This document shows positions 1 through 64,000 of a DNA stretch of 64,000 bases, piece after piece. Each line of letters starts with the position of its first letter. Positions within the stretch are counted from its first letter, which is position 1. A program made the position numbers and the translations under genes. The notes below the pieces were generated by a model that ran no database searches, was not told the DNA's origin, and was given only the letters and a program-made list of their open reading frames with translations. Origin of the DNA: Hysterium pulicare CBS 123377. Lineage: Eukaryota; Ascomycota; Dothideomycetes; Hysteriales; Hysteriaceae. The stretch is from assembly GCA_000467715.1 (NCBI GenBank), contig AJFK01000724.1, positions 1 to 64,000 of the forward strand. The letters are read 5' to 3'.

Positions 1-437
1 AGTTGAGCTTCATCAAACTCTTCTTCTAGATCTCACTCTGGTACTTGGAGCCATACTTTATTCACGTATCTAGTAAAGATGAAACACATATATTTCATAA
101 GGCTAATAGCAAGCTTTGGAAAGTGGCTGATTATAGGATCAGCCACCTTCTCGCTAGTGGTGGCGTAGTGCATACAGCGTTGAATAACAAGACAGCCTGA
201 TGAATGCTGCCTGGTGTTGCTCAGCCTCGGTCATGCGGGGAAGCCAAACGCAGCAACGCTTCATCTTGACTTGAACATCCCTCTTTCCAGCCTGACTTGA
301 CTTTCCACCTTCTTTCTGAGCTGAGCACCCTCACTATTCTAAGCAAGCTATTAAAGCCGTCCGTGTCCCGGCATCTACCCGTACAGCTTTCGTATAGAGT
401 GACACGTTCAAGCCTCTCTACCCCTTACTTATCTGTC
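1..437. other. Upstream region of NLR1, no gene seen
   Basis: No convincing reading frame or RNA gene is visible. It should hold the promoter and 5' leader of the NACHT-ankyrin gene whose likely start codon is at 438. An in-frame start exists at 297, but the stretch 297-437 has no family resemblance. The paralogue on the other strand aligns only from about 438 onward. Confidence 0.5.
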
Positions 438-3400
438 ATGGCTAGCGTGTGTACACTCGAGGACCCATGGCTGCTAGCACGCAACCGTTATATGAACGAC
501 TTGGATCAGGAGGAGCAGAAACTATTCGAGACCGCATCTTTGGAGAATCTCCTCGACAGCGCTAGTGCAGCGCAAAAAGACCATGAAGAACAGAGTCGAA
601 GCCGGGCGGTGTCGCGAAAGCTGGAGCCATTTGTGGGAGCCATCTCTCAGTTCGGCGAGGCACTTGACGTGTACTCTAATACGTATTCGATTGCGATGGC
701 CCCAATATGGGGAAGTATTAGAGTATTACTACATGTGAAGTAATCCTGTCGCGTTTTGAATGACCAGTGCGCTAATATATACCCATGTTAGATTGCCATT
801 GAGTTCCAAAAATACTTCAAAAACCTCGTTGATATGTTTACTAGAATTGGCGACAACCTTCCTAGGTGTCAAATCTACCAAGCACTGTTCCCCAGTCATG
901 GCAGATTGCTGCAAGCAATATCAATGGTGTATCTAGACATAATACACTTTTGTGTAGATGCCAAGACAATTTTTCGAAAGCTGAAAAATTCGAGGACTCG
1001 TAAGGCTTCCAGATTTGAATGTAGATTTTTATACTAACTTGATGCACCGGTAGGCACATTATTGAAGTTCACTTGGAAAACCTTCAATGATGAGTTTCAA
1101 GAAAAGATACTCACCACGTTTCGCCAAAACTTAATGAATATGGAGAAAGAAGTCATGATATCACACATGATTGAGACTTCACGCAATCGAGACCTCATGC
1201 AAGCTGATCGAGAGGAAAGAGAGAAGCAGAGAAAAGGGAAGTGTTTAATAGAGGAAAAGTAGATATTCATTACTAACCCCCAGTAGTTCAACATAGAAAC
1301 CTCCTTCTGTCACATTTATCGTCTCTCACCTATGTCGACAAACACTTAAAAGAGCGCAAAAAACGCTATTTTGGAACAGGGAGATGGCTGACTAGGACCG
1401 ACGAATTCCGAAAATGGATGAATAGAGACCGCTCAGATTGCTTTTGGTGCTATGGGATTCGTAAGCATGCCCGCATCCGATCTTCCAGGCGATTGTTTGC
1501 TGCAAAACTTGATCTGACACTCCCCAGCCGGGTCGGGAAAAACCATTCTGGCGTAGGTATTCCCGAAACTTTTCAAATTATACTAAAAACTAAAATATGT
1601 TGGCACAGGTCCTCTCTCATAGATACGCTGTCCGAGGAATCTGGCAAGGGAGACGTCACTGCCCAGGAATTCACTAGCCAGGATATAATAACAAAAGACA
1701 TCAAGAGTCAAGATATCGGAATCATATACTATTATTGTGACTTCTCCGATCCCAGATCCCTGGATGCACGAAATATTCTCGGAGCAATCGTCAGGCAGTT
1801 ACTTGAGAGGATAAACATATCAGGCGATTTGGAGCAACACATGGCCCCACTGAACAGACCAGACGCCAGATTTGTAACTGCAGAGGCATTATCGGCTATT
1901 CTTTTCAGAGCGATCGGGCATTTCTCCAAGATATATCTCTTCATTGACGGCCTCGACGAGTGCGGAAAGGACGTGCAGACCATGATCTTATCCATCGTCC
2001 AAAAACTCTCTCAATCCACGCAACCAACCGTGAAGGTATTCATATCGAGTCGCAATGAGGATATCATATCCGATTCGTTGAAGAAATTCCCTCGCCTCCG
2101 AATCTCAGCGAAGAACAATTCAGAGGATATTACTCATTTCGTCGAGAATACGGTCGAATGCAACATAAATTCTGGAGCCTTAAAGATCAAGGATCCCTCT
2201 CTTCAATCTGAGATAACAACTTCACTTACAAGACAAGCTCATGGGATGTTCGTCACCCCTGCATACTTTTTGATCTGCTTTCCGTGGCTTACTTATTATT
2301 TTAGGTTCCTTTGGGTCCACTTCCAACTTGCGGACCTTTGCGAAACAGACTCCGATTTCAGTATCAGACAAGTACTTCGAAATCTTCCTAAAGGAATGGA
2401 AGAGACATACGCAAGGGCATTGAACAAGATTGGTCGAAGTTCTATGAAGGCTAACCGAGCTCAACAGATCTTCAAGTGGATCGCGTGTGCCAAACGTCCA
2501 ATGCTCATAGCAGAGCTTGCAGAAGCCATTGCCTTCGACCGATCTGACAAGTTCTGGGACTCGTCCAAAATACCAGATACTTCGAGCTTGATCCAGCAGT
2601 GCGGACACCTTGTGGTTCTTGATGATGACGGGACCGTTCGATTTGCCCATCATACTGTTCAGCAGTTCCTCATTGCGCAGCCACCAGAAGGCTCAATCTC
2701 CGACTTTCACTTCCCCCTTGGGAAAGCCGATATCGAAGCCGGTGAAATCTGCATGACGTACTTGCTGTTCTCAGACTTTGAAACCCAAATCACTATACCA
2801 CGACCTAACGTAAGAAGCCAACTCCCCACCCCAAAAGATGTTGTAGCCACTGCAATATCTAGACCCGGTGCTTGGAGTGCTACGTCCGCCTTATTCAAAC
2901 TTTGGAATCATCTACGTCCCCAGGGAGTCGAACGACAGGCGTCGACTCTTGACTTTTCGAAGTTTGTCGAGCTGAAGAAGCCACCTCCCCCAGATGTGAG
3001 CAAGAAATACCAATTCTTAACATACGGAGTTGAGAATTGGTTAAAGCACACCGCAATGATATCAGAGGAAGATATTTCATGGAAGAAATTTGGGTCCCTT
3101 GCAATAGATAAACCAACATCTTTTGACATCCGGCCCTGGAGCAATTCGAATGCATCAAACTCTTTACCATATATTGAACTATTCCGCTGGGCTATCGATT
3201 CGGGGCACATTGGCACATTAAGGCTTTTGTCACAATTGTCAAATTCCAATCTTCAAGCCTATTGTCGTCAACTTTCGGAGGAAGGCCAATCTGTCGCGAC
3301 CCGTGCAGCATTCCGTGGCCACTCATACCTGATCAGCTTCCTACTTGATCAAAATTGTATTGATTCGACGGATGGAAGACCTCTTCTTGAATCGGCGCGT

Positions 3401-4222
3401 GCTGGCAATGATTCCGCCATACGACTTCTCCTAGAGCTCGGACTCGGTAATGATGCGAAGACGGACGCATTGCACATTGCCATAGAGAATTGGAATCCGG
3501 CGGTTATATGCGCACTGCTCAAGAATGGACCTCCACTCGACTTGCAACATGGATGGGGAAAATGGGCTTTACAAGAGGCCGCAAAAAGGTATTCTGATGA
3601 CGTTTTGGTAGTGTTGCTTGGCAGAGCAGCAGAAGTTGAGATTGCTATAACGGATATTGAAAGAGTTTGGAAGGACTCTGCAATCTGTAGAGCTGCTGAG
3701 CGGGGCATGGATAGTGTTGTCAAGCTGTTGCTTGAGACAGCTGAATCTCGATGGAAGCTGCTATCACGCGCAGCTAAGAACGGAGATGCGGCTGTAGTTA
3801 TGCTGCTGCGTGAGACAGGTGATTCTGGATGGACGCCGCTATTACGCGCAGCTAACAACGGACATGTAGCTGTAGTTAAGCTGCTGCTTGAGACAGGCAA
3901 GGTTGAAGTTGATATAATGGATTCTGACGGACGGACGCCGCTATTACACGCAGCTAAAAACGGACACGTGGCTGTATTTAAGCTACTGCTTAAGACGGGC
4001 GAGGTTTACGTTGATTCAAAGGATTCTGACGGATGGACGCCACTATCATGGGCAACTTTGGGAGAGCACGAGGCTGTGGTTAAGCTACTACTTGAGACAG
4101 GTGAGGTTGACGTCAATTCAAAGGATGATAAAGAACGGACGGCGCTACTATGGTCAGCGGGGCTCAGGCATATTACTATATACAAGTTACTCAGAGAGGC
4201 CGGCGCAAGACAGAGAGAATAG
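438..4222 (+). CDS. NACHT-ankyrin STAND receptor (NLR1), 7 exons
   Basis: Fungal NOD-like receptor, probably a cytosolic self/non-self or immune sensor. Inferred exons are 438-734, 792-999, 1054-1240, 1297-1460, 1528-1552, 1609-2247 and 2305-4222. They sum to 3438 nt, an exact open frame of 1145 aa. Residues 1-100 form the N-terminal fungal STAND domain, ending in a WGSIRVLLH motif. The NACHT domain starts near residue 280 with Walker A GIPGSGKT (284-291) and has a Walker B-like LFIDGLDEC near residue 401. A winged-helix-like linker follows, and the C-terminal third is ankyrin repeats ending in nearly identical units. Walker A is complete only after splicing the 25-nt fifth exon. Introns 2248-2304 (57 nt), 1553-1608 and 1461-1527 happen to be open in frame, so an unspliced 934-aa frame also exists and would mislead a gene finder. 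The paralogue NLR2 lies inverted 19 kb away. Confidence 0.88.
1528..1552 (+). other. 25-nt micro-exon encoding the Walker A loop of NLR1
   Basis: The upstream exon ends with GGG ATT C at 1460 and the donor reads GTAAGC. The next acceptor, CCCCAG, ends at 1527. The 25 bases to 1552 then give CC GGG TCG GGA AAA ACC ATT CTG GC, and the following exon supplies G. Joined, this reads GIPGSGKTILA, a canonical P-loop. No other combination I tried restores the motif. NLR2 has the same motif without these introns. Confidence 0.85.
3721..4180 (+). repeat. Ankyrin-coding tandem DNA repeats with 102-nt and 78-nt periods
   Basis: The motif GGACGCC(G/A)CTAT recurs at about 3831, 3933 and 4035, exactly 102 nt (34 codons) apart. 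The unit before it is 78 nt (26 codons) and lacks the variable hairpin segment. Neighbouring units are very similar at the DNA level, including silent positions, which points to recent duplication or gene conversion. This matches the fast-evolving repeat ligand domains of fungal NLRs. Confidence 0.85.
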
Positions 4223-4611
4223 TACTGCACTCCCAACTTCTCAATATGAAGCAGAACATAGCTACCCGTGCCCTTCCAAGCCACCCCAAATCACAGCAGC
4301 AACCTAAACAAACAAAGCCTCACAAAAGGGGTGAATGAGCATAATTCATATCCTGAAAACGAAAATTTTGGGTATCCATAAACCTGACCTAACCTACACA
4401 AACAAGCAAGATACCGAAACAAGCCGCTGCCGAACTCTGCCAACATTCTGCAGGATAGGAAAAGCTCACGACAACATAAAACCCTAATCCATCCTTCATA
4501 AAAAGGAACATTACAAAAATGCCGTCGACAAGCCGAAACCCATCTCTGCTCCCTATAAAGCGCCCGATTTTCCCCTCCTCTCTCCCTCCATCCACAAAAG
4601 AAGAGACAGAA
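4223..4611. other. Intergenic, convergent 3' ends
   Basis: About 390 bases between the ends of NLR1 and the Zn2Cys6 regulator, which converge here. A-rich stretches fit two 3' untranslated regions. Short frames overlap here but have no resemblance to anything I know. Confidence 0.5.
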
Positions 4612-6981
4612 CTAATGATACCCCACCTCCCCCGGAAAAGAAGCCCAAAAGTCCTGCGTCGCGTTCATCATCATAGCCTCAACGTCCGCATTCGAGAAGT
4701 CAAAGTCCAAATCAAAGGTATCATCGCCATCCATCTGAAAAGCCTGCTGGGCCCCACCAAAGAACGAAGGCGTGAAGCCATTCGGGGTACCAGACGTCGG
4801 CGGAGAGATCGGAGGCAGGGGTGCTTGGATTGGTTTCTTTGCGGGTGTTAGTGTTTGGGTAGAGTGGTGGTTGGGTTCGGTTGGGTTTGGGGGGGAGTCT
4901 TACCTCTGGGATTATCTTCTCCGCGTGGACGTGGGTGTCGTGGGGTTTTTGCACTGGGGAGGTTTGGAGGGCGCCGTAGTCGATCATTGCGCTGTGGAGG
5001 GCGCGGCGCTCGTCTGGGGATACGGGGCCGTGTTCGCCGTGGACGGTGCGGTAGTATGCTTGCATTCGTTTGATCGTTTCGAACTGTAAGGATACTATTA
5101 GCACAATGGTCCCTGTGTGTGAAGTCGAGAGTAAGAACCAGAGACCAAAACCAGGGAACCAAAACCAGAGAACCACAGCAAATGAGAATTGAACGAATCG
5201 AAAGAAAACCTTTACATCATTTAATGAAATCAACCAGAATGGGAGCTTTAAACATAATCGACGCTTACACGTAATTATGCTTTACCATACTCTTCTTCAA
5301 GCCGAGAGCAAGTAGAAGTATAGACTCACCCAAGTCTCCGCCATCGGCCACTGCGTCTTCATCTCTCGCAAGAAAATACACCCCTGTTTAGCACGCTCCA
5401 GCGCTCTCGCCGTAATACTCGGATCATCATCCTCCTTCGACGGAAACGCAGCAGCATAAAGCATGACCCCCACAGCCGTATAAATAGTAAACCCAATCCA
5501 AGGAACCAAGCCACGCAAGAAAAACACGCCAAACGTGCGCATCTCTTCCAGCATATCGCAAACCATAGTCGCCTCCTTAAAAAGCTCGCTCCTCGATTTC
5601 TTCAACCACACTCTCCACTTATCGGCCAGCTCGTTGAAGGACTGGGGCGTCTCATCCGCGTGCCCGTTCTGGGATCCCAGAACGGGGAGATAGGCGCGGT
5701 TCAGAAACATGTAGGACATGAAATGGATGCAGTGCATGTATATGAAGGCTTGACCCTGGTCGACGGCATTATGAGAGTGGAGAGAGAATAAATCGTATTG
5801 AAGTCTTGCGGGTAGTCGGTTCTTCCACAGGTCAAGTTCTAGCACTATTTGATGGAATTGAGATGACTCCGCCCAGGGCAGCTCGGTGTTCACGACGTCT
5901 GAACATGCCCATCGAGCTACTTTGCCCCAGATGTTTGCGGCTCGCAGGCTGTAGGCGATGATGCCGAGTTCGCCAACGGGCAGGGAGATTGAAGGCATTC
6001 GCATGCTTCCGTCTAGATGCTCCGTGCACACCGGTTCGCCAAACACAAAGTCTTCCCTTTCGCACGGAAGCTGGATAGAGAGGTCGAAGGCTTCAAGGGA
6101 TCGCTTTCGTCCCTTTCCTCCACTGAGAAGGCTATCCATGAGGAAGCAGGTCCAGGCAGTCCGCCGGCGCACCTCCATCTCGATGAACTCCACGCGCGTT
6201 GGGAGCCGGTCCTTGGGAAATGGAGGCTCTCGACAGAGATCCATAACCTCCACTAATCGTATAGCCATACCCAGGTATATCCATGCCCGTCGACCGTTTC
6301 CAGCTCCCCAGTCATGTCCGGTCAGCATCAGAATTGCTTGAACGCGACTGATGCTGGGTGTTTCGAGGTCGGATTGAAGGATTTGCCGAGCGTGGGCGGC
6401 GTAGGCATTGCTGGCTTCCGTTTGGGTTTTGAAAGGGCTGGGGGGTTCTTTTACGAATCTGATATACGTTATTACTGTCGACTTTGCGCGTGGAATGTTT
6501 CGACCTACCTGATGGCGAGCGCTAGAATTGCCCAAGCTAGCCATATCTCCAAGGTCCGATCGCGGATCTTTAACAGTAGGGTAGGAGTATGATGGAAACT
6601 CCATTTGTACGAGCACCTGAGATAGCTATTTTTCACCTCATCTGTGAGCAATTCAAATGGATCCACGCTATCTAGCTGGGCGGTCGATGGACTGGTATGG
6701 TTTGATGGCGGAGGGGGAAGGGAGGCATTGATGCCATTGACCTGCGAGTTAGTCCGTTGATAGGGAGAGTGAGTTGACGGAGAGGTGCTAGATGACGGCT
6801 GTGGGGAGTCTCTACGAGGCCGTTTCGGCTGGCGATGAATACTTGAAGTGCCCGGCGGGGGAAACTGACAGGACTCGGCCCGGGAAGTGGCCTTGCAGCG
6901 CTCACACGGCGGTCGATCGTTGTGGATGCATTTCTGCTTCGCGCTTCGGCACGCGACACATGCCACGGGGTTTCTCATCAT
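4612..6981 (-). CDS. Zn2Cys6 transcription factor with fungal-specific middle domain
   Basis: Nuclear binuclear zinc cluster regulator, target unknown. Exons 6981-6509, 6458-5330, 5083-4904 and 4836-4612 give an exact frame of 668 aa. Near the N-terminus lies CVACRSAKQKC followed by a second CERC pair and a final Cys, the six-cysteine zinc knuckle; a basic linker follows. The middle holds the fungal transcription factor domain, seen as MLTGHDWGAGNGRRAWIYLG and an acidic-hydrophobic EVMDLCREPP-type stretch. The last exon shifts frame after an intron at 4903-4837 and ends in an acidic tail with DDTFDLDFDFSNADVE, then FWASFPGEVGYH, a C-terminus often seen in this class and probably the activation domain. 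The intron at 5329-5084 is long (246 nt) compared with the other two (50 and 67 nt). A competing open frame without the 4903-4837 intron would end at 4721 and lose the acidic tail. Confidence 0.87.
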
Positions 6982-7469
6982 TGGGAGAGCAATTGAAGAT
7001 TTAGTTCTCGGGCTTCAGCTCCATCTCGACAGATACGACGGCTTGTTCGGCTGCTTCCATCCATGCCGAGCGAGATACCAAAACTGTCTAACCGCTTCGA
7101 TAAACCTCCACACGCTAGCGCTCCCGTGTCCGGGTATGCATGCTATTCCAGATTCGGAAAGCTTGGCAGTAATTCATGACTTTGGAGACCTTGACGAAGC
7201 TTGATGGTGTAAGAATGGTCCTTACTACAGAGGGAAACACGATTGTACCTATGAAGAAAACCAGAAAACCAGGCACGAAAGTGTGATGTCATAAGGTTGA
7301 GTTCTATCTATTTATAAGCTCTGGTGGAACTCCACAACCAACTCGAACAGCTATTATTAATACTCATATAGGCACAATGTTGTATAAATACTTAAGTTCG
7401 AAGGGTATTAACTTATCTTCTCTCAAACCCAACCATCATACATTATCAACCAATCTCTTCAATCCACCC
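6982..7469. other. Intergenic, promoter side of the Zn2Cys6 gene
   Basis: Nearly 500 bases with no credible gene. It should contain the promoter of the minus-strand Zn2Cys6 gene. A TATA-like run (tataggcacaatgttgtataaatac) lies near 7367-7391, upstream of the damaged reading frame that follows. Confidence 0.4.
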
Positions 7470-7900
7470 CCACACAATCTTCAAATCCGCCCCGGGCATC
7501 CTCTCCCACCAAGCCGGCCAAGTCCTCAAGCACAACAACAAAGACGTAGAAAACCGAGTATCGGGCAGTCCTGGGCCTCGAATGGCAGTCACCCGAGGAC
7601 TTCCATGCCCTCTATCACAGTTCCGAGATTTTTGGTCAGGTTAAGAGTGGGATGCTCCTGTTTCTGGGGGGTCAGGCTGCACCGATGCTTGTTCGGCAGA
7701 GAGGAGAGGAGAGGAATGGGGAGTGTTTTGGGGACGGGGTTACGCAGGTCTTTTTTGGGGAAGGGGAGAGTGGTGAGAGGGTGTTGAGAGTGCTTGAGAT
7801 GATCTCGTCAAGGCGGTCCGGAGTGAAAAGCGAAGTATCAAGTCGTGGAATGGTTGGGAATTTGAGAATGCGGAGGGAACGTTCGTGGGAATTCTAAGGT
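7470..7900 (+). pseudogene. Probable decayed small enzyme gene (ABM / dimeric alpha-beta-barrel-like)
   Basis: Two frames together look like one protein. The first reads IFKSAPGILSHQAG and KHNNKDVENR. A one-base shift near 7556-7563 then gives YRAVLGLEWQSPEDFHALY and later GMLLFLGGQAAPMLV. The 'LGLEWQSPEDFHALYHSSE' style resembles small fungal antibiotic-biosynthesis-monooxygenase-like proteins. The match is from memory and weak. No intron with good borders explains the shift, so a pseudogene or a sequencing error is more likely. The 3' end is uncertain. Confidence 0.35.
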
Positions 7901-8300
7901 GGGCTGGAGTTGAGGTAAGTGATGAGTGAGAGGTTCATAAGGAGAGAGTTGAGTAGTCGCTGATATCATCTAGGAATCGGAATCAGTATTCCAAAGACCG
8001 AAGGTAAAGGTGGCTCTTGACAGTTTGCTCAAGCAGAGGAAGTTTGAAGATTTTGTTATCCATTTTGGAACCTAAACCATTCTACCAACCCAGGAGAGGT
8101 GATGCAAGAATGACCAATACCAAGGAAAAAATCATGATGGGTATGTAAGATAGGAAACATGGGTAGACAGGGACTCAATCTCCGCTTTCTAAAAGCTTCG
8201 TCATGAGAATCGTGAATCGAGAAACAAGCCGCTCAGAATGAGATCAGGACATCATGTGTGGGGTCGGTAAACTGGCTATCATCTGAGCCGTGCTAACAGC
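7901..8300. other. Intergenic
   Basis: About 400 bases between the decayed small gene and the 3' end of the MDR oxidoreductase gene. No reading frame, RNA gene or repeat stands out. Confidence 0.4.
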
Positions 8301-9437
8301 CTACTTTTTCTCCGGGTCTGTGACATGAACGACAATCTTGCCCCTTGATCGGCCTGTCTTCAGCTTGTCAAAAGCTTTCGGCGCATCCTCAAACTCAAAT
8401 GTAGAATCAATAACAGGCTTGACCTTTCCTTCCTTGATCAGCGCCGCCACCGCAGCCAGATCTTCCGGGCTCGTCTTCACGCTCGAGAAATCGTATGTTC
8501 TTGTTCCACCACCCAGGAATGCAGGAATGAGCTTTCGACTCGCGATTGTCTTGATTGATGCCACGCCAGGGGAAGCTCCGATTTGTACGAATTTTCCGTC
8601 CGATTTGAGGAACTTGTTGGAAGCTGTGTATAGGTCTGCGGGTGTGCCGACGGTGTCGAAGACGAGGTTGTATACTTCGCCCTTTTCTTGTAGCTTCTTG
8701 GAAATGTCGACAGACTTGTAGTCGAGGACTTCGTCAGCGCCCAAGCTCTTGCAAAGCTCGACGTTCTTGTCAGAACAGGATGTTGTCACGTGGCAACCGA
8801 AAGCCTTCGCAATCTGAATCGCGTACGTTCCTGTACCACCCGAGCCACCGTTGATGAACACCTTGTCGCCTTCCTTCACGTTGGGCTTGATTGCTTGGTA
8901 TGCAGTTCTACCAGCGACGCCAATTGTAGCCGCATCGTCAGGGCTCACACCTTCTGGCAAGCTGGCAAACTCTCCCTTGTTGACCACCGTAAACTGCCCC
9001 AAGCCACCGTATTTTGGAACCTTGGCATGGGCTCCGAAAACCAGTTGCCCGACTTTGAGATTGTCGACCCCGCTGCCAATGGCGGAGACGCGACCGCAGA
9101 AGTCCATGCCTGGGGTTGCTGGCACGGAAACCATGAGTTTGGCGACTGGAAGTTCCGGGATTTTATAGTCCACCGGATTGACTGACATGCTGATAACTTC
9201 CACGAGGGTTTGGTCTTTGGTCATCGGAGGTTTAGTGGCCTCATAGAGGAGCTTGAGGTTCTTGGCCAGGCCGCCCGCACCGGACGTGTACTGCCATGCT
9301 TTCATTGTCGACATGTCGTTGAGTTCGTTGCCAATGGTTGGATGTGAAGGTTTCTGGAAAAGGGAATAGAGGAGCGTTGAGGTCAGGACAACGATGGTGG
9401 AGAGGAAGAGAAGGCGGGGCGCAGAGACAAACGACAT
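8301..9437 (-). CDS. Zinc-free MDR (quinone oxidoreductase-like) reductase, possible membrane anchor
   Basis: A 378-aa intronless NAD(P)H-dependent medium-chain dehydrogenase/reductase of the zeta-crystallin / RTN4IP1-like group. It has an N-terminal GroES-like fold with NPVDYKIPE and the TPGMDFCGRV substrate-domain motif. The Rossmann fold begins at VFINGGSGGTGTYAIQIAKA, and SLGADEVLDYKS follows. The structural zinc cysteines of true alcohol dehydrogenases are absent. The first 45 residues precede the usual start of the family (MSTMKAWQYTS) and contain a hydrophobic run LLFLSTIVVLTSTLLYSLF. The longer form would be anchored to a membrane; starting at the internal Met near 9305 would give a soluble enzyme. 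Substrate unknown. Confidence 0.88.
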   Translation of the reverse strand: MSFVSAPRLLFLSTIVVLTSTLLYSLFQKPSHPTIGNELNDMSTMKAWQYTSGAGGLAKNLKLLYEATKPPMTKDQTLVEVISMSVNPVDYKIPELPVAKLMVSVPATPGMDFCGRVSAIGSGVDNLKVGQLVFGAHAKVPKYGGLGQFTVVNKGEFASLPEGVSPDDAATIGVAGRTAYQAIKPNVKEGDKVFINGGSGGTGTYAIQIAKAFGCHVTTSCSDKNVELCKSLGADEVLDYKSVDISKKLQEKGEVYNLVFDTVGTPADLYTASNKFLKSDGKFVQIGASPGVASIKTIASRKLIPAFLGGGTRTYDFSSVKTSPEDLAAVAALIKEGKVKPVIDSTFEFEDAPKAFDKLKTGRSRGKIVVHVTDPEKK

Positions 9438-9983
9438 CGCGACTCAAGGAAAGCGCGCACAAGGCAGTGTAAATAAGCCATTCTTCTGCATATGACGTGC
9501 GTCTACACGTGCATTCGCATTCACTGCGCACCAATTCGGGGTCCATGTCTGCATGAGCAAGTGAATTTAGTCCGCAGTTTCTCGGCCGAGAAAGGATGAT
9601 TAGACAGCTTGCGCGTGTCTTTGTTCACAAATAGACACGTTTGGCAGCACGGACCGCCAGTTGAGCAACCGTGACACCAAATACTCATGCCAGATTCACC
9701 GCTTACGAAAGTTCAGGACCATATAGTGGTTTTTTAGACATGTCCATTTTGCAGAAATTCGTCCGGATTTGGCGCTTGTCTCGGATCTGAAATCGTGAGG
9801 CTGCGTCTAAGCTTTGAGGCTTGGGAGTTACAACTCGGGGAACACATAATCAACGATTTACCAATCATGGAGAGGCTTTCAATAGCCACTGGTATTTCTT
9901 ATTCATTTTCACACAATCATTCTTCTTGTTTAGCGTAGATCGAGTGCGACCTATGTATCCGTCTATCACCAGCATTCCCTTGC
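9438..9983. other. Intergenic between MDR reductase and PhoD genes
   Basis: About 550 bases holding the promoter of the minus-strand MDR gene and the 3' end of the PhoD gene. Nothing else is recognisable. Confidence 0.45.
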
Positions 9984-12445
9984 TCAAGATCCACCAGTGG
10001 AATAAGTGATAAACATCTTGTCGAAATGGGAGATGGAATACTCGCCAGTCTCTGTATTCAGGGTCAAGTTAGTTTCCTTCACATCTCCGCTCTTCAAAAA
10101 ACCAGCCTCAACAGATCCTCCAGCAACCGGTCTGGAGAGATGGTTTGCTCCATTCACAACAGTGAAATTAGCTAGGTTGATCTCGTACGGATTGCGAGTA
10201 GCGACGGTAGGGCAGCCTGTAAGGTACGCCATTAATATCCAAAGACACGTAGAGGCATGTATACGCCGGAATTACTTGCCAAAATAACTTGCATTGATTG
10301 AGTCGGGGCCAATCTGTAGCTCAAAGTAACCACGATAGTATCCTTCGTTCCATTGGAGTTCTGAGTTATCTCGAACGAGCGTGCTCGACTGGTTGTTTGC
10401 ACTCCCGATGGTACCACCAAATCCCTTAGATGATACGGCGGTGCCTGCGAATTCAACCCCAATAGCATTGGCGCCAGTAGTCGGATCATAGCCGGACTCA
10501 TCGAGCCAAACGAGATCACTCACCTAATTCACATCAGTCACAAGTCTCGAAATCAGAGTGCGGCTACCGCGAGAGATTGAAGAAAATAGTAGTTCTTACC
10601 CAATTGGCATGGCTGTCTCCAGCAAGCATGATGTTATTGCCAATCTTATTCGCATATAGATGTTGGAATGTACGGTTCCTGTTCGCCATGTACCCCTATG
10701 CGCAGTCAATTTGGTGTAAAGCTTGTGGCGCACTGGTACCACATACATCCCACTGATCTCCATTATATGGATTTGCGAATGTCCCGAACCATGAAGTGAT
10801 GTTGATACGAGAGAAAACGACTTGATTTCCGATGATCCTCCATGCAGCGCCCCGCTTGGCGGATTTAGAAAGCTGGTTGTAGAACCAGTTCTCTTGGTGA
10901 GATCCCATCATGGTACGGCCCGCGTCATTGGATATTTCGTAGACGTACTCCTCATTCCAATTCAGAGTCGTGATTGATCGGTCATAGTTACGGGTGTCGA
11001 GCATAACGAGGTCGAAAAGTTTGCCCATCGAGAAAGTCCTCCAGACACGCAGATTGTCGTCCATATCCACCTGGCTAGTTTGAACCGAGTTATTAAGCAG
11101 CGTATGCAAAGTTCATTTCATTCATACGTACCGAATGGGAATCCATTCGAAGTAGGCACGCACGGCGTTCATTTTGCGCTGGTCTACACTGACTCCGCCA
11201 TCTTTAATGAAGGATTGCTCGGTATTGTTCAATCCACTTGATCCGTCCCGATAGCCATTGTTGGAAACCTCTGCGATAGATTAGCAACTCTGGAGCACGT
11301 TCAAAATTAGGAAAGCGGGGATATGCTACTCGCCATGGTCATCCCAGACTGGAATCCATGGGAAATTCTGATGAGATAACAGTAGGTCCAAGTCCGTACG
11401 GTCTAGAGGATAGAGTCAATGGAGGACGCCATTTGGGTTCTATTCACTCACACTGAGCAATCCTGGTCCGATAATCTATTGATTGGTAGCATGAGAATAC
11501 TGTATGTTTACTGAGATAACGAACCATAGAGAGTAAATAATTCACGGCTGGGATTTGTAGCTCGTGGGTCTTTGCCTAGAGTGCCTACTTTAGACTCGTA
11601 GATATAATCACCAAGATGAAGCTGATATAGTTATTAGGCATGGAATAGACACGATTTTTCTAAATCTTATCATACCACATAGTCGACCTTGTCTTTACGG
11701 GCAGAGTTTCCATAAGCGTTGAAGTATCCATTCGCTGGGAGGCACGTTAAAAGGGCCTTCCATCGAGCGGTGGGGATCACATACGATAGTTGCTACAGGA
11801 ATATACCGCAAGACCAATCTTGGTCACATCATCATCTGCTGCAGGACTTGTCTTGGTCCTACCGATTGGGCTACTCTTAGTAGATCCACAGACATTGAAT
11901 TGATAGTAGTATGTCGTGAATGGCTTCAGATTCTTGGCTTCCACCTGCCGTGGGTTAGGATCTTCGAGATATCTTTTTGGCAGGACTTTGACTTTTACCT
12001 TAACAGTGTAATCGATGTCCGAGCTTGTGTATGCAGTTCCTCGGTCAACAATCTGAGTGATATTCTTGTCTGAGCTCACTCGATATTGGACACATACGGG
12101 ATGCGTAGATGCGCGAACATATTCCTCCGTGTCATGGTTGTATAATGGCACAGTGCCCTCCACAGTGACATTGGACTTGTCATTTTCCAGAAGAGGGGAA
12201 ATACGAGTCCATAACACAACCGAGTCGGAATAAGGGTCACCTGACGCAATGCCGTGAGTGAAGTTCAATTTGGCCGGGTCCCACGTTGAAGAATTGGCAT
12301 TTTCAAGGCTACGCTTTAGGACTGTGGGAATATGGATCCCCAACCCAGGATGTCTGAGCGAAGGGCTGCGGTAATTGAGGTTGCTGTTCCAGCCTGCCGT
12401 GACCAATGCAGCAAAGGTAAGAAGCGCTACCAGATGTGAGATCAT
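9984..12445 (-). CDS. Secreted PhoD-like alkaline phosphatase / phosphodiesterase, many introns
   Basis: Metallophosphatase of the PhoD family, probably secreted, hydrolysing phosphate esters outside the cell. The first exon (12445-11785) encodes a signal peptide (MISHLVALLTFAALVTAG) and the PhoD N-terminal domain, with FTHGIASGDPYSDSVVLWTR. The intron in SCSNY restores SCSNYPNGYFNAYGNSA. Later exons give VLHLGDYIYES, a DLLLSHQNFPW-like segment, WDDHEVSNNGYRDGS, then DTRNYDRS, RIIGNQVVF and LAGDSHANWV; these are the metal-binding and catalytic blocks of the family. One intron (11333-11271) has a GC donor and splits the DDHE motif. The last exon carries a beta-rich tail ending at 9984. I did not resolve every exon border. 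The region has at least eight introns. Confidence 0.87.
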
Positions 12446-13164
12446 ATTGAAAAGGAAGAAACTGGACTGAAGGTAACAGACTTGAAGGTTGGATGGATAT
12501 GCAGTTTACATATAAGGATCGAGAATTGACCAGGGGTCATAATTGCCTTAAAGTGGCTTGCGTGTTGCCTTACCTCAGCATCTACCTGATCCCCGCACCA
12601 AATAAACTGACGAGAGCGCAATTGACCAATAGCCAAAGAGGTAATAGAAACATGATTCTGGAGTAGGATTCTGCCGAAATGTGATCGAAATGCTCGTGTG
12701 AACGAGGATGGGAAAGATTGGGTGAGAAGTGTAGGGGGCGGAAAGAGGTACAACCCTTGGCTCTTGCGGGCGCTTTAGGAACAGATGACTGAAAATGGAC
12801 AATTTCATCTGATGAGTGCGGACGGTTATGCCACCCTTGGAATTGAGTGGGCATGGACGTAATATATGTCCCTGTGAGGAAGCCGAGTGTAAGAAAGGTT
12901 ATGGTCCACTGAACTTTCTGAGGTGCAACGAGCTTACATAAATTGCATCAAAGCTCAGGCTCGTGCCCCACGTAGATCTCTCCCCGCCGTGGTTCTTTTA
13001 ATGCTCAAACACAATACATTATACCAACATAGCTGAGCGTCCGTCGAGCAGTCCAGTCAATTTGGGTTTGTGCCTAGGATAATACGAATTCCAATCAGGC
13101 CGTTCATCCCAAGCCCAGACTCGATCATACTCCGTTTCGCCAACTTCTCCCCAGGAACAACACA
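12446..13164. other. Divergent intergenic region
   Basis: About 720 bases between the start of the PhoD gene and the start of the alpha/beta hydrolase gene, so it should contain both promoters. Short overlapping minus-strand frames at 12442-12854 have no family resemblance. Confidence 0.45.
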
Positions 13165-14013
13165 ATGTCCGCCCAAGAATCCAGCCCCAAGGCGGCAAAT
13201 CTAGAAATTTCTTACACGCGTCTATCCCCCTCGCCAGACCCCAATGGCAAGGACCCATCCCATGCCCCCATTGTCTTCCTCCATGGCCTTGCATCCTGCC
13301 ACATGGAATTCTCCCGCGCCACCCCTTTCCTCTCCAAGGACTACGATCTCATCCTCGTCGATCTACCAGGGCACTCGGGGTCGAGGGACATCCTCCCCTT
13401 CACCCTCGACAACGCCATCAACGCGCTCTTCCATCTCGTCTCGACCAAAGTCGCGGGCGGCAGGGCGCACGTCGTCGGCCTGTCGCTCGGCGGTTTCGTA
13501 GCACTGGAGTTTGCCCGAAGGTGGCCGGAGCTGGTGCTCAGCCTTTTCTGCACCGGGTGCGCGCCGCTGAGCGGGTACAGGAATTGGTTCATCTCGCGCC
13601 CGCGCCTGATGGGCGGGATCGAGATCCTGTTGGGCAAGCTCACTAACGAGTGGATGTTCTGGTTTTATATCGGCGTGGAACCGTTTCCGAGGCTCAGGGA
13701 GGAGATGCGAAGGAACTATTCCATGGAGCTGCTGAGGTCGGGGTACGACGCGGCTACTGAGGTGACCATAGAGAGCGTTGCTGGGATCCAGGGCGTGAGG
13801 ATCGCCATTGTAGCGGGCGGAAAGAAGGATAGTGTTGAGCAGACGAGGGAAACAGGGAAGGTGCTCGCGAACACGAATCCGGAGTGCAAGGCATTCGTGG
13901 TGAGGGACGCAGTTCACTTGTGGGACTTGCAACTCCCAGAACTGTTCGCCCAAGGCGTAAGAGCCTGGGTCGAGGGAAGTGAGATGCCAAAGGAATTCGA
14001 AATGCTAAAATGA
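13165..14013 (+). CDS. Alpha/beta hydrolase
   Basis: An intronless 282-aa alpha/beta hydrolase fold protein. The oxyanion-hole motif FLHGLASC is near residue 38. The nucleophile elbow GLSLGG (GxSxG) is near residue 110. A late catalytic His sits in DAVHLWDL near residue 253. Strand and helix order LILVDLPGHSGS then the nucleophile is typical of the MhpC/esterase-lipase group. No signal peptide or targeting sequence is seen, so it is probably cytosolic. Substrate cannot be told. The coding GC is clearly higher than in its neighbours. Confidence 0.85.
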   Translation: MSAQESSPKAANLEISYTRLSPSPDPNGKDPSHAPIVFLHGLASCHMEFSRATPFLSKDYDLILVDLPGHSGSRDILPFTLDNAINALFHLVSTKVAGGRAHVVGLSLGGFVALEFARRWPELVLSLFCTGCAPLSGYRNWFISRPRLMGGIEILLGKLTNEWMFWFYIGVEPFPRLREEMRRNYSMELLRSGYDAATEVTIESVAGIQGVRIAIVAGGKKDSVEQTRETGKVLANTNPECKAFVVRDAVHLWDLQLPELFAQGVRAWVEGSEMPKEFEMLK

Positions 14014-14169
14014 CAGGCGAGAATCTACAAACGGAAAAGGAATGGAAAAGGGATTGGGAGTGTTGTGTACAGTGTACGCCGGGTGGCCTTGACTTGGACG
14101 GTTGGCTTTCGGATAGGTGGCTTTCAAACGACTGGCAGCACACCACGACATCAACTACGACTTCAAGTC

Positions 14170-14570
14170 GTCAACTGAGTGAGAGTGAGAAGGACAGTCT
14201 CAGAGATTGTCGCTGGTTTACACGAAACTAGACTTTGCAGGAGCTTATAGCCACCCGAAGTGGAATTCTTCGATGCCAACTGGACACGGTTCGGAAGTCG
14301 GGACGAGCTAAGCGGTATCCTATCGAGTATCTCGGGAACTGATGAAGATGTTCTGTTCAACCACAGAGACGTGAATCGCAAGCGAAATCCCAGGGAGATT
14401 TGCGCAAGATGACCATCGCCAAGAAGATGTCCTGGGCACAATCGCGCAGGACCACGAAGAGAGAGGACATTGCGTATTCACTCCTTGGGATATTCGACGT
14501 TAATGTTCCGATGCTGTACGGAGAGGAAGAGAATGCGTTCTTCAGATTAATCTTTTGTTATCTAAAATGT
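14170..14570 (+). pseudogene. HET-domain (heterokaryon incompatibility) relic
   Basis: A short degraded stretch whose translated pieces match the second half of the HET domain: TLQELIA, then EFFDANWTRFGSRDEL, then MSWAQSRRTTKREDIAYSLL and GIFDVNVPMLYGEEE. The start of the domain and everything after the LYGE block are missing. The piece is broken in at least two places and is clearly a fossil. HET proteins trigger cell death on non-self recognition in fungi, which fits the other accessory genes in the window. Confidence 0.8.
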
Positions 14571-14976
14571 CGAATTAGCAGGAAACAGATGGGAGGAACA
14601 CAGTGCTAGACTCTAGTTCCGTTCCAACCCAGGTCGAGGCCGGAGTAGGCTGAGTCCGTCCGAGCTTTGGGGAACTACTCAAAATGAATACCCAGACTCT
14701 GTTATATACATATAATTTTTGGAGCTGAATCAATGCTTGGGGAGATCTCAATAGATTGTGAGCACTATGTATGATAAAACAGTGGCTAGCGTAGACAAAG
14801 CACGATTGAGTTTTGGTGGGATAGCTGAATGGTCCACAGTAGGGTAGGAAAAGAGACACGGAGCAGTATCACTTGTATCACGGGAGTCCAAATCAGGTCG
14901 GTACCAGCTGTGAATTTGATCTGAGGTTGTCAACTAGAGTCCAATCGAGACGTGATCATTCTCTCCTCACAAGACC
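14571..14976. other. Intergenic
   Basis: About 400 bases after the HET relic, with no gene or repeat that I can support. Confidence 0.4.
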
Positions 14977-15483
14977 TTATTTACACCTTGTATGTGAAGT
15001 AGCCAAGAACGCATTCGAGAATAGCAGTAAAGATGATTTCTCGTCTCCTTCACCAGAACTAACAGTCCTCGGGGTGTCTCCGGCCGACCGATTTCTCTGT
15101 GGCCTCCAAATGCAGATATCTGTAGGAATAGACCCGAGCCGTCCAAGTCGTGTCGATTGCCGCCGTAGTTTCAATGGTACCACATTGCTTTCAGCCGCTG
15201 CTGGTGGAGGTGATGCCGCAAGGCGAGCTTGGTCGCTCTCCCGGAGCGCTTTTCGAGCTTGTTGAGCTACGTCGTTGCCACCTGCCCAGACAGATCCGGG
15301 TGTTGATTTGGGTTTGCCATTCAATAGCGGTGAACGCGAGTTCGATCTCGATCTTGTCGGTTCGGTGGCCTGGCCTTGCTTGATGGATTCCGCAAATAGC
15401 TTTTCGAAAAGTACAGTGTTATTGTAATGCAGACCGCCATCCGAGAGCTCTTTGACGCTCAGGCCGCGAGTAGGAGTAGACAT
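14977..15483 (-). CDS. Hypothetical protein, 168 aa, Ser/Arg-rich
   Basis: An uninterrupted frame beginning MSTPTRGLSVKELSDGGLHY. The first 35 residues look ordered (LHYNNTVLFEKLFAESIKQG), and the rest is low-complexity and basic with many Ser, Arg and Pro. I do not recognise a family. The codon pattern and the clean ATG support a real gene. The last 25 residues (SNAFLATSHTRCK) look less natural and could be intron read-through. Confidence 0.5.
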   Translation of the reverse strand: MSTPTRGLSVKELSDGGLHYNNTVLFEKLFAESIKQGQATEPTRSRSNSRSPLLNGKPKSTPGSVWAGGNDVAQQARKALRESDQARLAASPPPAAAESNVVPLKLRRQSTRLGRLGSIPTDICIWRPQRNRSAGDTPRTVSSGEGDEKSSLLLFSNAFLATSHTRCK

Positions 15484-16059
15484 GAGGAGTGAGGTTGATA
15501 GGAAGTATATGTTGCTTTGTTGATGTAGGTATAATGGACTGTTCGGCTAAGCTGTGAGACTTGGCGGCGCCCGTAGTATGCAATATTGGGAGAACGAATA
15601 AGGAGAAGACAGAGTGTCACAGAGATGTAGACGGAATGAGACTGTGTCTGCGTGTCGTGATTAATGAAAGTGTGCAGAAACTTTGTAAGTATGAGAGATA
15701 GAGTTAGAAGAAGATTAAAGGATTGACGACCATGCACTCCCAGCAGCGACTATCTTTGAAGGCAGGCACGACAATAACATCGGGAGTGTTCGAACCAGTA
15801 AACAAAGATTTAGGTCGAACACGGAGTATGAACGCTTCATGCTGGTACCTAATTTTTGCACTATCAGCTAAAGATACTTGTGTAAATTTAGGTGTCTGTT
15901 CGTCAAGAAGCAAATGATCACATTAGAGAAAATGCAACTGGTACCAATATTTTGTGGTTCCCCGCCTGGAATGGTATATTACAGGTCAAATGTTTAAATG
16001 ATCTGACTAGCCCAGACCTCATTCTCTTCTATAGCTTTCTTTCCACCTCCTCCACTTCA
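15484..16059. other. Intergenic
   Basis: About 575 bases between the start of the 168-aa hypothetical gene and the 3' end of the proteasome gene. It should hold the promoter of the hypothetical gene. Frames near 15704-15917 occur on both strands and are not convincing. Confidence 0.4.
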
Positions 16060-16995
16060 TCATTCAGTCATTTCCGTATCCTCGGCCTTCGCTAGGCCAT
16101 GCTCCTTGAGCAATGCATCAATCTCATCGGCTCCCCATAGATGGTGGTAGATCTTCCCTGACTTCGTCCGACCGACTGTTGCGAATTCAACTGTCCTGAA
16201 GTTAGATACTGGTGTAGGTTTGATACGACTGAAAATTAAAGCTTACTCTTCTCGCTGCTGAGCTTGGTCGAGTCCATAGTCTTGCTCAGCACCTTCACCG
16301 CCAGTCCGCAAGCCTCTTTCAAATCGCACTCTTCTTTATAATCCTGCTTCAGCAAGCTCTGTGCACTCGCATTATTCGCTCCGACGCTCGTTGCTTTCCA
16401 TCCGCCGTAGTTGCCGCTGGGATTGCTCTGGTAGAGTTGGAATTGACGCTGCGGATCGTAGCCGGCGTAGATGAAGGAAACACCGAAAGGACGGAGACCA
16501 CCATGCTGGGTATAACCTTGTTTGAAATCGCATAATCGGCGTACTAGCTGCTCGCAAGGGATATCTTCATTGTAGGTGAGGAGGTATCGTTGGGCGGCTT
16601 GGCGGGCATAATTGATCAGGATGTTGGCATCGGCGGTCATTCCTGCTACGGCACAGATCATGTTGCTAACAAACTAGATTAGAAAATTCGTTCGTGACTT
16701 TAGATAGGCCCTGGGAATGCCATACTCGTTTAGGATGTAGAGCTTCTCTGCTGACGTATCTTGCTCAAGAAGCTTGCTGGTAACCTTCCTCTCGGCAGCG
16801 AGGACAATTCCATCTTGGGCGAGAATACCTAGTGCAGTACCAGCATGTGATATAGCTTCCAGAGCGTATTCAACTTGATAAAGACGTCCTTCAGGCGAGA
16901 AGATGGTGGTCTGTGGAGACAAACCGTTAGCTGTGTTTACTACGAAGAGGCTGGATTAGCTGTGCACTTACTCGAGAGTCGTATCTCCGAGACAT
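16060..16995 (-). CDS. PRE9: 20S proteasome subunit alpha-3 (Pre9/PSMA4)
   Basis: Alpha ring subunit of the 20S proteasome core. Exons 16995-16972, 16910-16726, 16665-16247 and 16190-16060 give an exact 252-aa frame, the normal size for the subunit. The first exon encodes only MSRRYDSR; splicing joins it to [20 protein letters not shown], the proteasome alpha signature, followed by SHAGTALGI. Later blocks are [39 protein letters not shown] and [12 protein letters not shown]. The last exon ends in a charged tail after [20 protein letters not shown]. The start codon lies 257 bases from that of the divergent URN1 gene, so they probably share a promoter region. Confidence 0.95.
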
Positions 16996-17252
16996 CTTGA
17001 GAGGTTGGTATGCTCGGAGAGAGTAGGGGAAGTCGAAGGAGGAAGGGCAGAGGGCAAGGGATGAATGTAGCTTTTGGATGAGGTTGGTGTTAGTGAGAGC
17101 TCTAGGCCGAAGCTTCATACGCGTCGGTGAAAATGTATGCCAAGCCCGACTGTATTTCAATCAAGCTATGACATGCAACTCAACACTGGGAATATATCGA
17201 ATCTCATACCCTCTAATGACATTCACCATTCTGCGCATTGTAAGACTCCGAT
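16996..17252. promoter_or_regulatory. Shared divergent promoter, PRE9 and URN1
   Basis: 257 bases separate the two start codons, which face away from each other. No TATA box stands out. This is inferred only from gene arrangement. Confidence 0.5.
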
Positions 17253-18999
17253 ATGGCAAATCTTCCTGCGAAACCTCCCCCAGGTCTTCCGCCCCTTCCA
17301 CCAGGATGGACAGAGCACAAGGCGCCCACAGGTATGATTTGCGCCGCCTCGAGCTTCATAGCTAGCTAACAAAACACTGGCAGGCCATTCATATTACTAT
17401 AACAGCGAAACCAAACAATCGACGTACACACGACCAGTTGCACAGCCCCAAAACTTCCATCAGCCGATATCACCTACATTGCCCCAATCCACAAATCCTC
17501 CAGGTTCTATACCAAGCGCACCTTTCGGAGGGAACTTCAACCAGTATAACCAATATAATCCGTTTCCAGGAGCGAATTTCCCTTCACAACAACAGAACTT
17601 TCGTGGAGGTCATCATCAAGGCAGAGGTGGTCACCGTGGTGGTCACAATAACTTTCAAGACCGGCGAAGGCCCCCTCCAGAGGATCGACCGAAGCACAGA
17701 TACGACATACCCGGCTGTGCACCATGGATACTTGTGAAGACCAAGTTAGGGCGGCGATTTGTCTGGAACAAGGATACAAATGAGAGCTTTTGGAAATTCC
17801 CGGAGCATGTGATGAAGGGAGTGGTCGAGTTCGACAGAGTGGAGAGGGAAAAGAGGGAGCGAAGACAACGAGGAGAACCCAGCGAAGATGAGGACAGTGT
17901 CATGGCGGAGGTAGAAGCAGAAGTTGCAGCTGCAGAGGCAGAAATCAGGGCGGAGGAGGGAGTGCCGCAGGGCAAACAAGAAGGAGCTGAGGACTCTAGT
18001 GAATACGAAGAGGTGGAGGTAACGGACGATGAAGCAGAGGAAGAAGCGAATCCGTCCAAGCGGCAGCGTACGGAAGAGCCTGCCGAAGACCAACCTATGG
18101 AACTGGGAGAAGACGATATAGCTTGGCAGTTAGCTGCCATGGAAGAGGGCTACGGAGACGAGGAGGAAGAAGGCCTACCTCTTACGGAAGAGGATTGCAA
18201 CGCGCTATTCAAAGACCTACTTGACGATACGCATATCAATCCGTATTGGACATGGGAGAAGATTGTCGAGGAGGGACTACTGTTCGATGACGACCGATAT
18301 AAAGCTCTACCCAACATGAAAGCACGAAAGGATTGCTGGAGCGAATGGAGTAAAGAGAGGATACAGTTGCTAAAGGAGCAGCGTGAGAAGCAGGAGAAGA
18401 GAGATCCCAAGATACCCTACATGGTCTTCCTCCAAAAGAACGCCACACCAAAATTATTCTGGCCCGAATTCCGCCGCAAGTTCAAGAAAGAACCTGAAAT
18501 GAAAGATATGAAAGTGTCGGACAAAGACCGCGAGAAATGGTATCGGGAGCACATCAACCGTCTCAAACTGCCTCAGTCTACCCTCAAATCAGATCTCTCT
18601 ACATTACTCAGATCACAACCGTTGTCAGCGCTTAACCGCTCAATCAACCCTGCAAATCTCCCTCCATCCTTGCTTACAGATATTCGATTCATCTCGCTTC
18701 CACCCTCGACTCGAGATCCCCTCGTCGAAACCTATATTTCCACCCTTCCACCTGCTCCCGAGGGAATTACTGTAGAAGACGAAGTAGAAGCAGCGAAGAA
18801 ACGGTCCGATAGAGAGAGACGTGAAAAAGCGCTCGCCGAGCGGGAGAAGAGAGTGCAAGAACAAAAACGAAAGCAGAAGCGGGATCTCGAGTACGGCAAG
18901 GGCAGGCTACGCGAAGAAGAGATGGAGATCGAGCGGGCCATGAAGGTTGGGAAAGAAGGACTGAGAGCTCAGCTTGGTTCCATGGGAGATGATGAATGA
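17253..18999 (+). CDS. URN1: WW/FF-domain pre-mRNA splicing-associated protein (Urn1/TCERG1-like)
   Basis: Nuclear protein that in yeast associates with the spliceosome. Exon 1 is 17253-17331 and exon 2 is 17384-18999, together 564 aa. The WW domain is split by the intron: LPPGWTEHKAPTG in exon 1 joins HSYYYNSETKQSTYTRP, with both conserved Trp/Pro ends. A Gln/Asn/Gly-rich linker with RGGHHQGRGGHRGGHN follows, then a second WW-like segment (GCAPWILVKTKLGRRFVWN), a strongly acidic stretch, and an FF domain near residues 290-355 (ALFKDLLDDTHINPYWTWEK). The C-terminus is a long charged coiled coil rich in Glu, Lys and Arg. Confidence 0.9.
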
Positions 19000-19281
19000 G
19001 CTTTTCGGCCTTTATGATACAAACGTAACGAGCCGGGTATATCAGATTCTGGCAAACGTTCAACATCCACCACCCTCCCACACCCCGTGCCTGCACGTGA
19101 CCAGAAGGATGGGTCATCTGATGGGTTTTAGCGTTATGGCTGCGTCATGTCAAATGGTTATCCTCCCCAAACTAAAATAAGAGAGAAATTAGAGATTTAA
19201 ATACTAGCTACCTCAAAAGAGAAATCCAGCATACAGCTTCATCAGTCTCATCTCAATTCATCCATCTTCCCTAAAGCACTA

Positions 19282-20127
19282 ATGTCAACCCCAAAAGAGT
19301 CCTATTCTCCAGGCCCTGAATACACTGTACTAGATAAAACAGGCTACAGCTCAACTCTCTACCTCAATTCCACTACGAACCTAGCCCTCAAATCCTTCTT
19401 TCCCTCCTGCAGCAAACGGCACTTCCCCAATGAAGTCGCCGCCTACGCTCGCCTCACCCAAGGAGCATCTCCTCCATGCTCTCCTCACCCCAACATCCTA
19501 ACATACCACGGTACCGACACCAACGACCCCGAGCACCCAGGCATCCTCCTCGAACGAGCCGAAAACGGGAATTTGTACCACTACCTATGGCGGTACAAAC
19601 CCGAAGACAAGAACAACTTAATCTGGAAAAAGCGATTCCTAAAGTGGGCCCACCAAGCCGCCTCAGCCCTCTCCTACGCACACACCCTCGGAGTTCTGCA
19701 TTCCGATATCCACTGCACCAACTTCCTCCTCACTTCCTCCCCTTCCCTTGACCTCAAAGTCGGGGATTGGGCTGGTGCAAGTATCGATGGGAGTCAGTCG
19801 CCCTCTTTCTACCGGACTACGCATACGCTGTTTGAGTTGGGGGAGGAAGATAGGAAGGGAATGGATATTACGGTGAGAAGTGAGGTTTTCGCGTTTGGGA
19901 GTGCGTTGTTTAGTATGTTGGTGGGGGAGGATCTTTGGCCGGAGTTGCATTATGAGAGGGATAGAGAGGAGATTGTGAGGAGGTTGAGGGAGAAGAATAT
20001 GCCTGAAATAGAGAGTTTGGTGTGTTTGCGGGATGTGGTGAGGAAGTGTTGGAGTGTCGGGTTTAAGGATATGGAGGAGGTCGTGCAGGCGATCGAGGAT
20101 GAACAACTGGCTTTAGAGTCGGAGTGA
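19282..20127 (+). CDS. Small divergent protein kinase
   Basis: A 281-aa intronless protein kinase-like domain. The beta-3 lysine is in LALKSF (Lys37). The hinge region is GILLERAENGNLYHYL. The catalytic loop reads HSDIHCTNFLL near residue 140: HRD is changed to HSD, but the Asp and Asn are kept. The DFG position reads GDWAG, so the metal-binding Asp is kept and Phe is replaced. An APE-type segment is not clear. Small fungal kinases of this type occur in accessory regions and near NLR genes. It may be active, but the altered motifs make activity uncertain. No targeting signal is seen. Confidence 0.82.
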   Translation: MSTPKESYSPGPEYTVLDKTGYSSTLYLNSTTNLALKSFFPSCSKRHFPNEVAAYARLTQGASPPCSPHPNILTYHGTDTNDPEHPGILLERAENGNLYHYLWRYKPEDKNNLIWKKRFLKWAHQAASALSYAHTLGVLHSDIHCTNFLLTSSPSLDLKVGDWAGASIDGSQSPSFYRTTHTLFELGEEDRKGMDITVRSEVFAFGSALFSMLVGEDLWPELHYERDREEIVRRLREKNMPEIESLVCLRDVVRKCWSVGFKDMEEVVQAIEDEQLALESE

Positions 20128-20819
20128 GGGAGACGGTTTTGGGAAGTCGAAAAGCTTCCATAGACTACTAAATTCACTGGAATAAGAGTTCAGAGATACT
20201 CCTGGATCCACTCAATGTTTCCTTCTTCGTGGCAAGTTACTCCACATCTCAACTTGCTAATGAAGCGCTATTTCGCTCTCGTGCTAGCAAGTTTCGCATG
20301 AATTACCGTGCGAAGGGACATTGAATTTGCATGAGAGGCTTTCCAATCTTACTAGACTGATAGAGGATCAAGCTATGACAGAAAGGAGTGTACGTGCATA
20401 ATTTATCGCCTGATGAGGATAGGACCTTCAAGCTTAGCGCCGGGTGGGACAAGATGTAGTATCGTCACATTGTGGCGTTGGAAGATATCCAGTCAACTTA
20501 CCGATAGGTTTTTTCACAGCAAGCATCAAACGCCACAGACGAGATGCCTGGTGATTCGAGTGCTTATCCGCTTGAGATGCCCATTTTTGTCCTCATTTCT
20601 CGCGTCCCCGGCCTCTCTCGGGTTTCAACAGTTATCCTCTCTATTTTAACTCGGCACGAAATCCCGTACGGCGAAGCGTTTAACAAACGACAGAATATAA
20701 GTCCAAGTCTCAACTTCATTTTGTAGCAGCCGTTCACTTGTTCACTTGTCCATATCTTGCAAGTCTCTTGCGAATCTTCTGGTACTGTAAAACTTACTTA
20801 GTACTTCGACTTTACCATC
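20128..20819. other. Intergenic
   Basis: Almost 700 bases between the kinase and the PD-(D/E)XK-like gene. Frames at 20413-20726 have no recognisable features. It should contain the promoter of the downstream gene. Confidence 0.4.
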
Positions 20820-22471
20820 ATGTCTCGGGTCCTCAGTCGAAGCGCGCTGAAAGCCGCTGGGGTTGAGTATGAGGAGAACGTCGTGCCGGTTGATCTATTC
20901 CTTGAAGAATGTCCTCAGGCTCGAATACTAGTGAGGCATCTTCTCAACTTCAGGAACATAGTTACGATGGAAAACTGGGTAAGGAAATTCTTCAGATTGT
21001 GACAACAAAGCAGGTGCTTTGGCCTGATCATTAATGAGGACAGGCGTACGTAGCCGAGCGAGATAAAAGGAACTTGACAGCAATGGAAACGGAGCGGATT
21101 GTGATAGCCACTCCTGAACCAGGTTCAAACGTTCCACGTTCGCTCAAGAAGAGTTGTAATGATCGCTATGATGTCCGACGTTGCAAAGCCAATTTCGAGA
21201 TAGCCGCAGGCATTCAGAGTAAGGCCAGCGGAATTAGTTCAGAAGACGAGGAGCGCTGGACCGAAGTCATCAAAAACCATGTCTTTCATAGGCTGATGAA
21301 AAAGGCAAGACATCTAGAGAATAAGAAAAGGTATTCTGCTGCGGATGCGTTGGCAAGATTCAGAGTGTATGGAACTTCCCGACCCTGAAGTGGTAACAAA
21401 GTCTAATGCGTAGCATAGAGAAAGTCAACATACGTGGGAATTGGGCAGAAGGATCCTCCAAGCATACTGTCAGCCAACGAAATCAGAATTGACCGCACCT
21501 AAACCTGATCTTTTCCTAAGCTTTCATGCATACGAACTGCATGATGAAAAGAGCGGCCCACTAAGTGCAGATGATTATATACACAGCTTCAGCCTAACCA
21601 AACTCTGCGAGCTTTCCAAAAGCACGAAATGGGACTTCAAGAACTCAAAGAACTCGCCAAGCGCTATCGAAAAAAGGCCAAAGAAGATCAAGGTGAACTG
21701 GGCAACCTGTACAAGCGGTACAAAAAGATTGTCAATCAAAACACATATGGGCAATTCGGTTTCAACCCTAGCCCTTGTAAGGGGTTCCATGATACTTCTT
21801 CCTTCTTCAAAGACCTAACTTGCTTTCCGTGGGCTGTCGTTGAATGGAAGCACCAAGGCAAAGTTGGTACGAGCGACGAGACGAAGTTGTTCTGCCAGGC
21901 TGCTAATGGTGCGGCTGTCTGCTTGACCTTGTTAGCAAATGCTGCTGCGGGAGGCCAGCCAGCACCTATTTTGAGTGATATTCGCCCTGTTGTATGTATG
22001 ACGTTTACTGGGCCTGTGACGCGGGTTTGGATTGCGTACATAACAACCGTTCAAGGGGGTTATTATAGATATGTATGTTCTTCGCTACATGTCTGTTGGT
22101 TCTATGCTTATTCAAGGCAGCGAATGAGTTGTATCTGGAAAGGGAGTTTGAATAACCTCATCGATAACGTGAAACTATGCGTTATAATCGAGAACCTCCA
22201 TTTCTGGGCAATGAACCACCTACGCCCTTGGCTCTTCAGCTGCATTGAACAATGGCGCCGTTCCATCGCAGCGATCGAAAACGCGATCGAAAACGCAAGC
22301 GACGACGCAGGAGATGATGATTCCGACTCCACGGAATCAATCACTAACCTGGACTTTAAGCTTAAGCGGGCGGCCACGATAGATGATTACATAGGCGAAG
22401 ACGACGACGACGATAGTGAATACTATTCTGAGTATCACCAGGAAGAGGACGACGACGACGACGACGACGAC

Positions 22472-22506
<35 letters not shown>

Positions 22507-22600
22507 CGATGACGACGACGACGACGATGAAGATGATAGTGAGGACGAGGGCCGAAAAACTTCCAAGTTCACTGCGGTCTATCGAAGGAAAACAAGGTGA
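20820..22600 (+). CDS. Fungal PD-(D/E)XK nuclease-like protein with poly-Asp tail
   Basis: Belongs to a family of long fungal hypothetical proteins that I recognise by CFPWAVVEWKH (an E-x-K catalytic-like motif), CQAANGAAVCL, RVWIAY and MSCIWKGSL followed by NVKLCVIIENLHFWA. The core looks like the PD-(D/E)XK fold. Inferred introns begin at GTAAGG after NW (near 20977), at GTGTATGG (near 21365), and at 22073-22120 (48 nt, in frame). Between the second and third blocks the frame changes once without a good intron, so the gene may be broken or carry a sequencing error. The C-terminal region holds 27 consecutive Asp codons. It lies between the small kinase and NLR2, as is usual for accessory neighbourhoods. 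Function unknown. Confidence 0.65.
22448..22528 (+). repeat. (GAY)27 trinucleotide microsatellite encoding poly-Asp
   Basis: 81 bases of uninterrupted GAC/GAT codons: a GAC block, a long GAT block, then mixed GAC/GAT. The blocks of identical codons show that the DNA repeat itself has expanded. The antisense strand reads as poly-Ile/Val and is not a gene. Confidence 0.97.
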
Positions 22601-23053
22601 TTCAGATGACGATGATGAAGGATAATCTCGAAGAGACTTTCCCTTACAGTTATTCAGAGAGGGGATGAGCCCTGCAATTCCACCATTGAGCCAACTTATG
22701 ATTATCGACACTTGGAAGAATCGCATATGCTGTATATAGCTAGTAGCCTGTTTGCTTTGCTCAATGTATTTTCAAGATCCTTCCACCTCAGATCTTGTTC
22801 CTCGTTGTGAAGCAAGATGACAGCGATGACTAATAAAAGCAACCGGGACAGGTTGCCGCTTTGGCCATATGGCATATGGCCATGCCATGAGAGATCCTGG
22901 GAGATTCGAGTGCGATGACTAACGTGGATTGTGTAGAGTGTCGCGAGAACTTGTGATCAATGGATCCAAATCTGAATGGTCACTAATGGGCAGTGTATTA
23001 ATATTCATACTTTGGCTAATAGCTTTACGACTTACCTCTCATTGGCGAGTCCA
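22601..23053. other. Intergenic, convergent 3' ends
   Basis: About 450 bases between the PD-(D/E)XK-like gene and the 3' end of NLR2. It includes the short palindrome-like run gccatatggcatatggccat near 22863. No gene is seen. Confidence 0.45.
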
Positions 23054-26000
23054 CTAGATTCCAGGAGATGGGGGTGGTGCAAATCGCCGTAGCGCATCCT
23101 TGACCATCTCAATGCATTCCCTCACTTTCTCCGACTCTCGAGAGTCTGCTGTCTTCCAAGCATTTACGAGGGCTTCGATGGGCCATCGCCAATCCAACAT
23201 GAGTGCCAGGCTTTGTATACTTCCGAATTTAATGGCGCTTTGTAGCTCTTGTGCTGCGTAGACCGCATCGATATCACCCTGTGCCATATAAAATGGCATC
23301 AAACGTTGTACAGCTTCTACCATGTCATATCTTGCAGCCCAGCGAACGCAGTGTACACCCCGTGTTCTGAACTCCGAAATTGACCACCGCAATCTAGGCT
23401 GTGATAAAAGACAACATATGATGTCTTCTTCGGGGCTATGGGAAGGCTGAAAGCGATGACGTGCATCATTTTCCAAGTCCATCTCTTTGATGGATTCAAA
23501 CGCGATCCCTAGAGCGGTTCTTTCTTTCCGCAGCATGAAGGACAACTCTTTACTTGAAAAATTGACGTCTGCTAATCCATTATGGATAAGAGACTTGACA
23601 AGCGGTGCATTCACACGCTTAGTAGCGTACAGTAGAAGCAGCCCGCATGACTCAGTTATGCCCTCAAACTTGCACCTCAGCCACTCGCAAATCTTTTCGA
23701 CCTTTCTATGAGGAGCACTGCCAAGGCATCTGACTATATTGTCGAAACGTCGGTGACACATTGAGGTTGGTAAGCCCAGCTGATGGAACAAGATCAGTCT
23801 CACAGCTCGGTAGTTCTCGTCTTGTATTGCCTTAGTAAGCCCTAGGGAAACATGATCTTGCAAACGTTCTAGGGGTCTGCAGGACCACCAGTTAATGGTC
23901 AAGATACGGCGTAGGGCGACGTGGTTTTCGTTTGCAACCGCAATTCGCATTGCTTCGGCTAGTATCATATCGTATACCATATCGCTTTCGTCCCATGATC
24001 GGACCACAGAGCAAAGGAATCAAGCATCTTTTCAGACTGACTCGCAACTCTATAGGCCATACTGCCGCTCAGAATCCTTTCTTCGGGGAAGACCGAAAAG
24101 CTTAGGATGAATTCGAAAAATGATTCCTTCAAGCCGATCATTCCCGGAGTCCACTTAGGGAGCACTAGTCGTAAAAAGGAGAGTCCGGTGGAACTAAGCG
24201 CCCAGGTGTACATAGAATGCCAACTGCTTTCCTCGTAGCGCGCAGGATTTGCATTGAGATATGTGTCAGAAGTCCAAGGCCGAAAGTTGAAAATCAGTTG
24301 ACGTTCTAAAGCCAAGTTTCTGAAAGCGGGCCAGCAGGAACAATTTTCTGATAATCGAGACGAGTGCGATGCCCAGTACTCGATTACATATTCTAACAGA
24401 GAGTACTTCTTCTTGAGCAATTCGGTCGGCGGTGATTTGAGAGTCGGAATACTAAATTTGAGTTCTAGGGATGCGCTGCCAGAAGAATCTCCATTCCAGT
24501 TCCCCCGGGGAAGACTTTGCGAATGATAGATGCGAAAGGAATTTGGTTCCAAATGACACGCCTGGCAGTTGTACTGCTAGTAGTCAAAGCCGGCGGTGGC
24601 TTTATCATTTGAGTTTCGAAGTCGGAGAATGACAGATAGGCCACACAAATTTCTCCGATTTCCAAGTCAGCTTCTTCGTAACTGAAATGGGTACTAGAAA
24701 TGGGATACGTGGATTGCCGTGGAGTTGAACACAAGAATTGCTGTACGGTATGATGAGCAAGGCTGACGGTAAGATCCTCTCGATCAAAAATGACTAGATT
24801 TCCACATTGACTAATCAATCGTTCTCCAGAGTTTGTGGCAATTCGCTCAGGGTGGAGAAACTTGTCCGATTTGTTCAAACCGATTGCCTCCTCTAATTCG
24901 TCAATGCGCAGTGGTCGACGCGCACATATTACCCATCGAAAGATCTTCTCGGCCATTTGGTGCTTTATCTCACCACCGGCGCTGTTATATATTTTTGATA
25001 TGATACGAGAGTAAGTCTCCGATAAGTCTCTTGGGAGATTTCGAAGGGTTTGTCGAATTGACTCTTCTGTCAGCGCCTCACCAAGGTCGATGAGTTGGAA
25101 TTTCACCCAGAGAAACCTTTACCACAACTTCATTAGTATGCGCGTGATGAATCAAGGGCGGGGTCATGCTACTTACATATCGTGAGCGCCTTTCACAAGA
25201 GCATCTACAATATCGGTCTCTAAATCAGGATTGTTTGTAATAAGTTCGCGATGCCGGAAGGTAGCTTCGATTGTACCTTGTATGTAAGCGGAGATGTCTT
25301 GGCGAAGGTTGTTCAGAGTCAAGGTAATGGACCGGTACTGTTTGAATGACTCCCTAATAAATGGTTTTTCCCGGCGGCTCGTCACAAAGATTTTGACAGT
25401 ACTCAGCGTTTGCTGTAACATACAGTTCACTAGTCTCAAAACTAAAGTCTGGCCTTCTCGTTTAAGTTCATCTATACCATCCAGGACAAGGAATACTGCG
25501 GTGAATCGAGAAAGAAATTGGGATAGAGCATTTAGAAGTTGGTCCGTCCCGGAACTAGCGACACAGCTGTCGTATAACCGGAAAATATCTTCATCGAAGT
25601 TATCGAGTTGGAATCGAACTAAGACTTGTTTAAGTAGACTGCCTAGAAGATTGTGCGGTTCGAGAGAGGACTGATCTGAGTAATCGCAGTAGTAATAGGC
25701 TAACAGGGAGCTCTGTCCGCTATACGAAGTGCTCAAATCCTCGACTAAGCTTGACGATAGAACCGTTTTCCCGGATCCCGGTATGCCGAAGCAACAGAAA
25801 CAATCAGAACCTTCCGATTGAAGCCAGGACTGGAATCCAAGATCCTGCAGAAGCCAACTGGATGTACCAGGATGGCGAAGGGCGGTGTTTTTCCTATGCC
25901 TGTTTTGGTAATCTACCGTAGAAAGACACGATAGCAGTTGCTCGCGGCGTCGAACCTTTTCATTGCGTTCCTGTAATGCTCGGTTGGCTATTTCAATTTC

Positions 26001-26770
26001 ACGGTTCCGAGCAGACTCGATCATATGAGCAAGACCGGCTTCTTTCTCGACTTCTTTTTGATGTTTTCGGAACTCCGCCATATGATCTTCGAACTGTTGA
26101 CGAAAAGGTTTCCATAGTCCTCTGCAAGCAATCGAAAGGGGAACTGAAATGGTCAACGTCATCTCAGGTTTTGAGGATCGTGTCGAACCTACTCGAAGCA
26201 TTGTTTGCTCGGAGGAACAAAACTTTTGCTCGCGTACAGAATCTAATTATGTCAAGGTATGCCGCAGACAACGTACGAAGGAGGCGTTCGTGGTTTGGGA
26301 ACAGCGCTTGATAAACATGAAACCGTGGGATGGCGTCTCCAATGCGAGCGAACATTTCCACAATTTTCTCTTGATATTTCGAGCTTTCTCTAGCAAACTA
26401 GTGGTCAAAGGGTCAGCAACCGCATGTGACGCAATCAATATTGCAATGACTTAGTGCTCACATGTAGGACAACCCTGATGCTTCCCCACAAAGGACATAA
26501 CAAGAGACTAGAAGCGTTCGCAAATACATCAAGAGCCTTTCCGTAATCTTCAATGGCATCAATAATAGGTGCCATCTTTTCCTGTAGGGCCCACATCCTA
26601 CTTCCTTTTGCATGCACTTTCTGAGCCGCACTGGCAGAGTAAAAGATGTTCTCCAGATTTGCGTAATTGAATCTTTTCGTATCATCCTCAGATAAGTTTT
26701 CGAGGAACCTACGCTTAGCTGCCTCCCATGGCTCTGTGGGGATGGGTAAATCCGTTCTGATCTCGGTCAT
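23054..26770 (-). CDS. NACHT STAND receptor (NLR2), paralogue of NLR1, two frame breaks
   Basis: Likely exons are 26770-26462, 26397-26193, 26143-25177 and 25116 onward; phases agree at each join and mirror the exon borders of NLR1. The N-terminal domain ends LWGSIRVVLH. NACHT has Walker A GIPGSGKTVL and Walker B-like VFLVLDGIDEL. The intron at 25176-25117 restores MFLWVKFQL, as in NLR1. The coding pattern then continues in three successive frames, changing near 24502-24510 (a C5G4 run) and again near 23965-24007. I found no introns with good borders and phases there, so NLR2 is either decaying or affected by sequence errors. The C-terminal region is helical and ankyrin-like but lacks the sharp repeats of NLR1. 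Confidence 0.7.
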
Positions 26771-27383
26771 AATGCTGATATGGTATGGGGATGTGGCATC
26801 GATCCAGAAAGAGTCGATACAGAGAGTTATGAAATCTGCAAGTAGTCATGCAGGACGGACGGACTCAAGGAGAAGTGCAAGAAAACTAGCTAGGGACGCG
26901 ATATCGGCGTGAAATTCAGCAGAATCAAAGGCCTCTCGCGTTTGAAAAATTCTCATCAATACCAAAAGAGAAGTGGAGGAAGGCAGAACGCTAAGAAAGG
27001 CTGAAAAAAAAGGTAGGCACCCCTCATCAGCCTGAGAGATAATGGCGGGGAATCAGCCTCGTGATAAGCCTTGAGCTGCAAGGCTGAAAATGAGGCTCCT
27101 GACCAATCACATTCCTTAAACTCGGGATCCTAAATAGAGATGCCATTCGCTCGAACTTGTTGATATAAAGCAATCTTTAGAAATTTGGGGAGAGAGCGCC
27201 AATCCAGATATTGACCATATGACAACCCTCATTATGGAGTTTCGGAAAATCATCTGCTTGCTAAAGCTTTTCGCTCGGCTTACGTGTGTACAGCGACCGA
27301 GTATATGAAGTGATGACGCACCATGGAATCTAAGAAGCTATCAAAGACTAATGCCGCGGCTCCATTCTGCTTCAAGTGTGGGC
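26771..27383. other. Intergenic
   Basis: About 610 bases upstream of NLR2 and downstream of the aldo/keto reductase gene. Nothing beyond a presumed NLR2 promoter is visible. Confidence 0.45.
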
Positions 27384-28446
27384 TCAATCGCCAATCAATC
27401 GGTTGAACGCAGACCTGATCGGATTCCATTTTGACTCGTTAGCCGCAGCCCAATCCTTGACCTTTTTGATGCCTGCAAGGTCTTCTTCCATGTGTTGAAT
27501 CGAAGTGGTGCCATTGAGCACGACAATTCCCAGATCCATCACGAGGCTATACAAAGCCACAGAGCTGCTAACTTTAGCTGAATCAGCAAGCACATGTATT
27601 GGCTCAGAACTCAGCAACTTAGGATTTCCACTCAACGTCCAGAATGATTGGTATTTGATGTTGTGTTGCTGACAGAAGTTTCGTAGCGGCTTGTCATATT
27701 TCGTGGCTGAATAGAAGCGATTCTGAACGACAGATGGCTTGATAGTTGAACTATTGTATATGGCTTCCAGGACTTGTAGAGTGACATTCGAGATACCGAG
27801 CTTCCGGATCTTGTGAGGAACGTATGATTCAAGGAGTTTCCAGGCCTCCAATGTCTGGTCAATGGTTGGAAGTGGTGAGTGAAGGAGAAGACAGTCAAGA
27901 TACGAATTCGCATCTGGTTCTTCTTCTGGACGAAGATTCTCGAGAGAAGATGCCACAGATGTGTGAATCTGGGTTTCCAATGGATCCAAGGGATGATAGG
28001 GCATATTGTTGAGATCCTGGCCGGCTGGTGTTGTGTATTTGGTTTGGAGCTAGGAAGGTGAGACGCCATAATTGAAGGGTTCCTTTAGTGTCTGAACTTA
28101 CGTAAATGTCTTTTCTTCTGATATTACCTTCCTTGAAAGTTTCTCGTAGCGCGTTGCCGACCAATGCCTCTTGGTAATGTCGCGGTTGAGCAGCGGTATC
28201 AATTGAACGAAAACCTACTGCTAACGCGTCTTTGACCAGTTTTGTAGTCTTGTCCTTTTTCCAAGCAGTGCCATATATGAATTCAGGCTCTGAACTACCG
28301 GATAGTAATCCGGAAGAGGATGGATTCGTAGACATGCTTGCGCAAGAAGTCTTTATGACACTATCTTGTTGGCCTATCCTTCGTGGTATGTTCTTGATGC
28401 CTTTTAAAGAACGGAGAGCTGCTTTGAAAGTCGCCGCCGGGTTCAT
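27384..28446 (-). CDS. Aldo/keto reductase
   Basis: NADPH-dependent aldo/keto reductase. Exons 28446-28102 and 28049-27384 give an exact 336-aa frame. The catalytic tetrad is visible: Asp in SIDTAAQPRHY, Tyr in the same segment, Lys in LQTKYTTPAG (restored by splicing), and His in LLLHSPLP. Cofactor-side motifs include KLGISNV and a late VLNGTTS. The first 40 residues (with LRSLKGIKNIPRRIG) precede the usual family start and are basic, so a mitochondrial leader or a later start at the Met of MSTNPSSSG is possible. It is divergent from the riboflavin kinase gene, with 251 bases between starts. Substrate unknown. Confidence 0.87.
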
Positions 28447-28697
28447 TTGAAATTGATTCGGATGTATGATGAAAGAATGAGCCTGCTTGAATATCCAATG
28501 TGAGGTTCGAGGTATGTTAATTTACACTGCTTACGAAGCAAAATTGTATCGAAACAACCACCGCCTTTGCCCCACCAAACGGAAGGCTCCAAGCTTCCGT
28601 CGGCATCACCACCTTGACGTGCAGAAGCTCAACACCAAATATCTATACAGAATCCTCTCAAAGCCTCCCGGCCTCAGAGCTCACACAAATATCTACA
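28447..28697. promoter_or_regulatory. Shared divergent promoter, aldo/keto reductase and riboflavin kinase
   Basis: 251 bases between two start codons facing away from each other. No motif is clear enough to name. The call rests on gene arrangement. Confidence 0.45.
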
Positions 28698-29683
28698 ATG
28701 CCACCCCCGTCAGGTCCACGGGACCCAATCGCCGGTCCAGACACCCCCGAAGCTCCATTGCCACTCAAGCTACGGGGCGAAGTAATAAAAGGATTCGGGC
28801 GAGGAAGTAGAGAGGTATGCGCAACTCCTTTTCAATCCAGTCAACGATAGCTTGTCTAGCATCATGACATTGTCTTCCTGCCCTCGCACAATGCCATTAT
28901 CTCACAACCCACGTTTCGCCGCAACACGAAGCACAATTCTCAGCCTCAAAAGGACGAAGCGATCATTCACACATGTGAAGGCCCACAGCGGGTTATCGAA
29001 GCGGGGAAACGCGATTGTCAGTGCTTCACACGAACAATTAGCACACGGCGCGCGCTCAGTTCCTACTTACACCTCTAACACTTACACTTTGACACAAGCA
29101 CATTCAACTTTACTAGAACCCTAAAGCTAACTCCCACCCTCTCACCCAGTAGCTCGGCATCCCAACCGCCAACATCCCCATCTCCGGCCTAAGCATAAAC
29201 GGCCACGAAGACCTCCAATCCGGCATCTACTACGGCTGGGCCGGGCTGGATTTCACCTCCGCATCCCACACGCCCACCTCCACCTCAACCTCGCACAACT
29301 TCTCAGTCGCAGATCTAGAATCCCGCTCAACAACACCCCTCCCCATCCCTTCCACCACCGCCTCAGAACCCTCCAACAGCAAAGAAACACCAGGCCCCCA
29401 CATCTACCCCATGGTAATGTCGCTCGGCTACAACCCCTTCTACAAAAACACCGTCCGCAGCGTCGAGGTGCACATTATGCATTCTTTCCCCTCGGATTTC
29501 TATGGCGCGCGGCTTAGTCTACTGGTTCTGGGGTTTATTAGACCCGAGTACGATTATGTGAGTAAGGAGGCGCTGGTGGAGGATATTAGAGAGGATATAA
29601 GGGTTGCGAGGAGGAGCTTGGAGAGGGAGGGGTATGTTGGGTGGAAAGGGGATGCGTGGTTGAGTGGGGAGGGGGCAAGCTAA
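28698..29683 (+). CDS. FMN1: Riboflavin kinase (Fmn1)
   Basis: Phosphorylates riboflavin to FMN. Exon 1 is 28698-28814 and exon 2 is 29153-29683, together 215 aa, the usual size. Splicing joins [13 protein letters not shown] to [10 protein letters not shown], the nucleotide-binding start of the family. Then come [29 protein letters not shown] and [12 protein letters not shown], the last two carrying the catalytic Asn and Glu region. The tail [20 protein letters not shown] is typical. A Ser/Thr/Pro-rich insert of about 45 residues lies between the GWAGL and MSLGYN blocks, as in several fungal orthologues. The single intron (28815-29152, 338 nt) is unusually long for this window. Confidence 0.93.
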
Positions 29684-30387
29684 GGGGGCATGTGAAGGTA
29701 GGAGGGCTTGGGTGGATTGGAGATATGAGGGTGCACTGTGCGATAGACGTGAGGGTGCGGATACCCTTGCTATGAATACATTACGAATTAGAATAGAGCA
29801 TAGATGACAATAATAACTACACTCAAGACCATTCAAACACAGTTGCACTTATTTCACAAACAAGTATCTATTCGAAAACTATCCAGTCATAGCTGATCTC
29901 ATATATCCTTACTCCATCTAAGCCAATCCAAACCAGTTGATGCCCTGTACCATTACCCCATTACCCCATTACCCCATTTCCAAATAAATAAAAACTCTTA
30001 ACAATAATAACACCAATCCAATAGAGCAACCCCAAGTCGCACCCGTGTATATCCCAAACCTACATCCAAACCTAGCTTTAGTACGTACAAGTACACAATC
30101 GCACTCTTCGGAGACGGGAAGAAGAAAGGCCAAAAATCATGAAAATAAAAAGGAAAGAATGCATATGCACACACAAAGCAAAAGAGGTAAAATCCAGAAC
30201 TTTTACGAAGGTAATCCTGAAGTTAAGGAAATGGAATTTTGAAATGGAAAGGAAATGCGCATAGTTAAAGAGGGCGAGATAGAGGCCATGCTAATGGCTC
30301 CGACAGGAAAGGAGGTAGGGCCGCCCTTGAGGTACGGGGGAAGTAGGAGGGGAAAATAGTGAGGACGATATGTGGCAGCCAGCGTTT
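29684..30387. other. Intergenic, convergent 3' ends
   Basis: About 700 bases between the ends of FMN1 and AcuK/Ert1. It is A-rich and holds a short tandem repeat near 29950-29980. No gene is supported. Confidence 0.45.
29950..29980. repeat. Short tandem repeat, unit CATTACCC
   Basis: About three and a half perfect 8-base copies in a row between two 3' ends. A simple minisatellite-like tract, probably variable in length. Confidence 0.85.
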
Positions 30388-32819
30388 CTATTGGATGTCG
30401 TAACGAGAATTCTGGAAGGGGAGGCTGAGATGGAAGATTAGGAGGTGCGAGCAGAAAGCGACATGCAGGCAGTGGTGATCTCGATTATAGGATAGGCAGT
30501 ATCTGTCGTAAGCTGTTAGTAAACCCGTGGATTTTCCGGAGTCTAGAGTAGGCTTCTCATGATTCAACTTACGCTCATGACAATAAGCATCGGCATATCG
30601 AAATTGTCTCTCCGAACATGCCACCCAATCATACAATCCACCATTCCATCTTTAGCACCCAGCATTCCCATTCCCGTTTCAGTATGGAGATGACTCTCAA
30701 GTTTAGCAGCCTGCTGCTCCTGCTTAACGGCGTGACTATTACGGCGACTAAGCGAATTCAAGTCTTCCAGCTGAGCAATATCCTCTTTAGTGCGGTATTT
30801 GAGAAACTTGACACGTCGTCTGATCATGCCTCTGGAATCCGCAAATGCGACCGTGGAGAAGTCTTCGAAGAACTGTACGACTGAGTCTTCGTCCATTAGG
30901 TCGACGATCGAGACGGGTCGCGGACCGTTGTCTTCTTGTTGGCCTGTCATGAGAGGTGTTCGACCACTTCGAGATGTAGTTCCGCTTTCGCCTGAGAATT
31001 CGCGCTTGGAGCTAGGGGTGTTGACGTTCAGATTCGGCTCTTTGCCCAGCAATACGTCCCTTCGCCACCCAGTGAGAATGCTAAACTCGTTGCCCATGAG
31101 GGCGACTTCACCTGTTCGGCGTAAGACGAGGGTAAGTGTTCCGGTTAGGTCGATGGCATCTTCTAGAGTCAGGAGCTGTCTTTGCAAGTTTTTCTCGCTG
31201 TTGATCAGATCGTTTCTGTCCAAGTCCATACCGCAGGCAATCAGCGTTGGCCGGAGTTTTGCTATGGCTTTCGCGATCTGGTGGACCTTTTGTGGAGGAT
31301 ATCGAGCCTGGGTGATTTCTCGGAGACGATGAAAGCCCAATGGATAAGGCCATGGCTCTTTGATGCCATCATAAATGTAGCTTGTTTCTCGCCGACGTTT
31401 TCGAAGGAATGGATTGGACTGAATTGGCTGAAGAGGAGTACTATGAAGCTGGTGCGAATGGTTTCGTTGCTGTGGCCGATTGATTGTTGGTGAACGCTGG
31501 GACATTTGCTGCTGATTTGACGTCGCGAAGAAAACAGCGGCTGACATCGGATTATCGGTATCGTACGCAGAAGTTGCTTCTGCCCCTGTTGAGGCTGGGC
31601 TTGCACTTGAGAGGCTACTTGGCCCCTGCCCAATTGCATAAGCATGCGGTAGACCATTGATACTGTCATGTCGGTGTTGAGAATTCTCGAGATTGGTAGT
31701 ATTGGGAGTGTTGTTCGGTGTCTGCACATGAGTGATGCTGCCCTGCCTGGAGTGTGAGTTCTGCCAGTCTTGACTCGGCAGCCCGTCGGAACCATAAGGC
31801 ATACTTGCAGCCAGAGTGGGTTTTTCAGAAAATGGCCCTGAAGACATCTGAGGATTATACATGCCAGCAGCTTGATTCAACGGATTCATCAAGTTGCTAT
31901 CGCTTGGTGGTGTCTCGGCTGCTCCAGAAGACATATGGCCCAGCATACCAAATTCTAACGCACCATAATGGTTCCCAAAATTCAGACTTGCGATGTCGAA
32001 GTTGAACAGCGCTGGATCACTAGGATCGAACAGTGGGCCACCAAAAGGTTGCATTTGGGATTGCGTCACTTGTGGTAGAGAGTTGGACAAGGTCTGAATC
32101 GGTGTCTGTTGGTTGCCTTGGCTATACGGCGGCGATATTGGTGCTTGCTGGTTGCCAAACGTGCTCCTCACGGGACCATCTTGCACTGGTGTCAATTGGC
32201 CTTGTGCTGGATTCTGCCCGTACACACTGAAGTTGTTCAGGGGAGCCTGAGGGTAGACGTTGCCCTGTTGGGCGAGTGAGACCGCTGCTGGTACTTGACC
32301 TGGAAGCGAGGCTGCATAACCTCCATTGAGATGGGGATAACTGCCACCCACTCCGGGCATCAGAGCCTCGTTAGGAGCATCATGAAGGTATTTTGCTTTT
32401 TTCCTGACGCCATCCATACAACCAGCTTCAAGGCCACGTTTGATGCATCTGTGGCATGGTCGTTCATCCCCTAGAAAGTACTATGGGTTAGACTGGGGGC
32501 TGAATTTGTGATTGATCTCCAGCCAGGTATGTAAATTTTTACTTTCGACTTTTTACTGAAATCAAAACTGAATGGAGGGGGTGAACATACCACATGTGAG
32601 ATGGGCTCTCTGGCAGGCATAACATGCCCTCCGTGCTTTCTTCCTCCTTGGTCTCAGTGGATCTTTCGCATTGGATTTAGTCTGGCCATTGCCAGTCTGC
32701 TGCGATGGTGAGGCATCACTTGAAGCGCGCTCAATCTTCTGCTCAGCCATCTCGGTCCCGTCTTGATCACCGCTGTAGTCCGGTGAGGGAGATGCATCTT
32801 CGGCGTCTGGGGTGGACAT
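30388..32819 (-). CDS. ERT1: Transcription activator of gluconeogenesis (AcuK/Ert1 family)
   Basis: Nuclear Zn2Cys6 regulator that in Aspergillus (AcuK) and yeast (Ert1) activates gluconeogenic genes on non-fermentable carbon. Exons 32819-32591, 32470-30573 and 30411-30388 give an exact 716-aa frame. The zinc cluster is split by the first intron: [15 protein letters not shown] joins [12 protein letters not shown], followed by the diagnostic [14 protein letters not shown]. The long middle is Gln/Asn/Ser/Pro-rich and disordered. The C-terminal part holds a PAS-like domain ([20 protein letters not shown]) and ends in a 7-residue exon NSRYDIQ. The start at 32819 (MSTPDAED) was preferred over the upstream Met at 32861 because orthologues begin with a similar short MST- segment. 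Confidence 0.92.
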
Positions 32820-34372
32820 AATATCTTTCCAAAGATGATCAGGCTCCGCAGCGCAAGGCACGGACTCTATTGCAAGCTCCGGCTGCTTTCAACGCACGTT
32901 TATTATGCGTGCAGCCGTCAATGTTGCTTCGGATGCACACCCAGCACAACGGCTCAGCCAATGCAGGCAGGGTAGGCGGCTGGCGGCGTCCCAGTTGGGT
33001 GTTTCGAGAATGCGATCACGCGTGCGCAGGCTTTCGAACGTGAGCTGCCGTGACACAGCGCCAGCTCCAATGAAAGCGTAGTCCTTTTGCTGCCCGATCC
33101 AAGGTGGCGTCCCAGCTGCTTTCAATCCGGCACGCAGGAATGGAGCAAAGCTTCAGTGATACAAGGCCGGGGTCTCTGCAATCGAGGGGGCATTCCAAGG
33201 CTATGCGCGCTCATGATTATAGCAGGTATACTAGTTGGCGGTGGCCATAGTGTTGGACGCGAGCTGCGGTGGAGAACAGTGCCAAAGCGGTATGGAGTAT
33301 CGGCGAGCGCGGAGGTCGGCGACGTGTGAGAGGGGACGGCAGGCAAGGCAGAGGCAGACAGGATGGTCGCAGAGAGGGCAGATTGTACGCCTTGGTAGGG
33401 GAGAGCAGAGCGCGCTGGAGGAGAGAGCCGACGCAGAATTCTGACGCTGTGGGACACGGCTGGATTAGTCTTGCAGATGCTGCCGAGGGAGCGGAGTCGA
33501 CGCGGAAACTGCAGGCCAAAAAGCAGAGGCGTGCAATGAGGCAACGGGGACACAGGAGGCCGTCTCGAGTTTTACGTACAGAAGGAAGGAAACAGTGAAT
33601 GTTAAGATATTATACTCAGATACTCAGGAATCGACCCCGCTTGGATCGAGGGAGGTCGTTCGTGGGGAAGGGGTTGTCGCAACCTGCACACGCACCTGCT
33701 GGCGGGGGAGCTGTTCGGCTGGCACCAGTTGCGCCCACAATCGCTTAAGCCGACGAGCCGAGAGACGCCCACAGCTCCGTCATCCGTCCTCCTATCACGT
33801 CTAATCTCCACCACCAGGCACATTCACTGCATCCATCCACCACATCTATCCATCTATCCACCCTCAGATACCTCTCTTTCTCCACCTCCGCCCCTCGCAT
33901 TGAAAGCATGCCATGCCAAAAGCAACAAGCAGTCCTACTTCACCTGACGTCTCATATGTCACGTATAGTAGATAGCGGGCCCGCCTGTACGCTGTCATCA
34001 AAGTCCCTTGCTGTGCCACCCACCCATTCTTCCACCGTGCAATCAACCCTTCGTCCGCCTCTCCAGGTGTCTGGTTGGCCACGTTCCCTCGCTGCTTGGT
34101 GCTCTCGTCCTGCCCAACGGTACTCTCCGCACCACGCCCGCCCGTGTCTCCTGTATCCCTCGGGCTGCCGTGGCTCCCCTCGTGGCGTCCAGGTCGAGTC
34201 GCACACGACATCCACCAGCGTGCTTCAGGTTGTGTCACGTGGCGAACACGGCATGAAGGCAGGAAAAACTTGGATTCAATAAAACCCATGGATTTCTCTG
34301 TCGTGCCACTCTCTATTCTGGGTTTCCACCACTCATCCTCGCCCGGCCCAGCCATCTCATCCCGTTTCAACT
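32820..34372. other. Long intergenic region, AcuK promoter side
   Basis: About 1.55 kb between the start of AcuK and the 3' end of the MFS gene. GC-rich stretches (33000-33600) give overlapping open frames on both strands, none with recognisable features. A CATC/CATCTATC-rich tract lies near 33830-33870. A long leader or promoter for the regulator is the simplest reading. Confidence 0.45.
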
Positions 34373-37092
34373 CACGCTGACGCAAAGCGACTGTTGCCCC
34401 TGAGCCTCTTCCCGTACCGATAGAAGAGGAAAGGAAACCTGGACGTGACACAGCTCTGTTAGCGACTCCACGACCATTCAGCTGGGACGCTTGTCCTTAC
34501 GGTGCCATGGCCAATGCCAGGAAGGCGAGCAGCGATGTCGCCCACTGATAGCCCAACTCTGCTCCCAGGTTCAGTGACCGCCTTTTCAACATTCTGTTCG
34601 GTTTCAAACTCACTGTTGTACATTTGTACCCCAAATAAGGGAAATGCCGCTGCGAAGCTCGACCGCGCAAAGCTATTCGCAGCCAGCGCTGACGCAGCGT
34701 ATAATGGATACTATACTACAATGTTACTGACAAGTCCATAGGCCGATCTCGGAGGGCTTACACAATCCACAAGATAGGTGAACACGCCGGAGAAGACCCA
34801 TATGATACTACGTCATGAGATGGCGGTCAGCAGTGCTCTTGTTATTGAAAGGTGGCTGCATGGCCGGAGAAGGCGATTCAATAATGTCTTACCCAACACC
34901 AAAAAAGACGGAGAAGATTATTGGAACTGCAGCTGATCAGCTATTATTACTCGACCACTCGTGATGAGGATGCCGTACCTATCCAGTGCACCTACAAGGA
35001 CCGGGTTGTCAGCATACAGGAAGCCAGCCTGTCAGATCCTAATCAACCTACCCATGGATACGTGGTCCATCCAAACCCTGCGTAGATCGTGGTTAGCAGT
35101 ATGCCAAACTTCAAGAGCCTGCAGTAACCTACCAAACAGTGCAATTGGAACGATAATAGCGCCATATATTGTTGGCGGGAGCCGGAACTCTGGTTCGGAC
35201 CCACCGGGCTCTCCTCCCTGCGCCTCCCTTCTGCGCACGAGCCTGGCATAGTTCTTCCGCCAGAGCACATCACTTGATATACCAGCAATCATGCCAACAA
35301 ACAGCCCCAAGAACGTAATGCCTGTCTGCGAGATGTCGAAGCCATGGTTGTTCTCGAACACGAGCGGGAACGCACCAAAGAAGAGGTACAGGGTTCCCAA
35401 CAGGATTGCAGATAATATGCATAGATTTAGACACTAAGAGTTAAGTCAGCTTTCTACCAATGATTCTACAGGCTCATGACAAGTCCACCCCACCATTGGC
35501 TCAAAAATCAGCAGTTGGAAAGGGCGAATGCAAGACCACAACACAGTTTTAGCAATAGATCTCGATAACTTCTCAATGGGCGCTATCCATGCCTGATTTC
35601 CGGTTTCTTTTCGTAATCGTTGAGCTTTTTGACGTAGGAGGACGGGATGATATGTCTCGGGTACGAATAGGACGATCAGAGCCAGTTGTACTCCAGTCCA
35701 TATTAATAAAACGTAAAACGACCATCTCCATGAGGTATATTGATTGATGAACCCGCCAACGAGCGGTCCTATTTCTGGACTACTGACTAAGTTAGCTTGT
35801 GCATCTTACGCTTCGTGCTTCTCGAAAATCAGGTTGACAACGGCCGTGCTGAGGTGAGATGCAGGGAGAAGAATGAAAAGGACGTAGATGATGGGTTGAT
35901 AAGATCGGAAATAATCCTCTCCCGTTATAGCGATGACGCGCCTGCAATCTCCATGGACGCAGCATCGAAGTCAGGTAAAACCTACCCAATGAACGGACTT
36001 GCCGTATACACCTATGCGGAAGTCAGTATCCCACCAAACTCCTTTGAAAATCACTAGAGATGTTATAAATACCATCATCGGTGCAGAGAGTTCAGATCTC
36101 GCGAACATATCCCCAACCGTCCCACCAGCGACGCTCAAAAAGGCACTCCCGGACAAACCATCCAAGAAACGACCGACCAGCATGGTCGCCATGTTCGGTG
36201 CCACAGCACATGGGATAAGCCAGATAAGGAAAAACGAGTATGAATAGATGTAGATAGGCCGACGGCCGTAGAACTGTGGATTGCCAAAAGCCCGCATGTC
36301 AGTGAGTGACTTGAAACGCAGGGACTCGTGGTTGGATGTTCTTTGGTTCAAGCAAACTGTGTCTTACTTCAGATAAGGGGCTAAGAATCATTGGACCGAT
36401 TCCTAATCCAGCCACAAATAACGACAGCCCCAATGTGGCTATCTCGCGCGAGGTGTGGAATTCGCGCGTCAGCTGACTGTAGGTGCTGGTGTACAGAGAT
36501 GAAGTGCATGTCCTGCCGTCAAACACGTCAGTTGCCACGGTTCCAGACTTCCAATCTATCTCCTACGACGCCCTTTTCTTTTCAACAGCCCACGACTCTG
36601 GTTGGAAGTCTTAATTGAGCGCAACACGACTTACACGCAGAGAGAGCTGGCCGACACAATCAACACGATGCTCCACCGCCGTAGTTTCCCCATACTCCGC
36701 GGATTCATTGGATCGCGCTCTCCATCCCACGACACGACGAACCGGCCCTCCGCGTCGTCGGCCGTGTCACCGCTGGGGATGTTCGGCGGCGTTTCAGCGT
36801 CGTTGTCGAAGCAAGTATAGCCATCACCCCCGGCATAGGAGCGGTGAGAATGTACCGACTGGAGACTTCTGGCGTGTGCGAGTGTGGCGGATCTGGACGC
36901 CTCTCTGCCGCGATGGATGATGGGCTCGTACTCTTTTTCCTGCTTTTCTTGGGGAGCGGGTGGGCCAATGGACTTTGGGGAGTCTCCTGGTGATGTGATT
37001 GCTTCGGAGCGTTTCTCGAGGTCTAGAGATTGGCTTGCTTGTCGTGTTACGTTGGATCTGCTGCTTGTACTTGACCTTTGTGATGATCCCAT
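34373..37092 (-). CDS. DHA1-type MFS exporter
   Basis: Plasma membrane proton antiporter of the major facilitator superfamily, drug:H+ antiporter-1 group (12 helices), probably a multidrug or polyamine exporter. The start at 37092 gives a long hydrophilic N-terminus, then VSWDGERDPMNP, a DHA1 hallmark just before helix 1. Further blocks are TSTYSQLTREFHTSREIATL, PLSEFYGRRPIYI (motif A) and GRFLDGLSGSAFLSVAGGTV, the helix 4-5 region of the group. Later exons encode LGTLYLFFGAFPLVF and the WATSLLAFLALAMAP helix. The last exon reads YRYGKRLRGNSRFAS and stops at 34373. Many short introns interrupt the gene; not all borders were resolved. Substrate unknown. Confidence 0.87.
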
Positions 37093-39381
37093 TTTGGAAG
37101 CGGCTCTGCCAATAATGTTGTAGGCCAGATTCTACTACTAGATTTTAAAGTATCTTTAAGAGAAGGTTCGCCGATGGGATTGAATAGGCAATTAAAGGTT
37201 TTCAACCTTTTCCAAACCCTAAACGGCAAACTCGGCACCTGGATAAAAATCTTGGGCTAAGTCGTTACCACGCCCGCTTAGGTTAATGAGCTATAATGAA
37301 GATATGACGAATGATTAGAAGCTCTCCTGTCTAAGCTGTTGTTCCGTATACTCCTCGAAACCTGTAGTAGTGAAATAGCATAGGTTAGATGGCGAATTGA
37401 GCCCATTTTCCTCTTCGAAAAGATCATCGCGAACTACTAGCTAGTCGATGACCAAATGTTGTGGGGATGGCGACAAAGCGGGCTTAGATTTTTTTTGGTG
37501 TGAGTCTAGGTAGCATCGTCATTCCATGCTTCGGCACTTGGAACGGGACGGGCTGACCAAGCTTTTCGGCTAACCGTGGGTTTGGGCTGCTGTCATGAAC
37601 GCCGGGTCGTGTCTACCTTCCGTTGTCTTCAACGACACTCTCTAAAGTTGTTTTACTTGTTGGCACATTGTTTTCCCAGTTCTGGAGTTAATCATATTCC
37701 ATTCAGGTATTGACTTGTCCTTGCGCATTGCCGAGACCGGGGCTGCAGCTGAAGAGACTTCGACCAGAGCTAGCAAACGAAGCGGCCTACTGCTAAGTGG
37801 AAGACTGTACTAGAGGAGGGTCTATAGGTAATAAGACATGTTCGCTCTCTCGAGCACTTAGTGCGCAGCGAAAGGGCTGCCGTGACTGGAGTCGAAATAC
37901 CTCACGCACCCCACTGCAAAATCTTGGAGCCGTTACCTATCAAGCGCCATCCACAATTGCTGCCGCCGAGATGGATACGGAGGGAGAAATGTCTAGAATA
38001 AAGGATACGTCTTGATTGCAATTTCTTCTCAACTCTGAGGAACATGGTTTCATCTGAGCGGATCGCACCGTTCCTCCCGATGGATCGTCTTCATGCGCAA
38101 CATGCCTGTGACTGGGATTTGGTACCTATCAGCGTACAATACAGCTAACGAAAGAGATCGATTGTTTCTCATAGCAGTCCATATAGGAGCGACCCTTCTT
38201 CGTCCACCTTGACACTTGTCCAACAACCAAACACCACGATCATGTCGCTTCAATGCCATGGAAATTCTCTTTCTCCCGGCACCATTGACATGGACGTTAG
38301 AGACTAGCCCTAAATTTACTAACAACGGCATAGCTTGCCCCGATGTGCTTTACCTTGACCTAAATAGGTAGTTCGTAGAAGAGGCTTCAACTTCTTAATG
38401 TAATACCGGTTAGCTAAAGTAGTCGCGAATTGATTCTCGCTTCGAAAAGCGAAATGGGAACGATGGTGAAACTTCTCTGTCGTTTCTTAGATTTGTAAAA
38501 CGTTAGGATTGTTCCTGCGATGAGTACTCGGTGTTGATACGAAGTGTACTCGGGGCCTCAAGTATGCCGGTGGTAATTGTCGACAATACTAAATACCCAG
38601 ATTACCAAATGTACTGAATAGCAACTTCGAAGTCTATCAAATTGAAAGCAATATCGGCGCCCTATCAACACATTTCAACGGACTTTGAGAGTGAAAGTCT
38701 GGAATATCTTCAGGCGACCCATATTCTAAGCTGCGCAGAGCTGCGTCGCAAGGAGGATCCACGATGAAACAGATGGTGAGCATTGGAAGAGTTTCTTTTT
38801 CCGGATTGACCTGCTACTTCTGAGTAGCATCAGCACGGTCGCGATCTCGGTCAGCCCTGTATGAAGTTGGGGGCGTGACAGGATTGATTTTGGTCAAGGA
38901 GTTTTCCTTCTGGAACTCCTTTCGGCCTTTACCGAGGCCCCGTTTTGGCACCCTGCCGCCCGTTCAATCGGTGCAACTCGGACCGGGACCCCTAAACCTA
39001 AAATTCCGGCGGCCTGGTTTTCAAACGCGGCCAATCATTTCTCCTTCACCACACAAATCATCAAAGCTACGTGAGATACGAGATGAGCGTCAGCACGTAG
39101 TAGGGCTAAGCTCGTACAAATCTCAGAAACTCGGCTTAGCTTCTCGAATCCTTCGTCGAGATCACAGCTCAGCTTCCTCTGTCATAGGAATAGAATCCGC
39201 AACTAAGCTGTGTCGTCAGCAGCCGTGTGGTGGTCACTGGTGGCACGCCCAACGTTGTCATTTGGATCCTCAAGGCCCGCGTGAAGGCTAAGTAAATCTC
39301 ACATTTCCCCCTCGCTTGGCTTTTCCTTATGTCTGACTTTCTCTGATCTCTCTTTTCTCGTCGAGGAGATCCCCTTTGATC
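37093..39381. other. Large gene-poor interval
   Basis: About 2.3 kb without a recognisable gene. Frames at 38050-38331 (minus) and 38875-39291 (plus) have no features I can name. The interval contains the promoter of the MFS gene on its left and of the glycosyltransferase on its right. No repeat or transposon ends were seen. Confidence 0.45.
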
Positions 39382-40516
39382 ATGGTTTCCTTTAAAACAC
39401 ATACAACTTTACTAGCAACGTCTGTTGGCCTCACAGTTCTCATAGTCACCCTTGGCTTCTTTGCCTGGCATGGACCGCCTCCGAAGATACCGATTGGCTA
39501 CGGAGGTACCCACGTTGAAGTGTTTGTCAGGTCTACCCCTTCGAGATTCCCCGTAGCTAATCTCTAAAAGAACGATACCCAGCGAGGACATGGGGCCTAT
39601 TTCAATGGCAGAGATTCTTCGACTTCTCTATGCGCCTCTCAAGATCTCGCCAACTGAACCCTCCTTCACCGACGATGACGGCACGAAATACAAACTACCG
39701 AAACACCCGCTGTACCCGAACAAGCTTGGAAAGGACGTTCTGATTGTAGACTTGGAGACACGGCCGTTGAAGAAAAAGAACCAACTTATGCACGATGGCG
39801 ACTACAACTGGGAAAAGCTGGACTATCTCTCCGGCGGCATCTTGAACCACTACACCTACGCTATGATCCACGGCTACTCCTACAAATTCATCCGAGCAGC
39901 TTCTTTCTCCGACAGACACAACACATGGATCAAACCAAGCGCCATAGCCAACGTACTCAAAGACTACAAATTTGTCATTTTCCTCGACGCAGATGCTGCC
40001 TTCCACCAAATGCACGTGCCCATCGAATGGCTCCTCAACTACTGGCAAATCGACGAAAAGACTTCCATTACTATGGCACTCGACCCAGCTGGACCCCCGG
40101 GAACAAACGACGACCGCTTCAACCGTACCCTCACCAACACCGGTTTCATGATCGTCCAGCGAGGCGAGCGCACACAAGAGATCCTCCGCGCCTGGCACGA
40201 GTGTCCATCCGACGTCCGCTACCCAGATTGCTCGGAATGGAAGAAACCCAAGTTCCACGAGCAGAGCGCCTTTGGCAACTACATCCGCTACGACTATGAA
40301 GAAAACATCAAAGAGCTGCCTTGTACAGAAGCGAACGGATACCCCGGCACTCTGTGCAAGGGTGTCTGGATTCGTCACTATTGGTTCGGGAAGGAGCGTG
40401 TGAGAGAAGACTTCGCAAATTCGGCGATGCAGGCGCTCACGGTTCCGCTGCAGAGGATGTTTGTTGAGAATACGGGACGGATCGTGACACAGCAACTGAA
40501 AAACGAGATTCTTTGA
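39382..40516 (+). CDS. GT34-type glycosyltransferase (GMA12/MNN10 family), type II membrane protein
   Basis: Golgi galactosyl- or mannosyltransferase-like protein. Exon 1 (39382 to about 39519) encodes a short cytosolic tail and a signal anchor (LLATSVGLTVLIVTLGFFAW). The intron ends near 39587 and exon 2 runs to 40516, giving about 350 aa. The catalytic part contains YAMIHGYSYKF, a DxD motif in FVIFLDADAAF, TNTGFMIVQRGERTQEIL and FHEQSAFGNYIRYDYEENI, all typical of family GT34. The donor was set at GTGTTT or slightly later, so a few residues at the junction are uncertain. Members build N-glycan outer chains or cell wall mannan side chains in fungi. Confidence 0.85.
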
Positions 40517-41865
40517 GAGGAGCATAGCATGCATGCATTTGGCCAGCCGGCGTCACACTTTTCGATTTTATGATACCCGCAAAATTCAAAAAATTCAAAA
40601 TTACACAATCACCGTCACATTTCACCGCTGCAAAACTACCTACGGCACCCCGAATTTGTACGATAGCATGCCCATTGATCTTTCTTACTTTTGCTTCGTA
40701 TTCCGTTAAGGCATCCAACATAACGCATCCCTCAGATTCGCCCTGCTTCACGGATCCGAGCGGGGAGTCAAACACTGCACTGCCTCGTTCCTTCACAACA
40801 AGTAGGATTCAGCAACGTGTATTTTCACGTCACATCACACACCATTCTGACTTCACCGAATACGGATCTGCAAGTGGCGCAGCATAGTGGAGGTTTGGTT
40901 TTGGAGAGAACGCCGGGAGTATGTCACGTGATAGATGTGAGTTTTGAAGGTTTTCTCTAATATACTATTATACCCTGCATATGCATTTGTATTTGGAGTT
41001 TTCGGGAAAGAAGGAGGTGCATGTGGGTGGAGTTTTTGAGCGTTTATGTGTGGAGTGTTTGGTGCATAGGAAGTGGAGTCCGGGGAATGAACCTATAATT
41101 CGTAGTTCGAAAAGTAGAGGAAATCTAGAACATTCAAGTCATGGATTACTTTATGGCATGTCTGGTTATTCGAAGTGATGTCGTTGTCATTCGCGAAGGA
41201 GAATTGACCTTGGGAAGTGAGTTATGTGGGATTGGAGTCTCTTTAAGGAGGCTAGGCAGACTGTTTTCTTAAAGGCTACTTTATAAAGTAGAAGAAAATA
41301 GTTTATTTTAATGATTAATCAATTACTGTAGATAGATCGGTGATAATATTGTCTTTCCAGCGGGTAGATAATATGCTATTTTCACTGCCTCTCCTACAGT
41401 CTGAGCCGGTATGCGAACCGCGAGTAATGGAGGACATAGGCGCGGATCTAGGTTTGGAATGAACGAGCTAGTTTAGAACTTAACGCCAATTGAAATGATG
41501 GATATGTGGGATAAACACTGACGGTCTCACATGTAAGAAATACAAGAGCACCCATACTCAAAATCAAAATTCCAAGTATGACTACCTTGACCCCACCAAC
41601 ATATCTAACAAAACATAAACAGTTCCAGAAACATAAAAGAAGATATTAGTACAAGATATGAAAGCAAGATATTACAACAAGATTCTCAAACCACCATATC
41701 CAGATAAAGACCACTACTGCACACAATTCCAAGATACATCCGCCCATCTTCGAAGCACACTTCATTTCAACGAATAAGCCGATCAATATGCCGAACCTTG
41801 TCTTGTTCTTCCCTTCGCCATCATCCGCACTACCTACAGCTCTGCTATCCTACCGACCCTGACTG
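40517..41865. other. Intergenic
   Basis: About 1.35 kb between the ends of the glycosyltransferase and the small 92-aa gene. AT-rich stretches near 41270-41340 include atggctactttataaagtag-like inverted segments. No gene is supported. Confidence 0.4.
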
Positions 41866-42144
41866 CTAATCATCTTCTTTGCGAGGCTGTCCGGCAATCG
41901 GCCCAGTTCGTTTAGCTTCGATCTCTTTTCCCTTTTCATACCACATGTCCTCTTTATGATCCGCATACTCTATTCTTTCGTCCTCCTTTCGCGCTGGAGG
42001 CAGTAGGGTGTTGCTTCGTTTGGGTTTTGCAGGCTGCTCGGCTGGTGGCTTGCTAAAGGGGCTGTATGCTCTGTTTCCTTGCTCCTCGAGGCGGCGGGCT
42101 GCTCCGCGAGAGAGTTTTTCGGGTTCCGTATTTTCGGAAGACAT
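41866..42144 (-). CDS. Small conserved-looking hydrophilic protein, 92 aa
   Basis: An uninterrupted frame with a clean ATG, MSSENTEPEKLSRGAARRLE. It is rich in Lys, Glu, Arg and Pro, has no Cys and no hydrophobic segment, and is probably disordered. Segments such as EYADHKEDMWYEKGKEIEAK look constrained rather than random. A long leader-like T/A-rich stretch lies upstream. I do not recognise a family. Confidence 0.65.
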   Translation of the reverse strand: MSSENTEPEKLSRGAARRLEEQGNRAYSPFSKPPAEQPAKPKRSNTLLPPARKEDERIEYADHKEDMWYEKGKEIEAKRTGPIAGQPRKEDD

Positions 42145-43111
42145 TTTGGAACTCTGGGTTTAAGGAATCTGAGATAAGTACGATAGTTTAGGGAGGAGAA
42201 TCTGCACGGTTGGAGATTTGGTGCTGGTTGTCGAGAATTGCGGTAACGCTTCCAAATTCGAAAATGTATATGTCTGGGGAGATTGTTTTAGGCTCGATGC
42301 TGTACCTTGGAGTCGGGATATGATGATCAATGGTGATATACGAGCCCGATGATAATGATTGCAGTGGTCACAACCAGTGTTCAATTCAGTGTTGCGGGAG
42401 CAGTAGTCGTAGATCCGCTGACGGTAACAAGATGCTGTGGAATGCCGAGGTCGGGTTGTGTGGTATAGATAGTACAAAATATATGTGAAGAAGTGTTGTT
42501 GTGAGCTTTAGGTAAATGTGATGTTACTGTTGCTCGTTCGCGAGTTCGTGAAAGTTGTACGTGAGAGGAAGGAAAAAGGGAGAGAGTTGCTGGCAGATAT
42601 ATTTATACCCTTCGTGTGAGTCAAGTCCAATACAGCTTGAGATCGTTGATGACAGATTCAATGATGTTATAAGGTGTAGTAGTCATAGTATTTGAGTCGC
42701 GCTGGGGGAAGAGTCGTTGCTGTGAGAGTCATGCTATAGGACGGTCAATTTCCAGGTGGGGAACAGTCACCACCCAGAATGTCACATCGTTGAGGTAAAA
42801 GAGGATTTCCGAGAAACATGAAATAGGAATGGGTTTAAAAGTCTGTAAAGAACACAGCTCTCATGATTATAGAGCAATAGAAGAGCTTAGATCCGTACAT
42901 AGATCCACTACGTAAGGTCCCATACCCATTGGTGATTTCCACTTACATGCACCCCGATATTCCATCTCCATCTTGCACTGGTGATTGAAGATGAGTGAGC
43001 AACCGGAACTCACATCAAAACCCAGAATCTTCAAGCGCTGTCCAACATGACAAATACGTGACTCAAATACTTCTATAATGAACTTTTTAATGCACGACAG
43101 ATATATCCTTA
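42145..43111. other. Intergenic
   Basis: Almost 1 kb between the start of the 92-aa gene and the end of the F-box-like gene. It includes the promoter of the former. The frame at 42160-42477 has no support. Confidence 0.45.
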
Positions 43112-44115
43112 TTAACGAAATAAACCTGGCGTGAAGACGATGACGTTTTCCAAATGATGATTATGGTCATCGTCAGCAGGGTGCATAGCATACCCCCAAA
43201 GCGCATTAATGCTCTCTTCCATGCCGTCCCCTCCCCCCTCTTCTTCAAATTGGTGATCTCCACCTGTCTGGTCCTCGTGTTCTCGGGTCTGCGGTGATGA
43301 CTGCGGCAATAATCTATCGAGGCCTAGATTGAGACCCAGCAGTGATTCGACGGTGACATTTTCACCATCAAACATACCCTCGGTGTCGAAGGTGCTGACT
43401 GGATCCGCAAGGTATATGCCTTGCGCCGCACGCTCGCAACTGCCTAAATCAGTGACCTTACTCTTTGAAGAATAAGAAGCGCTGAGAAAGAAAGTGATTT
43501 TACGACCTTCGATCGTGGTGTTGCTCTTAAAAGCATCACGGATACCCAGTGCGACATCGACTCCGAACCTGGCTCGATCGAGGCGGATACGAAGCTGCTT
43601 TGCCGTGTTACCACTGGCAAGTTCCCGCAGCGTACGCGTGATGGGGTGGTTTTGGCCCATCAAGGAGTCATCGAAGTGGTGGTCAATGTTAGCTTTGAGG
43701 TCCGAAGAAAGTGAAATCGTAAGCTGGTTCAGCCTAGCGGTCGAACGGGCCGGAGACAAAATCATCTCGGCCTTGTTAATAGTACTAGAAGCTAAGGGAT
43801 GGCCAGTGGAGACGGAGAAAGTGATACGCCTGAGGAACTCAGCGTACTGAGAGCTGAGCGCCACTAAAGTGGTGCTGTATAAGACTGGCGTCAGGACATG
43901 GGTGATAAGAAAGTGGTTCTTCCATAAAATATATGGGAAGCTTCCTTGTGGTATAGGTTGCAGGTATACATGATTGCAAGCCGGTTCTTTTGTAGAACGT
44001 CGACACAAATAAGGCCGGGCTGGATTAGGACAAACTCCCAGATCATGACGCGGATCTCTGGAGGCACTCGTCCAAGCATATCGTTTGAAGAGAGGATGGA
44101 CATTGAAAAGGACAT
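43112..44115 (-). CDS. F-box-like / 'PPEIR' fungal protein
   Basis: The N-terminus reads MLGRVPPEIRVMIWEFVL, the opening of many fungal F-box-like proteins that recruit targets to ubiquitin ligases. It is followed by CNLYHKEASHIFYGRTTFLS, also typical. The remainder is in another frame from about 43880 (SQYAEFLRRITFSVSTG) and runs to 43112. A 44-base intron with a weak GTCCTG donor and GCTCAG acceptor would join them in phase. It ends with an acidic, His/Gly-rich tail and VIVFTPGLFR. No second known domain is seen. The start at 44115 was chosen because upstream residues in the frame look like leader. Confidence 0.55.
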
Positions 44116-45354
44116 GCTAATGTAGTGCTGTTGTTCCAAAATTTGATTTGGGAAGTTGAAGAAGTAGCCGGTGAGAAAGTGTGTTGAGGTTATAATCCGT
44201 AGGTTGCTGATGTGGTTTGGTGGAAGAAGTGTTCTCAAGCTGTCGCAGAACAGGTAGTAGTAGCGGTAAGGCTACTTCCTCTTGGCAGGGCTCCTCGACG
44301 AACTTAGGTAAACATCCCACTAACGCGTCCCCCGCTCGGTAAGCTGTGAAGCATATGAAGATTGTGATTCTCAATATTCATCATCCTATATTCCCCTCTT
44401 GTGCCTATTGTGATTTCAATGTTGATGCATATGAATTGGTAATCACTCCGCTGTGGATTGGTCCTAGGAATGCGCATCTGTTTTCAATATGTGGATTATA
44501 TTATTCACATCAGAAGGTAGATGCTCGAAGTGTAATTGCATGATTATACAGAGAAGTAGATATAACCAAACTTGTTTTCATATTCACCAGCAATTTGTGT
44601 TGCAGACAGCAGGATTCTGAAAAAGTTATAATGGCAAGCTACGAGGGCTCGTATTTGGGCTGGAAGCTGAATAAAGCCTATTTTGATCTGAAGAGCACGA
44701 AGCAAACCAATAGTGGGATAATCAGACTTTCCGGTTCATAATGATTGCGTTGGTGTTTAGACAAGCTATGATCACGGATGAGGAGACAATAGTCGTTGAG
44801 GACGAAAGGCCGTAATTTAGTTTCTCCGATTCACCGGTCTTGGCATCCCCAGCCCCCTCAACGACTCCGTTTGACTTCTGTCTTATCAAGTGGTTTTCTG
44901 CACTTGAATCATCACAAAAGTTTTAATAGTGACGTCCATGTTGAATTCTTACATTTATTATGATGAATGGATCCCTGACAACACCTTGGACATCACGAAA
45001 TGATGTGTACCCGGAAAACGCGTAAGAGTAGAATACCTGGCTTCACCAGCAGAAGGGATCTTTCGCAGGCTTACATTAACCTGCAACGTTCGAGTCATGA
45101 CAACGCTCACAAGCTGGTTCTTGGGAGACGAAGTTACCGGGGCTTCCCCGCATTACGTCGATCGGTCAGGTACGAACCGGATTAGAGTATATTAATGCGG
45201 AGAAATTATATCTCGGCATAATGGCAATACCGAGACTAAAGCCTGGGGTAACGTGCATTATGAGATTGATGTCTTCGTAGACTTATTACTCCGGTCATTG
45301 TCTTTGCCTTGAGCATCAGTCCACCCTCTCTGCCATTTTCATTATCAGGAGGGT
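44116..45354. other. Divergent intergenic region
   Basis: About 1.24 kb between the starts of the F-box-like gene and the GH78 gene. AT-rich in the middle. No gene, repeat or RNA structure that I can support. Confidence 0.45.
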
Positions 45355-47614
45355 ATGGCGTGCTTTAATTCTCTTGTCTGTCTGATATCACTCTTCCTCC
45401 TTCAAAGTTGCCACGCAGCATCTTCATCATGTTGGCGTAACACGACATGCAGCGGACCAGATGATACCGCTTTTCCGGGACCGTGGCAATCGAACATCTA
45501 TGCCCCAGCATCTCGGACAGTAAGGCCGAAGTCCATCCTATCCCTGCTCAACTCGAACCTTGTTTCGAAATACAAATCAGACACAACTCTTAGCGGAAAT
45601 GGCTCTGCTTATGTTTTCGATTTCGGTATTGAGGTTGGAGGTATCGTCTCTCTGACCTATTCTGCGTCCGGCCCTGGAAGCGTTGGACTCGCTTTCACGG
45701 AAGCCAGCACATGGATTGGAGAATGGTCCGATTCTTCTAATGGAAAGTTCAAAGGACCTGATGGAGCTCTTTACGCGAATATCACGAAACCCGGCAAAGG
45801 CACCTACGTTATGCCGGATGAGAAGTTACGTGGAGGCTTCAGATACCTGACAGTTTTCTTGATCACCAACGGAGCGACTAGCGTGACGCTGAACGATGTC
45901 AGCCTTGAGATTGGTTTCCAGCCAACTTGGTCCAACCTGCAGGCATATCAGGGATATTTTCAGAGTAACGATGAGCTCCTGAACAGGATCTGGTACAGCG
46001 GAGCATATACACTCCAGACCAACGCTGTCCCCACAAATACTGGACGATGGGTTCCTATGTTGTCCAACGGCTGGGCTAACAACGGCACGCTTGGACCTGG
46101 AGATACCATCATTGTAGATGGTGCGAAACGTGACCGCGCTGTGTGGCCAGGAGACATGGGAATCGCCGTCCCTTCAACTTTTGTTAGTATCGGGGACCTC
46201 GAAAGTGTCAAGAATGCTTTACAAGTAATGTATAATTACCAGGTATACTCTCTCTACCCCCCAGAAAAATGTCAAGAGTGTTTTTGACGTCACCAAAAGA
46301 ACTCGGACGGGTCATTTCCTGAAGCTGGGCCTCCGTTGTTACAGCAAAACAGTGATAGTAAGTCTCAGGATTAAAGATCCGAACTCGAAAGCTGAGACAC
46401 TTGCAGCATATCATATGTGGACCATGATCGGGACATACAATTACATGCTCTACACCGATGACGCCGCTTTTGTTCAGCAGAATTGGGCGAAGTACCTGAA
46501 AGCGATGAAATACATATACAGAAAAGTTCAGCCTAGTGGTTTGCTCAATCAAACAGGCACCCGGTAAGTAAAAGGTCGCATGTCTAGAAGTCACGCGGCG
46601 CTAACAGAGGATCTAGTGACTGGGCACGGTGGCAAACTGGATTTAACAATACTGAAGCTAACATGATGTGCGCTTCTTATACTTCCCATTCTTTGGCCGA
46701 TGATGCTGATGGTCCGCAGCTTGTATCGCACCCTTACCACCGGCACTTCTCTTGCAACTTGGCTAAACACCACAAACACCACCTCCCTCGCCTCAACCTG
46801 GGCATCTCGTGCTAATGCTCTCAAAACTGCCATCAACAAGCACTGCTACGATTCCGCGTACGGTGCGTTTAAAGATAATGCTACGGCCACGGCTCTACAT
46901 CCTCAAGATGCAAACAGCATGTCACTCCTGTTCGGGGTAGTTCCAGCCAACAACAGCATTACCTCAAGTATCTCCAACCGATTGACGGATAATTGGACCC
47001 CAATCGGTGCCGTCGCTCCTGAACTGCCCGAAAATATATCCCCTTTCATATCTAGCTTCGAAATCCAAGGTCACTTTACTGTCGGCGAGACAGAACGCGC
47101 ACTCGACCTCATTCGTCGCAGTTGGGGCTGGTATCAGAACCACCCCAACGGTACCGGTTCCACGGTGATTGAAGGCTACCTGCAGAATGGAACATTTGGA
47201 TACCGGAGTTCCAGGGGCTATGGATATGATGCTAGTTATGTGAGTCATAGTCATGGATGGAGTAGCGGGCCGACGAGCGCACTTACGGAGTACGTCCTGG
47301 GCCTGAGTGTTACTGGACCTGCGGGGAAGACTTGGAGTGTGGCTCCTCAATTTGGAGACTTGAAGACTGTGGAAGGCGGTTTCATGACCCGCCTCGGTAT
47401 GTTCAAATCTAAGTGGGTGATTGGGAACGATGGGTATCAGATCGACTTTGAGACTCCCAAGGGGACGAGTGGAGTCGTTAAGCTACCTGTTGTAGAGCGT
47501 GGGAAAGTACCGAAGGTGACGACCAATGGGAAGAAGGTCGATGCAGAGCTAGCTGGTAATAGTGTTATGATGAGTTTGGATGGTGGAGAGTACAATATCG
47601 TAGTCTCTCACTGA
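45355..47614 (+). CDS. Secreted GH78-type glycosidase (alpha-L-rhamnosidase-like)
   Basis: Extracellular enzyme of the six-hairpin glycosidase class, probably removing alpha-L-rhamnose from plant polysaccharides or glycosides. Exons 45355-46242, 46300-46357, 46407-46563, 46617-46667 and 46720-47614 give an exact 682-aa frame. The signal peptide is MACFNSLVCLISLFLLQSCHA. An N-terminal beta-sandwich is followed by IIVDGAKRDRAVWPGDMGIA, matching the conserved motif around the catalytic residues of family 78. Later blocks include DGSFPEAGPP, YHMWTMIGTYNYML and SHGWSSGPTSALTEYVLG, with a C-terminal beta domain. Many N-glycosylation sites (NxT/S) are present. Confidence 0.9.
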
Positions 47615-47723
47615 TAGCGACTAACATGAATATGACTATTACACCAATTCCTCAATATGAAGATTCTCCTCTCACCAATACAGAAAGAAATGACCAGCAC
47701 CGCAATCAGCTCCACACCTCTCT

Positions 47724-48323
47724 CTAGTACCAAGCATATCCAGGCGGATGTCCGAACCCGCCGTAACCCCGTGTATAACCCCGAAAGCCATCGCTGCTAT
47801 CAGAGTCATAGTGCAAAGGAATGTCATCACCACTATCAGAATCATAGCCAAATCTAGGATGGAACCCCCCACCAAACCCATATCCACCTCCAAACTCCCC
47901 TCGGGGCCCGCCGCCCATCCCAGGATGAAAACCGCCCGCACCAAACCCGGGTCCAGCCCTCGATCCTCCGTGTCCATCCCTCGATCCACCAGAAGGTCCA
48001 GCCCCCCGTCCACCTCCCTCCCTTCCACTACACCTCGAACAAGGACACATTACAAACCCGCCCAACGCCGCCCCAATCATCTGCATCTGCTCCAAAATCT
48101 CATGAACCGCATCCTGCGCCTCCTCCAACGCATCGAAGCAGCCGCTGCAACTTCTGCAGGGACAAGGGCGCGAGGGCGCGTTGACGCGGTGCGAGATGGC
48201 TTGAAAGCCTTGGTGGGTTGCGTGGATGGAGGACCAGAATTGGGAGGGGGAGGAGGGGTTGTATGTGAAAGTTAGGGAGGCGGAGAAGGCGTTGCCGTTT
48301 GAGTCGACGGGGGTTGAGGGCAT
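47724..48323 (-). CDS. Cys-cluster, Gly-rich orphan protein, 199 aa
   Basis: A clean frame without a known domain. It starts MPSTPVDSNGNAF. Two cysteine clusters, CPCRSCSGC near residue 54 and CPCSRCSG near residue 93, flank an amphipathic helix (FDALEEAQDAVHEILEQMQM). The C-terminal half is a Gly-rich tract with Phe and Arg (GGGYGFGGGFHPRFGYD) and ends in an acidic Ser/Asp/Tyr tail. The paired CPC clusters could bind zinc or be disulfide bonded. No signal peptide is seen. It converges on the GH78 gene with only 109 bases between. Confidence 0.6.
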   Translation of the reverse strand: MPSTPVDSNGNAFSASLTFTYNPSSPSQFWSSIHATHQGFQAISHRVNAPSRPCPCRSCSGCFDALEEAQDAVHEILEQMQMIGAALGGFVMCPCSRCSGREGGGRGAGPSGGSRDGHGGSRAGPGFGAGGFHPGMGGGPRGEFGGGYGFGGGFHPRFGYDSDSGDDIPLHYDSDSSDGFRGYTRGYGGFGHPPGYAWY

Positions 48324-49099
48324 CTTGGAGGTTGGTTTGGGATATGTAGGCGGATTGATAAAATTTCAGGCTTGGGTTGTATAGTCTTTGGTTAGTGTGA
48401 GATGTTGGAAACGGAGTATTGTGGGAATGGAATGGAGATTTAAAGAGGGGTGGATCTTCTAATAGGGAGATGCTGTGGTGAAGGTGGGTTTTCATGTTAG
48501 TATTCTCACTGCATCGTCAGCTGGCGGGTTTGGGAGTGAAGGGGAGCTTCTGGCGATCATGATGGGTGTATTTAGTGCTGGCAGTAAGTGAATTTTGGAA
48601 GATGATACCGTGGCGGCCATTTGGGTTCGTTGTCTTGTGTTATAGTGATAAGTCTAAAGTATCTAGATTGAAGAGGCAGCATATACACAGAAAAATCATC
48701 GTAATTCACTGTTGGATATATCTCCTGTGGCAATATTTCGTGTTTTCTGATGTGGAGCGATGTCTTAAGATGATTGAATGCCAACTCTTACTTGCATCAA
48801 ACGGCCTACAAGTCGCTGGCATCATTCACTCCAATCAACGGGCAAGGATTCGAGAAACCAAGCCGTAGCTTAGGTAAGAGTTCCACGTTGCTAGTGTGAA
48901 CGAATATACCGTGACAAACCTTTGATGGTTGGTTTAAGGTTCCGTGCCGCAATATAAGCGCGACGGTACCTTTCCCGGCGTGGTTGAGTAGAAGAGCTAG
49001 ATCTTCCCCTCCCAGTTTGGGAGAAAGCGATGAATAGGTTCATCATGTCGACAACGGATCTACATCAACACCGCTGAGTACCTCCAACAATTTAGATAG
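48324..49099. other. Intergenic
   Basis: About 775 bases upstream of the Cys/Gly-rich orphan. The frame at 48566-48868 is not supported by any feature. Confidence 0.45.
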
Positions 49100-49360
49100 C
49101 CTCTCACTAGCCTCTCCATTCGCCCCGTTGCGGAACCTAACTTTCCTGAACGGCCTCGCCCTGGTAATCGACCTCCAAATCGGCTTCGGAATCTTCTCCG
49201 CCCCCGCCACCGTCTGCGCTGCCGTTCTCTCCACCCACCTCGCGCTACTCGCTTGGTTCCTCGCCGGCAGCCTAGTTTGCACCGGTGCGACGTCTTTCAT
49301 ATCTCTCGACCTCCTTGTTCCCTTGAACGGCGGGATCCAGGAGTAGCTTCGATACAGTAC
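49100..49360 (+). pseudogene. Relic of an LAT/MUP1-type amino acid permease
   Basis: The translated stretch NGLALVIDLQIGFGIFSAPA, then LLAWFLAGSLVCTGATSF and LVPLNGGIQE, matches the first two membrane helices of fungal L-type / high-affinity methionine permeases. The conserved GSGIFS is here GFGIFS. The frame stops right after GGIQE, where intact permeases continue with YL, and I found no further permease sequence downstream. Only about a sixth of a permease remains, so this is an isolated fragment. Confidence 0.75.
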
Positions 49361-50004
49361 GCCATATTAGGTAGTTGCCAACGTAATATAGTTGCTAACG
49401 TAAAGTAGCATCTCAAATCCCTACACGGTATCAACCCAACCCCTGAGGATATACGTGTCTCCTAACCTTGAGGATGGGTGTTCACTGCACATGTGTTCGG
49501 AGTGCCGGGCGGCAATGCATCTGTCGGCCCTGCTAAAGAAGCTTTAAGACCCGTTACTCACTTTCCTTGTGAAGAAGGGGCCATCGACACTTTAGACATA
49601 ACTCTCTCGATGTTTTGTATCGATAATAATCTGCATGATTGAAACAGCCTACATGCCTCCCAGTTTCAATGATTCAGATTGGACGACACCGACATCTCCG
49701 TTCCTTGGGTAAAGAAGAGTACCATTAGACGTTATGCAGCAAAGAGCCGCACTCTCAGAGTTGGTTCAATCTCCGGGTAGGAAGTAATGCCGCTTGACGT
49801 CGACCAGTCCAGTATTGACTGTACTGGTACTGCTTCGCCTGCGGCCGGCATTCAAAGATGTTGGCAAACGCCAAGTGCACAACCAGTAATCCTCGCCAAG
49901 AAAAATGAGTCTGTCGCGGGGGAGGAAGAAAAGCGGTATTTTCAGTCGCGAGTCGACATTCACTGGGACGATGAGGTGCCGTAGTTCATGATTTATAGTG
50001 TCTT
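49361..50004. other. Intergenic
   Basis: About 640 bases between two relics. A short imperfect repeat, tagttgc(c/t)aacgtaa, occurs twice near 49371-49402. No gene is seen. Confidence 0.4.
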
Positions 50005-51078
50005 CTAGAATAGAAGAATGCGATTTCGAGACGGGGTTATGGCTTTGACTGAGAATACTAGATGATGAAGCTCCTTATGGGCGGCTGACAGAGGAATAGA
50101 GATCTGTAATAGAATTTGGGTCGAGTCAGCCGTTAAGATTGGTTTTCCAACAGTCTCTCTTGCTTCCCCGGAATTGTCGACGGTAGGTTGACTGAGTAGC
50201 TTCTCCATAGCTGCGTCCGATCGGGAGAGATGGAAGGGTAAGAAATTCGTTTCTTCCAAGGAATTCCAGCTGAACACATGTAGAGAAGCAGGTCCGCAGC
50301 CGAGCAGGTGTTCATCAGACGAAGGATGGCAAATCCACTTCAACGTCGACATTGCGTTGGCAATCGGCACCTCAATTGTGTCAGTCGTAGGAATACTGAC
50401 TACGCATATTTTTGTAGTTGTGTAGATGAGTAATCGATCAGCTTTTGGGTGAAACAAAAGCTGTTTGATTCCGCCTCTTTTGACGGCAATAACGATATCC
50501 ATCACCGGGTCGATGTTCCACGATGTCCTATTCTCGGTAATCTTTGCTATGCACTTGATGGTCACCTTCCCACTGAGATCGGCAAGCGCAACGAGCTTGC
50601 CGTCTTCACTCCACGTGATTTGTTCGGTAGACATATAGCTCTTAGATCTCTCCAGCTCTCCAATCTGACCCTTGCCAACCTCACAGAGATTCACGACGCC
50701 TTCTTCAGTTCCGTAGCAGTAAAGTGGACCAACTTTCTGTGCACCAATGGCTGTCACGCTATCAACCTTTCCAAACCAATGCTCTGGGTTTGTAGTCACC
50801 TTGACTAAACTCTCGCCATCGCTTGCAATGTCGCTGGCACTGTCGCTGCTGCGTGCGATAATTTCTGCGCTATCTGCCAGACGAACAAGAGTGTTGGGTC
50901 CCCACACATTTCCATGGGTTCCTCGGACATCGTAGAGCCGTTTTGAATCTGTACAATCCTCCCCAATGCCGGATGAAACCAAGTTTACGGCCGCCGAAAA
51001 AGATCCCTTGACTAGTGATCTTACAATTGGAGGTACAGAACATGGATGCTGGTCGAGGAAAGAACTATTGCAGGCCAT
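50005..51078 (-). pseudogene. WD40-like C-terminal fragment of an NLR
   Basis: A 357-aa open frame resembling the beta-propeller end of fungal NACHT receptors: VTAIGAQKVGPLYCYGTEEG, then ITWSEDGKLVALADLSGKVT, LLFHPKADRLLIYTTTKICV and HLLGCGPASLHVFSWNS. The N-terminal STAND and NACHT parts are missing: upstream on this strand lies the ketosamine kinase relic, not a receptor. A start Met exists at 51078, but a protein starting in mid-propeller would be odd, so a truncated fragment is the likely reading. The frame is intact, so expression cannot be excluded. Confidence 0.6.
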
Positions 51079-52299
51079 TGCTGGTATTGAAGGAGATTTT
51101 CTACTGGATGAAGCTGTGGTTGAAGGTCTGGCACTAGGAACTCAACTCGACTTCGTATCAAAGCTGATCTGTGCTAGCGATGCCGCGACATACACAAATT
51201 CTATCGGCTGAGATCTATGTCACTTCCGCCTGGACTACTACAGCACGCGTGTCAACGATACAGTCTGATCAGATCCCTAAAAACTACTTTCTGAAGGTGT
51301 GAACCCTCTTGATTCTATCCCTTACTTTCAGATAAAGCTGGCTTACTGGCAGTGTGCTCGTAACGACCATGGTCGGATCATGATGCTTGGGGAACATACT
51401 TCAGTAACTGAGATCCGGAAAATTATGCCAGAGCTTTTACCTGCACCATGCGCGTGGGGAAAGTTCAAGGCCGAGAATCCTTCCACCTACTTCTACCTTT
51501 CGGATTTCGTCGAGATGGATGTTGTTAGCGCTCCCGAACCGGTCCAGTTTTCCGCCAAAGTCGCGGAGCTACATCAAAGAAGCGTTTCGCCGAATGGCAA
51601 GTTCGGGTTTCATGTTACAACCTGTGACGGAAAGATGGCTCATACAGTTGATTGGGAAGACAGCTGGGCAAAATTCTATGCAAAATTGTTGCTCGAAGTA
51701 GTGAAACTAGACCATGAAACGAATGGTCCATGGCAAAAGTTAGAAGCGGCAACTGCAAACATTGTAGACAAGGTCATACCTCGCTTGCTTGGAGTTCTTC
51801 AATGGGACGGCCGCCAGATCAAACCGAGTCTCATCCACGGAGACTTGTGGGAGGGTAATGTGGGTACGAAAATGGAGACCGGTCAGATCATACTGTTTGA
51901 TGCCGGTTCGTATTATGCCCATAATGAGATGGACCTTGGGATATGAAGGTCGGCGTGTGGTTAGCATCTTCGAGCAAAAACCTACACTCGCAACTACCTG
52001 CGGAACTACCCTGCGGCTGAACCAGTAGAAGAGTTTGACGATCGGAACAGACTTTACAACCTGAAGTACAATCTCATTTATTCCGCCGGGCATCCGGGAA
52101 GCGTGACACGTGAGACGTAAGTGTCTGGCCGTCTTGTTGATATTGGGACCTCTCCCTGACTGATGATGAACAATACAGTGCCTACAATGATATGTGTTAT
52201 CTCAGCGAGCTCTATAGTCCCATGGAAGTCTTGGAAAAATATGATCCACAAAAGGATCCATCTGTCACGGGGTCGCGTATTGTCGCTTATGCTGATTGA
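50966..52299 (+). pseudogene. Fructosamine/ketosamine-3-kinase gene with in-frame stops
   Basis: Family enzymes phosphorylate sugars attached to protein amines, leading to deglycation. Pieces follow the family in order: FLLDEAVVEGLALGTQL, then after a likely intron SAWTTTARV and KNYFLKV, then PAPCAWGKF, ELHQRSVSPNGKFGFHVTT, SLIHGDLWEGNVG (catalytic loop) and FDAGSYYAHNEMDLG. At 51944 (TGA) and 51962 (TAG) the same frame is interrupted by stops. It then resumes with TYTRNYLRNYPAAEPVEEFD and, after an intron, ends at 52299. The first stop sits where relatives have Trp, consistent with a G-to-A change. The 5' end overlaps the WD40 fragment on the other strand by about 110 bases. Probably inactive. 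Confidence 0.75.
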
Positions 52300-53060
52300 A
52301 TTCCTTCTCACCTTTCGCAATTATATCGAGTCTTGGCTTGTACGGATGTAGCACACTGGGTCTTCTTAACTGGCAAATCCGCTTGAATTAGCTAGAGAAG
52401 AAATCATGACGTTAACAAAGAAACTTTTTCATTTATCTCTCGAATAAACGCAATCGATAGGTGATGAAAGACTACTCTGTACTGGCGCGTATCGTGGCTG
52501 GAGCTGCTGCGCTGCTCTTCTTAGATACCCTGACCGTAATCATTTGCTGGCGTCCCGTATAGTATTACTTTCCAACTGACTCAGCTTTTATAAGCCTAAC
52601 CAAGTCGTCCAACTGCCCCGTAGGTGTTTGCACGAGCCAATACTCATCAACAAAGTCCTTCAGCCAGCTGAGTTTGACCAACCGAAATTCAGGTAATCGT
52701 CATGGAAGCAGTGTCGATTTTTACGTTTCGGAGGAAGCCGAATAAGGCTACGGCGGTTGGAAGGGATTGAGGGCGAAGAGAAGCGGGGTAGATTTCGATG
52801 TACGTTATGAAGTTGGGTTGGGGGGCGAAGAAGAGGAAATATAGGGGATAGGGTTGATGAGGGACGGTATCCCGTATAGCCGGGGAACGGGATCGATAGT
52901 AGCGAAATTACGTTCCTGATCTATCTGGGCACATAAAAGCTTTTACTTCCTGAATCATTTTGTAAAACCGAGAGAATATCTGAAAGGGTATCCTACTACT
53001 CCAGTATCCTCCAAAACATGCCAGGCGAAAATCTATCCCAAGTAAAACAAGACCCTCCTT
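52300..53060. other. Intergenic
   Basis: About 760 bases between the kinase relic and the 3' end of DUG2. Nothing recognisable. Confidence 0.45.
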
Positions 53061-56059
53061 CTATTTTCGCGGTAGATCTCGAAACACCCTTTTGAAGATA
53101 TCCTTGCTCTTATACAGATTCAATAATCTTAAACGCTCGTTATCTAAGTGTGCACTATCGCTCGCCTGACCGCACGGTAAATGTGCGGCGGGGGCACCAA
53201 ACTCCTTTTCCAAGAACCGAATGGAAGGGATGGAGCCTCCCTCGCGTATATAAAGAGGTTTGCGCGCCAATGTGGTCGGCGGACCAACAGTATTATCATC
53301 ATTTTCCGCGGAGCTATTTGCTAGAGTATTTGAAGTAGCTAGCGAGGGCTTGGAATCGAAGTAGTTGTCGACGGTATCGGGGGTTGGTTTCATCAAAGTG
53401 TTGGTGGAACTTTTTCTTCTGCCGTGCGTGGGTCCCCACACTTCCATGATGGCTTTTTCGAGTGTTTGGAAGATTTGGTTGTTGTAATCTCCAAGCCAGG
53501 GTTCAGCCTGATGATCGATGGTGACTTGGAGTCGATTCTTGGAATCTAGCTTGGCGAACTCTAATCCGAGGTATTGAGTAAGAGCGTGCGCTACTTCGGC
53601 GGACTCCTGGTTTGGTACCAGACGTAATGATAGTGATGCGCGAGCTGTTCTTGGGATGATAGTGGAGTTCTCGGGCCCTGAGGTTGTGAATTTATGAAAT
53701 GTCAATGAAGCTTCTCGCCATCTGCGCATGAGAGAAGTAGCAAGCGCTTCCGGATCTCCGAGTCCTGGGTTGCCTCGGAGAAGGGTCTTCGTGATGTCTG
53801 CGTAGAGCTTCTTCTCATCCTGCGTCAGCGGAAGGATTGGGTCGTAGAAGCCTGGAATTTGAACAGTCCCGTGAGTACCAGTCAGCTTTGAAAGAAGCAT
53901 GACCAGGTCTTTAAGTGGCTCGTCCAAGAGTGCACTTCCATCAACACCACTGTGTAAATCCGGATGCTTGCTCTCAATCTTGACGGTGGCATGAATGACT
54001 CCACGTAAGCCATAGGTCAGACACGGGACATGGTCATCAAGCCAATAGCTGTTTGCCAATAGAATCCAATCGACATCACCAATGAGCTTTTTATTTTTTG
54101 CGATGGCTTGAGCGAACCCTCGAGAACCAGACTCTTCCTCACCTTCGATCAGGAATATGATATCGGAATCTAATGATTGCTCGGTGATAAGCTCGGCTAC
54201 AGCATAGATAGCTGCCATGATAGGGCCTTTGTTGTCGGAGACCCCACGACCATAAAGGTAACCGTCAATACCTTGCATAGAGAACGGATCAACCATCCAT
54301 TTGCCCTGCTCATTCTCGGCGGGAATTACATCGTAATGGCCATAAAATAGGATCTTCTTTCCGGAGGCAGACTTCGAAGGATTCCCGCGGAATTTGGCGA
54401 AAATGATAGGGTTGAAAGGGTCTTGGGTACTAAGCATCTCGGTCACAGCACCGAAGTTCTTGAAGACTGATCGGAGAAACGATGCGCCTCGCCTGCAGTC
54501 GGCTTGATATTTTTCCATAGATGAGACTGTCCTGTAAGCCACAAACTGCTTAAGAGACTCAACCAAGTGTTCTAGAGACCATTGTGAGCACACATCAGAG
54601 TTCTAGTGAGATAAACCCCTTACCGTTGCTTGTCCTTTTGGTGGTTGTTGAACTCGAGGTGCAATCACTCACATCCCAAATGGCGACGGTATTATCGTTG
54701 CCTCCTGTTACGAAAATGGCCCTGTTGTTGTGAAAAGTGAACGTTGACGCTAATACGAGCCTATCGTGTGCTTTGTAGGTTGTTATAGTCTCGTACCGCC
54801 GACCAAATTTCTAGGGCTTCTTTAGTATCAATTTCACTGACAAGGTCCGGACTGCCCACCTGAACGAGTCCAGTAACACCGGCGCTGAGAAGGAACCCGC
54901 CGCCGACGGTCAAACTCAAAACGTCTCCCGTACTAGCTTTCAGACTCCTGACAAGCTGCCTTGTCTCAAGGTCCCAAACATTGATCTCTCCGTCAAGCCG
55001 TCCACTGAAGAGGAATGTACCATCCAGTGCAAGAGTCAAAACTGACTCACCCTCCTCCCTACCGTCCTCGAGAGTATGTAGCTCTGTAATGGCACCTCCA
55101 CGTTCAGGATCTAAGCGCCACAGTTTTATGAGCCCATCACCGCCCCCTGAAATCAACACCTCCTCGTTGACATCATCCGACAGTATTCCCCGCGCTAACA
55201 GCATGCAGTATACATATCCATAGTGAGCAAATTGATGGATGTATTGTCGGTCGATTTCTAGGACCTGGCCGCCAGTAGCATGACGAGGCCCACCATCCTC
55301 TGAGTGAACTCTAGGTGTCCGTACGCCTCCTGGGCCGAGCGAGTCGAAGAATCTGTCTTCTCGAAATGAGGGGTGCGATGTGGATTTCGGTTCTGGTCGG
55401 GCGTCCTTTTCTTTTAAGTCATACCACTGAGATCACTATAAGTATGACAATCGTGAAAGGTGTGGAAGCTGCCCACCTGAATACTTGTGTTCTGAGCGCC
55501 CAAATATACCGTCTTAAGTTGCGAAGAATAAGAAACGCAGAATATATCACCAATATCGTAGGTCGAGTATATTGTGTATAGTCGGAGGAATGTCTTCGTG
55601 CTCCAAACCTGGGTGTAGCATAAGCATACGTTTTTTCCTAAGCCCAAAAGCATCCTCGCTCACATTTATGATCGGATCGGTAGCGCTTGAGAATAGTAAT
55701 CGATGATCTTGCGATAGGCATAGCCCAAGCACACTTCCGCTATGGCCTTCAATGATAGCAACGCGCTCGTAGGTGTCAAGACTGTACACCTTGGCTCAAT
55801 TAGTCGCATGTCAAGTATGCTATCCAGGGGGACGTACTAATATCTCCCCTCCTTGAGTTCCCGCGAATATGTTTGCAGAGGATACGACGAGAGCCAAAAT
55901 GGACTTGTCATACCTCATCCGATGGAAGAGAGCTGGTTTAGTCGCAGCATCTTGCCGGCCGTTGACGTCCATATCCGTGTCTGGCTCATGGTGGACTCTG
56001 GTCGGTTGTGATCCTTTGGGATTGGTCAGCATGTGAATGTGGGAGCCATTGAGAGGCAT
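53061..56059 (-). CDS. DUG2: Dug2, WD40 plus M20 peptidase subunit of the glutathione degradation complex
   Basis: In yeast, Dug2 with Dug3 cleaves the gamma-glutamyl bond of glutathione in the cytosol. The N-terminal half is WD40 repeats: SILALVVSSANIFAGTQGGE, then IIEGHSGSVLGLCLSQDHRL, LYTIYSTYDIGDIF with TVYLGAQNTSIQ, LISGGGDGLIKLWRL and SGRLDGEINVWDLETRQL. The C-terminal half is an M20 metallopeptidase with metal ligands in FYGHYDVIP, GRGVSDNKGP and EGEEESGSRGF, a dimerisation segment with SKHPDLHSGV, and a late CGQASDSAHLDNE. Several introns separate the WD40 exons. I took the Met at 56059 as start because it lies just upstream of the first repeat and the frame is closed further 5'. Start is moderately uncertain. 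Confidence 0.88.
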
Positions 56060-58407
56060 GAGAAGACGTTAGAGGGGCGTTGTTGTGCTTGACAGAAGCT
56101 TTGGAGAACCCTGCCTCGGCATTGCGGCTCGGCCCGACTTGGCTGGTTCGTGGGGTTGTGGGAGCGAAGCTGAACTCCATCTCTCATCTTCAACCTTCAC
56201 CACCTTCGAATCTAGTCGCAAGTCTGGGCTGCTGAGAGCACTCATCTTCTCAATGATTGCACCCGCAACTTGCCGAGTGATGGGCTTTGATCGGCCCCTA
56301 AAATTGAGCCGACATTGATCGCGTGGGGTCGGCACTGTAAGTCCACGTACCTGCAGTATCAGCGTGGGAGGCAGAGATTTCTCTCGAGGTAATTGCTCTT
56401 GCGAGTTGATACATGATGCGATTTGCAGAGCTGCAAGCTGAGAGGTGATGCAAAAGAACCGAAGGTAAGACGGCCGGTCGCGTCTGAATCACCAAATCTC
56501 GGTGGGTAGGATTGTGCGAGCTCTGGGGGTGAACATTTTGGGTTGGATTCACTCGTCTCGACTGCTCGGGAAGGATTTGAGGTGTTTTTGAGTCTGAGCT
56601 GTGACTCCCCATCTTTCACCGCTTCAAACTTAAGCCTTGCGGGCCGGGTAACCTGGGATGACGAGCGACTTTGCCGGAATGGCGAGATCTGTTGTTAAGT
56701 ACTTCTATTAAACCTCAATCTGTGCTCTCTTCAATGTTCCACTCCAGCCAGCCAGACACCAAGTACATAAGCGACGCTTGCGATGATCATGTCGCATACT
56801 GTGCGATTATGCAGGTACACGCATTCCCAGACGAACACGCTTCACAAATAGACGCCGCGGGTTCTCATTGGATCAACTTTCATCCGTTACCCCGTTGTTC
56901 TGTCTGGTGGAGTTTGCTGGACTTGTCTGATAAGGGTTTGCCTTTCCGTCGACGTGGCTAACCATCACGAAGGTAAGACCCCATCGGTATTCTGTACTCA
57001 CGGGCCTATGAACACCCCAGACACCTGGTTCGAAGAGGATCTATTCTGAAGAAAGTCACTGCGGAAAGGATGCCCTGATAAGAGTTGGAGCCTGTGACTG
57101 ACTGGAGTATTCTATATCGCTCAAAATGGGTTCATCAGAGTGCTCGAGTCTCGATTAGTCTACGAGGGGCCCTGGATCCAATCTGCTGCCTTCCAACCGC
57201 CCACGCTCAAAGCTTGCTCCGTTGTTTGCGTAAGGCCATCAGTGTGGATGTACAAGCAATGGAATACGAAGAGAAGGGGGTTTCCCCCAAAAGTGCGATG
57301 TGGTGTTTACTACAAAGGTTTTGCAAAAAGCATCAAACGTAGGGATGCCCAATATGATCGGGTAGAAAGCTTGGCGTAAGTTGGGAAAGTAGAACAGGAT
57401 ATGATTTTAGAGCAGGCTAGTAGGTGAACATATGGCAATTGGGCACATTTGTATATAACAAACGCACCTGAACCTTAGGCATCGATCGCCTGGCGTCTGG
57501 AACATGATGATGGATGGATGGCGTGGCTAGTGTCTCATGCATAGCCACGATTTGTGGCGTTCTTCGTAAGCTCTCTGCGCAATGACAGCTGAAGCTTGTT
57601 GCACGTCAGACAGACCTCGGGAGCTGAGCTCAAGAAACATTTGGGTTTATGACGCCAAAGTACAGGTACTATGATCAGTACCAGTGGAAAGTTCTGTTGC
57701 ATGTTGGCTTGCAGCGATCGGAGATCCTCCATGTGCCGTTACATCAATCTGCCTTTGAGACAGGGACGCGTGAGATGATGGAACCAGTGCGAGTAAAGAC
57801 ACGTCCTGCGATGGCTGCAGCAATAAGTTTTCTTTGCTGCAGTCGGGTGCCAATCGCCATATCCCCAGAAACTTTGCTGCACGGCGATACGCTGCCCGCA
57901 TCGACCTGTTTATGTGAAGCGAGCGTCAATGTCGAGTGACAAAGCGCCACGACGAACCAACCCATTACTCCTCCGCAACTCGCCGGCCATGTCGCGGCCC
58001 TCCACGAATCCAAGTTATCAACGTCTCGTAGTCACGATACAGCTTGCGCGGGCAGTGCAGTGAATGGGCCGGTTTTACCACAGCCTGCTGTTTCCCGTCG
58101 TGCCGCCTGACCATTCCTAAACGTTGTTATGCGCCATTGCAATCATGGTTTGCCTGGCCTTGTCTTAATATTTGCCTCACTGCAGGCTTGCAACCCGATA
58201 ATTTTCCCAGTCTTTGTCCGCTTGGAACTCTAATAAAGTCTTTGTAGTGGAACAAGTGGAGCTGTGCAACGACTCATACAGACTCAATCCTCAATTATCT
58301 CCACTTGCTCACCGCCTTCTATCCAAGTTCCACAAGAGCAGCTAGTTCACGTTCCACAGCACCCATAGGAGCATTGCATCTGCAGCATTCCTAAAAGAAT
58401 AGTCGTC
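56060..58407. other. Large intergenic region, DUG2 and downstream gene promoters
   Basis: About 2.3 kb. On the minus strand, frames at 56069-56619 are open and could be a DUG2 5' leader or a small gene; possible splice sites near 56347 (GTACGT) and 56295 (TTTTAG) do not give a longer protein in any frame. On the plus strand, 56671-57379 and 57649-57939 hold frames without recognisable features. Confidence 0.4.
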
Positions 58408-59712
58408 ATGGTTCATCTCGGAGAGACAGTTACCGTTATCAACAAGTCGGGCAAGGTTGTGAGCAGTGTGAGTAACAAAGGGCAAGGATCGACCGCATGA
58501 GAAGATCGCTGACTTGGTGCCCCAACACAGAGCAAACACCTGGTAAATGTTTTCAAAGAAGCAAGATCCGCCTATCGCGAGCGCAAAGCCGAGATAAAGG
58601 CAGAGCGCAATGCTGCTCTCGACGAGAAAAGGCTGCGAGATGGTGTCAAGACCCTCCGAATCGAAGACGATACTCAGTCCAGAGCTTCCTCCCGAAAGTC
58701 TTCAACACCCCACCGATCGAAATCCTCTCGACATCCCAGGCCGCCAATTGAACGGGGATACACTGATAGCTTCTATGCCAATGATGGAAGTCCTCGACAC
58801 AGTCCCACAAACCGCCGCTTCGACCCTCTCGAGCAGGATTTAGGAGGAGAGGCTCACAGGAGGGAGCTCACGAGGAGACATACAGATGCGAATGAGGTAT
58901 CGAAGCAGAGGGCGGCCCAGTCGCAAACCGAGCCCTACATTGACATGGATCTCGCTTATGGAGAATTGCCCCCACCTTTGCCGATGAGGAAATACGAAGA
59001 TGCAGAGTTAAAGGAGAAAGCATCCAAGTTGACAATGCTTCTGGACGAAGCGAATTGCCTACAACACTCCGTCACAACAATGATCGAGAATCTTCAGAAG
59101 AATCCCGACGCTTTGGCAGCGGTGGCTCTTACCCTCGCTGAGATCAGCAGCATGGTGGGCAAGATGGGACCAGGTATACTGCCAGTCCTGAAAGGGAGCT
59201 TCCCGGCCGTCGTTGCTCTTCTTGCGAGCCCTCAATTTATGATTGCCGCTGGTGTCGGGATTGGCGTCACCATCGTTGCGCTGGGCGGTTTCAAGGTCAT
59301 CAAGAAGATCCAGGCTCAAAAGAAAGAGCAAGAGATGGAGGAACCCTTAGAACCCTTGCAGCTTGATGAGCTGCAGTCTCAAGAACTTAGCAGGATTGAG
59401 CTCTGGCGCCGCGGCATCGCTGAAGCAGAAGCTGGGAGCGGTGGCACAACCGTCGACGGCGAGTTCATTACTCCTGGCGCGTCACGACAGCTAGTCGCCG
59501 CTGGCGTGCTTGATGAAGACGACTTGAAATCCCGGCGTGCCTCCAGGGCAAAAGCAGATGGAGAGCGGAAGTCGAAATCACACAGGGCGAAATCGGTCAA
59601 GAGCACGAAGACGTCTGGGTCACGGAGTAGCAAGACTGCCAAAGACGGCAAGAAGAAGAAGGCAAAAGAACCTTCGGGTTTGAGGATGCTGTTTCGCTCT
59701 CATTCGCAATAA
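58408..59712 (+). CDS. Conserved-type ascomycete protein with a hydrophobic segment, 413 aa
   Basis: Exon 1 (58408-58467) encodes MVHLGETVTVINKSGKVVSS. After a 63-base intron, exon 2 (58531-59712) continues with SKHLVNVFKEARSAYRERKA. The frame is exact. Order: a short ordered N-terminus, a basic Ser/Arg-rich linker, a helical region with DLAYGELPPPLP and NCLQHSVTTMIENLQ, then a hydrophobic Gly-rich stretch near residues 236-273 (AGVGIGVTIVALGG) that could cross or insert into a membrane. A Lys/Ser-rich tail with repeated KS/KT pairs ends it. I recall similar fungal proteins starting GETVTLVNKSGKVVS but no assigned function. Confidence 0.75.
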
Positions 59713-60321
59713 CGGTTTCAAGGAGTACTGTTTCTCATTTTGTCCAGCGTTCTCGCATACGTTCATCCCACACCATCTAGACTACATACATGTCTGGCGG
59801 CGTTATCCTTTTCATTATTAGCTTGCCTATCTCCTCTTAATTTTCAACTGTTATATCACTTGACATCGCAAATACTATATCCATCATAGCATCTACTTAA
59901 AGACATATTCTGCGGTTTCGGAATTGATGACAACAGCCTGTGCACCTCTAGATCATCTCTCATAATTGTCTTCTCCTTGTACATCTACAACTCAGATACT
60001 TTCACTCTTTGCTCAAGTGATTTCGATTCACGTTCCACTGGACCCCTGAGTCAATGCGTCGCATGACGCCCTTCCAATCTCGCAAGATGGTGAAAGGTAC
60101 GCGGATAGGACTAAATGTGATATTCGCTTCGCTATGTTCCGGCATTCACTGCGTCCGGTGGCTGACATTGTCTTCTTTGATTCACCAGCCACCGCATAAC
60201 AATAACCTTAGATAATTCTTTGTCCCTTTCTTTCAACTTCTTCAACCACCTGCGACATACTGAGTGTTACTTCCACCTTACGCTTTACCAAAGACCTTTC
60301 CAACAATTTCAACAGAACAAG
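59713..60321. other. Intergenic
   Basis: About 610 bases before the first tandem-family gene. It ends in a pyrimidine-rich leader followed by CAACAATTTCAACAGAACAAG just before the start codon. Confidence 0.45.
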
Positions 60322-61860
60322 ATGACTCAATCGATTAAGACTACTCACTTGCGGTACAATGAATGCCGACCTTCCACCAAACTAAGAATCGACCACTACG
60401 TAGCCCAAATAGCCGAAAACTGGGAAAAGAAGACCGCACGCGAATGCCTACCCGACAGCATTGTAGAGAGGAAGTACAGCGATAATGGCGCCCTTTTGGA
60501 CGAGAGGGAGGAAGATCCTAGGAACTGGGGACTTGCAATTCTGAGCTCGTTGGCGCGACTCTCTGATCTCACACGAGGGAGGTGGGCCGAAGTAGCCCGC
60601 CATCTCGTAGAGGCAGTCGCTACGAGGGATCAGGAATCGGATAGAGACCATTCGTTCCTGACGAAGAAGGATATGGAGGCTGTCGAGAAGCTGTTTGTTA
60701 CTCCACAGTCTCAGATTACGCGCACGACACGGAGGACCCGCGCCATCACGGCGGAGCCCCGATCTGTTCCCCGATCTGATTCCCAATCCAATGCCTCTTC
60801 ACAAGCGATTTCCCCCTTTGAAGTCCCTTCTAGCCACAAGACCGCACCTCTTTCGCCGGCTCCACAACCCCAGATTACCCGCGCCACGACGGCTGATTCC
60901 CAATCCGATTCCCAATCCGATACCTCGTCACTAGAGATGTCTCCCTCCGAAGTCCCTTCTAACAACGACACCGAACCTCTTTCGCCGACTCCAACCACCC
61001 CACCCCGTTCAGACCGCCACCGCCGCAGTTCTCTCTACGGAACAACCTCCCAAATCCTAAACGAGTCATTCGAGAGACGAAACGAAGTCCCCCCTCCCAC
61101 ATCTCGAAAACGAAAGGCCTTTACCGCCTCTGAGAACGAGTCTGCCGGGAAATCTGCCTTCCAGAGCCAGATCCGGCGGGAGACGAACGCCTATCCTGAA
61201 TGGGTCAATTTGAAAAAGAGAAAAGAACCTGTTGCAAAACCTACCGCCCCACCTCAAGATCCTAATTCTCAGCATAGAACTAATCGAATCCGGACGCTTG
61301 GGTACGGGGGTGAGGAGTCGGAGTCGGAGGAGGTTGATGTTACTTTGGAGCGTGTGAGGGCGCCGATGAGGCTGGATCGTGAAATTATACATGTTTTGCC
61401 TCCTCGTGGTTCCCGTGGTCGGAAAGTCGGAGGTGGAATCGCTCGAATACGAAGATCTAGGACTCATTCTCCCGCCGCTACTGCGTCCAGGAATTACGAT
61501 GGTGAAGACGATCCAAATGCTCATTCCTCTCCCACCGAACCGCATTCGCCCACCAACAACCAACAACACCGTCATCACAGCCACCAAGAGCGCCAATACT
61601 CCCCTGATACTGAAAGCCTCGCCACTCTATCCCTAGAACCCGCATCTCTCGTTGTCCCTCGTCTTCCTCGTCCCGCTCCGGCCCAAGATACGGTCGAAGA
61701 TATCCCGATTCTGGAACTGGAGTTGGAGCAAGAGGAGGCTGGTATGAGGTATGAAAGAGCAAATGTGAGGCAGGAACGGGCGAATATGAGACATGAGGAT
61801 TATAGGAGGAATGTGTTGTCGCTTAGGATTCGGTTGCATCGCTTGAGAAGGCTGCGCTGA
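60322..61860 (+). CDS. Tandem orphan family, member 1 (512 aa)
   Basis: Intronless gene of a family I do not recognise. The N-terminal domain (about residues 20-130) holds HYVAQIAENW, then CLPDSIVERKY, then DPRNWGLAILSSLARLSDLT. The same pattern with different residues is in the two genes downstream. The middle is disordered, rich in Ser, Pro, Thr and Arg, and contains an internal duplication of about 45 residues (compare SQSNASSQAISPFEVPSSH with SQSDTSSLEMSPSEVPSNN). The C-terminus is a charged helix with a repeat of RYERANVRQERANMR that ends LSLRIRLHRLRRLR. The start at 60322 was chosen as the first ATG; an upstream TTG-initiated extension has no support. A SRKRKAF basic patch could be a nuclear signal. 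Confidence 0.72.
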   Translation: MTQSIKTTHLRYNECRPSTKLRIDHYVAQIAENWEKKTARECLPDSIVERKYSDNGALLDEREEDPRNWGLAILSSLARLSDLTRGRWAEVARHLVEAVATRDQESDRDHSFLTKKDMEAVEKLFVTPQSQITRTTRRTRAITAEPRSVPRSDSQSNASSQAISPFEVPSSHKTAPLSPAPQPQITRATTADSQSDSQSDTSSLEMSPSEVPSNNDTEPLSPTPTTPPRSDRHRRSSLYGTTSQILNESFERRNEVPPPTSRKRKAFTASENESAGKSAFQSQIRRETNAYPEWVNLKKRKEPVAKPTAPPQDPNSQHRTNRIRTLGYGGEESESEEVDVTLERVRAPMRLDREIIHVLPPRGSRGRKVGGGIARIRRSRTHSPAATASRNYDGEDDPNAHSSPTEPHSPTNNQQHRHHSHQERQYSPDTESLATLSLEPASLVVPRLPRPAPAQDTVEDIPILELELEQEEAGMRYERANVRQERANMRHEDYRRNVLSLRIRLHRLRRLR

Positions 61861-62543
61861 ATTTGGGGAGAGGCGAGAAAAGGAGGTGGGGTCTTTATGA
61901 TCATGTTGGGAGGAGGGTGTTAGAGGGGGCCTCGTTGGTTGTATGTGAATTTTTAGTTACTAATAGTACTGTTCTCTAGAGATCTTCTACTAGAAGTTTA
62001 GGTATGTATAGATTGTGGGTGCTTTTCTAGATTATCTCCTTTAATATATATCTTATTCATGTGTCTCTATATCTTCATTTCTAACCTTAATATGAGCTCT
62101 AAAGTAAATTTTTTCTCGGTCATGGGGGATCAAGAGTAGTGGCTATGGTACTTTCCAGTTCGGCTCAAAGATGGCAACTTACTTTCACCCCTTTCCCATA
62201 GCCTGATTGATGTATGCAGACGAATGGGAACGAACATTAGGGAGGCTTGTATAGTCTCAGAACAGCCAAAGCACAATTACTATCTTACCTCGCATAGTGA
62301 ATAGTGGGTTCTATCAGTACAAGGCTCGAAACCTCACCACAATTTGCCCCCTTCCCTCTTCACTACTTATTGTCCAATTGTATTATTCTACGGCTTATGT
62401 CACAGCTTCGTCAACCAGCCGCTTCCTGGCAACAGCTGTTACCATAATTTCTCTCTCTTGTTCTTCCACTACTGGAACCGTCACATTCCACAACAAGATC
62501 CTCAACATCGGTTCTCATTCACACACGACTTACCACAATCATT
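61861..62543. other. Spacer between tandem family members 1 and 2
   Basis: About 680 bases. The first part holds a TCTAGA-rich, AT-rich segment (61970-62050). A similar TCTAGA/TTCTAG-rich segment follows member 2 near 63420-63490. No gene is seen. Confidence 0.45.
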
Positions 62544-63315
62544 ATGGCCGCAGAACGAGATCGCTTGATCCAGACGATCATACAGAACTGGAACCTCACT
62601 GCCGCCTCCGAGTCGATACCCGATGAGCTTCTCCCGAGACGAGACCAAGCGAGGCCTCTCTAGACAACCTCAAAATGACGCCCAACAATGGGACCTCTCC
62701 ATGCTCCAAGAGCTCGTTACACTGTCTGGCTTGATGCAAGGAGATATTGATGCTGTACATCAGCAGCTGAGGGAGGTCGTAGCCGAACGTCGCCAGCGAA
62801 ACGCCGCAACAGCTGATCCTTACCTCACGCTTGCCGACATCCAAAATACAATCAGCTATTTTCGAGACACGATGACTTCCATGGCATTGGCAGAAGTTCA
62901 CGCCGATGTCACTACCAGTTCTCCATCCGAAGCGTCTACTACGAGCACCGGCACCCATGTAACTGTCCTTGCAGGTAGAGGTCAAAAACACTTGCGAAAC
63001 TCATTCAATGCCCGCCCCAATGTCGATCTCACTCTACCATCCCAGAACAATTCAACTAATCAGAATCCTAATCGAGTCCCTTCGCCAATTCTACGGTGGG
63101 AGCGGGAGAGGGACGAGGCTTCAGCAGATCAGTATGACGCTCTTGCTGCTGCTCATATGGAAGACGCTAGAGCTTATGAGGCAGAAGCCGAAGTACACAG
63201 AATACAGGCCGCAGTTTATAGGGCACGGGCGAAACGAAGAGCACCTAGAATAGCGGATCTTCGAATGCGTATAGAGAGGTTGGAGAGGATAGAGCGGGAG
63301 CAGAATGGGGATTGA
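62544..63315 (+). CDS. Tandem orphan family, member 2 (frame break near the start)
   Basis: Paralogue of member 1. From ATG 62544 the frame reads RLIQTIIQNWN, then SIPDELLPRR, and stops at 62661. The next frame, open from ATG 62623, carries NDAQQWDLSMLQELVTLSGL and continues to 63315. Comparison with members 1 and 3 shows that both parts belong to one domain, and no intron fits, so a small indel lies between about 62625 and 62660. The gene may be broken, mis-sequenced, or restarted at 62623 as a 230-aa protein without the first helix. The C-terminus, HMEDARAYEAEAEVHRIQAA then LRMRIERLERIEREQ, matches the architecture of member 1. Confidence 0.6.
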
Positions 63316-63804
63316 TATCCATGTACATATGACTGTTTATGAGGCGTACCTTAGACGTTTATTCTCTGGGAAGGGAGAATAAAGCCGGTGAGCATGTTGT
63401 GAGCTAATAAAGGTTGTTGTTTTCTAGAAGTCTAGAGTAAGATAGTCTATAAAAGTTCTAATAATCTTATTTTATTTTAGAAGATTAGTGGGTAACACTA
63501 CTTCACATATCCCTTCACCTTACTAGTCCGATAATCTCGTGACCGCTACGTCACTTATCATACCCTACTTCATTCACTTTTCACTGTTTACTGTTTTGTC
63601 TCGCTCGTCACCGTCTTACCCCTCACTGCCGCCTAGCAACTACGTGTTATGATACAAATTTTCTTCTCTTCTATTCTCTTCTTCTTTTTCCTCTACAACA
63701 ATCTTCTCACCCACAACAAATCAGCTTTTCTACATTCAAATTGCAGCTTCCGACTGCCATAATTTATAGCTACTTCTCTGTTTGATACCAACGCCATCGA
63801 AGTC
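63316..63804. other. Spacer between tandem family members 2 and 3
   Basis: About 490 bases. The first part is AT-rich with repeated TCTAGA-like words (63420-63490). The second part is a pyrimidine-rich leader ahead of member 3. Confidence 0.45.
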
Positions 63805-64000
63805 ATGATGACTAAAGCTACGCTGATTGCTCAGATCAAATCAGACTGGAGCATCCCTTCTGTCGCTCAGTCCATCCCTGAAGATCTCCGCCCTAGGAGA
63901 GGCACGCGTACCAGACCCTCACAAAGAGCTCAAAACAACCCGCAGCAATGGCTCCTTCCGTTCCTCCAAGCTCTCGCGAATTTGTCGCGAATCACACAAA
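63805..64000 (+). CDS. Tandem orphan family, member 3 (cut by the window end)
   Basis: From ATG 63805 the frame is open to the window edge and encodes 65 residues: LIAQIKSDWSIPSVAQSIPE, then LRPRRG, then NNPQQWLLPFLQALANLSRI. It aligns throughout with the N-terminal domain of members 1 and 2, sharing the (N/D)W, (S)(I/L)P(D/E) and QQW/RNW positions. The rest lies outside the window. Confidence 0.65.
   Translation, partial: MMTKATLIAQIKSDWSIPSVAQSIPEDLRPRRGTRTRPSQRAQNNPQQWLLPFLQALANLSRITQ

Follow-up and report, generated by a model that had tools for sequence, protein, structure and literature searches.

A small tandem family of diverged, probably lineage-restricted orphan-type genes in Hysterium pulicare CBS 123377

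The stretch of Hysterium pulicare DNA analysed here (64,000 nucleotides; the window) ends in an array of three head-to-tail gene copies on the + strand (60322–61860, 62544–63315, and 63805–64000) that share an N-terminal region of approximately 95 amino acids. Judged from sequence, it is on balance likely that these are a small tandem family of orphan-type genes, probably lineage-restricted, that arose by head-to-tail duplication and has diverged strongly, with one copy apparently decaying. The features of the array are:

60322–61860, + strand: copy 1, a single open frame of 512 amino acids (pI 9.3) with the N-terminal domain, a low-complexity middle, and a charged tail
60373–60711, + strand: shared N-terminal domain of copy 1, predicted to be mostly helical (shuffle tests and structure models)
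60764–60993, + strand: internal repeat of copy 1, situated in its Ser/Pro middle and made up of a pair of 101-nt units that are 81% identical and lie 129 nt apart from start to start
61740–61857, + strand: charged Arg/Glu/Leu tail of copy 1, compared with that of copy 2 by shuffling
62544–62660, + strand: first piece of copy 2, 39 amino acids with the NW and SIPDELLPRR motifs, ended by a stop in its own frame
62623–63315, + strand: second piece of copy 2, an open reading frame (ORF) in a different frame with the remainder of the domain (QQWxL...LS onward), a short middle, and a charged tail
63805–64000, + strand: copy 3, first 65 amino acids, its domain cut by the window end

The domains were compared in five pairings (copy 1 with copy 3, and copies 1 and 3 each with both pieces of copy 2). 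In five of five, no shuffled sequence among 1000 equalled or exceeded the observed BLOSUM62 local score; identical residues per aligned pair of domain pieces numbered 9 of 28, 19 of 57, 15 of 58, 13 of 31, and 12 of 26. On these alignment scores the N-terminal domains of the three copies are homologous. The first-pass annotation had described a head-to-tail array of three genes with a common N-terminal domain, and this description is upheld; similarity no better than that of shuffled sequences, which it had named as grounds for abandoning the idea, did not occur in this domain. Two motifs taken from it and slightly loosened were searched for in all 1590 six-frame, stop-to-stop segments that have 25 amino acids or more and matched only the three array copies, the patterns having been derived from those same copies. 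Profile searches found no further copy in the 64-kb window; their matches to the three array copies are circular, and only the absence of others is informative.

Copy 2 as sequenced contains a frame break. For each half of its domain, all three frames were compared with copies 1 and 3. A single frame in each half outscored every one of 1000 shuffles in both comparisons; in the other eight comparisons, 48 to 998 of 1000 shuffles did at least as well. Because the domain is split between frames, copy 2 is not a complete gene, and the earlier count of two complete members has to be given up. The break could be a sequencing error. A reading in which copy 2 is intact, the frame change being due to sequencing or assembly error, bridged by an intron, or a programmed frameshift, is possible, if somewhat on the unlikely side. 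The second frame is open over 248 codons and domain residues are retained in both halves, so that the break, if it is real, is a recent one; an intron across the frame change, sought by eye, would however delete the SIPDELLPRR motif, which all three copies keep.

Beyond the domain, similarity between copies 1 and 2 is harder to trace. Their middles show no alignment better than that of shuffles (165 of 1000 score as well), contrary to the shared disordered Ser/Pro middle proposed in the first-pass annotation. For the tails the alignment score is 41, where shuffles average 34.3 and 146 of 1000 gapped shuffles do as well. The 11-residue tail pair singled out in that annotation, which was picked by eye and post hoc, has a score of 33, a value that 28 of 2000 ungapped shuffles attain. 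Helical periodicity of the tails (3.4–3.75 residues) is not above that of shuffles (1443 and 1286 of 2000). From these comparisons it is possible that the tails of copies 1 and 2 are related, and the shared C-terminal design that had been claimed for them is at best suggestive.

Copy 1 has a whole-frame codon score of 0.108 (training set: 13 further ORFs in the 64-kb window), the best of its six frames by a small margin and at the low edge of the other window genes. The score is also highest in the expected frame for the domain pieces, again by a small margin. It does not favour the frame of the copy 1 tail taken alone, and for copy 1 its synonymous component is not highest in frame (0.018, against 0.070 in another frame). 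Basic clusters occur in copy 1 at residues 262 (RKRK), 298 (KKRK), and 377 (RRSR); the second piece of copy 2 has a pI of 6.1, with basic clusters only at 56 (RRQR) and 204 (KRR). S/T-P motifs are not enriched in the middle of copy 1 (as many in 1363 of 5000 shuffles), and no signal peptide was apparent by eye. For the internal repeat of copy 1, dN is 0.24 and dS is 0.17 over a small sample of 33 codons, figures that are consistent with a weakly constrained linker.

Database searches support the reading of the whole array, from its sequence, as a duplicated family with no recognised function, as the first-pass annotation had it: no Pfam or NCBIfam match lies above the curated cut-off. The array proteins have no match in either collection up to E 1, and Pfam up to E 10, where HMMER filters drop most weak matches, gave only sub-cut-off matches to TPR_7, Dysbindin, Imm49, PRODH, and a KH domain. 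Sequence searches of the PDB gave best E-values of 0.12, 0.63, and 0.22, all to unrelated molecules. No array relative was found in viral, prokaryote, or plasmid (tblastn) collections, which are not expected to contain fungal genes; the viral and prokaryote scans detect close relatives only. Word searches of the literature found no published account of the family, which could well be present in fungal sequence databases among the hypothetical proteins.

An array derived from a transposable element, either gag-like or a captured ORF, could also account for copies in tandem with charged tails and middles of low complexity. Apart from the copy 1 internal repeat, however, repeats in 58000–64000 are only 16–27 nt long with 70–89% matches, and Pfam found no transposon domain in the array proteins. 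On the short repeats and the absent domains, within the data of the window, a transposon origin was rejected, and we regard it as very improbable.

Structure prediction indicates that the domain is probably a mostly helical bundle, with moderate confidence. The best model of copy 1 residues 18–131, from a four-row alignment, has a pLDDT of 73.7 and a pTM of 0.65 and stands apart from the other four models of this domain (pLDDT 58.3–47.7); an earlier model of a longer copy 1 stretch has a pLDDT of 56.2. Both predictions are mostly helical, the second with two two-residue bridges in a low-confidence loop. Foldseek returned 36 PDB matches at E up to 10 (best 2.1; none at or below 0.001), and a viral fold library gave nine matches with a best E-value of 2.8.

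The AAA+ C-terminal lid and the histone-fold bundle resemble each other, and the array domain might be a distant relative of one or the other, its proteins acting as partners of AAA+ ATPases or chromatin. The lid is likewise a small helical bundle and recurs among the weak Foldseek matches: 32 of the 36 PDB titles name assemblies with AAA+ ATPases (such as the proteasome, p97, Drg1, and RuvBL), in which the matched chain is presumably the ATPase. The LTxxDxxxxxxxF end of the domain also resembles the ends of lids and histone folds. The best Foldseek E-value of 2.1 nevertheless speaks against such a relationship, as does the absence of any lid family (such as AAA_lid_3) among the Pfam matches up to E 10. 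An hhalign comparison of the second half of the domain with 37 FtsH lid-region sequences gave a probability of 0.29 on a scale of 100 over 18 columns, out of the expected register, and 36 of 200 column shuffles scored as high (FtsH lids only). Unlike AAA+ proteins, the array proteins are without an ATPase core, and the likeness is without sequence or profile support. AAA+ lid homology was rejected on the hhalign score, which is not above that of column shuffles, and on the wrong register; we consider the lid or histone-fold reading very improbable.

How the copies diverged is partly reflected in their codons. In the five domain alignments, pooled although non-independent, identity at codon positions 1, 2, and 3 is 97, 119, and 63 of 200 aligned codons. 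The lower identity at position 3 than at the first two shows the domain to be under protein-level constraint. Third positions (63 of 200) are near random, which would fit old or fast divergence equally; these figures thus do not single out the fast divergence proposed in the first-pass annotation. Repeat-induced point mutation (RIP) was rejected as the main cause of the divergence, although one 500-nt stretch (60251–60750), which spans the beginning of copy 1, passes both RIP thresholds, as do 13 of the 255 window stretches in all. None of the three array coding parts passes both, but copy 1 is past the threshold for the substrate index (1.01). Unlike the coding parts, the spacer that separates copy 2 from copy 3 (63316–63804) has RIP-like indices of 1.28 and 0.84.

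Tandem orphan genes are familiar from Neurospora crassa, where, in one survey, adjacent genes make up 82 of 250 orphan paralogue pairs and 73 of these 82 are head-to-tail, tandem pairs have a mean identity of 36.1% with no RIP traces, 6.1% of orphans carry a functional annotation, and orphans are enriched near telomeres (PMC2684829). As far as the window allows a comparison, the array fits the N. crassa pattern in adjacency, in orientation (all three copies follow one another on the + strand), and in the strong divergence of neighbours, with the domain identities given above and no alignment of the copies outside the domain; it differs in showing three copies in view, one of them frame-broken (PMC2684829). 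The window holds one 12-base match to telomere repeats with one mismatch, as do 15 of 100 shuffles, and no repeat array. In Neurospora, lineage-specific genes are described as clustering with HET-domain genes (PMC10684091). The array genes likewise look lineage-restricted, and the window also has two STAND-type genes; in contrast to the clusters as described there, no HET domain occurs in the 20 ORFs scanned, a selection of those in the window. Between the array and the nearer STAND-type gene lie 34 kb.

The 20 scanned ORFs include ones with Fungal_trans, ERT1/acuK PAS, and NPHP3_N/NACHT domains with or without ankyrin repeats, as well as an M20 peptidase next to WD40 repeats. Such a set of fungal domains by itself points to a filamentous ascomycete as the most likely source. 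Both STAND-type genes are of the NPHP3_N/NACHT kind. In the one with ankyrin repeats, the repeats at 3715–4126 are alike in DNA (78- and 102-nt units with 79–85% matches), which suggests recent repeat turnover. The second (23054–26246, - strand) is spread across several frames, through introns or decay, and three overlapping 500-nt stretches at 25001–26000 within it pass the RIP thresholds. A GAC/GAT run at 22448–22536 encodes poly-Asp near the end of an ORF (21575–22600) with no Pfam match above cut-off. Directly upstream of the array lies an ORF with a Lys/Ser-rich tail (58513–59712); its frame was unmatched in the array profile searches, and its part 58945–59712 has only a sub-cut-off Pfam match, to Tti2 (E 0.053). 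ARAGORN found no tRNA in the window, and Rfam gave no match at gathering score.

We therefore return to the small, diverged tandem family as the preferred reading. Head-to-tail duplication in this filamentous ascomycete would have produced the array, after which the copies would have diverged strongly and copy 2 apparently begun to decay. The N-terminal domain may serve as a small helical bundle for protein-protein binding and the middle as a disordered linker that is free to change; selection would hold the Trp, Leu, and Pro residues of the core in place and let the linkers drift. Copy 1, with its basic clusters and its charged tail, may be an intracellular, perhaps nuclear, adaptor, and a role as a scaffold or nucleic-acid adaptor, which the first-pass annotation had proposed from the layout, is conceivable. 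There is only a slim chance of something larger, in which the three genes would be intracellular adaptors of a new fungal family and their shared domain an AAA-lid-like or histone-fold-like bundle. The array would then be a cluster for self-recognition or chromatin conflict that diversifies under selection and has further copies outside the window.

As it stands, the array adds one more diverged tandem family, its function assigned by inference only, to a kind already described. If the domain is restricted to one fungal lineage and present there in many copies, it would offer a clean case for measuring the birth and decay of orphan families.
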